DNA of 64,000 bases from Rhodanobacter sp. (lineage in GTDB: Bacteria; Pseudomonadota; Gammaproteobacteria; Xanthomonadales; Rhodanobacteraceae), in assembly GCA_004298045.1 (NCBI GenBank), contig SCRM01000021.1:310001-374000 (forward strand), given 5' to 3'. The stretch's first letter is position 1, and the number at the start of each line of letters is the position of its first letter. Of the stretch, positions 1 through 64,000 are shown one piece after another. The notes beneath the pieces were generated by a model that ran no database searches, was not told where the DNA came from, and worked only from the letters and a program-made list of their open reading frames with translations. A program made the translations under genes and the position numbers.

Positions 1-118
1 AGTGGGCCGGATTGCAGCAGGCGGTAGGGCGTGGGGGACATCCGCACGATGGTACACGGCGCGGCAGCCTAACTTCGGGCATCGGCGCCAAGGCGCTGCG
101 GTGTGTAGAGTAGGAAGC

Positions 119-754
119 ATGTACAGCATCGTGCTGGTCGACGACCACGCCATCGTCCGCGAAGGGTTCAAGCGCCTGATCGGGTTGGAACCCGACCTGC
201 AGGTTGTGGCCGAGTGCCGCACGGCGGACGATGCCGTGGAGGCGGTGGCGCAGCAGCATCCGGATCTTGTGGCAGTGGACCTTTCCCTGCCGGACGGCAG
301 CGGCTTGCCACTGATCGAGCATTTGCGCAGCGTGGCACCCGCAACGCGCATCGTGGTGCTCAGCATGCATGACGGTGAGCCTTACGTTTCCGAAGCCCTG
401 CGGCGCGGCGCCAGCGGCTACGTGACCAAGGGCGTGGCGCCCGAGGAGCTGGTCGCCGGCCTGCGCGCAGTGATGCAGGGGGAGGAGTTCCTGAGTTCGG
501 ATCTGCGCCAGCGCCGCGCCGAGCAGCCGGAATCGACGCTGGACCCCCTGCATCGGCTCACGGCGCGCGAACACGAGGTGTTCTTGCTCTTGGCGCGCGG
601 CCGCACGCCGAAACAGGTGGCTGCCGAGCTTGGCATCGGCCAGAAGACCGTCTACATCCACCGCGCCAGCGTGATGGGCAAGCTCAATGCCGGCTCGGAG
701 CTGGAGCTGTACCGCATGGCGAGCGAGCGCGGTCTGCTCTCGGCTGCTGGTTGA
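119..754 (+). CDS. LuxR/NarL-family response regulator (UhpA-like)
   Basis: Two-domain response regulator of 211 residues. The receiver domain (about 1-120) has the acidic pair D8-D9, the phospho-acceptor D54 in VAVDLSLPDG and the conserved K104 in GYVTKG. The output domain (about 143-205) is a LuxR-type helix-turn-helix with LTAREHEVFLLLARG and TVYIHRASVMGKL. I start at the ATG at 119 because it opens directly on the receiver fold and follows an AGGAAG ribosome site; the reading frame stays open upstream but that part has no domain character. It should bind DNA when phosphorylated by a sensor kinase, which is not in the window. The gene ends a few bases from the convergent recN stop. Target genes cannot be told from sequence. 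Confidence 0.9.
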   Translation: MYSIVLVDDHAIVREGFKRLIGLEPDLQVVAECRTADDAVEAVAQQHPDLVAVDLSLPDGSGLPLIEHLRSVAPATRIVVLSMHDGEPYVSEALRRGASGYVTKGVAPEELVAGLRAVMQGEEFLSSDLRQRRAEQPESTLDPLHRLTAREHEVFLLLARGRTPKQVAAELGIGQKTVYIHRASVMGKLNAGSELELYRMASERGLLSAAG

Positions 755-763
755 CCAGGCGCT

Positions 764-2437
764 TCAATCGGCTTGCGCGTGCGCCAGCATCTGTTTGGCG
801 TGGGCGCGGGTTTCACGGGTAATTTCCACCCCGCCCAGCATACGGGCCAGCTCGTTGCGCCGGCCTTCGGCATCGAGTACTTCGATCAAGGTGCGGGTTT
901 CGCCGTTGGCGCTGTGCTTGCTGACGTGCAGGTGGGCGTGGCCCTGTGCGGCAACCTGCGGCAGGTGGGTGACGCACAACACCTGGCACTGGGCGCCCAG
1001 CGTGCGCAGCTTTTGGCCGACGACCTCGGCCACCGCGCCACCGATGCCGGCGTCGACCTCGTCGAACACCATGGTGCCGATCGGGCTTTTGCCGAGCGTG
1101 GCCACCTCGATAGCGAGGCTGATGCGCGCCAGCTCGCCGCCGGAGGCGACCTTGCGCAACGGTCGCAGCGGCTGCCCCGGGTTGGCGCTGACCATGAGTT
1201 CGCAACGTTCGCGTCCCTGGGCATCCGGCTCCAGGCTGGCGGTAGGTTCCAGCGCCACTTGCAGCACGCCGCCGGTCATGCCGAGCTCGCCCATCAGCGC
1301 ACTGACTTCCTTGCCGAGCCGCGCCGCGGATTTGCCACGGGCGGCACCGAGTGCCGCAGCGACCTGCGCATAGTCGGCCTGCACGCGTTCGCGCTCGGCG
1401 GCCAGCTTGCCAAGCGCTTCACCGGCACCTTCGAGTTCGTCCAATTCCGTCCGCAGCGACTCGCCTTTGGTCTGCAGCTCGTTCAGCGGCACGTGGTGAC
1501 GACGCGCGAGCTCATGCAAATGGGCGAGGTGATCGTCCACCTGGGCGAAGCGTTCGGGGTCGAGGTCGATGTCCTGCGCGTAGCGGCCGAGCGCATCGGT
1601 GGCTTCGCCAAGCTGGATCGCGGCGTTGTCGAGCAGCTCCACGGTCGGGGCGAGGGCAGGGTCGATCGCGGCGAGTTTGCCAAGTTCGGCGTGGGCGCGA
1701 CCCAGGGCGCGGCGTAACGCGAACTCGCTGTCGCCGTCCAGCAGGTCGACGACGCTGGCGGAGCCTTCGGCGAGACGGTCGGCGTTTGCCAGCCGCTTGT
1801 GGCTGGCCTCGAGTTCGGCCAGCGCTTCGGGCGCCAGCGCCCATTGATCCAGCTCGGCCAGTTCATGGCGCAGCAGGTCGATGTGCTCGGCGCGGTTTTC
1901 ACCGCCGGACAGGCGTTCGATGTGGGCGCCAAGTTCGCGCCAGCGGGCGGCCAATTGACGCGCGCTGGTGAGCAGGGTTTCGTTGCCGGCATAGGCGTCC
2001 AGCAACGCCAGCTGATGGGCCCGCGACAGCAGCGCCTGATGTTCATGCTGGCCGTGGATTTCCACCAGCAACGCGGCCAGCTCGCCCAACTGGGTGGCGC
2101 TGGCCGGGCGGCCGTTGATCCACGCCTTGGAGCTGCCTTCGGCGCGGATGACGCGGCGCAGCTGGCAGGCATCCCCGTCGTCCAGTTCGGCGCGGGCGAG
2201 CCATGCGCGTGCCGCCGGCGCTGCGGCGAGAGCAAATTCGGCGGACAACTCCGCGCGCTCGCTGCCGGCGCGCACCATGCCGCTGTCGGCGCGTGCGCCG
2301 GCCAGCAGCAGCAGCGCGTCGACCAGCAGTGACTTGCCGGCGCCGGTTTCACCGCTGACCACGGTCAGGCCGGGGCCGAAGCCGATCTCGGCGCTTGCGA
2401 CGACGGCGAATTGGCGAACGTAAAGCGAGGTAAGCAT
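764..2437 (-). CDS. recN: DNA repair protein RecN
   Basis: SMC-like ATPase of 557 residues, the usual length for RecN, acting in double-strand-break repair. Walker A is GETGAGKS at residues 29-36, and a Walker B with the signature region (TMVFDEVDAGIGG) lies near the C-terminus, separated by a long coiled-coil-rich middle. The start at 2437 gives MLTSLYVRQFAV, the typical RecN N-terminus, although the frame remains open further upstream. Transcribed away from hrcA, sharing a short spacer that holds a symmetrical promoter-like repeat. No clear LexA box was recognised by eye. Confidence 0.95.
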   Translation of the reverse strand: MLTSLYVRQFAVVASAEIGFGPGLTVVSGETGAGKSLLVDALLLLAGARADSGMVRAGSERAELSAEFALAAAPAARAWLARAELDDGDACQLRRVIRAEGSSKAWINGRPASATQLGELAALLVEIHGQHEHQALLSRAHQLALLDAYAGNETLLTSARQLAARWRELGAHIERLSGGENRAEHIDLLRHELAELDQWALAPEALAELEASHKRLANADRLAEGSASVVDLLDGDSEFALRRALGRAHAELGKLAAIDPALAPTVELLDNAAIQLGEATDALGRYAQDIDLDPERFAQVDDHLAHLHELARRHHVPLNELQTKGESLRTELDELEGAGEALGKLAAERERVQADYAQVAAALGAARGKSAARLGKEVSALMGELGMTGGVLQVALEPTASLEPDAQGRERCELMVSANPGQPLRPLRKVASGGELARISLAIEVATLGKSPIGTMVFDEVDAGIGGAVAEVVGQKLRTLGAQCQVLCVTHLPQVAAQGHAHLHVSKHSANGETRTLIEVLDAEGRRNELARMLGGVEITRETRAHAKQMLAHAQAD

Positions 2438-2471
2438 GGCGGGCTGGCGTCCGGCCGACAGGTGACGAATG

Positions 2472-2499
2472 ATTGTAGCGGCAGGGCTGTCGCTACAAT
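2472..2499. promoter_or_regulatory. perfect 9-bp inverted repeat forming mirrored -10-like boxes between recN and hrcA
   Basis: ATTGTAGCG (2472-2480) and CGCTACAAT (2491-2499) are exact inverted repeats separated by 10 bases. Each strand therefore reads a TACAAT hexamer, a good -10 box, facing recN on one side and hrcA on the other. The arm length and spacing resemble the geometry of the HrcA operator CIRCE (9-N9-9), but the sequence is not CIRCE. Either overlapping divergent promoters or an operator is possible. Confidence 0.4.
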
Positions 2500-2514
2500 G
2501 CCGGCGCGTGTCGA

Positions 2515-2544
2515 CTTGCATCGTCGGCGCGCGAACCCTATTTA
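2515..2544 (+). promoter_or_regulatory. sigma-32-like heat-shock promoter upstream of hrcA
   Basis: CTTGCA at 2515-2520 and CCCTATTTA at 2536-2544 are separated by 15 bases, close to the RpoH consensus (CTTGAA, 11-16 bases, CCCCATNT). It lies about 30 bases ahead of the hrcA start and would drive hrcA-grpE-dnaK-dnaJ. This is a match by eye only. Confidence 0.45.
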
Positions 2545-2572
2545 GTCACTGTCTCATCCATTGCAACAGCGC

Positions 2573-3634
2573 ATGTCCCGCTCCCACGGTCACGATCTGG
2601 ATACCCGCACCCGGCGGCTGCTGCGCAGTCTGATCGCGCAATATCTGGTCGATGGCGAACCGGTGGGGTCGCGCACGCTTTCGCGCTCCTCGGGGCTGGA
2701 TGTCAGCCCGGCGACGATCCGCAACATCATGGCCGATCTGGAGGAGGCCGGCCTCGTTGCCTCGCCGCACACTTCGGCCGGGCGGGTGCCGACGCCGCGT
2801 GGCTTGCGTTTGTTCGTGGACAGCCTGATCGAACTGCAGCCCCTTCCGCGCGAAGAGCTGGCGCGGCTCGAACGCGAATTGCCCTCGGCCTCGACGACCG
2901 CGCGCGAACTGCTGGGCAATGCCTCGACCCTGTTGTCCGCGATGACCCATTTTGCCGGCGTGGTCACCGTGCCGCGGCAGGCGGATTTCCCGCTGCGTCA
3001 CATTGATTTCGTCGCGCTGCCGGATTCGCAGGTGCTGGTGATCCTGGTGTTTTCCGACAACCAGGTGCAAAACCGCGTGGTGCGGTTGACCCGGCCGCTG
3101 GGCACGCGCGAGCTGGAACAGGCGGCGAATTACATCAACGCGCACTGCACCGGCCTGCGGGTGGATGAGGTGCGCGCGCAGCTTGTGGCCGAATTGCGCG
3201 AGGCCGGCAGTGAACTCAATCGACTGGTGGCTGCGGCGACCGAGCTGGCAACGGCCTCGTTTGCACCACAGACCGGTGGTGACGACGTGCTGGTCAGCGG
3301 GCAGACCAACCTCATGACCTACGCCGAGCTGGCCGATGTGCAACGCCTGCGCGAGTTGTTCGAGGCGTTCCAGCAGAAGAACGAACTCCTGCAACTGATG
3401 GAAGTGTGCGCACGGGCGCCCGGCGTGCGGCTCTTCATCGGTGAGGAATCCGGTTTTGCGGCGCTCGACGGCTGCAGCGTGGTCACCGCCAGCTATGGCG
3501 CGCAGGGCCGCGTGCTCGGCGCGGTTGGCGTGATCGGTCCCACGCGCATGGCCTACGAGCGGGTCATTCCGGTGGTGCAGGCCACGGCCGGCTTGCTCAG
3601 CGATGCCTTGAATCGCGCGGCGACGGCCTCATAA
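2573..3634 (+). CDS. hrcA: Heat-inducible transcription repressor HrcA
   Basis: HrcA of 353 residues. The winged helix-turn-helix at about 8-90 contains LDVSPATIRNIMADLEEAGL and the family signature SPHTSAGRVPTPRGLR, followed by the GAF-like dimerisation core and a C-terminal segment ending GVIGPTRMAYERVIPVVQ. It represses chaperone genes by binding CIRCE and is itself kept active by GroEL. The ATG at 2573 is chosen; an in-frame TTG at 2561 would add four residues. First gene of hrcA-grpE-dnaK-dnaJ. No canonical CIRCE (TTAGCACTC-N9-GAGTGCTAA) was found in front of it, so its target may lie elsewhere, for example groESL. Confidence 0.95.
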   Translation: MSRSHGHDLDTRTRRLLRSLIAQYLVDGEPVGSRTLSRSSGLDVSPATIRNIMADLEEAGLVASPHTSAGRVPTPRGLRLFVDSLIELQPLPREELARLERELPSASTTARELLGNASTLLSAMTHFAGVVTVPRQADFPLRHIDFVALPDSQVLVILVFSDNQVQNRVVRLTRPLGTRELEQAANYINAHCTGLRVDEVRAQLVAELREAGSELNRLVAAATELATASFAPQTGGDDVLVSGQTNLMTYAELADVQRLRELFEAFQQKNELLQLMEVCARAPGVRLFIGEESGFAALDGCSVVTASYGAQGRVLGAVGVIGPTRMAYERVIPVVQATAGLLSDALNRAATAS

Positions 3635-3716
3635 CCGGCGCAGGGGCGGGGATACCCGCAATTTTTCGGAATGGTCGGCCACGTGCGCCGGCGGTGGAAC
3701 AGGTTTGGAGCCCTTC

Positions 3717-4241
3717 ATGCAGAACAACGATCCCCAGGCACCCGCAGTCGATGCGGCAGCCGACGCGGCGGTTGCCGCCGACATCGACGCGCTCAGGGCG
3801 CGCGTGGCTGAGCTTGAGGCCGGCAATGCCGAGCTGCGCGACGCCGTGTTGCGCGAAAAGGCCGACATCGAAAACCAGCGCCGGCGCCTGCATCGCGATC
3901 TTGAGCAGGCGCGGCGGTTCGCCAACGAAAAACTCCTGAGCGAGCTGTTGCCGGTGTTCGACGGACTCGAGAGCGGGCTCGCGGTGGAAACCGCCGATGT
4001 GGCCGCCATGCGCGAAGGCCTGAGCCTCACGCTCAAGGCGCTGCTCAAGGTGGGTGAAAACCATGGTCTGGCGCAGGTCAATCCGATCGGCCAGCCGCTT
4101 GACCCGGAACGCCATCACGCGGTGAGCATGGTCGCGGCAGCCGACGCGGCGCCGGGCACGGTGGTCAGCGTGCTGCAGAAAGGCTACCTGCTGAACGAAC
4201 GGCTGCTGCGCCCGGCGCTGGTGTCCGTAGCGCAAGAGTGA
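3717..4241 (+). CDS. grpE: Nucleotide exchange factor GrpE
   Basis: GrpE of 174 residues, which releases ADP from DnaK. An acidic, alanine-rich N-terminal tail is followed by the long coiled-coil helix (about 25-70, with LREKADIENQRRRLHRD) and a beta-domain carrying the family pattern NPIGQPLDPERHHAVS and VLQKGYLLNERLLRPALV. Start chosen at the ATG at 3717, preceded by GGAG; an upstream in-frame TTG is unlikely. Lies between hrcA and dnaK in the heat-shock operon. Confidence 0.95.
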   Translation: MQNNDPQAPAVDAAADAAVAADIDALRARVAELEAGNAELRDAVLREKADIENQRRRLHRDLEQARRFANEKLLSELLPVFDGLESGLAVETADVAAMREGLSLTLKALLKVGENHGLAQVNPIGQPLDPERHHAVSMVAAADAAPGTVVSVLQKGYLLNERLLRPALVSVAQE

Positions 4242-4349
4242 AATCCCCCCATCCGGAGGCCGGGCGGCATTGATCCAATCCACCCGATCCCCATCTGGTC
4301 AACCATCACACGGCCTGCCGGCCGCTTCCAAGCTTCAGGAGCACACACC

Positions 4350-6275
4350 ATGGGCAAGATCATCGGCATCGACCTCGGCACCACCAATTCCTGCGTGGCG
4401 GTCATGGACGGCAGTACCGCCAAGGTCATCGAAAACTCGGAAGGCGACCGCACCACGCCGTCCATCGTCGCCTTCAGCAAAGATGGCGAAGTGCTGGTTG
4501 GCGCCTCGGCCAAGCGCCAGGGTGTGACCAACCCCAAGAACACGTTTTACGCGGTGAAGCGCCTGATCGGCCGCAAATTCGCGGACGCCGAGGTGCAGCG
4601 CGACCTGAAGATCGCGCCATTCGGCATTGTCGCCAACACCAATGGCGACGCCTGGGTGGAAACCGCCGACGGCAAGAAGATGGCGCCGCCGGAAGTTTCG
4701 GCCAAGGTGCTGATGAAAATGAAGAAGACCGCCGAGGATTATCTCGGCGAGACGATCACCGAGGCGGTCATCACGGTGCCGGCGTACTTCAACGACAGCC
4801 AACGCCAGGCCACCAAGGACGCTGGCCGCATTGCCGGCCTGGAAGTCAAGCGCATCATCAACGAACCGACCGCGGCCGCACTGGCCTATGGGCTGGACAA
4901 GGAGAAGGGCGGCGACCGCAAGATCGTCGTGTACGACCTCGGCGGCGGCACGTTCGACGTGTCGATCATCGAGATCGCCGAGGTCGACGGCGAGAAGCAG
5001 TTCGAGGTGCTGGCCACCAACGGCGACACCTTCCTCGGCGGCGAGGATTTCGACCGCCGCGTGATCGACTACCTGGTCGAAGAGTTCCAGAAAGACCAGG
5101 GCATCGACTTGCGCAAGGACCCGCTCGCGCTGCAGCGCCTGAAGGACGCCGCCGAGCGCGCCAAGATCGAGCTGTCGTCCAGCCACCAGACCGAGGTCAA
5201 CCTGCCGTACATCACGGCCGACGCCAGCGGCCCGAAGCATCTCAACATCAAGCTGACGCGCGCCAAGCTCGAAGCGCTGGTGGAAGACCTCCTGAAGCGC
5301 ACCATCGAGCCGTGCCGCACGGCGCTGAACGACGCCGGCCTGCGCGTGTCCGACATCGCCGAGGTGATCCTCGTCGGTGGCCAGACGCGCATGCCCAAGG
5401 TGCAGGAAACGGTCAAGGACTTCTTCGGCAAGGAGCCGCGCAAGGACGTCAACCCGGATGAAGCGGTTGCCGTTGGTGCGGCGATCCAGGGCGGCGTGCT
5501 CGGCGGTACGGTCAAGGACGTGCTGCTGCTCGATGTCACCCCGCTGTCGCTCGGCATCGAGACGATGGGCGGCGTGATGACCAAGCTGATCGAAAAGAAC
5601 ACCACGGTGCCGACCCGTGCCTCGCAGGTGTTCTCCACCGCCGACGACAACCAGAGTGCGGTGACGGTGCACGTGCTGCAGGGCGAGCGCGAGCGCGCGA
5701 ACGCCAACAAGTCGCTCGGCAAGTTCGACCTGCAGGGCATCGAGCCGGCGCCGCGCGGCATGCCGCAGATCGAGGTCACGTTCGACATCGACGCCAACGG
5801 CATCCTGCATGTGTCGGCCAAGGACAAGAAGACCGGCCGCGAGCAGAAGATCGAGATCAAGGCGGGCTCGGGCCTGTCGGAAGAGGAGATTGCGCGGATG
5901 GTGTCCGACGCCGAGGCCAACAAGGAAGAGGACAAGAAGTTCCATGAGCTGGTGGGCACGCGCAACAAGGCCGACCAGCTGGTGCACTCCACGCGCAGTG
6001 CGCTCAAGGAGCACGGCGACAAGATCGGGGCGCAGATCGGCGGCATCGAAAGCGCCTTGTCCGATCTTGAAAAGGTCAAGGATGGCGACGACAAGGACTT
6101 GATCGAGTCGAAGATCACCAAGCTCGAACAGGTGGCGCAGGCGCTGTATGCGGCTGCGCAGGGCGGCGCTGCCGGTGGCGAGCAGCCGGCTGGTGGCGAG
6201 CAGGGCCAGCCCAAGGCCGACGATGTCGTCGATGCCGAGTTCACCGAGGTCAAGAACGACGGCAAGTCGGCTTGA
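4350..6275 (+). CDS. dnaK: Chaperone protein DnaK (Hsp70)
   Basis: Hsp70 of 641 residues. The nucleotide-binding domain starts with [18 protein letters not shown] and contains the signatures [16 protein letters not shown] and [14 protein letters not shown]. The linker [16 protein letters not shown] leads into the substrate-binding beta domain and helical lid, with a glycine/glutamine-rich tail ending [13 protein letters not shown], typical of proteobacterial DnaK. AGGAG precedes the ATG. It works with DnaJ (downstream) and GrpE (upstream). A strong stem-loop follows the stop, so dnaJ may be partly expressed separately. Confidence 0.98.
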
Positions 6276-6291
6276 CCGAGGGTTGACCGAT

Positions 6292-6324
6292 GACGAGCGC
6301 CGCATTTTGCGGCGCTCGTCGTTT
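6292..6324 (+). terminator. intrinsic terminator-like hairpin after dnaK
   Basis: A perfect 12-bp stem, GACGAGCGCCGC (6292-6303) with GCGGCGCTCGTC (6309-6320), has a five-base ATTTT loop and is followed by GTTT. The short T run suggests partial termination or 3'-end protection rather than full separation from dnaJ. Confidence 0.7.
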
Positions 6325-6339
6325 CCGCGGGAGGGGGGG

Positions 6340-6624
6340 ATGATGGACAAGGGGCGGCTTGAGGCGTTCGGCAGCGGCGCACCGTTGCTGAACGTGCTGG
6401 CGTGGCAACCGTTCCAGGCCCCCCAATTCAGCAAACGGCGGCCGCGGGCCGCTGCTTGCCCAGGCGGTGGGGCGGACTGGAAAGGCCGCTTCGCCGCCGC
6501 CATGTATCTGGTCGGCATGGCTGTGGCGTTCGTCGCGCCATGGCTCGCCTGCCTTCTTTATGCCACGGTGGCTGCGATCTGGTTTTTGCCTGATTGGCGC
6601 ATCGAATCGCGGATCAAGCAATGA
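6340..6624 (+). pseudogene. Remnant of a TMEM175/DUF1211-type membrane protein (internal deletion and frameshift)
   Basis: The 94-codon frame starts MDKGRLEAF, the usual opening of bacterial TMEM175-like potassium-channel homologues (normally about 190-200 residues). It then departs from the family, and ends with a family-like C-terminus containing DWKG, a hydrophobic helix with VAFVAPWLACLLYA and WFLPDWRIE. The transmembrane helices expected between are missing. In a second frame, codons at about 6430-6470 read SANGGRGPLLAQAVG, which in intact relatives appears to lead into the DWKG segment, so a one-base frameshift near 6470 adds to the large deletion. The stop overlaps the dnaJ ATG (ATGA). 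Family assignment is from remembered family patterns. Confidence 0.6.
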
Positions 6625-7742
6625 GCAAGCGTGATTACTACGAAGTTCTCGGGGTCGAACGCAACGCATCCGAGCCGGAACTCAAAAAAGCGTTTCGACG
6701 GTTGGCAATGAAATATCACCCGGATCGCAACCCGGGCGATCCGACGGCAGCGGAGAAGTTCAAGGAGGCCAAGGAGGCCTATGAGATCCTTGCCGACGCG
6801 CAGAAGCGCGCGTTGTACGACCAGTACGGGCATGCCGCGTTCGAGAACGGCGCCGGCGGCCGCGGCGGTGCCGGCTTTGGCGACATGGGCGATATTTTCG
6901 GGGATATTTTCGGGGATATTTTCGGCGCCGGCCATGGGCGTCAGCAGCGCCGCGGCGCCGACCTGCGCTACATCCTCGAACTCGACCTTGAAGAAGCCGT
7001 GTTCGGCGTCGAGAAGCAAATCGAAATCCCCACCCAGGTCAATTGCCAGCACTGCAACGGCAGCGGCTCGGCCGACGGCAAGACCAGCACCTGCCCGACC
7101 TGCCGCGGCCACGGTCGCGTACGCATGCAAAACGGCATCTTCTCGATCCAGCAGGCTTGCCCGCGCTGCGGCGGCTCCGGGCGCGTGATCGAAAAGCCGT
7201 GCACGCACTGCCATGGTGAAGGGCGCCTGGAAGAAACCCGCACGCTGGCGGTCAAGGTGCCCGCCGGTGTCGACAATGGCGACCGCATCCGGCTGTCGGG
7301 GCAGGGCGAGGCCGGTCCGAGCGGCTCCCCGGCCGGCGACCTCTACGTCGAAGTGCACGTACGCGAGCACCCTATTTTTCAGCGCGACGGCACCGATCTT
7401 TATTGCGAAGTACCGATCCGGTTTTCGCAGGCCGCACTCGGCGCGCAGTTGCCGGTGCCCACGCTCGAAGGCGAAATCCCCATCGCGATCCCGCCGGAAA
7501 CCCAGACCGGGCAGACCTTCCGTCTGCGCGGTCGTGGCGTGAAATCGGTGCGCAACGGACGTCCAGGCGATCTGATCTGCCGCGTGGTGGTGGAAACCCC
7601 GGTGCGGCTGACCAAGCAGCAGCGCGAACTGCTCGAACAGCTTGAAGCCAGCTTTGCCGCCGATCAGGCTTCCGAGCACACGCCACGCGCCAAGAACTGG
7701 GTGGATGGGGTGAAACAGTTCTGGTCGCGCGTCACTTCTTGA
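6621..7742 (+). CDS. dnaJ: Chaperone protein DnaJ (Hsp40)
   Basis: Class I J-protein of 373 residues. The J domain (1-70) contains YHPDRNPGD with the HPD motif that stimulates DnaK. A Gly/Phe region with a triplicated GDIF follows, then four CxxCxGxG-type zinc motifs ([32 protein letters not shown]) at about 145-205, and the C-terminal substrate-binding domains. Start at the ATG at 6621 ([11 protein letters not shown]), which overlaps the stop of the upstream remnant gene and may be translationally coupled to it; the open frame further upstream is not part of the protein. Confidence 0.97.
6891..6926 (+). repeat. three tandem 12-bp units inside dnaJ
   Basis: GATATTTTCGGG occurs at 6891-6902 and 6903-6914, and once more with one change (GATATTTTCGGC) at 6915-6926. 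It encodes [13 protein letters not shown] in the Gly/Phe-rich linker of DnaJ. The unit is in frame, so copy-number change would lengthen or shorten the linker without disrupting the protein. Confidence 0.9.
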
Positions 7743-7767
7743 GTCATCGACCACGGGAATCCGCAGC

Positions 7768-8586
7768 ATGGCCACCACGCCGATACGCATTGCGTTGAAC
7801 GGTGCCTCCGGGCGCATGGGGCAGGCGCTCATCGGGCTATTGCGCAGCGACGCGCGGTTCGAGCTCGCCTACGCCGTGGTGTCGCCGCAGTCTGCACAGG
7901 CGGACGCGCCGGTGTGGCCGGGGCGACCACTCCGCTTCGCGCACGATTGGTCGGCGGCTCCTGCCGGCATTGAGGTCGTGGTTGATTTCAGTAGTTCCGC
8001 CGGCTTGGCCACTGCGCTGGATTTCTGCCTTGCGCGGAGCACCGCGCTGGTGGCCGGCTCGACCGGACTTGATCCTGCGTTGGTCGCACGGCTCGACGCG
8101 GCGGCCAGCCGTATCCCATTGCTGCGCGCGGCGAACTTCAGCCTTGGCGTGGCGGTGCTGACGCGGCTGTTGCGCGAAGCGGCTGCGGCACTGCACGACT
8201 GGGATCTGGAAATCGTCGAAGCCCACCATGGGCGCAAGCAGGATGCCCCATCGGGCACCGCGCTCGCGCTGGGCGCGGCCGCAGCGCAGGCACGGGGCAC
8301 CACGTTGGCGGCAGCCGCCGTCTATGCGCGTGAAGGCCGCCCCGGCGCGCGGCGCGACGGCAGCATCGGTTTTGCCGTGGTGCGCGGCGGGGACATCGTC
8401 GGCGAACACCAGGCGATGCTGATCGGTACCGGCGAGCGCATTGAACTGGCGCATCGCGCGACCGACCGCGCGATCTTCGCGCGTGGTGCACTGGAAGCCG
8501 CCAGTTGGCTGGCCACGCGGCCCGCCGGTGCCTACGGCATGGACGACGTGCTCGCCACGCGCATGCGGCTTCATTTGCCGGAGTGA
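7768..8586 (+). CDS. dapB: 4-hydroxy-tetrahydrodipicolinate reductase DapB
   Basis: DapB of 272 residues, catalysing the NAD(P)H-dependent step of lysine and meso-diaminopimelate synthesis. The dinucleotide-binding motif NGASGRMG is at residues 11-18, and the substrate/catalytic signature EAHHGRKQDAPSGTA lies near residue 155, with AANFSLGVAVL just upstream. Placed 25 bases after dnaJ on the same strand, the arrangement common in Lysobacterales. Confidence 0.96.
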   Translation: MATTPIRIALNGASGRMGQALIGLLRSDARFELAYAVVSPQSAQADAPVWPGRPLRFAHDWSAAPAGIEVVVDFSSSAGLATALDFCLARSTALVAGSTGLDPALVARLDAAASRIPLLRAANFSLGVAVLTRLLREAAAALHDWDLEIVEAHHGRKQDAPSGTALALGAAAAQARGTTLAAAAVYAREGRPGARRDGSIGFAVVRGGDIVGEHQAMLIGTGERIELAHRATDRAIFARGALEAASWLATRPAGAYGMDDVLATRMRLHLPE

Positions 8587-8666
8587 GCGAACCCGCCTCC
8601 CGCATCATGCCGATGTGTGCGCTTGCCGGGACTGACACGAGCCGTTAACATCCGCGGCGTTTGTCA

Positions 8667-8806
8667 TTGGGGAGTAGCCATCCTCGCTCCCGTCGGTATT
8701 CTTGCCGGCATGCATTGAGGAATCCGCGTCAACACACTTGAGGCCCATGCCTCGTGGCGCGGATGGCGTAGCCGCCTTGCGGCATGCCCGGCGAGACCTT
8801 TGGCCA
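8667..8806 (+). promoter_or_regulatory. yybP-ykoY (manganese) riboswitch candidate
   Basis: The leader contains, in order, TTGGGGAGTAGCC (from 8668), TCAACACACTTGAGGCCC, a GCCTCGTGGCGC hairpin region, GCCTTGCGGCATGCCCGG, and GAGACCTTTGG near 8793-8803. These are the conserved blocks of the yybP-ykoY Mn2+-sensing aptamer as I remember it (GGGGAGUAG at the 5' end, GACCUUUG at the 3' end). It stands directly upstream of a membrane cation exchanger, the expected type of target. Boundaries are approximate. No terminator hairpin is evident, so control might be translational. Confidence 0.75.
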
Positions 8807-8880
8807 TGATGCGCTTGACCCGGGCCGGGCGAGCCGCGTCGTTGCGCCAAAGCGTTCCGCTCGCCCGGCTGGAATTCCGC

Positions 8881-9876
8881 ATGCTTGCTGCAGCCCTGTT
8901 CCTGCTTTCCGCCGGCGCGATCTACGTGGCCTGCGAGTACTTCGTCAACGGCGTCGAATGGTTGGGCCGGCGTCTGAACCTCGGCAGCACCGCAACCGGC
9001 ACCGTCCTGGCCGCCTTCGGCACCGCGTTGCCGGAAAGCGCGGTCACGTTCATTGCGGTGATATTCGGCAAGACCCCCGGTGCGCGCGACATCGGCGTGG
9101 GTGCGGCAATGGGCGGGCCGCTGGTGCTGGCGACCATCGCCTATGCCGTGGTGGGCGGCGCGTTGTGGTGGAATCGCCGCCGGCTCAAGCGCAGCGATCA
9201 CCTGGTGCGGGTGGACCATCACCGGCTGGCGCGCGACCAAGCGTGGTTTCTCGCCATCTTCGTGGTGAAAGTCGGCCTTGGGCTGATCGCGTTTGCGTGG
9301 AAACCGTGGCTGGGCGTCGCGTTTCTGCTGGCTTATGCAGCGTACGTGGCGCGGGAAGTACGCACCCAGGACACCGACGAGGAGGGTGAGCTGGAGCCGC
9401 TCAAGCTGCATCCGGGGACCTCCTTGCCGGCGATGTCGCGCATCTGGTTGCAGACCGGCGGTGCGCTCTTCGTGATCGCCCTTGCCTCGCGGGTGTTCGT
9501 CGGCCAGCTTGAAGCCATCGGCGAGGCGTGGTCGTTGTCCCCGCACCTGGTTGCGCTGCTGCTCAGCCCGGTGGCCACCGAGCTGCCGGAGACCCTGAAC
9601 GCGCTGATCTGGGTGCGTCAGGGCAAGGAGCGCCTCGCGTTGGCGAACATTTCCGGCTCCATGATGATTCAGGCGACGATCCCCAGCGCGCTGGCGATCT
9701 TTGCCACGCCGTGGGTGTTCGACGCCCCCCTGATCGTGTCGGGCGTGCTGACGACGATCGCCATCGTCTATCTGTGGGCGCTGTTTCGCCGTGGGCGCGC
9801 CGATGCGCGCACGCTGTTGCCGGTGGTGGCGTTGTATGGCGTTTTTGCGCTGTTCGTGCTGTGGCGCCACGCCTGA
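8881..9876 (+). CDS. Ca2+/cation antiporter (CaCA family), probable Mn2+ or Ca2+ exporter
   Basis: Integral membrane protein of about 331 residues with two inverted halves. Each half carries the CaCA alpha-repeat motif: AAFGTALPESAVTF in the first and SPVATELPETLNALIW in the second, where the Glu residues bind the cation. A charged cytoplasmic loop (QDTDEEGELE) separates the halves. I start at the ATG at 8881, which begins the first hydrophobic helix. In-frame ATGs at 8806 and 8809 sit at the edge of the riboswitch and would add about 25 non-hydrophobic residues. The manganese-type riboswitch in front suggests Mn2+ efflux rather than calcium exchange; this is inference from context. Confidence 0.85.
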   Translation: MLAAALFLLSAGAIYVACEYFVNGVEWLGRRLNLGSTATGTVLAAFGTALPESAVTFIAVIFGKTPGARDIGVGAAMGGPLVLATIAYAVVGGALWWNRRRLKRSDHLVRVDHHRLARDQAWFLAIFVVKVGLGLIAFAWKPWLGVAFLLAYAAYVAREVRTQDTDEEGELEPLKLHPGTSLPAMSRIWLQTGGALFVIALASRVFVGQLEAIGEAWSLSPHLVALLLSPVATELPETLNALIWVRQGKERLALANISGSMMIQATIPSALAIFATPWVFDAPLIVSGVLTTIAIVYLWALFRRGRADARTLLPVVALYGVFALFVLWRHA

Positions 9877-9881
9877 AGGCG

Positions 9882-10577
9882 TCAGTCGTAGTGCGCGGCG
9901 TTGCGGTCGCGGTCGGCGCCGTAGCGGGTGTCGAGTTTGCCGGTCAGGCGTTTCAGCAGGCGCGCAAAGTGGCCACGCCGGGTTTTGCGCTGCTTGGCGT
10001 CCTCATTCACCAGCCACGCGAGCTGAATCACGCGCCGTTCGCCCTCGTACGGCAAATGGCCATGGTAGGAATGGCCGCAACGCTTGAACGCGGCCATTTC
10101 GCCGTACAGCGGCGGCAGTTCCGGGGCAATCACGGCGTCGATGTCGTCCGGACGGGAGAGCAGGCGCAGGCAGCCGTCGCTGGTATCCGGCCACTGTGGG
10201 GTGAGGTACAGCAGCACGGTGGCGACTTTGGAATCGCTGTCGGTATGGATGGTGCCGTGGCGCTTGTTCATCCGCCGGCACAGGCTGACCAGGGTCGGGT
10301 AGCGGTCAAGGTCGTCGATGCCCAGCTTGGCGCCGATCAGCCGCGCAAACGCCGGCGTCGTGAGCTGTTCCACCAGGGCATTGATCGAGGGGCCGCAATC
10401 GGCGGGGTCGAACGGGAAAAAACCGGCGCTCGGGTAGGCTGGGTAGTCGCGTTCGAGGTCATGCCGGGCCTCGGCCGGCAGTTGGCCGTGCGCCAGCAGA
10501 AACGGGAACGGCGTGCGCTCCAGCACGGTATCAGGGCGCTCGAGACGCGCGGGATCGAGCAATGCTTCCGGGCTCAT
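9882..10577 (-). CDS. 2-oxoglutarate/Fe(II)-dependent oxygenase superfamily protein
   Basis: A 231-residue protein with a double-stranded beta-helix dioxygenase pattern. The metal-binding HxD is in GTIHTDSDSKVATVLLYL, and the distal His with the 2-oxoglutarate-binding Arg is in CGHSYHGHLPYEGERRVIQL. The substrate is unknown; the fold covers prolyl hydroxylases and small-molecule hydroxylases. It converges on the exchanger gene, with stops only a few bases apart, and is divergent from carA. No signal peptide, so cytoplasmic. Confidence 0.75.
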   Translation of the reverse strand: MSPEALLDPARLERPDTVLERTPFPFLLAHGQLPAEARHDLERDYPAYPSAGFFPFDPADCGPSINALVEQLTTPAFARLIGAKLGIDDLDRYPTLVSLCRRMNKRHGTIHTDSDSKVATVLLYLTPQWPDTSDGCLRLLSRPDDIDAVIAPELPPLYGEMAAFKRCGHSYHGHLPYEGERRVIQLAWLVNEDAKQRKTRRGHFARLLKRLTGKLDTRYGADRDRNAAHYD

Positions 10578-10787
10578 GGCGGCGACTCAATCCATCGAGA
10601 GAAGCGCAAAGTGTAGCGCGACATCCCGGTACGCAGGCTGACGAAAACGGCCGTCTGAAGCGCTTTCCCGGTAGACAGGAAAGGGCCGCTTGCCTATCAT
10701 TGTGACCCGCCCTGATACCTCTACCCCCAAGGTTCCCAAGCCTGCTGTGCATGGCTTGCGGGCTTTGCTGCACCCGAAGGCGGACTC

Positions 10788-11915
10788 ATGCTCACACCTG
10801 CATTGCTGGCTCTTGAAGACGGCAGCGTGTTTCACGGCCAAGCCGTGGGCGCGACTGGCGAAACCGTCGGCGAGGTGGTTTTCAACACCGCCATGACCGG
10901 ATACCAGGAGATCCTCACCGATCCCTCGTACACCCGGCAGATCGTCACCCTCACGTATCCGCACATCGGCAACACCGGTTGCAACCCCGAAGACCACGAG
11001 TCGGAGAAGGTGCATGCCGCCGGGCTGGTCGTGCGCGACGTGCCGCGTCTGGCGAGCAACTGGCGGCGGAACGAAAGCCTGCCCGCGTATCTCAAGCGCC
11101 ACGGCGTGGTGGCGATTGCCGGCATCGACACCCGGCGGCTGACACGCATCCTGCGCGACAAGGGCGCGCAGGCCGGCTGCATCCTTGCCGGCGACGGCGC
11201 GAACGAAACCGATGCGCTGGCCAAGGCGCGCGCATTCCCCGGCTTGAACGGCATGGATCTCGCCAAGGTAGTGTCCACCCCGCAGGCCTACCACTGGGAT
11301 GCCGGCCTATACGACCTCGACCGCACCGTATTCAACCAGCCGTCCAAACGGTTCAAGGTCGTGGCCTACGATTACGGCGTGAAGCAGAACATCCTGCGCC
11401 TGCTCGCCGAACGCGGTTGTGACCTCACGGTGGTGCCAGCGCAGACGCCAGCCGCCGAGGTGTTGGCCATGCAGCCCGATGGCGTGTTCCTCTCCAACGG
11501 CCCCGGCGATCCGGCCGCGTGCGACTACGCGATTGCGGCCACGCGCGCGTTCCTCGACGCCAAGGTTCCGCTGTTTGGCATCTGCCTGGGCCATCAGTTG
11601 ATGGGACTCGCGCTGGGCGCGAAGACGATCAAGCTCAAATTCGGCCACCACGGCGCCAACCATCCGGTGCGCGACCACGATGATGGCCGGGTGCTCATCA
11701 CCAGCCAGAACCATGGCTTTGCAGTGGATTCCGCCACGCTGCCGGCCAACGTGCGGGTAACCCATACCTCGCTGTTCGACGGCACGTTGCAGGGTTTTGC
11801 GTTGACCGACCGTCCAGCCTTCTGTTTCCAGGGCCACCCCGAATCCTCTCCAGGGCCGCACGACATGCGCTATCTGTTCGACCGCTTCGCCAAACTGATG
11901 CAGGAGGCACGCTGA
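10788..11915 (+). CDS. carA: Carbamoyl-phosphate synthase small subunit CarA
   Basis: Glutaminase subunit of 375 residues, supplying ammonia to CarB for arginine and pyrimidine synthesis. The N-terminal domain has [17 protein letters not shown]. The class I glutamine amidotransferase domain has the nucleophile Cys in [14 protein letters not shown] and the His/Glu pair in [13 protein letters not shown]. The stop is followed immediately by carB. The roughly 210-bp divergent spacer to the oxygenase gene holds TTGCCT and TGATAC 17 bases apart near 10690, a weak promoter candidate; no arginine operator was recognised. Confidence 0.98.
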
Positions 11916-11916
11916 C

Positions 11917-15140
<3,224 letters not shown>

Positions 15141-15144
<4 letters not shown>

Positions 15145-15620
15145 GCAATCGTCCACCGATCACCAAAGTCGGTTCCGACCGCCTGCGGGCGGAGTTGACC
15201 AAGCTGAAATCCGAGGACCGCCCGCACATCATCGCGGCGATCGCCGAAGCGCGCGAGCACGGGGATCTCAAGGAAAACGCCGAGTACCACGCGGCGCGTG
15301 AATTGCAGGGGCTGATCGAGGCGCGCATTGCCCAGCTCGAAGGCCTGCTTTCCAACGCCGAGGTGATCGACGTCAGCAAGCTCAACCCGGGCAGCAAGGT
15401 CGTGTTTGGCGCCGTGGTCGACCTCGAGGACGAGGACAGCGGCACGGCGGTGACCTACCAGATCGTTGGCGATCTCGAGGCCGACATCAAGCAGGGTCTG
15501 ATCGCCGTGTCCTCGCCGATTGCCCGTGCGTTGATTGGCAAACTCGAAGGCGACAGCCTGGAGTTCACCGCGCCTAATGGCGTGAAGCACTACGAGATCA
15601 TCGCCGTGCGCTATGCCTGA
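15141..15620 (+). CDS. greA: Transcription elongation factor GreA
   Basis: GreA of 159 residues, which rescues backtracked RNA polymerase. The N-terminal coiled coil carries the acidic tip pattern [16 protein letters not shown]-like ([16 protein letters not shown]), and the C-terminal FKBP-like domain contains [14 protein letters not shown] and [14 protein letters not shown]. The ATG at 15141 overlaps the carB stop (ATGA), so carA-carB-greA form one unit. A terminator hairpin follows. Confidence 0.97.
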
Positions 15621-15643
15621 GTGGCGTGTGGCACGCGCACGCA

Positions 15644-15670
15644 AAAGGCCCCGTCGATCCGGGGCCTTTC
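15644..15670 (+). terminator. intrinsic terminator after greA
   Basis: Nine-base arms AAAGGCCCC (15644-15652) and GGGGCCTTT (15661-15669) are separated by an 8-base loop and followed by a T-rich stretch (CATTTTCC). It ends carA-carB-greA. Confidence 0.8.
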
Positions 15671-15684
15671 ATTTTCCAGGGCAA

Positions 15685-15708
15685 CAAAAAGGCCGCTCGC
15701 AGCGGCCT
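15685..15708 (-). terminator. intrinsic terminator after rpmJ
   Basis: On the minus strand the arms AGGCCGCT and AGCGGCCT enclose a 3-base loop and are followed by TTTTG. It lies 26 bases beyond the rpmJ stop and faces the greA terminator. Confidence 0.8.
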
Positions 15709-15733
15709 CTTCGATGCCACGTGGCACTGGCAA

Positions 15734-15859
15734 TCAGCGCTGACGGGCCTTGAAACGCGGGTTGCTCTTGCAGATCACGAACACCTTGCCGCGACGACGC
15801 ACGATCTTGCAGTCGCGGTGCCGCGCCTTGGCGGACTTCAACGAGTTAAGCACCTTCAC
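15734..15859 (-). CDS. rpmJ: 50S ribosomal protein L36 (zinc-independent C-minus form)
   Basis: A 41-residue protein with a GTG start, reading [11 protein letters not shown] at the N-terminus, then [19 protein letters not shown] and a terminal FKARQR. This matches the YkgO/RpmJ2 subclass of L36, which has lost two zinc ligands of the CxxC-C-H ribbon, leaving two cysteines. The GTG is chosen because it gives the exact family N-terminus and follows CAGGAG. Single-gene unit with its own terminator. Confidence 0.93.
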
Positions 15860-15919
15860 GGCCAGCTCCTGATGCAGACAAAAAACGTAGCGCGCAAGTA
15901 TATAGGTGCTGTCGCTGTA

Positions 15920-16834
15920 TCACAAGTTGCCAAACTCGCTCAGGGCGTCCTCCACGGTGGCGAGGAACTGCGCCAGTACCGGTGAATGATCGCCCGTACG
16001 GCTCGCCACCGCCAGCAGCAGGTGCGCCAGTGGGTCGACCAGGGGCACATAGCGCACGCCGGCAAGATGCACTGCGCGCATGCTGGCTGGCACCAGCGCC
16101 AGGCCAAGCCCGGCTGCCACCAGGGCCAGCAGACCGTTGACCTGCTGCGCCTGCTGCACGATGCGCGGACGAAAGTCGGCGGCGTCGGCCAGCGCTGCCA
16201 GCCGGTCGTACAGGGTGGCGGCGAGCTGACGCGGCTGGGTTACGAAGGACTCTTCCGCGACTTCGCGCATGGTTACCGTCTCGCGGGTGGCCAAGGCATG
16301 ACTGGCGGGCAGCGCCAACATCAGGGGCTCGCGGTCGATCACGCGCAAATGCAATTGCCGGGCGTCGCGCTGGTGATGCGGTTCATTGCGCACAAAGCCC
16401 ACGTCGATCTCGTTCGCCAGCAGGGCGGCAAACTGGCGCTCGGTGTACAGCTCCGAAAGCTGCAGATTGACCGCTGGCGCCACCTGCCGATGGCGAAGCA
16501 GGGCGCGTGGCAAAAACGGGTGAAACGACACCGACACCGAGTACGCCAAGCGCAATTGGCCGCTCTGGCCAGCCGCGGTGGCCGTGGTGCGGCTGCGCGC
16601 CAGCTCGGTCTGAGTGAGGATTTGGCGCGCTTCTTCGAAAAACACGCGTCCCGGTTCGGTCAGCGCCACCTTGCGTTTGTTGCGCTCCAGCAGGGTGACA
16701 CCAAGGTCACGCTCCAGCGCGAGGATCTGTTGCGATAGTGGCGGCTGCGAGATATGCAGGCGGATCGCCGCGCGGGTGAAGCTCAATTCTTCGGCGACCG
16801 CAATGAAGTACCGCAACTGGCGCAGGTCAAACAT
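15920..16834 (-). CDS. LysR-family transcriptional regulator
   Basis: LysR regulator of 304 residues. The N-terminal helix-turn-helix (about 1-60) has LRQLRYFIAVAEELSFTRAA and HISQPPLSQQILALE. The effector domain has GLGLALVPASM, as in the CatM/BenM branch that senses aromatic or acidic metabolites. The start codon lies inside a CATAG-TCG-CTATG palindrome. Neither neighbour (rpmJ, cmk) is an obvious target, so its regulon is unknown. Confidence 0.88.
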   Translation of the reverse strand: MFDLRQLRYFIAVAEELSFTRAAIRLHISQPPLSQQILALERDLGVTLLERNKRKVALTEPGRVFFEEARQILTQTELARSRTTATAAGQSGQLRLAYSVSVSFHPFLPRALLRHRQVAPAVNLQLSELYTERQFAALLANEIDVGFVRNEPHHQRDARQLHLRVIDREPLMLALPASHALATRETVTMREVAEESFVTQPRQLAATLYDRLAALADAADFRPRIVQQAQQVNGLLALVAAGLGLALVPASMRAVHLAGVRYVPLVDPLAHLLLAVASRTGDHSPVLAQFLATVEDALSEFGNL

Positions 16835-16882
16835 AGTCGCTATGCATCTAAGAGTACGGGTAAATATATATTAGATAACTGA
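16832..16882. promoter_or_regulatory. palindrome and AT-rich promoter region upstream of the LysR gene
   Basis: CATAGTCGCTATG (16832-16844) is a perfect 5-3-5 palindrome covering the regulator's start codon, and TAAATATATATTAGATAACT (16861-16880) is one of the few AT-rich patches in the window. LysR proteins usually bind such sites to autoregulate. The rest of the spacer to cmk (16883-17130) shows no gene and only weak inverted repeats. Confidence 0.4.
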
Positions 16883-17130
16883 ACGAGGCGCCCATAAAAT
16901 GCTCCCCGTCCCGTCATCACCCCTCCCGATGGCGGTGACCCCGCCCCGCGGTGGTGCTGCAAACGATCCAGTCAACTCCCCCTTGGGCTGGATCGATGCG
17001 CCGCTTTGCGGGGCGTTTTGCGTCTGCGGCAAACCGTTTGGGTGGCGCACGCCGCTGTGTTTGCGGTCAGCTGTGTGATAGGCCCATGCCGCGATACCAT
17101 GCGAATTTCCACGCTTTTGCCGAGCCGGCC

Positions 17131-17814
17131 ATGAATCACATTGCCCCTGTTCCCGTGCTGACCATCGACGGCCCGTCCGGCTCGGGCAAAGGCACGGTGA
17201 GCCGGCGTGTGGCGGAGCACCTGGGGTGGCGGTTGCTCGATTCGGGCGCGCTGTATCGGGCCGTGGGCTATGCGGCGGGCGCCGCCGGGCTCGATCTCAC
17301 CGATGCCGAGGCCGTCACCCGTTGCGCGCAGTCGACCAAGATCCGGTTCCAGGCCAGCGCCGATGGTGGCGATACCCGCATTCTCGTCAATGGCCACGAT
17401 GCGACCGACGAGCTGCGTACCGAAACCGCGGGGGCGGCGGCGTCCGCCATCGCCTCGATTGCTGCGGTGCGCCAGGCGCTGGTCGACCTGCAGCTTGGCT
17501 TTCGCAAGAGCCCCGGGCTGGTCGCCGACGGACGCGATATGGGCACCGTGATCTTCCCCGATGCGCCGTTCAAGGTGTTCCTTACGGCAAGCGCCGCGGA
17601 ACGTGCGAAAAGGCGCTATAAGCAGTTGAAAGAAAAGGGGCTAAACGTTACACTTGCGAGCCTTCAACGCGAGATCGAAGCGCGTGACCACCGTGATGCA
17701 TCGCGTGCGGTGGCGCCTCTCAAGCCCGCGCCGGAAGCCGTGCTGGTGGATTCCACCGGCATGCGCATCGATCAAGTCGTTGCACGTGTTCTCGCCGTCG
17801 TGCAGCCGCAATAG
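17131..17814 (+). CDS. cmk: Cytidylate kinase Cmk
   Basis: CMP/dCMP kinase of 227 residues. The P-loop is in [20 protein letters not shown], followed by [13 protein letters not shown] and the substrate and lid signatures [20 protein letters not shown] and [12 protein letters not shown]. Start chosen at the ATG at 17131; the open frame upstream lacks family similarity. Next to rpsA, the conserved cmk-rpsA-ihfB order. Confidence 0.96.
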
Positions 17815-17982
17815 CGGTTGCATTGCGGTTTTTCTTCCTCGGCCAGGGCGGCCGGGGTTCAATCATGGTGAGGAAGGTTGTCTCTTCAAAGAGGCGGCTG
17901 GAAGCACCCCAACCGGTGGACCGTTGTCGGTGCAAGGTCTGGATCACGCATCGCGACCGTCCTTTTTCATTCTGGAATCAAC

Positions 17983-19656
<1,674 letters not shown>

Positions 19657-19738
19657 GGCATCGTGGATGTGGCGCGGGGCGGGTTGTGCCGCCTCGCGCC
19701 TCACGATGGTGGGAGCGTACGTCGCGGACCTGGGGACC

Positions 19739-20041
19739 ATGACCAAATCCGAATTGATCGAGGCGCTGGCACGGCGCCAAACCCATCTTGCGTTTGCCGA
19801 TGTCGAGCTGGCGGTCAAAAGCATCATTGAGCAAATGAGCCAGGCACTGGCTACTGGCGAGCGCATCGAGGTGCGTGGTTTTGGCAGCTTTGCGCTGCAT
19901 TTCCGCCCACCGCGCATGGGCCGCAACCCCAAGACCGGAGACTCGGTCGCGTTGCCTGGCAAGCATGTACCGCACTTCAAGCCGGGCAAGGAATTGCGCG
20001 AGCGGGTGAATCAACGGCTGGAAGAAACCTCGGCATCCTGA
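19739..20041 (+). CDS. ihfB: Integration host factor beta subunit
   Basis: DNA-bending HU/IHF-family protein of 100 residues, starting [14 protein letters not shown] and carrying the beta-arm signature [20 protein letters not shown] with the conserved proline that intercalates into DNA. The ATG at 19739 (preceded by GGGGA) is chosen over an in-frame ATG at 19706 because IHF-beta normally begins at MTKSEL. The alpha subunit is not in the window. A terminator follows. Confidence 0.96.
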
Positions 20042-20061
20042 TGTGCGGGGGCTCGGGACGG

Positions 20062-20093
20062 AAGGCAGGCGGCGCGAGTCGGCCTGCCTTTTG
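20062..20093 (+). terminator. intrinsic terminator after ihfB
   Basis: AAGGCAGGC (20062-20070) pairs with GCCTGCCTT (20082-20090) across an 11-base loop and is followed by a T-rich run (TTGTGTTTTT). It separates rpsA-ihfB from the lapA-galU chain. Confidence 0.75.
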
Positions 20094-20135
20094 TGTTTTT
20101 GCTGCAGCAAGCGAGCGATCAGGTAAAGTCCACGC

Positions 20136-20372
20136 ATGCGATTGATCGTCATTCTTCTGCTCGGGTTCTTCGTCGCGGCCGGTATCGTCGTCGGCGCGCT
20201 CAATGCCGACCTGGTCGGCTATGACTTCGCGTTCGCACGCGTGCAGTTGCCAAAGGGCGCCGCCCTGCTTGCCGCGCTGGTGCTCGGCTGGCTCCTTGGC
20301 GGGCTTACCGCGTGGCTTGGCATGGGTGTGCGTCGGCGCCGGCAGCGGGTGCGCAAGGAGGCCGGCAAGTAA
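20136..20372 (+). CDS. lapA: LapA-domain inner-membrane protein (DUF1049)
   Basis: A 78-residue protein with two membrane helices (about 3-23 and 43-65) joined by the LapA motif NADLVGYDFAFARVQLP, and a basic C-terminal tail. LapA partners LapB in control of LPS assembly and LpxC turnover in enteric bacteria. Located 9 bases before lapB. Confidence 0.9.
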   Translation: MRLIVILLLGFFVAAGIVVGALNADLVGYDFAFARVQLPKGAALLAALVLGWLLGGLTAWLGMGVRRRRQRVRKEAGK

Positions 20373-20381
20373 GCCGGCACC

Positions 20382-21551
20382 ATGTTGCCCTGGTATGTGA
20401 TTCCTGCGGTGGCTGTCGCGTTTGCGGCGGGTTGGTGGCTGGCGCGCTGGCTATCGGCACGCCGCTCGGGTGCGGCGGTCAACGAGTTGTCGTCGGACTA
20501 TTTCCGCGGCCTCAATTACCTCTTGAACGAAGAGCAGGACAAGGCCATCGAGGTCTTCCTGCGCCTCGCCGAATACAACCGCGACACGGTCGAGACCCAC
20601 CTTGCGCTGGGCAATCTGTTCCGCCGGCGCGGCGAGGTGGATCGGGCGATCCGGTTGCACCAGCACCTGGTTTCACGCCCGGACTTGTCCGAACCGATGA
20701 AGACGGTTGCCTTGCTTGAATTGGGCGAGGACTACATGCGCGCCGGGCTGCTCGACCGCGCCGAAGCCCTGTTCTGCGACCTCGTGGCGTTGGATGCGCA
20801 TGCGCCATCCGCCTTGCGCCACCTCATCTCGATCTATCAGCACGAGCGCGATTGGCACCAGGCGATCGAACACGCCCGCCGGCTCGAAGCCATGACCGGC
20901 GAGGACCAGACGCCGATCATGGCGCAGTTTTACTGCGAGCTTGCCGAGCGCTCGCGCCAGCACGGCGCGAAGGTCGAGGCACGCGAGTATCTGGATCAGG
21001 CGTTTGCCTGCCAGCGCGATTGCGTGCGGGCATGGATGCTGACCGGGCGGATCGAAGCGGATGCCGGCAACCATGCGAAAGCGGTGGATGCGTACGAGGC
21101 TGCCGTGGCCGCCGACGTGGCCTTCGTACCCGAGATCCTGCCGCCGCTGCTGGACAGTTACGCGCGTTCGGCCCAAATGGAGCGCGCCGAACGCTTCTTG
21201 CGCGGGCTGCTCGAGCGTTATCACGGCGTCTCGCCAGTGCTGGCCCTGACGCATCTGTACGCGGAGCGGGATGGCAAGCACGCCGCGGTGGATTTCCTCA
21301 CTGCACAGCTGCGGCGACGGCCATCGGTACGCGGTCTGATGGCCTTGATCGACGCCACGATGGACAGCATCCAGGGCGAAGCGCGCGACAATTTCCTGAT
21401 ACTGCGTGACTTGACGAAAAAGCTGCTTGAAGGGCAGGCGATGTACCGCTGCAGCCGCTGCGGTTTCGGTGCGAAGGCGCACCACTGGCAGTGCCCGAGT
21501 TGCAAGAGCTGGAGCACGATCCGCCCGATTCATGGCGTGGCCAACGAATGA
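20382..21551 (+). CDS. lapB: LPS assembly protein LapB (YciM)
   Basis: A 389-residue protein with an N-terminal membrane anchor (about 5-25), then TPR repeats over about 45-340 (for example FLRLAEYNRDTVETHLALGN), and a C-terminal rubredoxin-like zinc ribbon CSRCGFGAKAHHWQCPSC. LapB scaffolds LPS transport and promotes FtsH degradation of LpxC. Its stop overlaps the next gene by 4 bp, placing an O-antigen-type glycosyltransferase directly under the same translation. Confidence 0.94.
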   Translation: MLPWYVIPAVAVAFAAGWWLARWLSARRSGAAVNELSSDYFRGLNYLLNEEQDKAIEVFLRLAEYNRDTVETHLALGNLFRRRGEVDRAIRLHQHLVSRPDLSEPMKTVALLELGEDYMRAGLLDRAEALFCDLVALDAHAPSALRHLISIYQHERDWHQAIEHARRLEAMTGEDQTPIMAQFYCELAERSRQHGAKVEAREYLDQAFACQRDCVRAWMLTGRIEADAGNHAKAVDAYEAAVAADVAFVPEILPPLLDSYARSAQMERAERFLRGLLERYHGVSPVLALTHLYAERDGKHAAVDFLTAQLRRRPSVRGLMALIDATMDSIQGEARDNFLILRDLTKKLLEGQAMYRCSRCGFGAKAHHWQCPSCKSWSTIRPIHGVANE

Positions 21552-22579
21552 GTGGCGTGTCGGCGGTACTTGCCTGGCCGCTGCTGTCGTTGGCGATCGC
21601 CATCGCCACGGTGCGGGGCGCGATCTGGTACGCAATGCGCCACGGCATGCTCGACCAACCGGGCCGACGACGCTCACATACCGTGGCGACGCCGCGCGGC
21701 GGCGGTATCGGCATCGTCGTGGCGTGCCTGGTCACCTTGCCATGGGCATGGGGTGGCGGCGACCAGGCGCCATCCACCGTAGTGCGCGATGCCTTGCTGG
21801 CGGGCGTGGCGATGGTAGCCACGGTCGGCTGGCTTGATGATCGTCACGCGTTGCCGGCCTTGCCGCGGCTACTGGTGCAACTTGCGGCGTGCTCGTTGCT
21901 GGCGTTGGCACTGATCGCGGAAGGGCTCAGCTACTGGTGGGCATTGCCATTGGTGCTGGCCGGCACCTGGAGCATCAACCTGCACAATTTCATGGATGGC
22001 ATCGACGGCTTGTTGGCGCAGCAAGCCATGTTCGTCACGGCTGGTCTGGGCGTGCTGGGGTGGTTGGCGCAGCAGCCTGGCCTTTCACTGGCGGCGGTGT
22101 GCGTGTTCGCGGCCTGCCTGGGGTTCTGGTACTTCAACCGCTCGCCAGCACGGATCTTCATGGGCGACGCCGGCAGCGGCAGTGTCGGGTTGTTGCTGTT
22201 TGCGTTGTCTGCCGTGTGCGCGACGATGGCACCGCGTACTTTGCCGGCGGTCCTGGTGCTGTCCGCGGCCTTTGTCGTCGATGCCAGTTTGACGCTGCTG
22301 TCACGCATGTGCCGCGGTCGCCGCTGGTACACTCCGCACCGCGAACACCTTTACCAGTGGCTGGCGCGACGCCTGCACAGCCATGCAAGGGTGTGTGCGC
22401 TTTTTATGGGCTGGAACCTGCTGGTATTGGTGCCTTTGGCGTGGTTGGCCTGGAGTTCATCCATGCTTGCCTATGGTGCCGTGGTGTTGGCTTATCTGCT
22501 TACCATCGTGGCGTGGTTTGTCTTCAAGCACCGTTGTCTGCGGCGCAGGGCTTCAGGGATGTTCGATGTCGTTGCGTAA
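21548..22579 (+). CDS. MraY/WecA-family undecaprenyl-phosphate sugar-phosphate transferase
   Basis: Polytopic protein of 343 residues with about ten hydrophobic helices. It carries the family motifs: WLDDRHALP (metal-binding DD), HNFMDGIDGL (nucleophile region), FMGDAGSGSVGLLL and the cytoplasmic loop PHREHLYQ. It should transfer a UDP-sugar phosphate to undecaprenyl phosphate to begin O-antigen or exopolysaccharide. The start overlaps the lapB stop (ATGA), and its own end overlaps the WbpM-like gene by 14 bp. Confidence 0.9.
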   Translation: MSGVSAVLAWPLLSLAIAIATVRGAIWYAMRHGMLDQPGRRRSHTVATPRGGGIGIVVACLVTLPWAWGGGDQAPSTVVRDALLAGVAMVATVGWLDDRHALPALPRLLVQLAACSLLALALIAEGLSYWWALPLVLAGTWSINLHNFMDGIDGLLAQQAMFVTAGLGVLGWLAQQPGLSLAAVCVFAACLGFWYFNRSPARIFMGDAGSGSVGLLLFALSAVCATMAPRTLPAVLVLSAAFVVDASLTLLSRMCRGRRWYTPHREHLYQWLARRLHSHARVCALFMGWNLLVLVPLAWLAWSSSMLAYGAVVLAYLLTIVAWFVFKHRCLRRRASGMFDVVA

Positions 22580-24464
22580 ACTGGTTGCGGTGGTTCATCC
22601 ACGCATGGCGGTCATCGGACATGATCTCGCCATGGCAGCACTTGCGTGGCTGATCGCCAAGTGGCTGCGCTACACGGTACGCCCGGAAGACATCATCCAA
22701 TTCCGCTGGTTCGAGCTTCCGGTGGTGCTCGTCGCGCAAGGCGCGATTTTTCGCTGGACTGGCTTGTATCGCGGCGTATGGCGTTTCGCCAGCTTGCCCG
22801 ATCTGTGGAACATCATTCGCGCGGTGGCGCTGGGTTCGATTGCGATCTGGCTCGCATTGTCGATGTTCAACCGCCTCGACGGCGTACCGCGTTCGATGCT
22901 GGTGCTGTATCCGGTCGTGCTGGCGGTTGGCCTGGGCGCACCGCGCCTGCTTTACCGCTACTGGAAGGACAGCCGCGTCGGCCTGGCCGGCTCCGCGACG
23001 GTTCGGCGCGTACTCATCATTGGCGCCGACCGCGCCGGCGAGGCACTTTCGCGCGACCTCCAACGCGACAGTGCGTACTCGGTGGTCGGGTTTCTCGATG
23101 ACCGTCCCGCCATGGGTGGGGCCAGCATCAATGGGTTGCCGGTGCTCGGCCATACTGCGCGACTGGCCGATATTGCCCGTGAAACCGCGGCCGACATGCT
23201 GCTGATCGCCCTGCCGGAGGCCAAAGCTGGCGAGATGCGCGTCATCGTCGCTGCGTGTGCGGCGACCGATCTGCCGTATCGCACTATTCCGCGGTTGGAA
23301 GACGTGGTGGCCGGTCGGGCGCAGGTCAACGAGATCAAGGAAGTCGCGATCGAGGATCTGCTCGGCCGGGAGACGGTGGAGCTGGATTGGACTGCCATTC
23401 GCGAGGCCATCAGTGGGCACCGGGTGCTGGTGACTGGTGGTGGCGGGTCGATCGGTTCCGAATTGTGCCGGCAGGTGGCGCGACTGGGTGCCGCAGCGCT
23501 GACGGTGGTCGATCACAGCGAGTTCAACCTGTACCGGATCACGCGCGAGCTGCGCCAGCACTTCCCCGACCTGATCCTCGATGGCGTGCTTGGCAGTTGC
23601 GGTGATGAGGTTCTGATGCGCCGCACGCTGGCGGCAGCGAAGCCGCAGGTGGTGTTCCATGCCGCCGCGTACAAACATGTCCCGTTGCTGCAGGATCAAC
23701 TGCGCGCCGCGTTCCGCAACAACGTGCTTGGTACCCGGACGGTGGCCGACCTTGCCAACGAAGCCGGGGTCGACGCCTTCGTGATGATTTCGACCGACAA
23801 GGCGGTCAACCCGACCAGCGTCATGGGCGCCTGCAAGCGCATTGCCGAGATCTGGTGCCAGAACCTCGATGCGCACGCACGGACGCGCTACATGACGGTG
23901 CGTTTTGGCAATGTGCTCGATTCGGCCGGCTCGGTGGTGCCGCTGTTCCGGCAGCAGATCCGCGAGGGTGGGCCGGTCACCGTCACCCATCCGGAGATTT
24001 CGCGCTACTTCATGACCATCCCCGAAGCCTGCCAGCTCATCCTGCAGGCCGCCACGCTCGGCTCCGGCGGCGAGATCTACGCGCTGGACATGGGCGAACC
24101 GATCAAGATCCGCGATCTCGCCGAGCAGATGATCCGCCTGGCGGGCAAGAAGCCGGGCACCGAGATTCCGATCGTGTACACCGGCTTGCGGCCGGGTGAA
24201 AAACTGTTCGAGGAATTGTTCCACCCGCAGGAGCACTACAGCGCAACGGCGCATTCGAAGATCTTCCTCGCGCAACACCGCGAGGTGTCTTGGGATCTGC
24301 TGCAGGGCTTGCTGCGCAAGGCCGACGGCGTGGTTTCCGTTGGCGACGACACCGAGTTGCGGCGCTGCGTGTCGAGCCTGCTGCCGTCGTTCCGCTGGAG
24401 CGAAACCACCCAGCCAGACAACGTCGTTTCGATCCGTCGCCAGGAATCCGGAGAAGGCAAGTGA
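22566..24464 (+). CDS. WbpM/CapD-type UDP-N-acetylglucosamine 4,6-dehydratase, membrane-bound
   Basis: A 632-residue protein: four N-terminal membrane helices, a first Rossmann-like region (RRVLIIGADRAGEALSRDL, about 140-260), then the catalytic extended SDR domain (about 280-600) with GGGGSIGSELCRQVARLG, STDKAVNPTSVMGACKRIAE and RFGNVLDSAGSVVPLFR. The Tyr of the usual SDR triad is replaced by Met in TSVMGACK, normal for large WbpM-type enzymes. It makes 4-keto-6-deoxy sugars such as the precursor of QuiNAc or bacillosamine. Overlaps both neighbours. Confidence 0.92.
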   Translation: MSLRKLVAVVHPRMAVIGHDLAMAALAWLIAKWLRYTVRPEDIIQFRWFELPVVLVAQGAIFRWTGLYRGVWRFASLPDLWNIIRAVALGSIAIWLALSMFNRLDGVPRSMLVLYPVVLAVGLGAPRLLYRYWKDSRVGLAGSATVRRVLIIGADRAGEALSRDLQRDSAYSVVGFLDDRPAMGGASINGLPVLGHTARLADIARETAADMLLIALPEAKAGEMRVIVAACAATDLPYRTIPRLEDVVAGRAQVNEIKEVAIEDLLGRETVELDWTAIREAISGHRVLVTGGGGSIGSELCRQVARLGAAALTVVDHSEFNLYRITRELRQHFPDLILDGVLGSCGDEVLMRRTLAAAKPQVVFHAAAYKHVPLLQDQLRAAFRNNVLGTRTVADLANEAGVDAFVMISTDKAVNPTSVMGACKRIAEIWCQNLDAHARTRYMTVRFGNVLDSAGSVVPLFRQQIREGGPVTVTHPEISRYFMTIPEACQLILQAATLGSGGEIYALDMGEPIKIRDLAEQMIRLAGKKPGTEIPIVYTGLRPGEKLFEELFHPQEHYSATAHSKIFLAQHREVSWDLLQGLLRKADGVVSVGDDTELRRCVSSLLPSFRWSETTQPDNVVSIRRQESGEGK

Positions 24465-25336
24465 GCCAACCGTTGCGCAAGGTCGTGTTTCCCGTGGCCG
24501 GACTCGGCACCCGGTTTCTGCCGGCCACCAAGGCAGTCGCCAAGGAAATGCTGCCGGTACTCGACCGTCCGCTGATCCAGTACGCCGTCGATGAAGCCGT
24601 CGAAGCCGGCGCGGACACGCTCATCTTTGTCACCAACCGTTACAAGCACGCCATCGCCGATTATTTCGACAAGGCCTACGAGCTCGAAGCCAAGCTGCTG
24701 CAGAAAGGCAAGAACGCGCTCCTGGCCATGGTGCGCGGCACCTTGCCCGGCCATGTGCGTGCCATCTTCGTCACCCAGCCTGAGGCGCTCGGCCTCGGCC
24801 ATGCGGTGCTGTGCGCCAAGCCGGTGATCGGCGACGCACCATTCGGCATCATGCTGCCGGACGACCTCATCTGGAACGGTTCCGGAAAAGGCGCGTTGCG
24901 CCAGATGGCGGAGCTCGGCGCGCGCGAGGATGCCGGCGTGATCGCGGTGGAAGAAGTGCCGCATGAGCAAACCGAGAAATACGGCATTGTCGACGCCACT
25001 CCCATCGACGAACGCAGCGCGCGGATCCGGCACATGGTGGAAAAGCCGAAACCCGCCGATGCCCCGTCCAACCTGGCTGTAGTGGGGCGCTACGTGCTGC
25101 CGCCGCGCATCTTCGACCTGCTCGAGCACACGACGACCGGCGCTGGCGGCGAAATCCAGTTGACCGATGCGATCGAGGCCTTGCTCAAGGAACAGGGCAA
25201 GGTGCTCGCCTATCGCTTCGAGGGCACGCGCTTCGACTGCGGCAACAAGGCGGGCCTGGTGCGCGCAACCATCCATATGGCGATGCAGGACCCTGCCTTG
25301 GCACCGGTGGTGCGCGAGATCGCTGCCACGCTGTGA
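24461..25336 (+). CDS. galU: UTP-glucose-1-phosphate uridylyltransferase GalU
   Basis: GalU of 291 residues. The nucleotide-binding signature FPVAGLGTRFLPATKAVAKE is at the N-terminus, followed by KEMLPVLDRPLIQYAVDEA, and EVPHEQTEKYGIVD and FEGTRFDCGNKAGL further on. It makes UDP-glucose for LPS, exopolysaccharide and nucleotide sugars. The GTG start at 24461 overlaps the dehydratase stop (GTGA) and gives the expected short N-terminus. Confidence 0.95.
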   Translation: MSQPLRKVVFPVAGLGTRFLPATKAVAKEMLPVLDRPLIQYAVDEAVEAGADTLIFVTNRYKHAIADYFDKAYELEAKLLQKGKNALLAMVRGTLPGHVRAIFVTQPEALGLGHAVLCAKPVIGDAPFGIMLPDDLIWNGSGKGALRQMAELGAREDAGVIAVEEVPHEQTEKYGIVDATPIDERSARIRHMVEKPKPADAPSNLAVVGRYVLPPRIFDLLEHTTTGAGGEIQLTDAIEALLKEQGKVLAYRFEGTRFDCGNKAGLVRATIHMAMQDPALAPVVREIAATL

Positions 25337-25444
25337 CGGTCTGCCGCAGAGGTTGCTGGTCGTTGCGCGATGCCTGCAGGGTGTCTGATGTGAGCTTGCT
25401 GCGGTAATCTCGGGCCCTTCGCCGACGCACAGGGGCGCCCGCGC

Positions 25445-26734
25445 ATGAAATCCGCCGTCGTTTCGTCTTATTACCGTGCCACCGCCACGCGTCATGCACC
25501 GTATGCGCCGCTGGCCGGCAGAGTCGAGGCGCGCGTCGCCGTCGTGGGTGGCGGTTTTGCAGGACTCAACACGGCACTGAGTCTGGCCGAACACGGTGTA
25601 CGCGACGTGGTGCTGCTGGAGCGCGATGAGATCGGTTTCGGTGCGTCCGGCCGCAACGGCGGCTTCGTGTTTGCCGGTTATTCTCTCGGTGAGCAGGCGC
25701 TGGTGGATCGCGTTGGCCTTGCGCGTGCGCGCGCTTTGTTCGCGTTGACGACGGCGGCGGTCGAACGCATCCGTGCACGCATCCAGCGCTACGCCATCGC
25801 TTGCGATGCGGTGGACGCCGGGGTCATCTGGGCCAACTGGTTTCGCGATCCGGCGGTGTTGCGGGCGCGCCAGCAACTGCTGGCGGATAGCTTCGGTGTC
25901 ACGTGGGAGTGGCTGCCGCAAGCGGCTTTGCGTGCGCGCGTCAACAGCATGCGTTATCACGATGGTCTGTACGAGCGCAATGCGCTGCACCTGCACCCGC
26001 TCAACTACGCGCTCGGGCTTGCGGCGGCGGCGAGTACCCAAGGCGTTGCCATCCACGAACACAGCACCGTGACGCACTTGCACCGCGCGGGCGCGCATTG
26101 GCACCTGACAACACCGGCAGGCGAAGTCCAGGCCGAGCACGTCGTACTTGCCTGTGGCGGGTATCTCGGCCGGCTTGACCGCCGCGTCGATGCCGCGGTG
26201 CTGCCGATCGCCACCTATGTGTTGGCCACCGAGCCGCTCGGCGATCGTCTTGCCGAGTGCCTGATGACGCGGGCCGCGGTGTACGACTCGCGGTTTGCGT
26301 TCGACTATTACCGGCCGCTGCCGGATACCCGGCTGTTGTGGGGCGGCCGCATCTCGGTGCGCGATCGATCCCCGCACGCGGTGCAGCGGCGGTTGCTGCG
26401 TGATCTGCTCAAGGTGTTTCCGCAACTGGCGGGCGTGCAGGTGGAACATGCCTGGTCGGGGCTGATGAGCTATGCACGCCACCAGATGCCGCAGATCGGC
26501 CGCAGCGCAGACGGCCTGTGGCATGCGCAGGCGTTTGGCGGGCACGGCCTGGCGCCGACCTGCGCTGCGGGCGAACTGGTGGCGGCGGCGATCGCCGACG
26601 GTGACACGGGGTGGCAGCAATTCAACGATTTCGGGTTGGTGTCGGCCGGCAAGCCGTTCGGCTTCGCCGCCGCCCAAGCCAGCTATTGGTGGCAGGAGTT
26701 GCGCGATGCGCTCAAGACGAGGCTGGAAGCATGA
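25445..26734 (+). CDS. FAD-dependent amine/amino-acid oxidoreductase (DAO family, PuuB-like)
   Basis: A 429-residue flavoprotein. The FAD-binding Rossmann motif is [19 protein letters not shown], followed by [17 protein letters not shown], a pattern typical of gamma-glutamylputrescine oxidase and related enzymes, and a C-terminal [17 protein letters not shown] that contacts FAD. The amine substrate cannot be fixed from sequence. Its stop overlaps csaA (ATGA), so the two are co-translated, although no functional link is obvious. Confidence 0.85.
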
Positions 26735-27072
26735 ATGACGACGCGGACCTCAGCTGGGCCGATTTCGAGAAAGTGCTGATCGTGGCCGGCACGGTGACGA
26801 AAGTCGAAGCCTTCCCCGAGGCACGCAAGCCGGCGTGGAAGGTGTGGGTGGATTTCGGCCCCTATGGCGAAAAGAAGACCAGCGCCCAGATCGTGGCGCT
26901 GTATCGCCCCGAGGATCTGATCGGCCGGCAGGTCGTGGGCGTCATCAATTTTCCCGAAAAGCAGATCGGTCCGTTCCGTTCGCAGTTTCTGCTTACCGGC
27001 TTTCCCACCGACGAGGGTGTGGTGCTTGCCGCCGTCGAGCGTCCGGTGCCGAACGGTACGCGGCTCGCCTGA
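26731..27072 (+). CDS. csaA: tRNA-binding/chaperone-like protein CsaA
   Basis: A 113-residue single OB-fold (tRNA-binding arm) protein with the CsaA pattern: [39 protein letters not shown] and [20 protein letters not shown]. CsaA homologues bind tRNA and unfolded proteins. Its stop lies 8 bases from the convergent end of the aryl-polyene operon, with no hairpin between them. Confidence 0.93.
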
Positions 27073-27080
27073 AGTTGCGA

Positions 27081-27809
27081 TCAACACAAGCCGCCATTGA
27101 CGGCCAACACTTGCCGGGTGATGTAGCCCGCGTCCGGGCTGACGAGGAAAGCCACCGCCGCAGCCACCTCTGCCGGTGTGCCGGCGCGCGCGGCGGGAAT
27201 CATCTGCACGATCTCGGCGACGGGTACCTCGGGGGCGAGCAGGTCGGTGTCGATAAGGCCGGGTGCGACGCAGTTCACCGTGATGCGGCGCTTGGCAAGC
27301 TCCACCGCCAACGCCTTGGCCGCGCCGATCACACCGGCTTTGGACGCACTGTAGTTCACCTGCCCGCGGTTGCCGACAAGGCCGGAGACTGAGGTGATGC
27401 ACACGATGCGACCGGGTGCGCGGCGACGGATCATGGGCATGACTACCGGGTGCAGCACGTTGTAGAAACCGTCGAGGTTGGTGCGCAGCACGCGGTCCCA
27501 GTCCGCGTCGGTGAGTGCGGGGAAGGCCGCATCGGCGGTGATGCCGGCGTTGCACACCACGCCGTAATACGCGCCGTGCGCGGCGATGTCGGCCTCCAGG
27601 GCATATCGGCACGCATCGCGGTCGGCAAGATCGAACTGCAACACCTGCGCGCTGCGGCCGGCTTGAACGATCTCGGCGTGGACAGCGTCGGCAGCGTCGC
27701 GCCGGGTGCGGCAATGCAGTGCGATGTCATAGCCGTCGCGAGCAAGCCGCATGGCGATGGCGCGACCGATGCCGCGGCTGGAGCCAGTCACCAGAATGCG
27801 GTCAGTCAT
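27081..27809 (-). CDS. apeQ: 3-oxoacyl-ACP reductase of the aryl-polyene cluster (ApeQ-like)
   Basis: SDR ketoreductase of 242 residues with the NADPH motif LVTGSSRGIGRAIAMRLARD, NAGIT, and the catalytic Ser/Tyr/Lys in CITSVSGLVGNRGQVNYSASK. It resembles FabG but is the last gene of the polyketide operon, so it should reduce the beta-keto group after each extension of the polyene. The start at 27809 overlaps the dehydratase gene by 8 bp; the frame is open further upstream without family similarity. Confidence 0.88.
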   Translation of the reverse strand: MTDRILVTGSSRGIGRAIAMRLARDGYDIALHCRTRRDAADAVHAEIVQAGRSAQVLQFDLADRDACRYALEADIAAHGAYYGVVCNAGITADAAFPALTDADWDRVLRTNLDGFYNVLHPVVMPMIRRRAPGRIVCITSVSGLVGNRGQVNYSASKAGVIGAAKALAVELAKRRITVNCVAPGLIDTDLLAPEVPVAEIVQMIPAARAGTPAEVAAAVAFLVSPDAGYITRQVLAVNGGLC

Positions 27810-28260
27810 GGGAAAGCGCCGTGGCGAAGAGAGCGGTGGCATCGGGTGGGCTGAAAACCGTGAGCTTGGCTTCGGCCAGCACGCCGGGGGCCTCGATGCG
27901 GCAGACAAACACGCCCATGCCGGTGGCGTCGCTGAATTCGCGGCGTGCGCTTACCGTCAAGGTGCTGCCTGGCGGGAAGCCCGTGACGTTGCAGCGGTAT
28001 TGCCGGGTACCGAGTAGCAAGCCGAGGCGCACCGGGCGACCTTTGGCACGCGCCGTGCAGCCTGCCCACGCGGCAATGGCCTGCGCCATCAACTCCACCC
28101 CCGCCCATGCGGGCAATCGCCCGTCGGCGGCGTGCAACAAGCCATCGGCCGCCACCTTGTGCGTACAGCGCACATGGTCGGCGTCGTGTTCGAGCACGGC
28201 GTCGAGCAGGATCATGTCACCGGCGTGCGGGATCAGTTCGGCGATCGGCCAAGGGCTCAT
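27802..28260 (-). CDS. apeP: Hotdog-fold dehydratase of the aryl-polyene cluster (ApeP-like)
   Basis: A 152-residue hotdog-fold protein starting MSPWPIAELIPHAGDMILLD, where the HxGxMxLLD segment is typical of ApeP-type beta-hydroxyacyl-ACP dehydratases, with PAWAGVELMAQAIAAWAG forming the central helix. In characterised aryl-polyene systems ApeP pairs with ApeI as a heterodimer; the partner is at 30769-31119. Overlaps the ketosynthase gene by 4 bp (ATGA) and the reductase by 8 bp. Confidence 0.85.
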   Translation of the reverse strand: MSPWPIAELIPHAGDMILLDAVLEHDADHVRCTHKVAADGLLHAADGRLPAWAGVELMAQAIAAWAGCTARAKGRPVRLGLLLGTRQYRCNVTGFPPGSTLTVSARREFSDATGMGVFVCRIEAPGVLAEAKLTVFSPPDATALFATALSHD

Positions 28261-29435
28261 GGCGTATCCCCGAAGATCAGGCTGGCGTTGTTGCCGCCGA
28301 AGGCAAACGAATTGCTCATCAACCAGTGCGGTTGGCCGGGTTTCAGCCGGGTGCCGGGTGCAACGAAGTCGAGCGCGGGCAAGCTGGCATCGAGCAGGCC
28401 TTGGGTGCAGTGCGGCGGCAGCCGGCCAGCATCCAGCGCCAGCCAGCAAAAGGCGGCTTCGAGTGCGCCGGCGGCGGCCAGTGTGTGGCCGGTCAGCGCC
28501 TTGGTCGACGAGCACGGCACGCCGTGTGGGAACACTGCCGCCATGGCGCGCGCTTCCATCGCGTCATTGAGCGGTGTTGCCGTGCCGTGCAGGTTGACGT
28601 AGTCGATCGCCCCGGGGCCGAGTTGCGCCCGGGCGAGAGCGGTCAACATCGCGTCGCGGGCACCGGTGCCGCCCGGTTCGGGCGATGACATGTGATAGGC
28701 GTCCGAGCTGGCGCCTGTTCCGGCAAGGTGCACCGGGCCGCGCTCGTGGGTCATGAGGAACAGCGCTGCCGCCTCGCCCAGGTTGATGCCGTGCCGATCG
28801 GCCGCGAACGGGCGACAGTGCTCGCCATCCAGCGCACCGAGCGCATGAAAGCCATTCAGTGGCAAGCGCGTCAAGGCATCGACGCCGCCGCAGACCACGG
28901 CATCGCACACCCCGGCATCGAGCAGACGCTGCGCGCTGATCAGTGCCCGCGCGCCCGCGGTGCAGGCCGTGGAAATGACGTAGCACGGGCCTTCGCTGCC
29001 GAGCCAGTCGGCAAGGCACTGCGCCGGGTCGGAAAGCTCCTGATCGCGATAGTGATAACCGCGCGGCCATGCGCCGGTCTGCCGGTAACCCGCGTGTCCG
29101 ACGGTGGCCTCTTCGATGCCTCCGGTGCTGGTGCCGAGCACGACGCCGATGCGCAACCTGCCGTAGTGCGTCGCCGCCGCCTGCAAGTCCGGTTCGATTT
29201 GGTGTGCCGCCGCCAGCAACAAACGGTTGCAGCGGTTGTCGTGGGCCCACAGCGTTGCCGGCAATGCGGGAAGCTCGGCGTGCACCCGGCCAACCGGCGG
29301 CGTGAAGCCTGGGATCCAGCCGGGCGTCGGCACAAGGCGATCGGTGTCGCCGGCAAACAGCGCCTGCGCCACGGCAGCCCGGTCGGCACCGAGGGCGCAC
29401 ACGATACCGAGCGTGTTGAGGTAGGCGGTACTCAT
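28257..29435 (-). CDS. apeO: Ketosynthase of the aryl-polyene cluster (ApeO-like)
   Basis: Thiolase-fold beta-ketoacyl-ACP synthase of 392 residues with a complete Cys-His-His triad: C158 in VISTACTAGARAL, His in NLHGTATPLND (about 290) and His in SSTKALTGHTLAAAGALEA (about 325). In known systems ApeO pairs with the chain-length factor ApeC, here at 32550-33269. The N-terminus is atypical for FabF (MSTAYLNTLGIVCALG). ATGA overlaps on both sides. Confidence 0.87.
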   Translation of the reverse strand: MSTAYLNTLGIVCALGADRAAVAQALFAGDTDRLVPTPGWIPGFTPPVGRVHAELPALPATLWAHDNRCNRLLLAAAHQIEPDLQAAATHYGRLRIGVVLGTSTGGIEEATVGHAGYRQTGAWPRGYHYRDQELSDPAQCLADWLGSEGPCYVISTACTAGARALISAQRLLDAGVCDAVVCGGVDALTRLPLNGFHALGALDGEHCRPFAADRHGINLGEAAALFLMTHERGPVHLAGTGASSDAYHMSSPEPGGTGARDAMLTALARAQLGPGAIDYVNLHGTATPLNDAMEARAMAAVFPHGVPCSSTKALTGHTLAAAGALEAAFCWLALDAGRLPPHCTQGLLDASLPALDFVAPGTRLKPGQPHWLMSNSFAFGGNNASLIFGDTP

Positions 29436-30142
29436 GCCGGTTTGCGGGCAACCACGTTCACCAGTGTCTCCTCCCGGCGTCCGGGCGGTGGCGGCTGGCG
29501 CAGGTGCAGGCGTTCAAGCAGGCCGAAATCCCGCGCGCGGCTCCACCACAGGTATGGCAGTGAAACCTGGGCATCGCCGAAAACAAAACCTTGTGCACGC
29601 AGCATGGTGAGGTACTCCGGTGCGCTCTTTTGCACCTGCATCGGGTGCCGGAAAAACCAGCGGATCACCCAGGTGTCGATGTACGCACGGGTGGACTCGG
29701 CAAGCAACAGGGTTCCACCGGGCTTGAGCACGCGCCAGAACTCCGCCAACGCATCCTCCTGCTCCACCAGATGATGGAACACCTGATGGCAGAACAGCAC
29801 ATCCACGCTGGCATCGGGCAGATCGATGGCGGCGCAGTCCCCCAGCACGAGTTCCACCGCCACCCCTTCGCGCGCAGCTTCGGCGCGCGCCCGTTCGATG
29901 CTGACCGGGTCGGCATCCAGCCCCACCAGGCGCCTTGGTGAAAACACGCGATCGAGCAGGCGGAATGACCGCCCTTGGCCACAACCCACATCAAGCAAGG
30001 TGTCGGTATGCGGCAACGCGCCGGCGAGCCAGGCCAGGTCTTCAATGGCTACCCGCAACACGTGGCGTTGCCAGGTGCGGCTGGCGAGAAAACGAAACCC
30101 CAGGCGCGTGTCCGGGACATAGGTGGGGCTGGCGTAATTCAT
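29432..30142 (-). CDS. SAM-dependent methyltransferase in the aryl-polyene operon
   Basis: Class I methyltransferase of 236 residues. The SAM-binding motif I is TLLDVGCGQGRSFRLLD, with the acidic post-motif VGLDADPVS, motif region DVLFCHQVFHHLVEQED and EFWRVLKPGGTLLLAES. It may methylate the aryl head-group; several aryl polyenes carry methyl or methoxy groups on the ring. Start at 30142 overlaps the thioesterase stop (ATGA). The precise target is inferred. Confidence 0.82.
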   Translation of the reverse strand: MNYASPTYVPDTRLGFRFLASRTWQRHVLRVAIEDLAWLAGALPHTDTLLDVGCGQGRSFRLLDRVFSPRRLVGLDADPVSIERARAEAAREGVAVELVLGDCAAIDLPDASVDVLFCHQVFHHLVEQEDALAEFWRVLKPGGTLLLAESTRAYIDTWVIRWFFRHPMQVQKSAPEYLTMLRAQGFVFGDAQVSLPYLWWSRARDFGLLERLHLRQPPPPGRREETLVNVVARKPA

Positions 30143-30570
30143 GGCTTGGTGAGGGCAAGTTCGACGGCGTGGACAAAGGCCGCGGGCGAAACCAGCTGCA
30201 TGGCGCCGTCGGCGAGGCTCACCGCAACTTGCACCGTGCTGGCACGGGTCAACCGCGCGCCACTTTCGGCATCGCTGATGAGGTAATGGATTTTCAGCCG
30301 GTTTTCCCATTCGACGAGGTCGGCCCGCAGGTTGAGGCGTTGGCCAAAACGCGCCGCGTGCGCATAGCGCAGTTGCAGGTCGATCACCGGCCACTGATAA
30401 CCAGCCTCCTGCATCGCGCGGTAGCCGTAGCCGATGTGGTCGAGCAGCGCACAGCGGGCAATTTCAAGATATTTCACGTAATGCCCGTGCCACACCACGT
30501 GCATCGAGTCGACATCGAAAAACGGCACCGTCAGCGCGGTATCGACGTGCAGTACACCGGGCTTACGCAT
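30139..30570 (-). CDS. Hotdog acyl thioesterase (YbgC/4HBT type, ApeK-like)
   Basis: A 143-residue single-hotdog protein. The active-site segment VPFFDVDSMHVVWHGHYVKY fits the 4-hydroxybenzoyl-CoA thioesterase family pattern. It would release or edit acyl chains from the carrier protein. I start at the ATG at 30570, since the 59 codons open upstream have no family similarity and coincide with a small remnant ORF. SD-like GGGAGG lies just upstream. Confidence 0.85.
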   Translation of the reverse strand: MRKPGVLHVDTALTVPFFDVDSMHVVWHGHYVKYLEIARCALLDHIGYGYRAMQEAGYQWPVIDLQLRYAHAARFGQRLNLRADLVEWENRLKIHYLISDAESGARLTRASTVQVAVSLADGAMQLVSPAAFVHAVELALTKP

Positions 30571-30772
30571 CGGCGGCCTCCCGACAAGGGGGGAAGGGGA
30601 ACCGCTGCAGCGGCGCATGCGGGCACCGTTGGCCGAGTCGGTCGGCATGACGTTGCGCGCGAGCATCAACGGGGTGTTTGCGCAGGTCGGCGCGAGTTGG
30701 CAAGGCGCTGCGGGTAACGGCGGGGGGCCCACCGTGCTCGCGTTCACCCGCCCAGTGGCGTGTTGTGGTCAT
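30563..30772 (-). pseudogene. 69-codon remnant, probably the truncated start of a second (ApeJ-type) acyltransferase
   Basis: The frame starts at an ATGA overlapping the dehydratase stop and ends overlapping the thioesterase start by 8 bp. It begins MTTTRHWAGEREHGG; an HWA....E start is usual for LpxL-like lipid acyltransferases, which occupy this place (between ApeI and ApeK) in aryl-polyene clusters. After about 15 residues it becomes Arg/Pro-rich and low in hydrophobic residues, unlike any acyltransferase. The simplest reading is an internal deletion of about 0.8 kb or more that kept both coupling signals. The assignment rests on a very short match. Confidence 0.45.
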
Positions 30773-31119
30773 GCCGGCTGCTCCAGCACGAGGCGTCCGG
30801 AGGAGTACGCCGTGGCGCCGTCAAGCCACGAGAAATGCAGCTTGTTGCGCGCATGGTCAAAGCGCAGCGACAGCGTGACTTGCTGACCGGGCAGCAGCAG
30901 GCGCTGGAACTTCAGCGCCTCCATGTCACGACAGGCAGCAGGGGTACCGAGGTATTGCGCCGCGAGCGTGAGTGCCCAACCGACCTGCACCGCGCCGGGC
31001 ACCACCGGGTGGCCCGGGAAGTGGCCGACGAGAAAGGCGAGGTCGCGACGTATCAGTACCGTCACGGTGCAATCGTCGCCATCGCGGTGCACGCCAAGGA
31101 TGGTGGGCAGCTCGATCAT
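30769..31119 (-). CDS. apeI: FabA/FabZ-like dehydratase of the aryl-polyene cluster (ApeI-like)
   Basis: A 116-residue hotdog protein with the dehydratase signature LVGHFPGHPVVPGAVQVGWA, whose His is catalytic in FabZ-type enzymes. It is expected to work as a heterodimer with the ApeP-like protein. Start at 31119 (MIELPTILGVHRDG) overlaps the COG4648 stop by 4 bp; the long open frame upstream is not protein-like. Overlaps the small remnant ORF by ATGA. Confidence 0.87.
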   Translation of the reverse strand: MIELPTILGVHRDGDDCTVTVLIRRDLAFLVGHFPGHPVVPGAVQVGWALTLAAQYLGTPAACRDMEALKFQRLLLPGQQVTLSLRFDHARNKLHFSWLDGATAYSSGRLVLEQPA

Positions 31120-31661
31120 GCGCGTGCCCGCACCCGCTTGCGGATCAGCCATTCGCCAATGAACAGTGGACCCATGATGAAGTACACGAGGAAGCCGTTG
31201 TACAGCGTCCACCAGGTGAGCGGTGCCCACAGCGTGAGCGCGGCCGAAGCGGCAGCGTTCCACACGAAGAAGCCGACCCAGACCCAGGTCACCTTGCGCG
31301 TATACGGGATGGCGACGTCCGGCAGTGCTGGCTCGCGCACGCGCGCGATGCGTTCCACCAACGGCGGCCCGAACTTCAGGCTGAGGCCGAACGCGGCGAG
31401 CAGCAGCAGGCTGATGAGCGTGGGGTACCAGCGCAGCAGCATCGCCTCGCCGCTGGCTGCGAGCAGCGCGCAGTAGGCCAGCGCCGCACCCAGCATCCAG
31501 CGCCCGCCCGGTTCGCGCGACAGGCTCGGGGCGCGGATCAGCCACACCGCGCCGAGTGCCAGCGCAAACACCGGCGGCGCGATGTGGTCCATGCCGTAAT
31601 ACACAAAAAACGGATACAGCACGCCTGCCAGCGGCAGCGCAATGTTCAGGACGCGATGCAT
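31116..31661 (-). CDS. COG4648 family membrane protein (ApeG-like)
   Basis: A 181-residue protein with about five to six hydrophobic helices (ALPLAGVLYPFFVYYGMDHI at the N-terminus; WWTLYNGFLVYFIMGPLFIG at the C-terminus), matching the uncharacterised COG4648 proteins found in nearly all aryl-polyene clusters. Its role is unknown; it may hold the synthase at the inner membrane. In the E. coli-type order an AMP-ligase gene follows it, but here the ApeI-like gene follows directly. Confidence 0.8.
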   Translation of the reverse strand: MHRVLNIALPLAGVLYPFFVYYGMDHIAPPVFALALGAVWLIRAPSLSREPGGRWMLGAALAYCALLAASGEAMLLRWYPTLISLLLLAAFGLSLKFGPPLVERIARVREPALPDVAIPYTRKVTWVWVGFFVWNAAASAALTLWAPLTWWTLYNGFLVYFIMGPLFIGEWLIRKRVRARA

Positions 31662-31789
31662 GGGCTTTGAGTGCGGGTGGCCAAGGCGGCATGGCTGGGC
31701 GCGGTGTTGGCGCTGCCTTCGAGGTTGGGCGTGCCGACGATGCGGCACGCATGGTCGCGTTCAGGCGCAATCGGGGCGTTGAGACTCAT
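31646..31789 (-). CDS. 47-residue ORF of unknown identity, possible deletion remnant
   Basis: Reads from an ATGA overlap with the acyltransferase stop and ends 16 bp inside the membrane-protein gene, so it fits the overlap chain at both ends. The N-terminus is MSLNAPIAPERDHACRIVG. I do not recognise it. There is no membrane helix, signal peptide or carrier-protein DSL motif. It sits where other aryl-polyene clusters have one or two acyl-carrier genes. Either a genuine small protein or a scar left by deletion of a neighbour. Confidence 0.35.
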   Translation of the reverse strand: MSLNAPIAPERDHACRIVGTPNLEGSANTAPSHAALATRTQSPCIAS

Positions 31790-32574
31790 GGCGTGGCAAG
31801 CTCCTTGGCATACAGACGGTGCAGATGGTCGGTCAGGTGACGCGCGGCGATCGGTGGCGGCAGATTTTGCGCAAAGTCGACCGGCCGGCACGGCACGCCC
31901 ACGCGCAGTTGCACCTGCACGCGTCGCGGCGGGATGCGATACCACGGTTCCGCCTTGGTAAGGGTGGTGGGGGCAACGCGCACGAATACGGGCAGCACCT
32001 CGCGCGCTCCGCGCAGCGCGATGGCGGCGGCGCCGCGCTGGAAGCGGGGCGCGGTGCCGGGTGGCGTGCGCGTACCCTCGGGAAACACCAGCAGGCATTC
32101 GCCGGCGTGCAGCGCAGCGGCCGCGCGTTCCAGCGTTTCGAGCTCGCCGTCGTTGCCGATGTATCCAGCAGCACGCATCGGACCGCGGGTGAACGGATTG
32201 CGCAGCAGCGCGGCCTTCACGATGCAATTGGCCTGCGGCACCTGCCCGAGCAGAAACACCACGTCGATCAGCGACGGATGATTGGCGACGATGAGCTGGC
32301 CGGGGCGACCAAGCCGTGCGCTGCCTTCGATGCTGATGTCCAGCACGCGCGTCGCGCGCATGAACCACGCGTGCAGGCGGAACGCGCCACCGACCGCTGC
32401 GCGGGCCCGCTGCCGCCGTTGCACCGGATGGCCAGGTACGCAGGCCAGCAGCGGCAACATGGCGGCCAGCAGCAGGCCACCGAGGCCGAACAGCACGAAG
32501 CTGGCGCCGGTCGCCAAAAGGCGCCACGCCCACGCATCGCGGCGAGCGGTCAATGCGTGCGCAGCCAAGTCCAT
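31786..32574 (-). CDS. 1-acyl-glycerol-3-phosphate-type acyltransferase (ApeD-like)
   Basis: A 262-residue membrane-anchored acyltransferase of the PlsC fold. An N-terminal hydrophobic helix (about 15-40) is followed by IVANHPSLIDVVFLLG, where the NHxxxxD motif is catalytic, and LLVFPEGTRTPPGTAPRFQR, the substrate-binding FPEGTR block. Probably transfers the polyene or a fatty acyl chain to a glycerol or sugar anchor. Start at 32574 lies 25 bp inside the chain-length-factor gene. Confidence 0.85.
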   Translation of the reverse strand: MDLAAHALTARRDAWAWRLLATGASFVLFGLGGLLLAAMLPLLACVPGHPVQRRQRARAAVGGAFRLHAWFMRATRVLDISIEGSARLGRPGQLIVANHPSLIDVVFLLGQVPQANCIVKAALLRNPFTRGPMRAAGYIGNDGELETLERAAAALHAGECLLVFPEGTRTPPGTAPRFQRGAAAIALRGAREVLPVFVRVAPTTLTKAEPWYRIPPRRVQVQLRVGVPCRPVDFAQNLPPPIAARHLTDHLHRLYAKELATP

Positions 32575-33269
32575 CGGCGACCCTCGCAAGCATGATGAAT
32601 CCCGGTTTGTGCCTGCAGCATGGCGCGCAGAAAATCCAGCGCGTGTGGCCACGCGCAAGGCGGCTCTTCCGCGCGGTGCGACAGCTCAAGGCGCCAGTCG
32701 TCACCGTGGCCAAGGCGCAGGGCGAGCGCGTGCGAGAACGGCACGTCGCGCACCCATGGCGCATACGCAGCCGGCGGCAATTCCTCGGCCACCACAACCA
32801 GCGCCGCGGGCGCGCCAGCAGCCAGTTGCAAGACGCCTTCCAGCACCGCATGTTCGAAAGTGTCCGTGGCACCGGCAATGGCGGTGGATTCCCCGTGCTG
32901 ACCGCGCAGGATCGACCACTGGCCGGCAATGGCGTTGTGGACGGAAAGCCCGAACGCCGTCGGCGACAACGGTTCCCCAGCCGCAATGTTCCCCAGCAAT
33001 TGCCAGATCCGCGTGGTTTCGCCGTAGTGCGAGCCGAACACGAAGGGCAATTCTTCGCCGGCAGCGCACAGCGGCCACGCCGTGTTGAACACCATGCGTG
33101 CCATGCGGCTCAGGCGACGGCGCTGCAGCGGTGGCAGGAACGCGCAATCGGGCTGCAGCGTGCCGTCATCTGCCACCGCGCGGGGTGCCGCTACCCAGGC
33201 CTGCCACGCAGCGGCATCCGTGAGCCCCGGTGCCCAGGCTTGCCAGCCTTCGATGCGAAATGCCGTCAT
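32550..33269 (-). CDS. apeC: Ketosynthase-like chain-length factor (ApeC-like)
   Basis: A 239-residue protein corresponding to an N-terminal half ketosynthase domain (ketoacyl-synt_2 type). It has FGSHYGETTRIWQLL and FGLSVHNAIAGQWSILRG, which align with the region ahead of the usual active site. No Cys stands where the nucleophile should be (TAIAGATDTFEHAV). In studied aryl-polyene systems the homologous protein forms a heterodimer with ApeO and sets chain length. Overlaps the ketosynthase stop by 4 bp. Confidence 0.8.
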   Translation of the reverse strand: MTAFRIEGWQAWAPGLTDAAAWQAWVAAPRAVADDGTLQPDCAFLPPLQRRRLSRMARMVFNTAWPLCAAGEELPFVFGSHYGETTRIWQLLGNIAAGEPLSPTAFGLSVHNAIAGQWSILRGQHGESTAIAGATDTFEHAVLEGVLQLAAGAPAALVVVAEELPPAAYAPWVRDVPFSHALALRLGHGDDWRLELSHRAEEPPCAWPHALDFLRAMLQAQTGIHHACEGRRWTWLRTH

Positions 33270-34513
33270 GTACCAGCCTCCGCGCAGCGGCGCAGCAGCA
33301 ACGCCGCACAGCTTCCACCGAAACCGAAGCTGGTGCTGAGCACGCTCTCGATCTGGGCCGCACGGTTGGCTTCGAGTAGCGGCGCGGCCGCAAAGGCCGG
33401 GTCGCGGGCGTCGATCTCGGCGCCGGCGGCGAGCAGGCCATGTTGCAACATCAGCACGCAGGCAACCGCATCCAGGGCGCCCGCCGCCTGCGGCGCGTGG
33501 CCAAGCAAGCCCTTGAGCGAAGACATCGGCGGTACTGGCGTCTGGCGCTCGGCGAACACCCGCGCGATCGCCTGCCACTCGGCAAGATCGCCCGCGGTAC
33601 CGCAGGCGTGGGCGTTCAGGTAATCCGGCGAATGGCGCGCTCCCGCCAATGCGCTGCGCATGGCGTGTGCAATGCCGGCGCTGCCCGAGGCCACCATGTT
33701 GTCGGCATCCGTCGCGCTGCCGTAGCCGGCAAGTTCGGCCAGCACGCGGGCACCGCGCGCTTGCGCATGCGCCAGCGATTCCAGCACCAGCACACCGGCA
33801 CCTGCGGCCAACACCAAGCCGTCGCGATCACGGTGGAACGGCCGCGCGGCGTGCGCGGGATCAAGTTGAGTGGACAGTGCACCCATTGCGTCAAACCACA
33901 TCGCGGTGCTTGGATGCAGTTCGTCGGTGCCGCCGGTGATGACCACCTCCTGCCGGCCGAGGCGGATCAGGTCTAGTGCGTGGCCGATGGCGTGGGCACC
34001 GCTGCTGCATGCGGCACTCAGGGTGTAGCTGACGCCGCGGAGACCGTAGGCCAAAGCCAGGCTGGCCGAAGGCGCGCAACTCATGCCGAGTGGCACGATG
34101 AACGGCGACAGCTTTGCAATGCCTTTGGCGCGATGGCTGGCCAGCGCACGTTCGTGTTCGCTGAGCGCGGCACCGCCACCGATGACGACCCCGACACTGG
34201 GCTGCGCGAGTTGCGCGGGCACCAGGCCGGACTGGGCGATCGCCTCGTTTGCGGCATGCCAGGCATAACGCGCCGGGGCGCCCATGAACCGCCGCAGTTT
34301 GCGCGGTGGTTCGTCCGGCAACGCGACTGCGTCGACCGGTCCACCTACCCGACCGCGCATGCCGAGCGACGCGAAAGCCGGCATGCGGCGCAGGCCATGC
34401 CGCCGTTCGCGCAACGCCGCCAGCAATGCCGCGCTGCCAACGCCGACACAGGACACCGCGCCGATGCCGGTCACCACCACGCGCTGCAAACCGTTGGCGT
34501 CGTGCACGGCCAT
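33266..34513 (-). CDS. Additional FabF-like ketosynthase
   Basis: Ketosynthase of 415 residues with C169 in TLSAACSSGAHAIG, a His in LNAHACGTAGDLAEW (ACGT replacing the usual GTGT) and a His in SSLKGLLGHAPQAAGALDA. The C-terminal FGFGGSCAALLL is a slightly changed FGFGGTNA motif. The triad is intact, so it is probably active, but the altered loops suggest a specialised role such as priming from the aryl starter. The E. coli-type cluster has no obvious equivalent. TGATG junction with the preceding ketosynthase. Confidence 0.82.
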   Translation of the reverse strand: MAVHDANGLQRVVVTGIGAVSCVGVGSAALLAALRERRHGLRRMPAFASLGMRGRVGGPVDAVALPDEPPRKLRRFMGAPARYAWHAANEAIAQSGLVPAQLAQPSVGVVIGGGAALSEHERALASHRAKGIAKLSPFIVPLGMSCAPSASLALAYGLRGVSYTLSAACSSGAHAIGHALDLIRLGRQEVVITGGTDELHPSTAMWFDAMGALSTQLDPAHAARPFHRDRDGLVLAAGAGVLVLESLAHAQARGARVLAELAGYGSATDADNMVASGSAGIAHAMRSALAGARHSPDYLNAHACGTAGDLAEWQAIARVFAERQTPVPPMSSLKGLLGHAPQAAGALDAVACVLMLQHGLLAAGAEIDARDPAFAAAPLLEANRAAQIESVLSTSFGFGGSCAALLLRRCAEAGT

Positions 34514-35736
34514 CAGCCGACCGCCTTGAAGATCAGCGAGGTATTGATGCCGCCGAACGCGAAGTTGTTGTTCATTACCAGCCCGGTTGCCAGGGTGCGC
34601 CCGTCGCCGGTGATGTAATCCAGCTCGGCGCAGTCTGCCGCGCGCTGTTCGAGGTTCAAGATGGGCGCAAACCAGCCTTCACGCATCATCTCGATCACCC
34701 ACCACGACTCCAGCGCGCCACAGGCGCCCAGCGTATGGCCGCTGTAGCTTTTCACCGCGCTGATCGGTACCCGGGCGCCAAGCACTTGTGCGGTGGCTTC
34801 GCTCTCTGCGGCATCGCCGCGGTCGGTGGCCGTGCCATGCGCGCTGACATAGCCGATCGCGTTCGCCGGCAGGCCGGCGTCGTCCAGAGCCAGACGCATC
34901 GCCACCGCCATCGTGGCTGCGGTCGGCTGGGTGATGTGGGCACCGTCGGCATTGCTGCCGAAACCCACGACTTCAGCGTGGATCCGGGCACCGCGTGCCT
35001 TCGCGTGTTCGTACTCCTCGAGGATCAAGGTTCCCGCGCCTTCACCTACGACCAGGCCGTCGCGGTGGGCATCGAACGGGCGCGGCGTCAGGGTCGGGGT
35101 GTCGTTGCGCGTGCTGGTGGCAAACAAGGTGTCAAACACGGCGACGCCGGGTCCGGAGAGTTCTTCGGCGCCGCCGCACAGCATCAACGTTTGTTTACCG
35201 TAGCGGATCGCCTCGTAGCCATAGCCGATCGCCTGACTGCCCGACGTGCACGCGCTGGAGGTGGGAATGACGCGGCCCTTGAGGCCGAAGAACACACCAA
35301 TGTTCACCGCCGTGGTGTGACTCATCATCTGGATATAAGTGGTGGCGGTGACGCCCTGCATCGAGCCGGTTTCCAGCATGTGGCCCATTACCCGCACTGG
35401 CTCGACGCTGCCGCCGGAAGAGCCGTAGGCGACACCCATGCTGCCATCACGGATGCCGGGATCGTCGAGCAGCCCGGCGTCACGCAACGCGCGCTCGCTG
35501 GCAGCGACGGCGAGCTGTGCCACGCGACCCATCGAGCGGGTTTTCTGACGCGGCCATGGCGGCGCGGCGAAGTCGTCCACCGGGCAGCCAAGGCGACCGT
35601 TCAGCGCGTCGAAATAATCCCATTCGGGCATGCGTCGCACGGCGTTGCGGCGGGCATGGAAGCGGGCGGCAATCGTGGGCCAATCGTGGCCAAGCGGCGA
35701 AATGCCCCCCATGCCGGTAACGACGACGCGCTTCAT
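34513..35736 (-). CDS. apeR: FabF-like ketosynthase (ApeR-like)
   Basis: Ketosynthase of 407 residues starting MKRVVVTGMGGISPLG, with C163 in IPTSSACTSGSQAIG, His in YVSAHGTATDRGDAAES and His in AVKSYSGHTLGACGALE, and the C-terminal FAFGGINTSLIF. In characterised systems ApeR acts as a homodimer, likely for early extension steps. Start at 35736 overlaps the exporter stop by 4 bp; a TTG/ATG start further up would enter the exporter gene. Confidence 0.87.
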   Translation of the reverse strand: MKRVVVTGMGGISPLGHDWPTIAARFHARRNAVRRMPEWDYFDALNGRLGCPVDDFAAPPWPRQKTRSMGRVAQLAVAASERALRDAGLLDDPGIRDGSMGVAYGSSGGSVEPVRVMGHMLETGSMQGVTATTYIQMMSHTTAVNIGVFFGLKGRVIPTSSACTSGSQAIGYGYEAIRYGKQTLMLCGGAEELSGPGVAVFDTLFATSTRNDTPTLTPRPFDAHRDGLVVGEGAGTLILEEYEHAKARGARIHAEVVGFGSNADGAHITQPTAATMAVAMRLALDDAGLPANAIGYVSAHGTATDRGDAAESEATAQVLGARVPISAVKSYSGHTLGACGALESWWVIEMMREGWFAPILNLEQRAADCAELDYITGDGRTLATGLVMNNNFAFGGINTSLIFKAVG

Positions 35737-38105
35737 GCCGGGTCTCCATGGCAAGGGCCGAGGTTGGCCCGGCTCACCGGCACCAGCAGAGCGGTGAAGC
35801 CGATGCCCAGCAACAAGGTCAGGCCAAAATCGCGCAGCGCCGGCAGGGAGCTGAGCGAGAGCAGGCCGAAGGAGAGCAGGGCGGTGAGGGCGGAAAGCAG
35901 CACGCTGGCGTACATCGCGCCGGGACGGTCGACGGTGTGCGGTTCGCCTTCAAACAGGAACACCGCGTAATTCGCACCCACGCCAAGCACCAGCATCAGC
36001 GCCATCCAGTGGAACAGCGTCAGCGGTTGACCGAAATAACCGAGCGTCGCCAGTGTCAATGCAATGCCGAGCGCCGGCGGCGCCATCACGCGCGGCATAT
36101 GCCGCCAGCCGTAACGCCAGCCGAATACCGGCACGATGGCGAGCATGGCGGCGATCAGCCACAGGCTGGCGTAGCCGCGGTAGCGGCCGAACAGCGCGGA
36201 GACGCTGGCGGGTTTGTCCACCAGCGTGACGCCGGACAGGCCCGCTGCGGCGCTGGCCAGCACGCGTTCACCGGCAGCGCCTTGCGGCAGCACCAGCGAG
36301 GCGCAGCCGTGCTGGTTGCAGCCCATCCACAACTGTCGGAATGGCGTCGCCAGCGGCGTGCGCAGCCAAGCGTCGAGGGTCAGCGGGGTGCCGGGCCAAC
36401 TGGCGAGCCAGGCGTCGATCGCGGCAGCGCGGAAGCCGGCGTCGGCAAGGGTTTTGCGCAAACTGTCGGGGTGGTCGAACCAGCGCGCGAACACCGCGTG
36501 GTTCTGCGTTTGCTGGCTCATTGCCGGCACCATGCTGGCAAGGCCGAGGAAACCGTCGAGCTGGTCGTCATCCACCAGCTGTTGCAACCGCGTCTCCAGC
36601 ACCTGCTCGTGGCGCAACGTGGCGTCCTCATCGGCACCTTGCACCAGGTAGAACTGGCTGGCGTTGCCCAGGCCGGTGATGGCCCGTATGCGGACTTCCT
36701 GTGCAGTGAGGCTTGCCGGCTGGGCGATCAGGTTGTGCACGTCGTCGTCGTGTTTGAGCCGCAGCCAGCCGGGTATGGCCAGTGCCAGCACGATGACGGC
36801 CAGCACGGCACCACGCCAACCACGGGCCGGCCGTGCCAGGGTCTGCTGCAGGGAATGCGCGCCGCGCACCAGCAGCGGCGTCATCGGCTTGGCCGGGTGC
36901 GCCAGCAGCGCCGGCAACAACCAGAACACACTGGCGCACGCGGCGCTCATGCCGGCCAGCGCAAACACCGCCATCTGGCGCAGCGCCGGGAAGGGCACCA
37001 GGCCGAGCAGCGCGTAGCCGAGCAGCGAGGTCACCAGGGCCAGCAGCAGCGCGCTGCGTACCTGGCGGATGCCGGTTCCTGCTTGCCAGCGTGTCCCGGC
37101 GTTGGCGCGTGCAGTGAGGTACTGGATGGAGTAATCCACCGCCTCCCCCAGGAGTGCGGCACCAAACACCAGCGTCAGCAGGAATACCTGCCCAAAGACC
37201 AGCAAGGTTACCGTGGTGGCCGCCACCACGCCCACGACAGTCGAAAGGAAAGTGAGCGCGAGTGGGCCGACGGTGCGAAACACCGCAAGCAGCAGCAGGG
37301 CGATGCCGGCGGTGGAAATCCAGCCCACCATGTGCACGTCGTGCTCGGCGCCGGCACGCGCCGCGGCGGCATAGAACACGGCCCCGGTGCGCAGCAGGCG
37401 CACATCGGGCCAGTGCGCGCGCAATTGCGCTTCGGCGTCGGCGAGTGCGGACAGCGCACGGCGCTGCACGTCGTTGGCGTAGGCCGAACCCGCCAGCATC
37501 GCCGTCACCAGCACCTGCGTTTGATCGCCGGCGTGCGCCACCAGCAGGTCATCCTCCGGCATCAGCGGCGAGCGGTTCCACGGCTGGGCGGCGAGGAAGT
37601 GCTGCAAGGTGCCGAAGGGATCCTCCGCCAGCGTCACGCCAACACCAGTGAGAAACGGCTCGTTCAGCCGCTGCGCCAGCGCCTGTGCCAAGTCGAATCC
37701 GGGCTGGGAAAGCGCGGTGCGATCACTGGCCGTCAAAAGCCAATGGCGATGCGCGAGATAGGGGGCGCTCAGTTGCGCCAGGTCGAACGGCGGGAGCTCG
37801 GCGGCGACGCTGGCGAACACTTTGTGCGCGGCCAGCGCCCGGCCGAGGGCGCGCGCGGCCGCCTTCGCGTGTGCGTCATCGGCGCTGGCGACCACCAGCA
37901 CCATGCGGTCGCCGTTGGCATGCGCCAGGCGCGCCACGGCGGCCTCGGCCAGCGGGTTTTGTTCGGTGGCCGGCAGCATGGCGAGCAGGTCGGTCTGGAT
38001 CGGCAGCGGCCCACGGCCAAACAACAACCATGCGCCGACTGCCGCGACCAGCAGCGTGGTCAGCGCAAACGCCCCGGCGCGCAGCTTGATGCCCGGCGTG
38101 CTCAT
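35733..38105 (-). CDS. MMPL/RND-type exporter (ApeM-like)
   Basis: A 790-residue polytopic protein. One N-terminal helix (about 10-30) is followed by a large periplasmic domain, a block of five to six helices (about 245-410) with LLGEAVDYSIQYLTARA, then a second periplasmic domain and a second helix block near the C-terminus (LMLVLGVGANYAVFLFEG). These D/N-Y motifs are typical of MMPL transporters such as HpnN. It probably exports the finished aryl-polyene lipid across the inner membrane, handing it to the LolA-like protein encoded just upstream. Confidence 0.87.
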   Translation of the reverse strand: MSTPGIKLRAGAFALTTLLVAAVGAWLLFGRGPLPIQTDLLAMLPATEQNPLAEAAVARLAHANGDRMVLVVASADDAHAKAAARALGRALAAHKVFASVAAELPPFDLAQLSAPYLAHRHWLLTASDRTALSQPGFDLAQALAQRLNEPFLTGVGVTLAEDPFGTLQHFLAAQPWNRSPLMPEDDLLVAHAGDQTQVLVTAMLAGSAYANDVQRRALSALADAEAQLRAHWPDVRLLRTGAVFYAAAARAGAEHDVHMVGWISTAGIALLLLAVFRTVGPLALTFLSTVVGVVAATTVTLLVFGQVFLLTLVFGAALLGEAVDYSIQYLTARANAGTRWQAGTGIRQVRSALLLALVTSLLGYALLGLVPFPALRQMAVFALAGMSAACASVFWLLPALLAHPAKPMTPLLVRGAHSLQQTLARPARGWRGAVLAVIVLALAIPGWLRLKHDDDVHNLIAQPASLTAQEVRIRAITGLGNASQFYLVQGADEDATLRHEQVLETRLQQLVDDDQLDGFLGLASMVPAMSQQTQNHAVFARWFDHPDSLRKTLADAGFRAAAIDAWLASWPGTPLTLDAWLRTPLATPFRQLWMGCNQHGCASLVLPQGAAGERVLASAAAGLSGVTLVDKPASVSALFGRYRGYASLWLIAAMLAIVPVFGWRYGWRHMPRVMAPPALGIALTLATLGYFGQPLTLFHWMALMLVLGVGANYAVFLFEGEPHTVDRPGAMYASVLLSALTALLSFGLLSLSSLPALRDFGLTLLLGIGFTALLVPVSRANLGPCHGDPA

Positions 38106-38713
38106 GGCGCGCTGAGCGCCCCGCTTTCGAGTGTGCTGAGTGCCCCCGCGGCCCGCGTGCTGGCGAACCGGATCTGCGTGCGGGTGCCGTCCTGCATGTC
38201 GATCGTGATGCCTTGCAGGTAGCGGTCGCCGATCAGCGTGATGCTGGTCAGCACCCGCGCCACACGCGCCTGCTTCGGGGTAAACCGCAGCACCCAGTCG
38301 GCAGATGTGCCGCTGGCCACCACGTCGAACTGGCGCAGCGCTGCGTCCACCTTGCCACCCAGCATGCCTTGCAGCATCTGCGACACCTGGCTTACGCCAC
38401 GGTCGCCGTGCATCGCATGCAGGCGGCCGTCAGCATCAACTCTGGCCGTGCGTGTGCCAGTCAGCGCCAGGGTCTGCGCAAAGGGCGTCACGGTTTGCCA
38501 CAGCATGCCGCGGCCCAGCACGAACAACAGGTGGCCAGTGCTGACCTGCGGCTGATCGAGTGCCGGGGCGGTGCGGGTCTGGATGAAATCGGCGCGTACG
38601 GCCGGGTGCTGGCCCAGTTCGTCCAGGACCTGGTGCAGCAGTGGCGCGCTGCCTTGTGCCTGCGCGAACGGGGCAAGCAGGCAGGCGAGCAGGACAAGGA
38701 TCAGGCGGCGCAT
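38102..38713 (-). CDS. LolA-like outer-membrane lipid carrier protein (ApeL-like)
   Basis: A 203-residue protein with a clear signal peptide (MRRLILVLLACLLAPFAQAQ) followed by a LolA-type fold: VRADFIQTRTAPALDQPQVS, GHLLFVLGRGMLWQTVTPF and the C-terminal ITIDMQDGTRTQIRF. It likely shuttles the polyene lipid through the periplasm from the MMPL exporter. Overlaps the glycosyltransferase gene by 13 bp and the exporter by 4 bp. Confidence 0.85.
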   Translation of the reverse strand: MRRLILVLLACLLAPFAQAQGSAPLLHQVLDELGQHPAVRADFIQTRTAPALDQPQVSTGHLLFVLGRGMLWQTVTPFAQTLALTGTRTARVDADGRLHAMHGDRGVSQVSQMLQGMLGGKVDAALRQFDVVASGTSADWVLRFTPKQARVARVLTSITLIGDRYLQGITIDMQDGTRTQIRFASTRAAGALSTLESGALSAP

Positions 38714-39471
38714 GCAGGCTCCCGAAGTGGACAGCGACGCAGCAGCCGCACGGCGCGCGGCAGCATGCCAAGCAGCAGGCGGGTGTGCATGGCCGAGATG
38801 CGCAGGTTGTCGCGCCACAGGCGAAAGTGCGACAACCCGTTCGCAGGGTAGATCACGCGCGTCGGCAGGTTGACGATGGACAGCCCGCGCCAATACAGCC
38901 GCACGGCGATTTCGGTGTCGAAATCCATCCGTGCCGGTGGCGTGTGTGCCGCGATTTCCGCACAACTGGCAGCGAGCGGGTAAAGCCGGTAACCGCACAT
39001 CGAGTCCTTGATCGCCAGCGACAAGGTTTCCAGCCACACGCAGACGTGGGTGAGGTAGCGGCCATAGAGGCGCCCGCGCGGCACGCTGGCGTCGTAACGC
39101 GGTACACCGCAGATCAGCGCTTCCGGTTGCGCGTGGCCCGCGGCCAGGAAGCGCGGCACGTCGGCAGTGTCGTGCTGGCCGTCGGCATCCACTTGCAGCG
39201 CATGGCTGAATCCGCGCTCGCGGGCCGCACCCAGGCCGGCGGCCACGGCCGCGCCCTTGCCGCAGTTGGTCGGCAAACGCAGCAGGGCCACACCGTCGCG
39301 GCACGCCAATGCGTCGAGCACGGCGCGGGTTGCCATGTGGCTGCCATCATCGACCAGGATCACCGGCAGCCCATGCGCAAGCAGCGCGTCGACTGTGGCG
39401 CCCACCGTGGTGCCGTGGTCGTAGACCGGAATCACGGCACAGGAAACGCAGTGGCCGATGACGTCAGGCAT
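38701..39471 (-). CDS. Family 2 glycosyltransferase of the aryl-polyene operon
   Basis: A 256-residue GT-A glycosyltransferase: AVIPVYDHGTTVGATVDALL at the N-terminus, LVDDGSH, and the metal-binding acidic motif QVDADGQHD, then GYRLYPL and RMDFDTEIAVRLYWRG. In E. coli-type clusters this domain is fused to an acyltransferase (ApeJ). Here it is free-standing, and the acyltransferase half seems to survive only as the short remnant at 30563-30772. No membrane helix. Lies 13 bases after the ACP gene. Confidence 0.85.
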   Translation of the reverse strand: MPDVIGHCVSCAVIPVYDHGTTVGATVDALLAHGLPVILVDDGSHMATRAVLDALACRDGVALLRLPTNCGKGAAVAAGLGAARERGFSHALQVDADGQHDTADVPRFLAAGHAQPEALICGVPRYDASVPRGRLYGRYLTHVCVWLETLSLAIKDSMCGYRLYPLAASCAEIAAHTPPARMDFDTEIAVRLYWRGLSIVNLPTRVIYPANGLSHFRLWRDNLRISAMHTRLLLGMLPRAVRLLRRCPLREPACAA

Positions 39472-39484
39472 GTGCAGGTCCCGC

Positions 39485-39754
39485 TCAACGCACCAGAAGT
39501 TGCCGCACCGCCCCGATCACGTCGCCCACGGTGCGCACGCTCTTGAAGTCCTCGGGCTTGATGCGCATGCCGGTCATCTCCTGCACCTGGATGGCAAGGT
39601 CGACCGCGTCAATGCTGTCCAGCCCGAGGTCGGTGAACAGGTTGGCCGCCGGCGTGACCTGGGCTGGTTCGACCTCGAAAATGTCCTGCAGCACTTCGCG
39701 CAGGCGCGCAAGAAGGTCGCTGTCGGTGATGTCGGCGGCAAGAAGGGTGCTCAT
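39485..39754 (-). CDS. Acyl carrier protein of the aryl-polyene operon (ApeF-like)
   Basis: An 89-residue four-helix carrier protein; the 4'-phosphopantetheine attachment site is S47 in LFTDLGLDSIDAVDLAIQ. It is the only carrier protein in the operon, whereas well-studied aryl-polyene clusters have two. First gene of the operon, with AGGAG ahead of the ATG. It should carry the growing polyene between ketosynthases, dehydratases and reductase. Confidence 0.92.
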   Translation of the reverse strand: MSTLLAADITDSDLLARLREVLQDIFEVEPAQVTPAANLFTDLGLDSIDAVDLAIQVQEMTGMRIKPEDFKSVRTVGDVIGAVRQLLVR

Positions 39755-39921
39755 GCGCGGTGTAGCTCCTGATGTTCCATGCTGACGGCTGGCCTTCCTG
39801 GACGCAGCGCACGGGCGCCGCAGGTGTCGTGACAGCGGCAGGCCGAGGCGATTGCGAGCGCAATGCGACGCATGCTCGGCCGTGGTTCCCCCTGTGGAAC
39901 GCGCGCTGGACAGGCCCAGCA

Positions 39922-39930
39922 ATTGTAACA
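39922..39930 (-). promoter_or_regulatory. candidate extended -10 promoter of the aryl-polyene operon
   Basis: On the minus strand TGTTACAAT gives a TACAAT -10 hexamer (39922-39927) with the TGn extension one base upstream, about 170 bases before the ACP start. No recognisable -35 lies 16-19 bases upstream, which fits an extended -10 promoter. The leader between it and the ACP shows no clear regulatory structure. Confidence 0.4.
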
Positions 39931-39966
39931 GAGACGTGAAGGCCGGCTTTTGTGCGGATGCAAATG

Positions 39967-39990
39967 CAAAAGGCCGCCCCGCGGCGGCCT
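39967..39990 (-). terminator. intrinsic terminator after the leucine dehydrogenase gene
   Basis: On the minus strand AGGCCGCC pairs with GGCGGCCT around a 4-base loop and is followed by TTTTGC. It lies about 25 bases beyond the dehydrogenase stop and isolates it from the aryl-polyene operon on the same strand. Confidence 0.8.
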
Positions 39991-40013
39991 CTTACTCTGT
40001 GCAGCCAATCGGG

Positions 40014-41117
40014 TTACTGCCCGCGCATGCGCCCTTGGAAGCGCGGATGGTTGTTGCCCATGTAGGTCAGCTTGATCTTGCCAACCGCCGCGATGCGTTC
40101 CTCGGCCAGCCGATCTGCCGCACGGTAGGTCGGCACGTTTTCGTTCTTGCTGATTTCGAAGATGCGGCCGAGGTTGTAGTAAATCGTGCGCATCATGCGC
40201 ATCGCGCGTTCACGGTTGTAGCCGTCGATTTCGAGCGACACGTTCATCACGCCGCCGGCGTTCACCGCGTAGTCGGGCGCGTACAGCACGCCGCGGCGGT
40301 TCAGCTCATCGCCGATCGCGTCGGTGGAAAGCTGGTTGTTGGCCGGCCCGCAGATAATCTTGGCCTTGATGCGGTCGATGGTGTTCTCGTTCACCGTGCC
40401 GCCCAGCGCGCACGGCGAGAACACGTCGGCGTCGACGTCGTAGATCTCGTCGATGCCGACTGCCTCGCAGCCCAGCTCGTCCACACAGCGCTGCACCGCC
40501 TGCTTGTTGATGTCGGTGACGAACACCTTGGCGCCCTGTTCGCGCAGTAGCTTGATCAGCTCGCCGCCGACGTGGCCGCAACCCTGCACCGCGTAGCTGT
40601 ACTTGCCCACGTCCTCGTTGCCGTGGCGGAAATGCAGCGTGGCCATCAGGCCCTGCAACGCGCCGTAGGCGGTGAACGGCGAGGGGTCGCCCGAGCCACC
40701 ATGCACCTGGTGCACGCCGGTGACGTATTCGGTTTCGCGGAACACGTATTCCATGTCGTTGACGTCGATGCCGACGTCTTCGGCGGTGATGTAGCGCCCG
40801 CCGAGCGAGTTGACGAAACGGCCGAACGCGCGAAACAGCGCTTCGGACTTGTCTTTTGCCGGGTCGCCGATGATCACGGCCTTGCCGCCGCCAAGGTTCA
40901 GGCCGGCCACCGCGTTCTTGTAGGTCATGCCGCGCGACAGGCGCAGCACGTCGTTCACGGCTTCCTGCTCGGTCTTGTACGGCCACATGCGCAGGCCGCC
41001 CAGCGCGGGGCCAAGCACGGTGTTGTGGATCGCGATGATGGCCTTGAGGCCCGCATCCTGGTTTTGGCAGAACACCACTTGCTCGTGGCCGGTGCCGGCG
41101 ATGGTTTCAAAAATCAT
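40014..41117 (-). CDS. Leucine (Glu/Leu/Phe/Val-type) dehydrogenase
   Basis: NAD-dependent amino-acid dehydrogenase of 367 residues, the length of leucine and valine dehydrogenases rather than glutamate dehydrogenases. The catalytic region is ALGGLRMWPYKTEQEA then YKNAVAGLNLGGGKAVIIGD, with the glycine-rich loop and catalytic Lys; ITAEDVGIDVNDM follows. The Rossmann domain has YAVQGCGHVGGELIKLLREQ. It converts branched-chain amino acids to 2-oxo acids, which can feed branched fatty-acid primers. Single gene with its own terminator. Confidence 0.88.
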   Translation of the reverse strand: MIFETIAGTGHEQVVFCQNQDAGLKAIIAIHNTVLGPALGGLRMWPYKTEQEAVNDVLRLSRGMTYKNAVAGLNLGGGKAVIIGDPAKDKSEALFRAFGRFVNSLGGRYITAEDVGIDVNDMEYVFRETEYVTGVHQVHGGSGDPSPFTAYGALQGLMATLHFRHGNEDVGKYSYAVQGCGHVGGELIKLLREQGAKVFVTDINKQAVQRCVDELGCEAVGIDEIYDVDADVFSPCALGGTVNENTIDRIKAKIICGPANNQLSTDAIGDELNRRGVLYAPDYAVNAGGVMNVSLEIDGYNRERAMRMMRTIYYNLGRIFEISKNENVPTYRAADRLAEERIAAVGKIKLTYMGNNHPRFQGRMRGQ

Positions 41118-41346
41118 TGCTGCGACAACTCCAAGGAAAACTGCCCGCAGGCATCGGTGGGTGGCCGCCAGTTGCCCGCGGCCGAATCAGCCCCTGCACA
41201 CGACCTGCCCGAAACAGCGTCGCGCCGTGAAGCAAGTCGTGCATTGTAGTACGCGCGCCGTGGTCGTCGGTGGCGGCGGCTGCATGCCGGCGACGCGCAA
41301 GACGACGCGAGGCCCGGATAAACCGGGCCTCGCGTCGTCGATTCGG

Positions 41347-41421
41347 TGGTGGGCGGTACAAGGATCGAACTTGTGACTCCTGCCGTGTGAAGGCAGTGCT
41401 CTACCGCTGAGCTAACCGCCC
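41347..41421 (-). tRNA. tRNA-Val (anticodon CAC)
   Basis: The reverse complement folds as a 75-base cloverleaf including encoded CCA: acceptor GGGCGGT with ACCGCCC, D-arm GCTCAGCGGTAGAGC, anticodon stem CTGCC/GGCAG with loop TTCACAC (anticodon CAC, for GTG codons) and T-arm with GTTCGATCC. Preceded by a strong promoter. Confidence 0.96.
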
Positions 41422-41435
41422 GCCGAGAGCGCGCA

Positions 41436-41464
41436 ACTATACGGGGCACATCGACCGCGGTCAA
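41436..41464 (-). promoter_or_regulatory. sigma-70 promoter of tRNA-Val
   Basis: On the minus strand TTGACC (41459-41464) and TATAGT (41436-41441) are separated by exactly 17 bases. Transcription would start near 41430, a few bases before the tRNA 5' end at 41421. Confidence 0.85.
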
Positions 41465-41518
41465 CCGCGGAGGCCGCGTGCCGTAAAATGCCGGCCTTTA
41501 CATCAGGCGCCACGCACC

Positions 41519-41839
41519 ATGCCCCACGACCTTGCCCAGATCCTGCAAGCCTTGCAGGAGTTCCACCTTACGCCGTGGAAAATCGTCGGCTACACCGGCA
41601 TGGCGCTGTTCACCAGCCGCTGGTTCGTGCAGCTCTACTACACCCGCAAGTACAAGCGAGTCGTGATGCCGCTGGCGTTCTGGTGGCTGTCCGTGCTGGG
41701 CAGCGTGATGCTCCTGGCCTACTTCACCATCGGCAAGAACGACTCCGTCGGCATCCTGTCGAACCTCTTCCCGGTGTTCGTGTCGGGGTACAACCTCGTG
41801 GTGCATCTTCGGCACAAGAGAGTGATTGAAGAGCCGTGA
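41519..41839 (+). CDS. LAB_N-domain membrane protein (lipid-A-disaccharide synthase N-terminal-like)
   Basis: A 106-residue protein with three membrane helices (about 22-40, 50-70 and 80-95). It matches the LAB_N pattern: GYTGMALFTSRWFVQLYYTR, VVMPLAFWWLSVLGS and GILSNLFPVFVSGYNLVVHL. The family occurs as the N-terminal part of some LpxB proteins or free-standing next to GT2 transferases; here it stands alone. Function unknown, probably in lipid A or undecaprenyl-linked modification. Its last codons form the first unit of a heptamer repeat array. Confidence 0.85.
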   Translation: MPHDLAQILQALQEFHLTPWKIVGYTGMALFTSRWFVQLYYTRKYKRVVMPLAFWWLSVLGSVMLLAYFTIGKNDSVGILSNLFPVFVSGYNLVVHLRHKRVIEEP

Positions 41840-41960
41840 GCCGTGAGCCGTGAGCCGTGATTCGTGATTAGAGATTGGAGATTGGAGATTCGGCAAAGCA
41901 CGCGACGCTCCGCATCTCGCGCGGTTCTGCTCTACCCGAATCCCGACTCCCGGATCACGG

Positions 41961-41963
<3 letters not shown>
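41831..41963. repeat. facing heptamer arrays between the LAB_N gene and metH (copy 1)
   Basis: Nine consecutive 7-bp units run from 41831 to 41893: GAGCCGT four times, GATTCGT, GATTAGA, GATTGGA twice, GATTCGG. About 42 bases later the complementary units CCGAATC, CCGACTC, CCGGATC and ACGGCTA run from 41936 to 41963 into the metH stop region. The inner units GATTCGG and CCGAATC are exact inverted repeats. The first unit overlaps the stop codon of the LAB_N gene. Confidence 0.85.
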
Positions 41964-45730
<3,767 letters not shown>

Positions 45731-45738
45731 CGGGTTCC

Positions 45739-46674
45739 TCAATGCTTGCTGGCGAGCAGGCTGATGACTTCAAAATGCGGGGCCTTGCGCTCGCGGCTCA
45801 GGCGGTTGCAGCTGACTACCTTGAGCCCGGCGGCGAGCGCATGGCGCTCCAGTTCGGCGCGGGTGAAACCAAGGTTTTTGTGGTCGAACGGGGCCACCGC
45901 GGTGCCGTGGTCGTGCTTGCCCAGGGTGACGGCAAGCAGGCGGCCGCCGCGGCGCAGCAGGCGGGCGGCCTCGGCCACGACCTTGGCCGGGTGGTTGGTG
46001 TAGGTCAGCGCGTGCAGCATCAGCACCAAATCGAAACGGCGCTCGCCCAGCTCCAGGGCGTGCATGTCGCCGCGATGTACCTCGACGTTGGTAAATGCCG
46101 CCAACCGTTTTTTCGCGGCTTCGACCACGCGCTCGCTGGAATCCACACACACGATGGAATGCGCATGCGGCGCCAGCAGCTCGGCGGTGATGCCGTCGCC
46201 GGAGGCGATGTCGAGCACGTCGCCGGTGCCGAGCAACTGCAGCAGGGCGCGGGTGAGTGTTTCCCAGGTGCGGCCCGGTGAATAATGCCGCTCCATGTCG
46301 CCGGCCACGGTGTCGGCCCAGCCTTCGGCGCGCGCGCGGCTGGCCAGCACCACCGGCAGGCGGGCGGCATCCTCGCGCAGCAGTGCATCATTGATGTTGG
46401 TACGCAGCGACGCGATCAGCGATTGCTCGGCGGCGTCGCTGTCGTCGGTGTCGACGTTGGCGCGGTAGTACGCCGAGACGCCGGCGCGGCGATCGCGCAC
46501 CAGGCCGGCCTCCTTGAGCTTGGCCAGGTGGGTGGAAACGCGGGGTTGCGCGAGATGCAGCACCGCCGCCAGTTCGGCCACAGTCAGTTCTTCGCTTTCG
46601 AGCAGGGCCAGCAGGCGCACGCGCGTAGGGTCGGCGAGCAGGCGCAGTACGGCGGAGGCGGTCGCCAAGTCCAT
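45739..46674 (-). CDS. ArsR-family regulator fused to a SAM methyltransferase domain (SahR-like)
   Basis: A 311-residue fusion. Residues 1-85 are an ArsR winged helix ([20 protein letters not shown] and [20 protein letters not shown]); residues about 135-270 are a class I methyltransferase with [20 protein letters not shown] and [19 protein letters not shown]. This architecture matches SahR, the repressor that senses S-adenosylhomocysteine and controls metH and ahcY. It is the first gene of the metH operon, about 8 bp before metH. No Cys pair for metal sensing, unlike ArsR. Ligand sensing rather than catalysis by the second domain is inferred. Confidence 0.83.
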
Positions 46675-46680
46675 CGTTTT

Positions 46681-46735
46681 ATATCTATCGCGATAAAGAG
46701 ATACGAAGGCTAGACCGCAGCCTGACGTGCGTCAA
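46681..46735 (-). promoter_or_regulatory. promoter and operator of the sahR-like/metH operon
   Basis: On the minus strand TTGACG (46730-46735) and TAGCCT (46707-46712) are 17 bases apart. Directly downstream, over the expected transcription start, lies an imperfect palindrome TATCTCTTTATCGCGATAGA (46684-46703) centred on the perfect core TATCGCGATA (46686-46695). Its placement fits repression by the ArsR-type product of the first gene. Confidence 0.6.
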
Positions 46736-46870
46736 GGTGAATGGTGCAGTGGCGGTGGCCCAGGAAACCGTTGCGAGATTTGGCGTGCGTGCTGCATCCG
46801 CACAAGGTTCAGCGTTGCGCAACGCTAAAATCGGGGACTTTTCTTCATCGCGTTGTGGATCGGAGTCCCC

Positions 46871-48031
46871 ATGGATTTCAGTTTTACCGAAGACCAGTTG
46901 TCCATTCAGGCCATCGCCCGTGATTTTGCCCAGAAGCGCATTGCGCCGGTGGCAGCCGAGCTGGATGCCAAGGGTGAGTTCCCGCTGGACAACATCCGCG
47001 AGATGGGCCAGCTCGGGCTGATGGGCATCGAGGTGCCGACCGAATATGGCGGCGCCGGCATGGACCCGATCGGCTACGTGCTGGCGATGATCGAGATCGC
47101 CAGCGCCGACGCAGCCACCGCGACGGTGATGAGCGTCAACAACTCGCTGTTCTGCAACGCCATTCTGAAACACGGCACGGAAACGCAGAAACAGACCTAC
47201 GTGCGCGCCATTGCGCAAGGCGAGGCCATTGGCGCGTATGCGCTGACCGAGCCGCAATCGGGCTCCGATGCTTCGGCGATGCACACCCGCGCCACAAAAA
47301 ACGCCGATGGCGACTGGGTCATCAACGGCAAGAAAAGCTGGATCACCTCAGGCCCGGTCGCGCGCTACATCCTGCTGTTTGCGGTGACCACGCCGGGCGT
47401 CGGCGCCAAGGGCGTGTCGGCGTTCCTGATCGACACGCACAAGGCCGGCTTCCGCGCCGGCAAGACCGAGCCCAAGCTCGGCATCCGCGCCTCGGCCACC
47501 TGCGAGATCGAGTTCACCGATTACGTGGCGTCGAAGGATGACCTGCTCGGCACCGAAGGCAAGGGGTTTTCACTCGCCATGAGTGTGCTTGATGCCGGTC
47601 GCATCGGTATCGCCTCGCAGGCCATCGGCATTGGCCGTGCGGCGTACCAGGCCACGCTCAAGTGGGTTGTCGAGCGCAAGGCGTTCGGCAAGCCGATCGG
47701 CAGCTTCCAGATGACGCAGGCCAAGATTGCCGACATGAAATGCAAGCTTGACGCCGCTTTCCTGCTCACGCTGCGCGCGGCCTGGGCCAAGGGCGAAGCC
47801 GAAAAGACCGGCGGCCGCTTCGGGACCGAAGCCTCGATTGCCAAGCTCACGGCATCGGAAGCCGCGATGTGGATCGCCCACCAGGCGGTGCAGATCCACG
47901 GCGGCATGGGCTACTCCAGGGAGCTGCCGCTGGAGCGCTACTTCCGCGACGCCAAGATCACCGAAATCTACGAAGGCACCAGCGAAATCCAGCGCATCGT
48001 AATTGCGCGCAACGAGACCGGGTTGCGGTGA
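46871..48031 (+). CDS. Acyl-CoA dehydrogenase (short/branched-chain type)
   Basis: Flavin-dependent acyl-CoA dehydrogenase of 386 residues: N-terminal helices with PTEYGGAGMDPIGYVLAM, FAD-binding YALTEPQSGSDASAM and WVINGKKSWITSG, and the C-terminal VQIHGGMGYSRELPLERYFR, with the catalytic Glu in EIYEGTSEIQRIVIAR. Sequence style is that of short-chain or 2-methylacyl enzymes; substrate not fixed. Divergent from the metH operon. Start at the ATG at 46871 (MDFSFTEDQ). Confidence 0.92.
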   Translation: MDFSFTEDQLSIQAIARDFAQKRIAPVAAELDAKGEFPLDNIREMGQLGLMGIEVPTEYGGAGMDPIGYVLAMIEIASADAATATVMSVNNSLFCNAILKHGTETQKQTYVRAIAQGEAIGAYALTEPQSGSDASAMHTRATKNADGDWVINGKKSWITSGPVARYILLFAVTTPGVGAKGVSAFLIDTHKAGFRAGKTEPKLGIRASATCEIEFTDYVASKDDLLGTEGKGFSLAMSVLDAGRIGIASQAIGIGRAAYQATLKWVVERKAFGKPIGSFQMTQAKIADMKCKLDAAFLLTLRAAWAKGEAEKTGGRFGTEASIAKLTASEAAMWIAHQAVQIHGGMGYSRELPLERYFRDAKITEIYEGTSEIQRIVIARNETGLR

Positions 48032-48035
48032 GGCC

Positions 48036-48242
48036 GGGATTCGGGATACGGGATGGGTGGCACCCAAGAGCGTAGCGGCCCTGTGGCAGCTGGTGCAGGG
48101 CCATGCACCGCTGCGCGTGCCGCGATTGAGTGACAAGAAAGCCCCGACCGCAAGGCCGGGGCTTTCTTGTTCTGATCGGGAGGTGGTACAGGATTCGGGG
48201 ACGCGATGCTGTTGCTGTGCCGAATCCCCAATCCCGTATCCC
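48036..48242. repeat. facing heptamer arrays around a terminator (copy 2)
   Basis: GGGATTC, GGGATAC and GGGATGG run from 48036 to 48056. The complementary GAATCCC, CAATCCC and GTATCCC run from 48222 to 48242, ending at the RND pump stop region. The dehydrogenase terminator lies between the arms. A further GGATTCG at 48191-48197 belongs to the same family. Confidence 0.8.
48134..48172. terminator. strong bidirectional terminator between the dehydrogenase and the RND pump
   Basis: A 13-bp perfect stem CAAGAAAGCCCCG (48134-48146) with CGGGGCTTTCTTG (48157-48169) and a 10-base loop, followed by TTCTG on the plus strand. It serves the convergent genes at 46871-48031 and 48248-51406. Confidence 0.85.
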
Positions 48243-48247
48243 GCCCG

Positions 48248-51200
48248 CTACCGCGGGTCCGAATCAAACACCTGCGGCCCAGGCGCAGGCACCGTGTCGC
48301 CATCCAGCTTGTCGCCCAGCAGGCGCCGCACCACCACGTAGAACACCGGGATCAGCAGCACGCCGAGGAAGGTGGCGAACAGCATGCCGCCGATCACGCC
48401 GGTACCGATGCCGTGGCGGGCGTTGGCGCCGGCGCCGCTGGAGACGAACAGCGGGAACACGCCGAGGATGAAGGCCAGCGAGGTCATCAGGATCGGGCGC
48501 AGGCGCAGGCGGGCGGCGTCGACCGTTGCCTCGCGCAACGTGCGTCCGGCAGCCTGCTCGGCCACCGCGTATTCCACGATCAGGATCGCGTTTTTCGCCG
48601 CCAGGCCGATCACCGTCACCAGACCGATCTTGAAGTAGAGGTCGTTCGGCAGGCCGCGCAGCATGGTGAACACCACCACGCCCAGGAGGCCCAGCGGCAC
48701 CACCAGCAGCACTGCCACCGGGATCGACCAGCTTTCGTACAGTGCGGCCAGGGCGAGGAACACGATCAGGATCGACAACACCATCAACAACGTCGCCGCA
48801 TTGCCCGAGAGGATTTCCTGGTACGACTGGCCGGTCCAGTCAAACCCGAAGCCCTGCGGCAAATCGCTGGTGACGATCTTCTGCATCTCGTTCATCGCTT
48901 CGCCGGAGGCGTGCCCGGGCGCCGGCGAGCCGACAACCTCCACCGCCGAATAGCCGTTGTAGCGGGTCAGCGAGGGGGAGCCCATTTGCCACTTCGCGTG
49001 CACCACGTTCGACAGCGGAATCATCGCCGGCAGGCCGCTGGCATCCTTCCGGCTGCTGCTCGGCACGAAGAAGTGCTGCAGCGATTCCGGGCTCATGCGG
49101 TAGGCCGCATCCGCCTGCATCATCACGCGCTTGACGCGTCCGCCGTAGGTGAAGTCGTTCACGTACACCGGTGCCAACATCAGGCTGATCGCGTTGTAGA
49201 CGTCGGTGGCCGACAACCCCATCGACTGCGCCTGCACGCGATCCACGCTGAACTTGAGCTGCGGTGCATCCTCCAGCGCATTGGGCCGCACGCCGATCAG
49301 GTTGCGATCCTGCGCCGCCTTGGCCAGCAGCGTGTTGCGTGCGGCGGTGAGCGCATCACGGCCAAACCCACCGCGATCCTGCAGGTACATGTCGAAGCCG
49401 CCGAACTGGCCGAGGCCCTGAATGGTCGGCACGTTGTTGACGAAAATGCGCGCGTCGCGGATGACGTGCAACTCGCGGTTGGCGCGCTGGATGAAGTCCA
49501 TCGCGGTGTCCTTGCGCTGCGACCAATCCTTGAGCTTGATGAAGCCCATGCCCGCATTTTCGCCGGAGCCGATGAAGCTGAAGCCGGTCACCACCACGAT
49601 GCCGTCGAAATCCTGATCCTTGCTCAAGATCTGCCGCACCTGCGTCATCACCGCGCTGGTACGCGCCTTGCTGGCGCCCGGCGGCAACTGGATGATCGCC
49701 AGTGCGTAACCCTGGTCTTCTTCCGGCAGGAAACTGCCAGGCAGGCGGGTAAACAGGAACCCGGCCACGAGGGTGATCAATACAAACGCCAGCATCCACC
49801 GCGGCGCATGCTTGACCGTGCTGCCAACGTGCCCGGTGTAGGAGCGTCGCGCGCGCTCGAACACGGCGTTGAACGCACGGAACACGAAGTTTTTCTTCTT
49901 CTCGTGTTCCGGCTTGAGGAAGCTCGCGCACAGCGCCGGAGTGAAGCTCAGCGCGAGGAAGGCGGAGAACAGCATCGACACCGCGATGGTCAGCGCGAAT
50001 TGACGGTAGATGATGCCCGACGAGCCCGGCTGCAACGCCGACGGAATGAACACCGCGGCCAGCACGGCGGTGATCGCGATCACCGCCCCGGTAATCTCGC
50101 CCATGCCCTTGCGGGTGGCCTCCTTGGGCGAGAGGCCCTCCTCGGTCATGATGCGTTCGACGTTTTCGATCACCACGATCGCGTCGTCGACCACGATGCC
50201 GATCGCCAGCACCATGCCGAACAGGGTCAGCTGATTGATGGTGAACCCGAGCACCAGCATGCCGAGGAAGGTGCCCAGCAGCGCGACCGGGATCACCAGG
50301 GTCGGAATGATGGTGGCGCGAATGTTCTGCAGGAACAACAGCATCACCAGGAACACCAGGATGACGGCCTCGATCAACGTGCGCACCACCTCGTCGATCG
50401 AGATGTTGACGAACGTGGTGCTGTCGTATGGCGTGAACCAGGTGACGCCCGCGGGGAAGCTCGCCGCCAGCTCGTCCATCTTGGCGCGCACCGCAGTGGA
50501 AACGTCGAGTGCATTGGCGCCTGGCAACAGCATGATGGCGAACGCGCCGATCGGCTTGCCGTTGTAGGTGGTGTCGAAACCGTAGGTTTGCGGCCCAAAG
50601 CCGACCGTGGCGACGTCGCCGAGCTTGACCGTGGTGCCGTCCGGATTGGCGCGCAGGATGATGTCGCGAAATTCATCGGGGCTGGTGAACCGCCCTTCGG
50701 CATTCACGGTGGCGGTCAGGCCCTGGCCTGGCAGCGCGGGATCGGCGCCGATCGAGCCGGCGGCGAACTGCACGTTCTGCTCCTTGATGGCGGCGAGCAC
50801 CTGGGTGGCGGAGAGGTGATAGCCCTGCAGCTTGTCCGGGTTGAGCCAGATGCGCATGGCGTACTCGGCGCCGAACTGTTGCGTGTTGCCTACGCCCGGC
50901 ACGCGGGCAATCTGGTCGAGCACCCGCGAGCCGACAATGTCGTTCAGCCGATCACGGTTGATCGACGGGTTGTCGGATTTCAGCGCCACCAGCATCAGGA
51001 AGCCGGAGTTGGCCTTGGCCACCACCACGCCTTGCTGGGTCACTTCGCTCGGCAGGCGCGGCGTGGCCAGCGCCACCTTGTTTTGTACCTGCACCTGCGC
51101 GATGTCGGGGTCGGTACCGGTCGCAAAGGTAAGGGTGATGTGCGAACGCCCGTTGGACGCCGATGAGGAGCTGAAGTAGAGCAGGTGATCGACGCCGGTG

Positions 51201-51406
51201 AGCTGCTGCTCGATCACCTGGGTCACGGTTTTTTCCGTGGTATCCGCGCTGGCGCCGGGATAGCTCGCCGTCACCGTCACCTGTGGTGGTGCGATGTTGG
51301 GGTAGGACTCCACGCCCAGGTTGAGGATGGCGAGCACGCCACCCAGTGAAATCAGGATGGCCACCACCCACGCGAAAATCGGGCGGTCGATGAAAAAACT
51401 CGGCAT
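48248..51406 (-). CDS. RND multidrug efflux pump, inner-membrane subunit (AcrB/MexB type, HAE1)
   Basis: A 1052-residue transporter. The N-terminus MPSFFIDRPIFAWVVAILIS and twelve membrane helices in two blocks flank two large periplasmic loops. Helix 4 has VLAIGIVVDDAIVVIENVER with the Asp pair for proton relay, and GRTLREATVDAARLRLRPIL precedes the last helices. This is the hydrophobe/amphiphile exporter family. Works with the adaptor encoded 12 bases upstream; no outer-membrane TolC-type gene is in the operon, so a shared one is expected. Confidence 0.96.
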   Translation of the reverse strand: MPSFFIDRPIFAWVVAILISLGGVLAILNLGVESYPNIAPPQVTVTASYPGASADTTEKTVTQVIEQQLTGVDHLLYFSSSSASNGRSHITLTFATGTDPDIAQVQVQNKVALATPRLPSEVTQQGVVVAKANSGFLMLVALKSDNPSINRDRLNDIVGSRVLDQIARVPGVGNTQQFGAEYAMRIWLNPDKLQGYHLSATQVLAAIKEQNVQFAAGSIGADPALPGQGLTATVNAEGRFTSPDEFRDIILRANPDGTTVKLGDVATVGFGPQTYGFDTTYNGKPIGAFAIMLLPGANALDVSTAVRAKMDELAASFPAGVTWFTPYDSTTFVNISIDEVVRTLIEAVILVFLVMLLFLQNIRATIIPTLVIPVALLGTFLGMLVLGFTINQLTLFGMVLAIGIVVDDAIVVIENVERIMTEEGLSPKEATRKGMGEITGAVIAITAVLAAVFIPSALQPGSSGIIYRQFALTIAVSMLFSAFLALSFTPALCASFLKPEHEKKKNFVFRAFNAVFERARRSYTGHVGSTVKHAPRWMLAFVLITLVAGFLFTRLPGSFLPEEDQGYALAIIQLPPGASKARTSAVMTQVRQILSKDQDFDGIVVVTGFSFIGSGENAGMGFIKLKDWSQRKDTAMDFIQRANRELHVIRDARIFVNNVPTIQGLGQFGGFDMYLQDRGGFGRDALTAARNTLLAKAAQDRNLIGVRPNALEDAPQLKFSVDRVQAQSMGLSATDVYNAISLMLAPVYVNDFTYGGRVKRVMMQADAAYRMSPESLQHFFVPSSSRKDASGLPAMIPLSNVVHAKWQMGSPSLTRYNGYSAVEVVGSPAPGHASGEAMNEMQKIVTSDLPQGFGFDWTGQSYQEILSGNAATLLMVLSILIVFLALAALYESWSIPVAVLLVVPLGLLGVVVFTMLRGLPNDLYFKIGLVTVIGLAAKNAILIVEYAVAEQAAGRTLREATVDAARLRLRPILMTSLAFILGVFPLFVSSGAGANARHGIGTGVIGGMLFATFLGVLLIPVFYVVVRRLLGDKLDGDTVPAPGPQVFDSDPR

Positions 51407-51418
51407 GGTCGATCTCCG

Positions 51419-52603
51419 TTACTTGCCGCCGGCCGGGGTGCCGGAGGTGGCCGGTTCCGGTTTCCATGGCGAGGCCTTGACCGGAGCGTCGTCGTGCACG
51501 TTCTGCACGCCCGAGACAATCACCTGGTCGCCAGCGGCGAGGCCGGAAGTCACGATCCAGCTGCCGGCGTGCATGCTCACCGCCGTGATGTCATGCCGCT
51601 TGGCATTGCCATCGCGGCCGGCCACGTAGACGTAGGCACCGACGGTGTCGCGCAACACCGCCTGCTGCGGCACCACAAACACCTTGTGCCGTTCGCCCAG
51701 GCGGGCGTTGAGCGTGACGTACATGCCCGGCAGCAGCGTGTGTTGCGGGTTGGGCAGCAGTGCCCGCAAATTGACCGAGCCCGTGGCCGGGTCGACCGTG
51801 GCAGAGGTGAAATCAAGCTTGCCGGGCTGGCCGTAAATGCTGCCGTCGGGCAAGGTCACCTGCACGCTGGACTGATCGGGCTGCGTCAGGGTCACGCTGC
51901 CCTTTTGTTGCGACTGGCGCAGCTGCTCCATGTCGCCCACGCTCATCGTGAAGTTCACGTACAACGGGTCGATCTGGTCGACCGTGGTCAGCAAGGTGGC
52001 GTTGGCGCCGGCGTCGCTGGTGCCGTTGCCGACCAAGGCGCCTTCGGTCACCTGCTGCTGACCGGCACGGCCGTCGATCGGCGCGGTGACCTTGGTGTAG
52101 CCGAGGTTGATGCGTGCGGTGGCCACGCTCGACTGGGCCTGCTGCACAGCGGCCGCGGTGCTGCGTTCGGCGGCCTCGTCGGTATCCAACTGCGCGCGCG
52201 ACACATAACCCTTGGCCACCAGCTTGCGGTCGCGTTCGGCGATCACATGCGCATTCGCATAGGTGGCCTTTGCCGCAGCAAGGTTGGCGAGGCTGGCGTT
52301 GAGCGCCGCCTGATACGTTGCCGGATCGATTTCGAACAGCAGCTGGCCCTTCTTTACGTCGCTGCCCTCAATGTAGTTGCGTTTGAGCACCAGGCCCGCC
52401 ACGCGGGCACGCACGTCGGCGCTGCGGTAGGCCGACAAGCGGCCAACGAAATCCTTGGTCAGCGGCTCGCTCTGTGGCTGCACCGCAAGCGTACCGACAT
52501 CCGGCGCTGGAGCCTGCGCCGGCCCGGCGTTCTTGTTGCCGCAAGCGGCCAGCGCAAACAAACCGGCGCACAGGACGGATGCGCGCAGAAAGGAAAATTT
52601 CAT
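51419..52603 (-). CDS. RND efflux periplasmic adaptor lipoprotein (AcrA/MexA type)
   Basis: A 394-residue membrane-fusion protein. A lipoprotein signal ends in LFALAACGNKNA, with the lipidated Cys at about residue 21. The lipoyl/barrel part has VRARVAGLVLKRNYIEGSDV, followed by a helical hairpin (about 100-165), then YTKVTAPIDGRAGQQQVTEG and the beta-barrel and membrane-proximal domains. First gene of the two-gene efflux operon, under a promoter with a palindromic operator. Confidence 0.94.
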   Translation of the reverse strand: MKFSFLRASVLCAGLFALAACGNKNAGPAQAPAPDVGTLAVQPQSEPLTKDFVGRLSAYRSADVRARVAGLVLKRNYIEGSDVKKGQLLFEIDPATYQAALNASLANLAAAKATYANAHVIAERDRKLVAKGYVSRAQLDTDEAAERSTAAAVQQAQSSVATARINLGYTKVTAPIDGRAGQQQVTEGALVGNGTSDAGANATLLTTVDQIDPLYVNFTMSVGDMEQLRQSQQKGSVTLTQPDQSSVQVTLPDGSIYGQPGKLDFTSATVDPATGSVNLRALLPNPQHTLLPGMYVTLNARLGERHKVFVVPQQAVLRDTVGAYVYVAGRDGNAKRHDITAVSMHAGSWIVTSGLAAGDQVIVSGVQNVHDDAPVKASPWKPEPATSGTPAGGK

Positions 52604-52765
52604 GGGGACTCCAAACCGAAGCGTGAAGGGGGAATCACCGGCGGAACGCGCATGTCCGTCGAAAGGTAAACGTTGCGGCTCCGCCAGCCGGATGTCGTGT
52701 GCCGAAGGTCAAGGGCTCGTTGCGAAAGCCTGCAAGTCGATGGGCGCGGTGCCAACGAGCCACCA

Positions 52766-52795
52766 ACTATACTGCACAGTACACAATTTAGTGAA
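52766..52795 (-). promoter_or_regulatory. promoter with palindromic operator for the RND efflux operon
   Basis: On the minus strand TTCACT (52790-52795) and TATAGT (52766-52771) are 18 bases apart. The spacer region carries the inverted repeat TACTG-CA-CAGTA (52770-52781), overlapping the -10. This is a typical place for a TetR/AcrR-type repressor, but no such gene is adjacent. Confidence 0.55.
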
Positions 52796-52926
52796 GTCCG
52801 GCACGGTTCAGGCGTGCTCGCTGCGTGGCGTCAAAACACGCAGGCCACACCAGCCGCGATCTAGCGTCTCCACACGGCCACAGACATGTTGCGCAACAGC
52901 AAGAATCTGCAGGGTTTATGCGGCTA

Positions 52927-52964
52927 TGCACAACAGCCTTGCGCGGTGGATTCACCGTTGTGCA
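52927..52964. repeat. 8-bp inverted repeat upstream of glutamate dehydrogenase
   Basis: TGCACAAC (52927-52934) and GTTGTGCA (52957-52964) are exact inverted repeats 22 bases apart, about 60 bases before the dehydrogenase start. They could be a regulator site or an RNA hairpin in the leader. Confidence 0.5.
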
Positions 52965-53022
52965 CAGCGTATCCTTTTGGGGCTTTATCGCGTCAATTCG
53001 TTCCCACTCCACAGTAGATGCC

Positions 53023-56000
53023 ATGAATGCCATTCGCGCAGCCCACGATGCTTCGCTGGAGACCGCCGTACTCGAGGTCTTGAAGCAAGCCAAGCTCTCC
53101 CCCCAGCGCCTTGAAGAGGCGCAATTTTTTATCGGCGCGTTCTTTGCGCGCAGTACGGAGGGCGATCGCAATCTGCACACGCCGGCGCAGTGGGCCGCCC
53201 TGGTGGGTGGCCTGCTGGACTTCATGCAGCAGCGCACGCCGGGGCAGGCGACGGTGCGCGTGCTCAACCCGGAAGCGAATCACGTCGGACGCAGCCGTTT
53301 GCAGATCGTGACCGACGACATGCCGTTCCTGGTCGACACCGTGAGCATGGCGATTGCGACGCGGCTGCAGATCCACGCGGTCATCCACCCGGTGGTGAAG
53401 GTGCGACGTGATGGCGCCGGCAAGCTGGCCGGCTTCGATGCGGCCGGGCAGGCCGAGTCGGTCATGCATTTCGAGATCGACCGCGTGGCCGATGCCGCCG
53501 AGCAATCGGCGCTGATCGCGCGGGTGACGGCGGCGCTGGACGACGTGCGCGCTTCCGTGGCCGACTGGTCGGCGATGCGCGACAAGGCGCTGGCCATTGC
53601 CGGCGAGCTGCCGCAGCGCAAGCCGGCGATGGACGCCGATTCGGCCAGCGAGGCCAGCGAATTCCTGCGCTGGGTCGCGGCCGACAATTTCACTTTCCTC
53701 GGCTATCGCGAATACGAAGTCGCCGACGCCGATGGCGATCGCGTGCTGCGTGCCGTCGACGGCTCCGGTCTCGGCATCCTGCGCAAGAGCGAGCGCGCGA
53801 TGGCCCCGCGCTCACTGAAGACACTGGCTGCCAGCGAATTGCCGCAAAGCGGTTCGACCGACGCCATCATCCTGACCAAGACCAATGCGCGCTCGCGCGT
53901 GCATCGCGCCGGCTACATGGATTACATCGGCGTGCTGCGTTTCGGCGCCGATGGCCGCTCGGTGGCCGAGCAGCGCTTCCTGGGTTTGTTCACCTCCAAT
54001 GCCTACATGACGCGCCCGCAGGATGTGCCGCTGCTGCGCCACAAGGTCGAGGCGGTACTGGCGCGTTCCAACCTGAAACGCGATTCGTACTCCGGCAAGA
54101 CGCTGCGCCACATCATGGAAACGTTGCCGCGTGAGGAGCTGATGCAGGCCAGCGAGGATGAGCTGTATGCCTTGGCCAACGGCATCCTCGAGTTGCGCCA
54201 GCGTGCGCACACGCGGCTGTTCATGCGCCGCGACCGTTACGGCCGGTTCTTCACCTGCCTGGTGTACATACCGCGCGACCGTTTCAACACTGCGGTGCGC
54301 GAACGGATCGAAACCCTGTTGGGCGAAACCCTGCGGGCGGGGCAGATCGACTCCTCGGTGCAAATGGGCGAAGGCCCGCTGGCGCGCCTGCACATCGTGC
54401 TGCGTCCCAAGGTGGGCGATCTGCCGCAGTACGATCTGGCCGCCCTGGAAAAGGGCGTGGCCGCGATCGTGCGCAATTGGCAGGACGACGTGCGCGAGGA
54501 GTTGATCCGCGCGCGTGGCGAACACGACGGCGTGGTGTTGGCCAACCGTTTCGTCGCCGCGCTGCCGGCCGGCTACGTCGAGGATGCCAGCGCCGCGGTG
54601 GCTGCCGAGGATGTCTACCAGCTCTCGCTGCTGGAAGGCGACGACGCGCTGCGGATGTCGTTCTACCATCCGCCGAAGGCGCCCGAGACGTTGCGCTTCA
54701 AGGTTTACCGCTCGGCGGGCGACATCGCATTGTCCGAAGTGCTGCCGCAGCTTGAGCACCTCGGCCTGCGCGTGCTGACCGAGCACGTGTACGAGATTGG
54801 CGGCGAAAAACTCGCGCTGTCGATTCAGGATTTCGAAGTGCAGCCGGTCGGCAAGCTCACCTTCACGGCGGAGCAGGTCGGCTCGCTGTTCGAGCACGCG
54901 TTCGAGCACGTCTGGCGCGGCAAGGCCGAGAGCGACGGCTTCAACCGCCTGGTGCTCGGCGCCAAGCTCGACTGGCGCCAGGTGGCGATGCTGCGCGGCT
55001 ACTGCAAGTACATGCTGCAGGTGGGCACCACGTTCTCCCAGGCCTACATGGAAAGCGCGCTCAACCGCTACCCGGCCATCGCCGGCCTGCTGGTCGAGCT
55101 GTTTCTCGCCAAGTTCGACCCGCAGCGCGAGTCGCTGGATGCCTCCGCGCTCAAGGCCGCCGGTGAGCTGCTGCGTGGCGAGATGTCCGCGCTGATTCCG
55201 CGGAACGTGCAGACGGCCAACCCCAACCTGGTGGACAACCTGGTTGCCGCATTGGCGCAGCCGCGCGCCGAGCAGGTCAAGACCTACGAGGCGGCGATCA
55301 ACACGTTGCTGGAAAACGTCGCCAGCCTCGACGACGACCGCATCCTGCGCAGCTACGTCGCGTTGATCCACGCCACGCTGCGCACCAGCTATTTCCAGCA
55401 GTGGGACGGGCAGTACCGCGACTACATCAGCTACAAGCTCGACTCCCACGCCGTGCCGGGCATGCCCAAGCCGGTGCCGTTCCGCGAGATCTGGGTGTCC
55501 GCGCCGCGGGTCGAAGGCATCCACCTGCGCTTCGGGCCGGTGGCGCGCGGCGGCCTGCGCTGGTCCGACCGCCGCGAGGATTTCCGCACCGAGGTGCTGG
55601 GCCTGGTCAAGGCGCAGATGGTGAAGAACACCGTGATCGTGCCGGTGGGTTCCAAGGGCGGCTTCTTCGTCAAACAGTCGCCGGTAGGCGGGGACCGCGA
55701 CGCGGTGCAGGCCGAAGGCATTGCCTGCTACAAGCTGTTCAACAACGGCCTGCTGGACATCACCGACAACCTGGTCGAAGGCAAGGTCGTGCATCCGCAT
55801 GACTGCGTGCGCCACGACGCGGATGACCCGTACCTGGTGGTGGCCGCCGACAAGGGCACGGCGAAGTTTTCCGACATCGCCAACTCGATCTCGATCGAGC
55901 ATGGCTACTGGTTGGGCGATGCCTACGCCTCCGGCGGCTCGCACGGCTACGACCACAAGGGCATGGGCATCACCGCGCGCGGTGCGTGGGAGTCGGTCAA

Positions 56001-57945
56001 GCGCCACTTCCGCGCGCTGGGCCGCGACTGCCAGAACGAGGATTTCACCTGCGTCGGCATCGGCGACATGTCGGGCGACGTGTTCGGCAACGGCGCCATG
56101 CTGTCGCCGCACATGAAGCTTCTGGCCGCGTTCGACCATCGCCACGTGTTCATCGACCCGAGCCCCGATCCGGCGCGGACACTGGCCGAGCGCCAGCGCA
56201 TGTTCAAGCTGCCGCGCTCCTCGTGGGACGACTACGACAAGTCGCTGATCTCCGCCGGTGGCGGCGTGTGGCCGCGCAGCCTGAAGTCGATCCCGGTCTC
56301 GGCCGAAGCGCGTGCTGCGCTCGGTTTGCCGGAAGGCGTCGAGCACATGGCCCCGAACGAGCTCATCAACGCGCTGCTCAAGGCGCCGGTCGACCTGCTG
56401 TTCAACGGCGGCATCGGCACCTACGTCAAGGCCAGCACCGAAACCCACGCCGATGCCCGCGACCGCGCCAACAACGGCCTGCGTGTGGATGGCAGCGAGC
56501 TGCGCTGCAAGATCATCGGCGAGGGCGGCAACCTCGGCATGACCCAGAAGGGCCGCATGGAAGCCGCGCAGAAAGGCGTGCTGCTCAACACCGACTTCAT
56601 CGACAACTCCGCCGGTGTCGACACCTCCGACCACGAGGTGAACATCAAGATCCTGTTGAACGACGCGGTGCATCGCAATGAGATGAGCGAGGACGATCGC
56701 AACCGCCAGCTTGCCGCGATGACCGACGAGGTGGCGCACCTCGTGCTGTGGGACAACTACCGGCAGAACCAGGCGATCACGCTCCTGGAGCACCAGTCGG
56801 TGAAGCGCATCGGCTCGATGGCGCACTTCATCCGCACGCTGGAGTCCGAGGGCCAGCTCGATCGCCAGGTCACCAACCTGCCGAGCGACGCCGAGCTGCA
56901 GGATCGCAAGGCGCACGGGCTGGGCATGACCCGGCCGGAACTGGCGATCCTCTTGTCCTACGACAAGATCCGCCTGTTCCAGCAGTTGCTTGATTCGGAT
57001 GTGCCGGAGGACCCGTATCTGTCCAAGGAGCTGGTGCGCTACTTCCCCGAGCCGCTGCATGAAAAATATGCGGCGCACATGCAGCGCCACCGCCTGAAGC
57101 GCGAAATCATCTCCACAATGGTGACCAACTCCACCATCAACCGCATGGGCGCCACCTTCATGCTGCGCATGCAGGAGGACACCGGCAAAGGTCCGGCGGC
57201 GATCGCCAAGGCCTACACCGCCGCGCGCGAGATTCTCGAAGCGCGCGACCTGTGGGCGCAGATCGAGACGCTGGACAGCAAGGTGGCGGAAAATACCCAG
57301 ATCGACGCGGTGATGCAGGTGTGGTCGCAGCTGCGCCACATGACGCGCTGGCTGCTCAACCGGCCGAACGGCACGCTGGATATCGCCGCCAACGTCGCGC
57401 GCTTCCAATCGGGCGTCAGCACGTTGCGCAAGGCGCTGCCGGCGGTGCTGACCGACGCCGGCAAGGTCGATTTCAAGAGCACCTGCGAGAAATGGGAGAG
57501 CCTTGGCCTGCCGGCTGAACTCGCCCTGCGCATGGCGCGCCTGCCCGAACTGCGTGCGGCGTTGGACATGGTGGATGTCGCCGAGCAGGCCAAGCGTCCG
57601 ATGGAGCAGGTGGCCCACGTGTTCTACGAGCTGGGCGAAGTGCTCGACCTCGAATGGCTGCGCGGCCAGATCGAGGCGCTGCCGGTCGAAGGCCACTGGC
57701 ACGCCCAGGCCCGCGGCTCGCTGCTGGACGAGCTCAGCCACCAGCATCGCGCCTTGGCGCAGCAGGTACTGTCGCTCGCCGGCGCCGATCACGATGCCTC
57801 GCCGGTGCAGACCTGGCTCAACCGCGACGACCCGACGCTCAAGCACACCCGCGGCATGCTTGCCGAAATCCTCACCCAGGACGCCGACTATCCGATCGCC
57901 TCGGTCGCCGTCCGCCGGCTGGCACAGCTGGCGCAGGTGGGGTGA
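53023..57945 (+). CDS. NAD-specific glutamate dehydrogenase, large (GDH-180 type)
   Basis: A 1640-residue enzyme of the large NAD-dependent class, catabolic for glutamate. A long N-terminal regulatory region (about 1-700, ACT-like folds) precedes the catalytic core: RFGPVARGGLRWSDRREDFR, KNTVIVPVGSKGGFFVKQ with the catalytic Lys, and GIGDMSGDVFGNGAMLSPH, then the NAD-binding domain with KIIGEGGNLGMTQKGRMEAA. A helical C-terminal domain follows. I start at the ATG at 53023 (MNAIRAAHDASLE); the frame is open upstream but is unlike the family. Confidence 0.96.
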   Translation: MNAIRAAHDASLETAVLEVLKQAKLSPQRLEEAQFFIGAFFARSTEGDRNLHTPAQWAALVGGLLDFMQQRTPGQATVRVLNPEANHVGRSRLQIVTDDMPFLVDTVSMAIATRLQIHAVIHPVVKVRRDGAGKLAGFDAAGQAESVMHFEIDRVADAAEQSALIARVTAALDDVRASVADWSAMRDKALAIAGELPQRKPAMDADSASEASEFLRWVAADNFTFLGYREYEVADADGDRVLRAVDGSGLGILRKSERAMAPRSLKTLAASELPQSGSTDAIILTKTNARSRVHRAGYMDYIGVLRFGADGRSVAEQRFLGLFTSNAYMTRPQDVPLLRHKVEAVLARSNLKRDSYSGKTLRHIMETLPREELMQASEDELYALANGILELRQRAHTRLFMRRDRYGRFFTCLVYIPRDRFNTAVRERIETLLGETLRAGQIDSSVQMGEGPLARLHIVLRPKVGDLPQYDLAALEKGVAAIVRNWQDDVREELIRARGEHDGVVLANRFVAALPAGYVEDASAAVAAEDVYQLSLLEGDDALRMSFYHPPKAPETLRFKVYRSAGDIALSEVLPQLEHLGLRVLTEHVYEIGGEKLALSIQDFEVQPVGKLTFTAEQVGSLFEHAFEHVWRGKAESDGFNRLVLGAKLDWRQVAMLRGYCKYMLQVGTTFSQAYMESALNRYPAIAGLLVELFLAKFDPQRESLDASALKAAGELLRGEMSALIPRNVQTANPNLVDNLVAALAQPRAEQVKTYEAAINTLLENVASLDDDRILRSYVALIHATLRTSYFQQWDGQYRDYISYKLDSHAVPGMPKPVPFREIWVSAPRVEGIHLRFGPVARGGLRWSDRREDFRTEVLGLVKAQMVKNTVIVPVGSKGGFFVKQSPVGGDRDAVQAEGIACYKLFNNGLLDITDNLVEGKVVHPHDCVRHDADDPYLVVAADKGTAKFSDIANSISIEHGYWLGDAYASGGSHGYDHKGMGITARGAWESVKRHFRALGRDCQNEDFTCVGIGDMSGDVFGNGAMLSPHMKLLAAFDHRHVFIDPSPDPARTLAERQRMFKLPRSSWDDYDKSLISAGGGVWPRSLKSIPVSAEARAALGLPEGVEHMAPNELINALLKAPVDLLFNGGIGTYVKASTETHADARDRANNGLRVDGSELRCKIIGEGGNLGMTQKGRMEAAQKGVLLNTDFIDNSAGVDTSDHEVNIKILLNDAVHRNEMSEDDRNRQLAAMTDEVAHLVLWDNYRQNQAITLLEHQSVKRIGSMAHFIRTLESEGQLDRQVTNLPSDAELQDRKAHGLGMTRPELAILLSYDKIRLFQQLLDSDVPEDPYLSKELVRYFPEPLHEKYAAHMQRHRLKREIISTMVTNSTINRMGATFMLRMQEDTGKGPAAIAKAYTAAREILEARDLWAQIETLDSKVAENTQIDAVMQVWSQLRHMTRWLLNRPNGTLDIAANVARFQSGVSTLRKALPAVLTDAGKVDFKSTCEKWESLGLPAELALRMARLPELRAALDMVDVAEQAKRPMEQVAHVFYELGEVLDLEWLRGQIEALPVEGHWHAQARGSLLDELSHQHRALAQQVLSLAGADHDASPVQTWLNRDDPTLKHTRGMLAEILTQDADYPIASVAVRRLAQLAQVG

Positions 57946-57952
57946 GGGCGGA

Positions 57953-58133
57953 GATTCGGGATGGGGGATGCGAGATTCGTGACAGCGGTTGCTCCGCGCC
58001 GGATTGAGCGGCGCGGAGCAGGTTGTGGCGATGCGCCTCGCGTGTCGCCAATGAGGCTGCCTTGCCGAAGCGATGGCAACCGCGGGATGCTTGCTTTTCC
58101 GAATCCCGAATCTCGTCTCCCGAATCCCGGCCC
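57953..58133. repeat. facing heptamer arrays between glutamate dehydrogenase and NAD kinase (copy 3)
   Basis: GATTCGG, GATGGGG, GATGCGA and GATTCGT run from 57953 to 57980. The complementary CCGAATC (twice), TCGTCTC, CCGAATC and CCGGCCC run from 58099 to 58133, ending two bases before the NAD kinase ATG. The 118-base centre holds a GCTCCGCGCC/GGCGCGGAGC inverted repeat. Because the right arm abuts the start codon, folding would affect translation of the kinase. Confidence 0.85.
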
Positions 58134-58135
58134 CC

Positions 58136-58897
58136 ATGCATATCGCCTTCGTTGCCAGTGACATCGACGTTGCCCAGCAGGCGCGACGCGAGCTTGCCAA
58201 ACGTTACGGGGAGACGCCGATTGCGGAAGCGGAGCTGATCGTCGCGCTGGGTGGCGACGGTTTCATGCTGCGCACGCTGCACGCCTACCACACGCTTGAA
58301 GTGCCGGTGTATGGCATGAAGCTTGGGAGCGTTGGTTTCCTGATGAACATGCATCACGTCGACGACTTGCCGGCGCGCATTGCGCGTGCCCATACGGCGG
58401 AGCTGCACCCGCTGGAAATGACGACGTTTTCCGCCGACGGCGACAAGCGCGAGGCGATCGCGTTCAACGAGGTCTCGCTGCTGCGTCAGAGCAATCAGGC
58501 CGCGCACCTCGAAGTGCGGCTCAACAACGCCGTGAAGCTGCCCAACCTCATCTGCGATGGCCTGATGGTGGCCACGCCGGCCGGCTCCACCGCCTACAAC
58601 CTTTCCGCGCACGGCCCGATCCTGCCGCTGGACGCCAACGTGCTCGCGCTCACCGCGATCAGCCCGTTCCGCCCACGCCGCTGGCGCGGTGCCATCCTGC
58701 CGCACCGCACCCGCGTCGGCCTGCGCATTCTTGACCCCGGCAAACGCCCGGTCAGCGCCACCGCGGATTTCCACGAAGTGCGCGACGTGCGCGAAGTCAT
58801 CGTGGCGCAGGCCGAAGGCCGCGGCGTGCGCTTGCTGTTCGACCCGGAACACAACCTGGAGCAACGCATCTTGGACGAGCAATTTGCGGTGGAGTGA
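58136..58897 (+). CDS. nadK: NAD kinase
   Basis: A 253-residue kinase making NADP from NAD. The family motif is LIVALGGDGFMLRTLHAYH (GGDGF in place of the commoner GGDGT, as in other Lysobacterales), followed by YGMKLGSVGFLMN, the NE motif in AIAFNEVSLLR and DGLMVATPAGSTAYNLSA. The start at 58136 (MHIAFVAS) is the family start; the upstream open frame runs through the heptamer repeat. No ribosome site is visible, since the repeat occupies that position. Confidence 0.93.
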   Translation: MHIAFVASDIDVAQQARRELAKRYGETPIAEAELIVALGGDGFMLRTLHAYHTLEVPVYGMKLGSVGFLMNMHHVDDLPARIARAHTAELHPLEMTTFSADGDKREAIAFNEVSLLRQSNQAAHLEVRLNNAVKLPNLICDGLMVATPAGSTAYNLSAHGPILPLDANVLALTAISPFRPRRWRGAILPHRTRVGLRILDPGKRPVSATADFHEVRDVREVIVAQAEGRGVRLLFDPEHNLEQRILDEQFAVE

Positions 58898-59093
58898 TTG
58901 GGAGACCGGGATTCGGGAGTGGGATTGGGAGTTCGGAAGAACAACTCCCCCGCGAGGCGGGGTTGTCCTCGTGGCGGTGGGTTCCAGCCTGCCCATGCGG
59001 CGGCAGTCGGGCTGAAGCCCGACCCACCAAGGTGCAAACTCGCGAGCGGCCACTTTTACGAATCTCAAATCCCCACTCCCGAATCCCAGCTCC
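58896..59093. repeat. facing heptamer arrays with nested hairpins between NAD kinase and the nucleotidase gene (copy 4)
   Basis: Left array from 58896: GATTGGG, AGACCGG, GATTCGG, GAGTGGG, then GATTGGG one base out of phase. Right array from 59059 to 59093: CGAATCT, CAAATCC, CCACTCC, CGAATCC, CAGCTCC. Between them are inverted repeats: ACAAC...GTTGT around a GC stem (58941-58966), GGTGGGT with ACCCACC (58976-58982 and 59022-59028), and GTCGGGCT-GA-AGCCCGAC (59006-59023). Confidence 0.8.
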
Positions 59094-59129
59094 TTGCACT
59101 TCCCCTCGCCGCGCAACCAGAATGCCGGC

Positions 59130-60053
59130 ATGGCCCAGATCTCCGTCCACGACCCGGCCGCCAGCGCCGACAAGCGCCTGGTGGTGGCAATTTCTTCGCG
59201 CGCGCTGTTCGACCTCGGCGCGAGCCACGCGCTGTTCCAGCGCGAGGGGTTGGACGCTTATCGGTCGTTCCAGATTGCGCACGAGGACGAGATCCTGAAG
59301 CCCGGCGTGGCGTTTCCGCTGGTGCAGAAGCTCTTGGGCTTGAACAAGCTCGCGGCCGATGTGCCGCCGGTGGAAGTGATCCTCCTGTCGCGCAACTCGG
59401 GCGACACCGGGTTGCGCATCTTCAACGCGATCCAGCATTACGGGCTGGACATCAGTCGCGCGGCGTTCACCAGCGGGGCGCCGACGTCGGACTACGTGGC
59501 GCCGTTCAACGCCGACCTGTTCTTGTCGGCGAACGCGGAAGACGTGGCGCGCGCACTCAAGGCCGGCGTGGCGGCCGCCACCATCCTGCCGGGCACGGCG
59601 CCGTCGCGGGCCGGCGAACAGCTGCGCGTGGCGTTCGACGGCGATGCGGTGATCTTCGGCGACGAAGGCGAACGGGTGTCGCGCGAGGAAGGCCTCGAAG
59701 CGTTTCATCGCAACGAAGTGGAACATGCCACCGAGCCGCTTTCGGTCGGCCCGTTTCGTGGTTTCCTCACCGCGCTGCATCACCTGCAGGCAGCATTTCC
59801 GGCAGAAAACTCGCCGATCCGTACTGCGTTGGTGACTGCACGCTCGGCGCCGGCGCACAAGCGGGTGATTCTTACCCTGCGCCGCTGGGGCGTGCGCATC
59901 GACGAGGCGCTGTTCCTCGGCGGACGCGACAAGGGGCCGTTTCTCGACGCTTTCGGCGCCGACATCTTTTTCGACGATTCGCCGGCCAACGTGGAGTCCG
60001 CACGCAAGCATGTGGCGACCGGGCACGTGCCAAGCGGCGTGGGCAACAGCTGA
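59130..60053 (+). CDS. 5'-nucleotidase (cytosolic NT5C1-like family)
   Basis: A 307-residue protein resembling the 5'-nucleotidase family related to cytosolic 5'-nucleotidase 1. It has KRLVVAISSRALFDLGASHA, LKPGVAFPLVQKLLGLN, VEVILLSRNSGDTGLRIFNA, RVAFDGDAVIFGDEGE with the Asp motif, and FGADIFFDDSPANVESA. It would hydrolyse nucleoside monophosphates such as AMP or IMP. The ATG at 59130 (MAQISVHDP) is chosen; the upstream frame crosses the repeat array. Confidence 0.78.
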   Translation: MAQISVHDPAASADKRLVVAISSRALFDLGASHALFQREGLDAYRSFQIAHEDEILKPGVAFPLVQKLLGLNKLAADVPPVEVILLSRNSGDTGLRIFNAIQHYGLDISRAAFTSGAPTSDYVAPFNADLFLSANAEDVARALKAGVAAATILPGTAPSRAGEQLRVAFDGDAVIFGDEGERVSREEGLEAFHRNEVEHATEPLSVGPFRGFLTALHHLQAAFPAENSPIRTALVTARSAPAHKRVILTLRRWGVRIDEALFLGGRDKGPFLDAFGADIFFDDSPANVESARKHVATGHVPSGVGNS

Positions 60054-60083
60054 TCGTTGTGGGTGGGGCCCTGGGTACCGGCC

Positions 60084-60968
60084 TCACGGCATTGGACAAC
60101 CTCGACTCGCGATCAGGATCGCGTACCAATCCTCGGCGTCAAGTTTCACGTCCAACGCGGCAACCGCCTCGCGCAAGCGGTCGATGCGCCGGCTGCCGGT
60201 GATCGGCTGGGGATGCGACGGGTGGCGCAGCAGCCAGGCGAACGCCAGCGTAGTGAGGCTGATGTCGAGGTGTGCCGCGATGCGCGTCATTTCCGCGCGC
60301 ACGCGCACGGCCTGTGCATCCGTCCCGGTGAACAACCGTCCACCCGCCAGCGGCGACCAGATCATCGGTGGCAACCCGAGTTGCTGGGCCTGATCGAGCG
60401 TGCCGTCGTCCAGGGCGCCGGTTGCCAGTGTCGACAGCTCGATCTGGTTGGTCGCCAGCGGATGGTGCGCGTGCAGCAGGGCAAACTGGCTGGCCGAATG
60501 GTTCGACACGCCCCAGCGCGCGACCTTGCCCTCGCGCGTCAACGCGCGGAACGTGTCGGCCAGGGCGTCGGCATCCATCAGGTAATCGGGGCGATGGATC
60601 AGTACCAGGTCCAGTTGCTCCACGTGCAGGTTGCGCAGCGATTGCTCGACCTGCGCACGCACATAGCCCACTGAGGAATCGTAGTAGTCGACGCGGCAAG
60701 GACGGGAATCCGTGTGCAGGCGGATACCGCATTTGGTGATGATCTGCATCCGCTTGCGCAGCGAAGGCACGGCCTTCAGTGCCTCACCGAACAGGCTTTC
60801 CACGCGGTAATCGCCGTAGACGTCCGCGTGGTCGAAGCGGGTGATGCCGAGATCCAGCGCCTGCTCGATCCAGCGCACGCGGGACGGCACGTCCAGTTGC
60901 CAGTCGGCCAGCCGCCACAGGCCGGCAACAATGGGGCAGGTCACGCTGGAGTCGGTGGGCATGGTCAT
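60084..60968 (-). CDS. Aldo/keto reductase (YdhF-like)
   Basis: A 294-residue TIM-barrel NADPH oxidoreductase. The catalytic tetrad is visible: Asp and Tyr in FDHADVYGDYRVE, Lys in IITKCGIRL and His in LVLIHRPDYLMDAD, with the C-terminal NADPH-binding ITGSRRIDRLREAV. Carbonyl substrate unknown. Converges with the nucleotidase gene and is separated from the transporter gene upstream by 42 bases. Confidence 0.88.
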   Translation of the reverse strand: MTMPTDSSVTCPIVAGLWRLADWQLDVPSRVRWIEQALDLGITRFDHADVYGDYRVESLFGEALKAVPSLRKRMQIITKCGIRLHTDSRPCRVDYYDSSVGYVRAQVEQSLRNLHVEQLDLVLIHRPDYLMDADALADTFRALTREGKVARWGVSNHSASQFALLHAHHPLATNQIELSTLATGALDDGTLDQAQQLGLPPMIWSPLAGGRLFTGTDAQAVRVRAEMTRIAAHLDISLTTLAFAWLLRHPSHPQPITGSRRIDRLREAVAALDVKLDAEDWYAILIASRGCPMP

Positions 60969-61010
60969 GCAGGGCAGGTCATCGAAAGCACCAGTATGCC
61001 GCGGCTGGCA

Positions 61011-61886
61011 TCAGAGCAGTTTCGTGCGACGCCACCAGGTTGTCCGGCGCTCCTCGCGGACCAGTGTGAACAACCCGCTGCCGAGGATCAGCGCAATGCC
61101 GATCGCCATCGGCCAGTCGAGGTGGTCGTCGAACAGCCAGTAACCGAAGGCGATGGCCCACAGCATCTGGCTGTACTGGGTCGGCGCAACCCGGTTGGCA
61201 GGGGCAAGTTTGGTCGCGTACATCAAAAGCACGCCGGCCAGGCCGGACAACAACCCATAGCCGGCAAGCAAACCCCACTGCACGGTGTCGGGGGCCATGA
61301 GTTGCGGCACCATCAAGGCGCCGCCGGCGACGATCGGGCCGATCATGCTGGCGCCATACAGGCTGACGCGTTTCTCATCCGCACCGCCCAGACGCAGCAC
61401 CACCAACGAGACGGCGCCTGCCAGCCCGCAGGCAATCGCCGCGAAGTGGCCCACGCCCAGATGGCGAAAGCCGGGGCGCAGCACCACCAGTACGCCAATG
61501 AAGCCGACGACAACCGCCGTCCAGCGGCGCCAGCCGACGCGCTCGTGCAAAAACACCACCGACAGCAGGGTGACGAAGATCGGCATCAGGAAGATCAGCG
61601 CAAACACCTCGGCCATCGGCAGCAGCGTGAAGGCGATGACCGAAGTGATGTTGCCGATCGCGCCGGTCAGCGCCCGCGTCCACCAAATGGCCGGGCGGCG
61701 CGAGACGAAGGTGTCGCGCCAGCGGTCGCCCTCGCCCTTGATGAACGGCAGTGCCAACAAACCGAGCACGGCACCGATGAAGACCGATTCATACGGCGGC
61801 ACGCCACCGCGGATCGCCTTGACGAAGGCATCGCTGATGGAAAACGCGGCAAAACACGCAAAACCGAGCAAGACACCTTTGAACAT
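61011..61886 (-). CDS. EamA/DMT-family transporter
   Basis: A 291-residue protein with ten predicted membrane helices in two EamA repeats (about 5-135 and 150-285), for example GFACFAAFSISDAFVKAIRG, AFTLLPMAEVFALIFLMPIF and LAPANRVAPTQYSQMLWAIA. Drug/metabolite transporter superfamily; substrate unknown. Divergent from gcdH and apparently co-directional with the aldo/keto reductase. Confidence 0.87.
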   Translation of the reverse strand: MFKGVLLGFACFAAFSISDAFVKAIRGGVPPYESVFIGAVLGLLALPFIKGEGDRWRDTFVSRRPAIWWTRALTGAIGNITSVIAFTLLPMAEVFALIFLMPIFVTLLSVVFLHERVGWRRWTAVVVGFIGVLVVLRPGFRHLGVGHFAAIACGLAGAVSLVVLRLGGADEKRVSLYGASMIGPIVAGGALMVPQLMAPDTVQWGLLAGYGLLSGLAGVLLMYATKLAPANRVAPTQYSQMLWAIAFGYWLFDDHLDWPMAIGIALILGSGLFTLVREERRTTWWRRTKLL

Positions 61887-62014
61887 GCGAGGCGGGCAGG
61901 GCGGGGAGGCGCGTCATGATCGCACGTTGCACGCCGGTGCCTGCTGCACCCCGGCATGACCCGCGAGGCATGCGCCGATAAAATTGGCAGACTCTCTTTC
62001 CGGATGTGCCGTCC

Positions 62015-63187
62015 ATGGCCGCTGCCCGCTTGAACCCGCTTGATCTGTACGACGTACGTTCGCTGCTCAGCGACGAGGAGCGCATGGTGCAGGACACCGT
62101 GCACCGCTTCATCGACGAGAAGGTCTTGCCGATCATCGGCGACTGCTTCGACGCGGCACGCTTCCCCGCCGAACTGATTCCGGACATCGCTGGCCTCGGC
62201 CTGCTTGGCGCGACGATCCCGAGTGAATACGGCGGCGCCGGGATGAGCGGAGTGGCCTACGGGCTTATCTGCCAGGAGCTGGAACGCGGGGATTCCGGCC
62301 TACGCAGCTTCGCGTCGGTACAAAGCTCGCTGGTGATGTACCCGATCTTCGCGTTCGGAAGCGAAGAGCAGAAGCGCCACTACCTGCCGAAAATGGCCGC
62401 GGGCGAGATCATCGGTTGCTTCGGCCTGACCGAACCGCACGGTGGCTCCGACCCGGCCAACATGAAAACCCGCGCCAGGCGCGACGGCGACGATTGGGTC
62501 ATCAACGGCGCCAAGATGTGGATCACCAACGGCAACCTCGCGCACATCGCGCTGGTCTGGGCGCAGACCGACGACGGCATCCGCGGTTTCCTGGTGCCGA
62601 CCGACACCAAGGGCTTCGCGGCGCAGGAAATCCACAAGAAAATGAGCCTGCGCGCCTCGGTCACCAGCGCGCTGTTCCTCGACAACGTGCGTGTGCCTGA
62701 CGCGAACCGGTTGCCGAACGTTAAGGGCTTGCGCGGTCCGCTTTCGTGTCTCGACCAGGCGCGTTACGGCATCAGCTGGGGACCGATCGGCGCCGCGCAG
62801 GCGTGTCTGGCCGAAGTGCTGGCTTACACCGCCGAGCGCGAGCTGTTCGGCCGCAAGCTGGCTGCCAACCAGGCGATCCAGTTGCGCCTGGCCGACATCG
62901 CGCGGCGCATCACCACCGCGCAGCTCCTCTCGCTGCAGCTTGGCCGCTACAAGGATGCCGGCACGATGGCTGCGACCCAGGTGTCGCTGGCCAAGTGGAA
63001 CAATGTGCGCATGGCGCTCGACGTCGCGCGCGAGTGCCGCGACATCCTCGGCGCCGCCGGCATCACCACCGAGCACGCCGCCATCCGGCACGCACTGAAT
63101 CTGGAATCGGTGGTGACCTACGAAGGCACGCAGACGGTGCACCAACTGGTGGTTGGCCGTGAGCTGACCGGCGTCAACGCGTTCTGA
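62015..63187 (+). CDS. gcdH: Glutaryl-CoA dehydrogenase
   Basis: A 390-residue acyl-CoA dehydrogenase with the glutaryl-CoA subgroup features: IPSEYGGAGMSGVAYGLICQ, CFGLTEPHGGSDPANMKTRA, WVINGAKMWITNG, the CLDQARYGISWGPIGAAQAC helix and the catalytic Glu in VTYEGTQTVHQLVVGRELTG. It converts glutaryl-CoA to crotonyl-CoA in lysine and tryptophan breakdown. The ATG at 62015 is preferred to an in-frame GTG at 62006. No neighbouring lysine-degradation genes are in view. Confidence 0.92.
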   Translation: MAAARLNPLDLYDVRSLLSDEERMVQDTVHRFIDEKVLPIIGDCFDAARFPAELIPDIAGLGLLGATIPSEYGGAGMSGVAYGLICQELERGDSGLRSFASVQSSLVMYPIFAFGSEEQKRHYLPKMAAGEIIGCFGLTEPHGGSDPANMKTRARRDGDDWVINGAKMWITNGNLAHIALVWAQTDDGIRGFLVPTDTKGFAAQEIHKKMSLRASVTSALFLDNVRVPDANRLPNVKGLRGPLSCLDQARYGISWGPIGAAQACLAEVLAYTAERELFGRKLAANQAIQLRLADIARRITTAQLLSLQLGRYKDAGTMAATQVSLAKWNNVRMALDVARECRDILGAAGITTEHAAIRHALNLESVVTYEGTQTVHQLVVGRELTGVNAF

Positions 63188-63288
63188 CACCACCGTACAA
63201 CGTGCCTTGCGCCGGGTGTCGTTGACCACGCTACCCGGCATTCTCCTCGCCGCCGCGTGGCGGCGTTTCCCGATTGCAGGTGTCATCC

Positions 63289-64000
63289 ATGTCCACGCCC
63301 GTTGCCGCGCGCCAAAAAGGTTTCAATCGCGCCGAGATCGTCGACCGCAACTTCATCGAGTTTGTCGAAAGCTGGCACGGCGAGGCACGCATGCGTCCGG
63401 CGGACGACGCACCTATCCAGCCGGACAGCGCACTGGACGCCGGGGGCTTCCGCGAACTGTTCGAATCGCAACTCATCTCGCGCCATCTCGACCTCATGGC
63501 GCGCGTGCTGCGCGTGCAAAACAAGGTGTTCTACACCATCGGATCCGCCGGCCACGAAGGCAACGCGATGGTGGCGCGGCTCACGCGGCACACCGACCCG
63601 GCGTTTCTGCATTACCGCTCAGGCGCATTCATGGTCGAGCGCTCGCGCCAGGTGTCCGGCATTGACCCGGTGCACGACGCGGCGCTGTCGTTTGCGGCCA
63701 GCGCAGCCGATCCGGCCTCCGGCGGCCGGCACAAGGTGTGGGGTTCCAAACCCCTGTGGGTACTGCCGCAGACCTCGACCATCGCTTCGCACCTGCCCAA
63801 GGCGCTCGGCACTGCCATCGCGATCGATCACGCCAGGCGCATGCACCACCGGCTTCCCATTCCAGAGGATTCAATCGTCGTGTGCTCGTTCGGCGATGCG
63901 TCGAGCAACCACGCCACCGCACAGACTGCCTTCAATGCCGCGGGCTGGACGGCCTACCAGAAACTGCCCGCGCCAGTGTTGTTCGTGTGCGAGGACAACG
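63289..64000 (+). CDS. Thiamine-dependent 2-oxoacid dehydrogenase E1 component, 5' part (cut by window end)
   Basis: The reading frame starts at an ATG at 63289 and stays open to the end of the window (237 codons). It has ISRHLDLMARVLRVQNKVFY, FYTIGSAGHEGNAMVARL and LPQTSTIASHLPKALGTAIA, with the thiamine-diphosphate motif CSFGDASSNHATAQTAFNAA (GD...N). This is the alpha-type half of an E1 like branched-chain 2-oxoacid or acetoin dehydrogenase. Related genes in this order often encode a fused alpha-beta protein of about 750 residues, but the rest is not visible. Confidence 0.8.
   Translation, partial: MSTPVAARQKGFNRAEIVDRNFIEFVESWHGEARMRPADDAPIQPDSALDAGGFRELFESQLISRHLDLMARVLRVQNKVFYTIGSAGHEGNAMVARLTRHTDPAFLHYRSGAFMVERSRQVSGIDPVHDAALSFAASAADPASGGRHKVWGSKPLWVLPQTSTIASHLPKALGTAIAIDHARRMHHRLPIPEDSIVVCSFGDASSNHATAQTAFNAAGWTAYQKLPAPVLFVCEDN

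Follow-up and report, generated by a model that had tools for sequence, protein, structure and literature searches.

An aryl-polyene elongation operon in a Rhodanobacter draft genome and its candidate priming genes in a second, incomplete pigment system

The window analysed is a stretch of 64,000 nucleotides from Rhodanobacter sp., whose genome (G000) is a 22-contig draft with 95.9% completeness. Fifteen genes, all of them open, form a single minus-strand operon at positions 27081–39754 and encode the elongation and export machinery of an aryl-polyene (APE) system, referred to here as operon B. These genes mostly overlap or almost abut, the two larger gaps being of 133 and about 200 bases. The gene set is that listed in an earlier note on this DNA, the MMPL and COG4648 proteins being named via relatives with no Pfam match, and a motif check agreed with its statement that three ketosynthases keep Cys/His/His and the chain-length factor is Cys-less. 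The features are as follows.

39485..39754, minus strand: ACP1, acyl carrier protein of ApeF type, 89 aa (PF00550, 52 bits), placed in the tree with the ACP1 of relatives and outside the ApeE/ACP2 clade
38701..39471, minus strand: GT2 glycosyltransferase (PF00535)
38102..38713, minus strand: LolA-like carrier (PF19574/PF03548)
35733..38105, minus strand: MMPL-like exporter, identified through the similar gene at the same place in relatives; 67–79% identity to the congeners' counterpart and 26–28% to the xanthomonadin-type exporters of family relatives
34513..35754, minus strand: KS1, FabF-like ketosynthase (NF006587, 700 bits, cut-off 470); putatively the ApeR position, by gene order in G018
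33266..34513, minus strand: KS2, FabB-like ketosynthase (PF00109/PF02801; best NCBIfam NF005935, under cut-off)
32550..33269, minus strand: CLF, Cys-less chain-length-factor-like protein, ORF16/ApeC-like (PF13723, Ketoacyl-synt_2, 213 bits; sole PF13723 match in the genome)
31786..32574, minus strand: PlsC-type acyltransferase, ApeD-like (PF01553)
31653..31785, minus strand: gap at the usual place of the congeners' ApeE-type starter ACP, by comparison with relatives
31116..31652, minus strand: COG4648-like membrane protein, ApeG position (open frame; 73–82% identity to the congeners' counterpart)
30769..31119, minus strand: ApeI-type dehydratase (PF22818, 41 bits)
30563..30772, minus strand: relic of the operon's LpxL-type acyltransferase, 69 codons, by a shuffle test against homologues
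30139..30570, minus strand: thioesterase of 4HBT type, ApeK-like (PF13279)
29432..30142, minus strand: SAM methyltransferase (PF08241)
28257..29435, minus strand: KS3, ketosynthase nearest to the xanthomonadin-type KS (NF006618, 481 bits, cut-off 407), grouping with the A_KS clade; putatively the ApeO position
27802..28260, minus strand: ApeP-type dehydratase (PF22817, 74 bits)
27081..27809, minus strand: ketoreductase (KR), ApeQ-like (PF13561/PF00106)

Operon B thus shows the hallmarks of Ape operons, namely ketosynthases with a Cys-less CLF, ACP, ketoreductase, ApeI and ApeP dehydratases and LolA/MMPL export (the exporter by similarity to relatives only). An in-operon ApeH ligase and an ApeE-type starter ACP are absent, and candidates for both occur elsewhere in the genome. 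Searches of the whole genome gave 11 AMP-binding, nine ACP and one chorismatase matches, a single ACP being the only one inside the window, as expected from the claim that no ligase, second ACP or chorismatase lies there.

In the remnant at 30563–30772, roughly the first 14 and the last 30 residues are still recognisable, the middle being deleted. With 21 of 25 homologues, its last 40 residues scored above every one of 200 shuffles; as a control, this stretch was translated in two further frames and compared with two homologues, and neither frame did so, save for one case at 1/200. The search for a relic of the ApeE-type ACP in the gap at 31653–31785 yielded weak, scattered matches (best E value 0.23; four short stretches searched) and such a relic was not accepted. 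Neither the LpxL relic nor the absence of the ApeE-type ACP at this gap had been recorded in the earlier note. That note had proposed to compare cluster content across Lysobacterales. Lack of a ligase proved to be the norm in the genus, being found in 8/8 other congeners that carry operon B and are at least 90% complete; what is distinctive in G000 is that operon B has lost its ApeE-type ACP and LpxL acyltransferase.

The genome-wide check for a ligase, a second ACP and a chorismatase gave candidates for all three, located on two further contigs. The candidate ligase, of 456 aa, stands alone beside tsaC on contig C8, and the ligase adjoined tsaC in all eight loci examined. On contig C11, a locus of xanthomonadin type (locus A) contains a second ACP (ACP2), an LpxL-type acyltransferase, a GT2 and the chorismatase, the chorismatase, ACP and acyltransferase being found together. 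Homologues of the C8 ligase (38–55%) lie in compact polyene clusters adjoining ACP2, chorismatase or LpxL (G043, G046, G048), and others (43–45%) are flanked by ACP and LpxL on plasmids of Roseomonas haemaphysalidis and Azospirillum ramasamyi; its tentative assignment to the Xcc4015/ArcT/ApeH type comes from this neighbourhood of the homologues and not from those proteins' sequences, the gene itself being unlinked. The chorismatase belongs to the FkbO/Hyg5/XanB2 family, with 112 bits for PF21168 (above cut-off) and 189 bits for TIGR04444 against a curated cut-off of 325; 3-HBA and 4-HBA would be its products if it acts as a XanB2-type enzyme. Its solved relatives are FkbO (4bps) and the entries 5ag3 and 5a3k, which we take to be Hyg5. 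According to the available part of PMC3949708, the product of a chorismatase is not predictable by sequence alone, and the enzyme may be retained for ubiquinone alone.

Among the three options that had been put forward, starter activation encoded elsewhere is the best supported, given the C8 and C11 candidates. A differing starter leading to an unusual product found no support, the retained starter genes being of the hydroxybenzoate-primed xanthomonadin/arcuflavin kind; nor did an unusual starter from an ammonia lyase or CoA route among the AMP-binding, ACP and chorismatase genes searched. It is very improbable, in our judgement, that operon B relies on another ligase, on a starter activated with CoA or on ACP1 to carry the starter, with the C8 and C11 genes serving another use (ubiquinone in the case of the chorismatase). 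The genome does have ten further AMP-binding places, one of them MbcS/benzoate-CoA-like below cut-offs, and chorismatase occurs without the ligase in G034, G041, G047, G056 and G059, the last four also without ACP2. However, the eight other non-NRPS ligases match other families best (FadD, FadD3, Acs, PrpE, long-chain, steroid-type, MbcS-like and exosortase-associated; 4/8 above a cut-off), and the C8 ligase is the one with relatives in polyene clusters. Some genomes speak against the reading preferred below: in G034, listed as 100% complete, no such ligase accompanies operon B, A_KS, ACP2 and the chorismatase, and chorismatase is missing in G029 and G035, so that ligase and chorismatase are either not strictly required or substituted.

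Many family relatives possess two systems for aryl polyenes, one of xanthomonadin type (A) and one of the window's type (B), with a second KS/ORF16 pair, a second starter ACP and a second LpxL. In the trees, ACP2 and the ApeE-type ACPs formed one clade apart from ACP1 (100/100), and KS3 grouped with A_KS, apart from KS1 and KS2 (100); trees and dN/dS values were obtained from the same list, from which hits shorter than 75% of the query, or interrupted by internal stops, had been dropped. In G000, the KS (ORF17) and ORF16 pair is absent from locus A at the syntenic place, and own-genome searches found no A_KS and no ORF16-like protein besides the CLF of operon B. Matches to A_KS/ORF16 relics in the C11 gap were weak and scattered (best E value 0.001; four short stretches searched) and were not accepted. 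The A-type exporter was absent by search, and locus A has no A-type LolA, ketoreductase or dehydratase. An ACP+KS pair on contig C3 was discarded as a second polyene KS, as it joins KS1/KS2 on a long branch, and not KS3/A_KS (long branches may join falsely).

In G000, B lost the ApeE-type ACP and the LpxL acyltransferase, A lost the KS/chain-length-factor pair, and each lost part is kept in the other system. The same pattern is seen independently in G031, of another genus, where A_KS and ORF16 are relics and the KS3 and CLF of B are kept with the ACP2 and LpxL of A. The reverse pattern for the KS-CLF pair was found in four genomes, congeners G001, G013 and G014 plus G025, the ORF16 of G001 looking partial or rearranged. 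For five slots, picked after the data had been seen, 22/22 genomes compared retained one copy or more of each, a set that omits drafts G007 and G008 (87% complete) and G015, G019 and G030 (without operon B). An entry in this matrix required at least 40% of query length, and further stretches added the A_KS of G024, G025 and G027, ORF16 and A-type GT2 of G025, and locus A of G031. The ketoreductase, a sixth slot, did not turn up in the G001 and G013 stretches. A KS1 scan of the named genomes' contigs, close kin omitted, gave among its best 80 loci, 15 of which were examined (L143–L157), APE operons from other groups, followed lower in the ranking by matches with 32–39% identity.

Two other explanations bear on these losses. 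The pathway could be decaying in this strain, so that no pigment, with polyene absorbance near 420–470 nm, is made. The LpxL relic and the missing ApeE-type ACP and A_KS/ORF16 would fit this, as would the long branch of KS3 (0.54), which could reflect relaxed selection, and the dN of G000 pairs, mostly above that between congeners G002/G004 and G010. We nevertheless hold decay to be very unlikely, since all 15 genes are open, catalytic motifs are kept, 20 pathway genes of G000 have pairwise dN/dS values of 0.12–0.50 (which also span time before the losses) and the losses seen fall on slots filled by the other locus. The second explanation is an ordinary split cluster, in which the C8 and C11 genes are simply displaced starter genes of this pathway and no two pathways merged. 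The earlier note would have called the cluster an ordinary split one if a second, linked locus held the ligase and another ACP and the product was standard xanthomonadin; the genes do exist, but spread over two further, unlinked loci. The constant position beside tsaC implies that the separation is old, and the two Azoarcus arc loci are likewise unlinked (PMC3949708, as far as its available text goes). Against this stand the second KS/ORF16 pair, starter ACP and LpxL of many relatives, the LpxL relic in the window and the occurrence of A-type clusters with their own exporter and no KS1, and we regard a mere split as unlikely.

The preferred reading is that the window probably encodes one half of an aryl-polyene pathway, that for elongation, modification and export, and that priming comes in trans from the remains of a xanthomonadin-type pathway, the two being apparently pooled into one, to judge from gene content. 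Operon B would have no loading gene because a likely loader and its carrier lie in the second pigment system, which is equally incomplete and seems, with the parts left to it, to make operon B whole. From the observed gene content, gene places, losses and relic, the following reactions and interactions in trans are proposed. The C11 chorismatase would convert chorismate into hydroxybenzoate, which the C8 ligase would adenylate and load on ACP2, the stand-in for the lost ApeE-type ACP. KS3 and the Cys-less CLF, aided by KS1 and KS2, would then add malonyl units borne on ACP1, each double bond being formed by the ketoreductase and the two dehydratases. The methyltransferase and thioesterase would finish the chain, the GT2 and the PlsC-type and C11 LpxL-type acyltransferases would attach the polyene to lipid, and LolA, MMPL and COG4648 would export it. 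In the accessible text of PMC8253772, deletion of apeE in E. coli abolished colour and that of apeF merely lowered it; ACP1 might be loaded in place of ACP2, an alternative of low efficiency in vitro in the same source.

More broadly, we lean towards reciprocal loss having turned two complete aryl-polyene pathways into one working chimera at least twice in one direction (G000 and G031, where an APE-type KS-CLF would work with the ACP and ligase of xanthomonadin type), and the opposite way, as regards the KS-CLF pair, in G001, G013, G014 and G025. Among the titles and abstract beginnings listed, none described a merging of this kind (coverage excluding preprint servers and subscription papers). 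This reading accounts for the seemingly incomplete operon and cautions that absent starter genes need not signal novel chemistry, and genome mining scored cluster by cluster would rate each half as incomplete. A real merging would amount to an experiment made by nature: can KS-CLF pairs of type II polyketide systems work with a starter ACP from elsewhere? To our knowledge, this question has mostly been addressed by engineering. The chimeras would further form a naturally occurring set in which KS-CLF, ACP, acyltransferase and exporter are interchangeable modules.

Finally, operon B and locus A were compared with known systems, as far as the available parts of the sources describe them. The arcuflavin loci of Azoarcus BH72 (PMC3949708) likewise comprise two unlinked polyene loci, a XanB2-type chorismatase and an AMP-ligase, whereas reciprocal loss between two systems is not described in that part of the source. 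Locus A shares chorismatase, ACP, acyltransferase and GT2 with the xanthomonadin-type clusters (L. enzymogenes ORF1–17, PMC3691225; Xanthomonas Xcc4014/4015, PMC3949708), and relatives also share KS and ORF16; G000 differs in lacking the KS/ORF16 pair and A-type exporter and in its unlinked ligase. With respect to the E. coli APE cluster ApeA–R (PMC8253772), operon B is without the ApeH ligase and ApeE-type ACP, has the acyltransferase part of ApeJ as a relic and carries an extra KS (KS2). By gene order and description rather than sequence, both share the ACP, KS-type CLF, ketosynthases, acyltransferase, COG4648 protein, two dehydratases, ketoreductase, thioesterase, LolA-like carrier, RND/MMPL-type exporter, methyltransferase and the GT2 part of ApeJ.

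The aryl-polyene operon of the window (operon B, 27081-39754) consists, as the earlier note described, of 15 minus-strand genes running from ACP1, the ApeF-type carrier (39754), to the ketoreductase (27081), mostly overlapping or nearly abutting. Pfam or NCBIfam matches supported the ACP, GT2, LolA-like carrier, three ketosynthases (KS1, KS2 and KS3), a PF13723 chain-length-factor-like protein (CLF), PlsC-type acyltransferase, the ApeI and ApeP dehydratases, thioesterase, methyltransferase and ketoreductase. No match came from the Pfam search for the MMPL-like and COG4648-like proteins, whose names were taken over from the genes of relatives. The Cys and two His motifs were present in each ketosynthase, and none of them was found in CLF. 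The neighbours of the operon look unrelated to the pathway. At one end are a nucleotide-sugar epimerase/dehydratase-like gene and a FAD oxidoreductase, and at the other a Glu/Leu/Phe/Val-type dehydrogenase together with parts of methionine synthase.

The reported absence of a ligase, a second ACP and a chorismatase from the window was confirmed. Searches of the own genome (G000; a draft of 3.26 Mb in 22 contigs, 95.9% complete, in which the window is C10:310001-374000) gave 11 AMP-binding, 9 ACP and 1 chorismatase matches, of which one ACP alone lies inside the window, and yielded candidates for the three genes on contigs C8 and C11. On C11, the chorismatase (333 aa) adjoins, in divergent orientation, a starter-type carrier (ACP2); next come an LpxL-type acyltransferase (PF03279) and a convergent GT2. 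ACP2 exceeded the cut-off of NF006617 (134 bits, cut-off 70), and the chorismatase reached 189 bits against TIGR04444 (cut-off 325). The C8 ligase (456 aa) stands alone between tsaC-like and purD-like genes. A tsaC homologue adjoins it in all eight loci examined (G000, G002, G010, G012, G013, G020, G030 and G035) and, as a consequence, its separate place is taken as old. Two other AMP-binding matches are inside long NRPS frames on C6; the remaining eight scored best as FadD, FadD3, Acs, PrpE, long-chain, steroid-type, MbcS-like and exosortase-associated ligases, four of them above a family cut-off. An NRPS/PKS-like cluster at C6:119900-136400 contains a stand-alone ACP and the exosortase-associated-type ligase (TIGR03098, below cut-off). 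A second ACP and FabF-like KS pair is located at C3:186900-191500 (L030), near genes that, judged by eye, are GHMP kinase-like and mevalonate-pathway decarboxylase-like.

The C8 ligase is a candidate loader of the starter, since its homologues occur within compact polyene clusters. In those of G043, G046 and G048 they are 38–55% identical and adjoin ACP2, chorismatase or LpxL. The homologues on Roseomonas haemaphysalidis (45%) and Azospirillum ramasamyi (43%) plasmids belong to a block joining ACP, ligase, dehydratase, LpxL-like, LolA, MMPL, KS, CLF and KR genes. Passages of PMC3949708 state that the Xanthomonas pigment requires the ligase Xcc4015, whose homologue ArcT acts on 3-HBA in vitro. 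In a distant operon of G018 (L076:5391-6863) a ligase and an ApeI dehydratase are fused (PF00501 and PF22818); the window has ApeI alone.

The same 61 genomes were searched with six proteins, detecting the ligase in 44, KS1 in 25, the chorismatase in 48, ACP2 in 48 (including weaker ApeE-type matches), A_KS, taken from G010, in 47 (including weaker KS3-type matches) and the A-type exporter in 44 (including weaker B-type matches). A_KS is the ketosynthase of a second, xanthomonadin-type system (locus A, on C11 in G000), whose order in G010 and several relatives is hemF, KS, ORF16 (the CLF counterpart), GT2, LpxL, ACP2, chorismatase and glmU. In the genus, 12 genomes have a completeness of 90% or more; all of them carry ligase, ACP2 and chorismatase, 11 have A_KS and nine have KS1. 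None of these nine shows a ligase inside operon B, and eight carry there an ApeE-type starter ACP and an LpxL gene, G000 alone being without both. The A-type exporter was seen in none of the 15 genus genomes, where matches reached 171 bits at most; in the rest of the family, 14 genera gave 719 bits or more. A third, divergent KS/ORF16/KR/dehydratase/ACP cluster, 31–43% identical to A and B parts, was seen in G016 (C5, L132:5400-9293).

In G000, no ApeE ACP was found at 31653-31785, its congener position between acyltransferase and COG4648. Between ApeI and thioesterase, where congeners have LpxL, there is a relic:

30563-30772, minus strand (that of the operon): LpxL relic, a 69-codon frame keeping about the first 14 and the last 30 residues

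These last 30 residues are 53% identical to G010 (E 4e-6, search of four short stretches), and the last 40 outscored 200 of 200 shuffles for 21 of 25 homologues, the exceptions being the distant L076, L077, L145 and L146. When two other frames were compared with L066 and L063 as a control, three of the four comparisons were ordinary; frame 0 against L066 scored 41, reached by 1 of 200 shuffles, and the relic scores 68. At locus A of G000 (L120), hemF adjoins GT2 with no KS/ORF16 pair between them; A_KS was not found in the genome search, and CLF was the only PF13723 match of the genome.

Both groups of losses would fit two polyene pathways pooled by reciprocal loss, with priming parts from C8 and C11 serving operon B. 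In the KS tree (104 rows; a quick build with a long-branch warning) KS3 and A_KS grouped together, separate from KS1 and KS2 (100). In the ACP tree (76 rows; few columns, many unresolved forks, bootstrap unsettled) ACP2 and the ApeE-type ACPs formed one clade (100/100) with ACP1 outside. According to these groupings, what G000 lacks at one locus are the parts that have a close counterpart at the other. In addition, passages of PMC8253772 report that in E. coli apeE deletion abolished colour and apeF and apeJ mutants kept part of it; operon B thus lacks an ACP of the needed kind, and a substitute would be expected.

Occupancy of five slots in the 22 genomes that have both loci and a completeness of 90% or more (G000-G006, G009, G010, G012-G014, G016, G021, G024, G025, G027, G029, G031, G033-G035)
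Slot: both loci, A only, B only
KS/CLF: 15, 4, 3
Starter ACP: 16, 6, 0
LpxL: 16, 6, 0
MMPL: 3, 1, 18
LolA: 3, 1, 18

From these counts, no slot is empty in any of the 22 genomes, the slots having been picked post hoc and the genomes sharing ancestry, so that they are not 22 independent events. A-type ACP and LpxL were present in all 22, the ligase in 21 and the chorismatase in 20. Pairwise dN/dS of 20 G000 pathway genes against two or three congeners, which also spans time preceding the losses, was 0.12–0.50 (ligase 0.28–0.36, ACP2 0.13–0.24, LpxL 0.22–0.26, KS3 0.25–0.31, CLF 0.14–0.17; hemF, 0.10–0.14).

Similar losses were observed in relatives. G031, of another genus and in one contig, has lost A_KS/ORF16 from the same place as G000, with pieces still recognisable (E 2e-8 and 5e-9, search of four short stretches), and retains ligase, ACP2, LpxL, GT2 and chorismatase. 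Its operon B remnant holds LolA, MMPL, CLF, COG4648, KS3 and a KR split in two pieces; neither ApeE nor ACP1 was found in that stretch. G016 misses the KS/ORF16 pair at the locus A place and has a distant one (43%/31%) elsewhere. Congeners G001, G013 and G014 are the reverse case: A_KS and ORF16 are retained, genome searches found neither KS1 nor KS3, and the B stretches hold LolA, MMPL, COG4648, ApeI and ApeP alone, plus KR in G014; KR was not found in those of G001, which begins at a contig end, and G013. The G001 ORF16 (L117:5052-5675) matches as two pieces on opposite strands, suggesting a partial, rearranged or broken chain-length-factor gene. In G025, locus A retains KS/ORF16, ACP2, LpxL, LolA, COG4648 and exporter, all absent from its operon B, which is also without MT. 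The G025 A-type exporter (C3:764696-767014) has one in-frame stop and the G027 A-type ketoreductase (L228:3790-4256) is in two pieces; both genomes also have an operon B, and the defects possibly reflect sequencing errors or the decay of A genes that had become redundant.

However, several data count against pooled pathways. In G034, with both operon B and locus A, the ligase was not found at E<=1e-40; a looser ApeH-type search, which detected it in G000 and G035, also gave none there; G029 and G035 are without chorismatase. KS3 of G000 is on a long branch, dN of G000 pairs is mostly above that between congeners, and the assembly is 95.9% complete. Moreover, as XanB2 also yields 4-HBA for coenzyme Q8, according to passages of PMC3949708, the chorismatase by itself proves nothing. 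The gap noticed in the operon is real, and candidate activation genes were found at other places of the genome; the explanation of the missing starter genes is mostly the ordinary one, that they are probably encoded elsewhere. Less ordinary, on our reading, is that two related pathways were pruned in complementary fashion.
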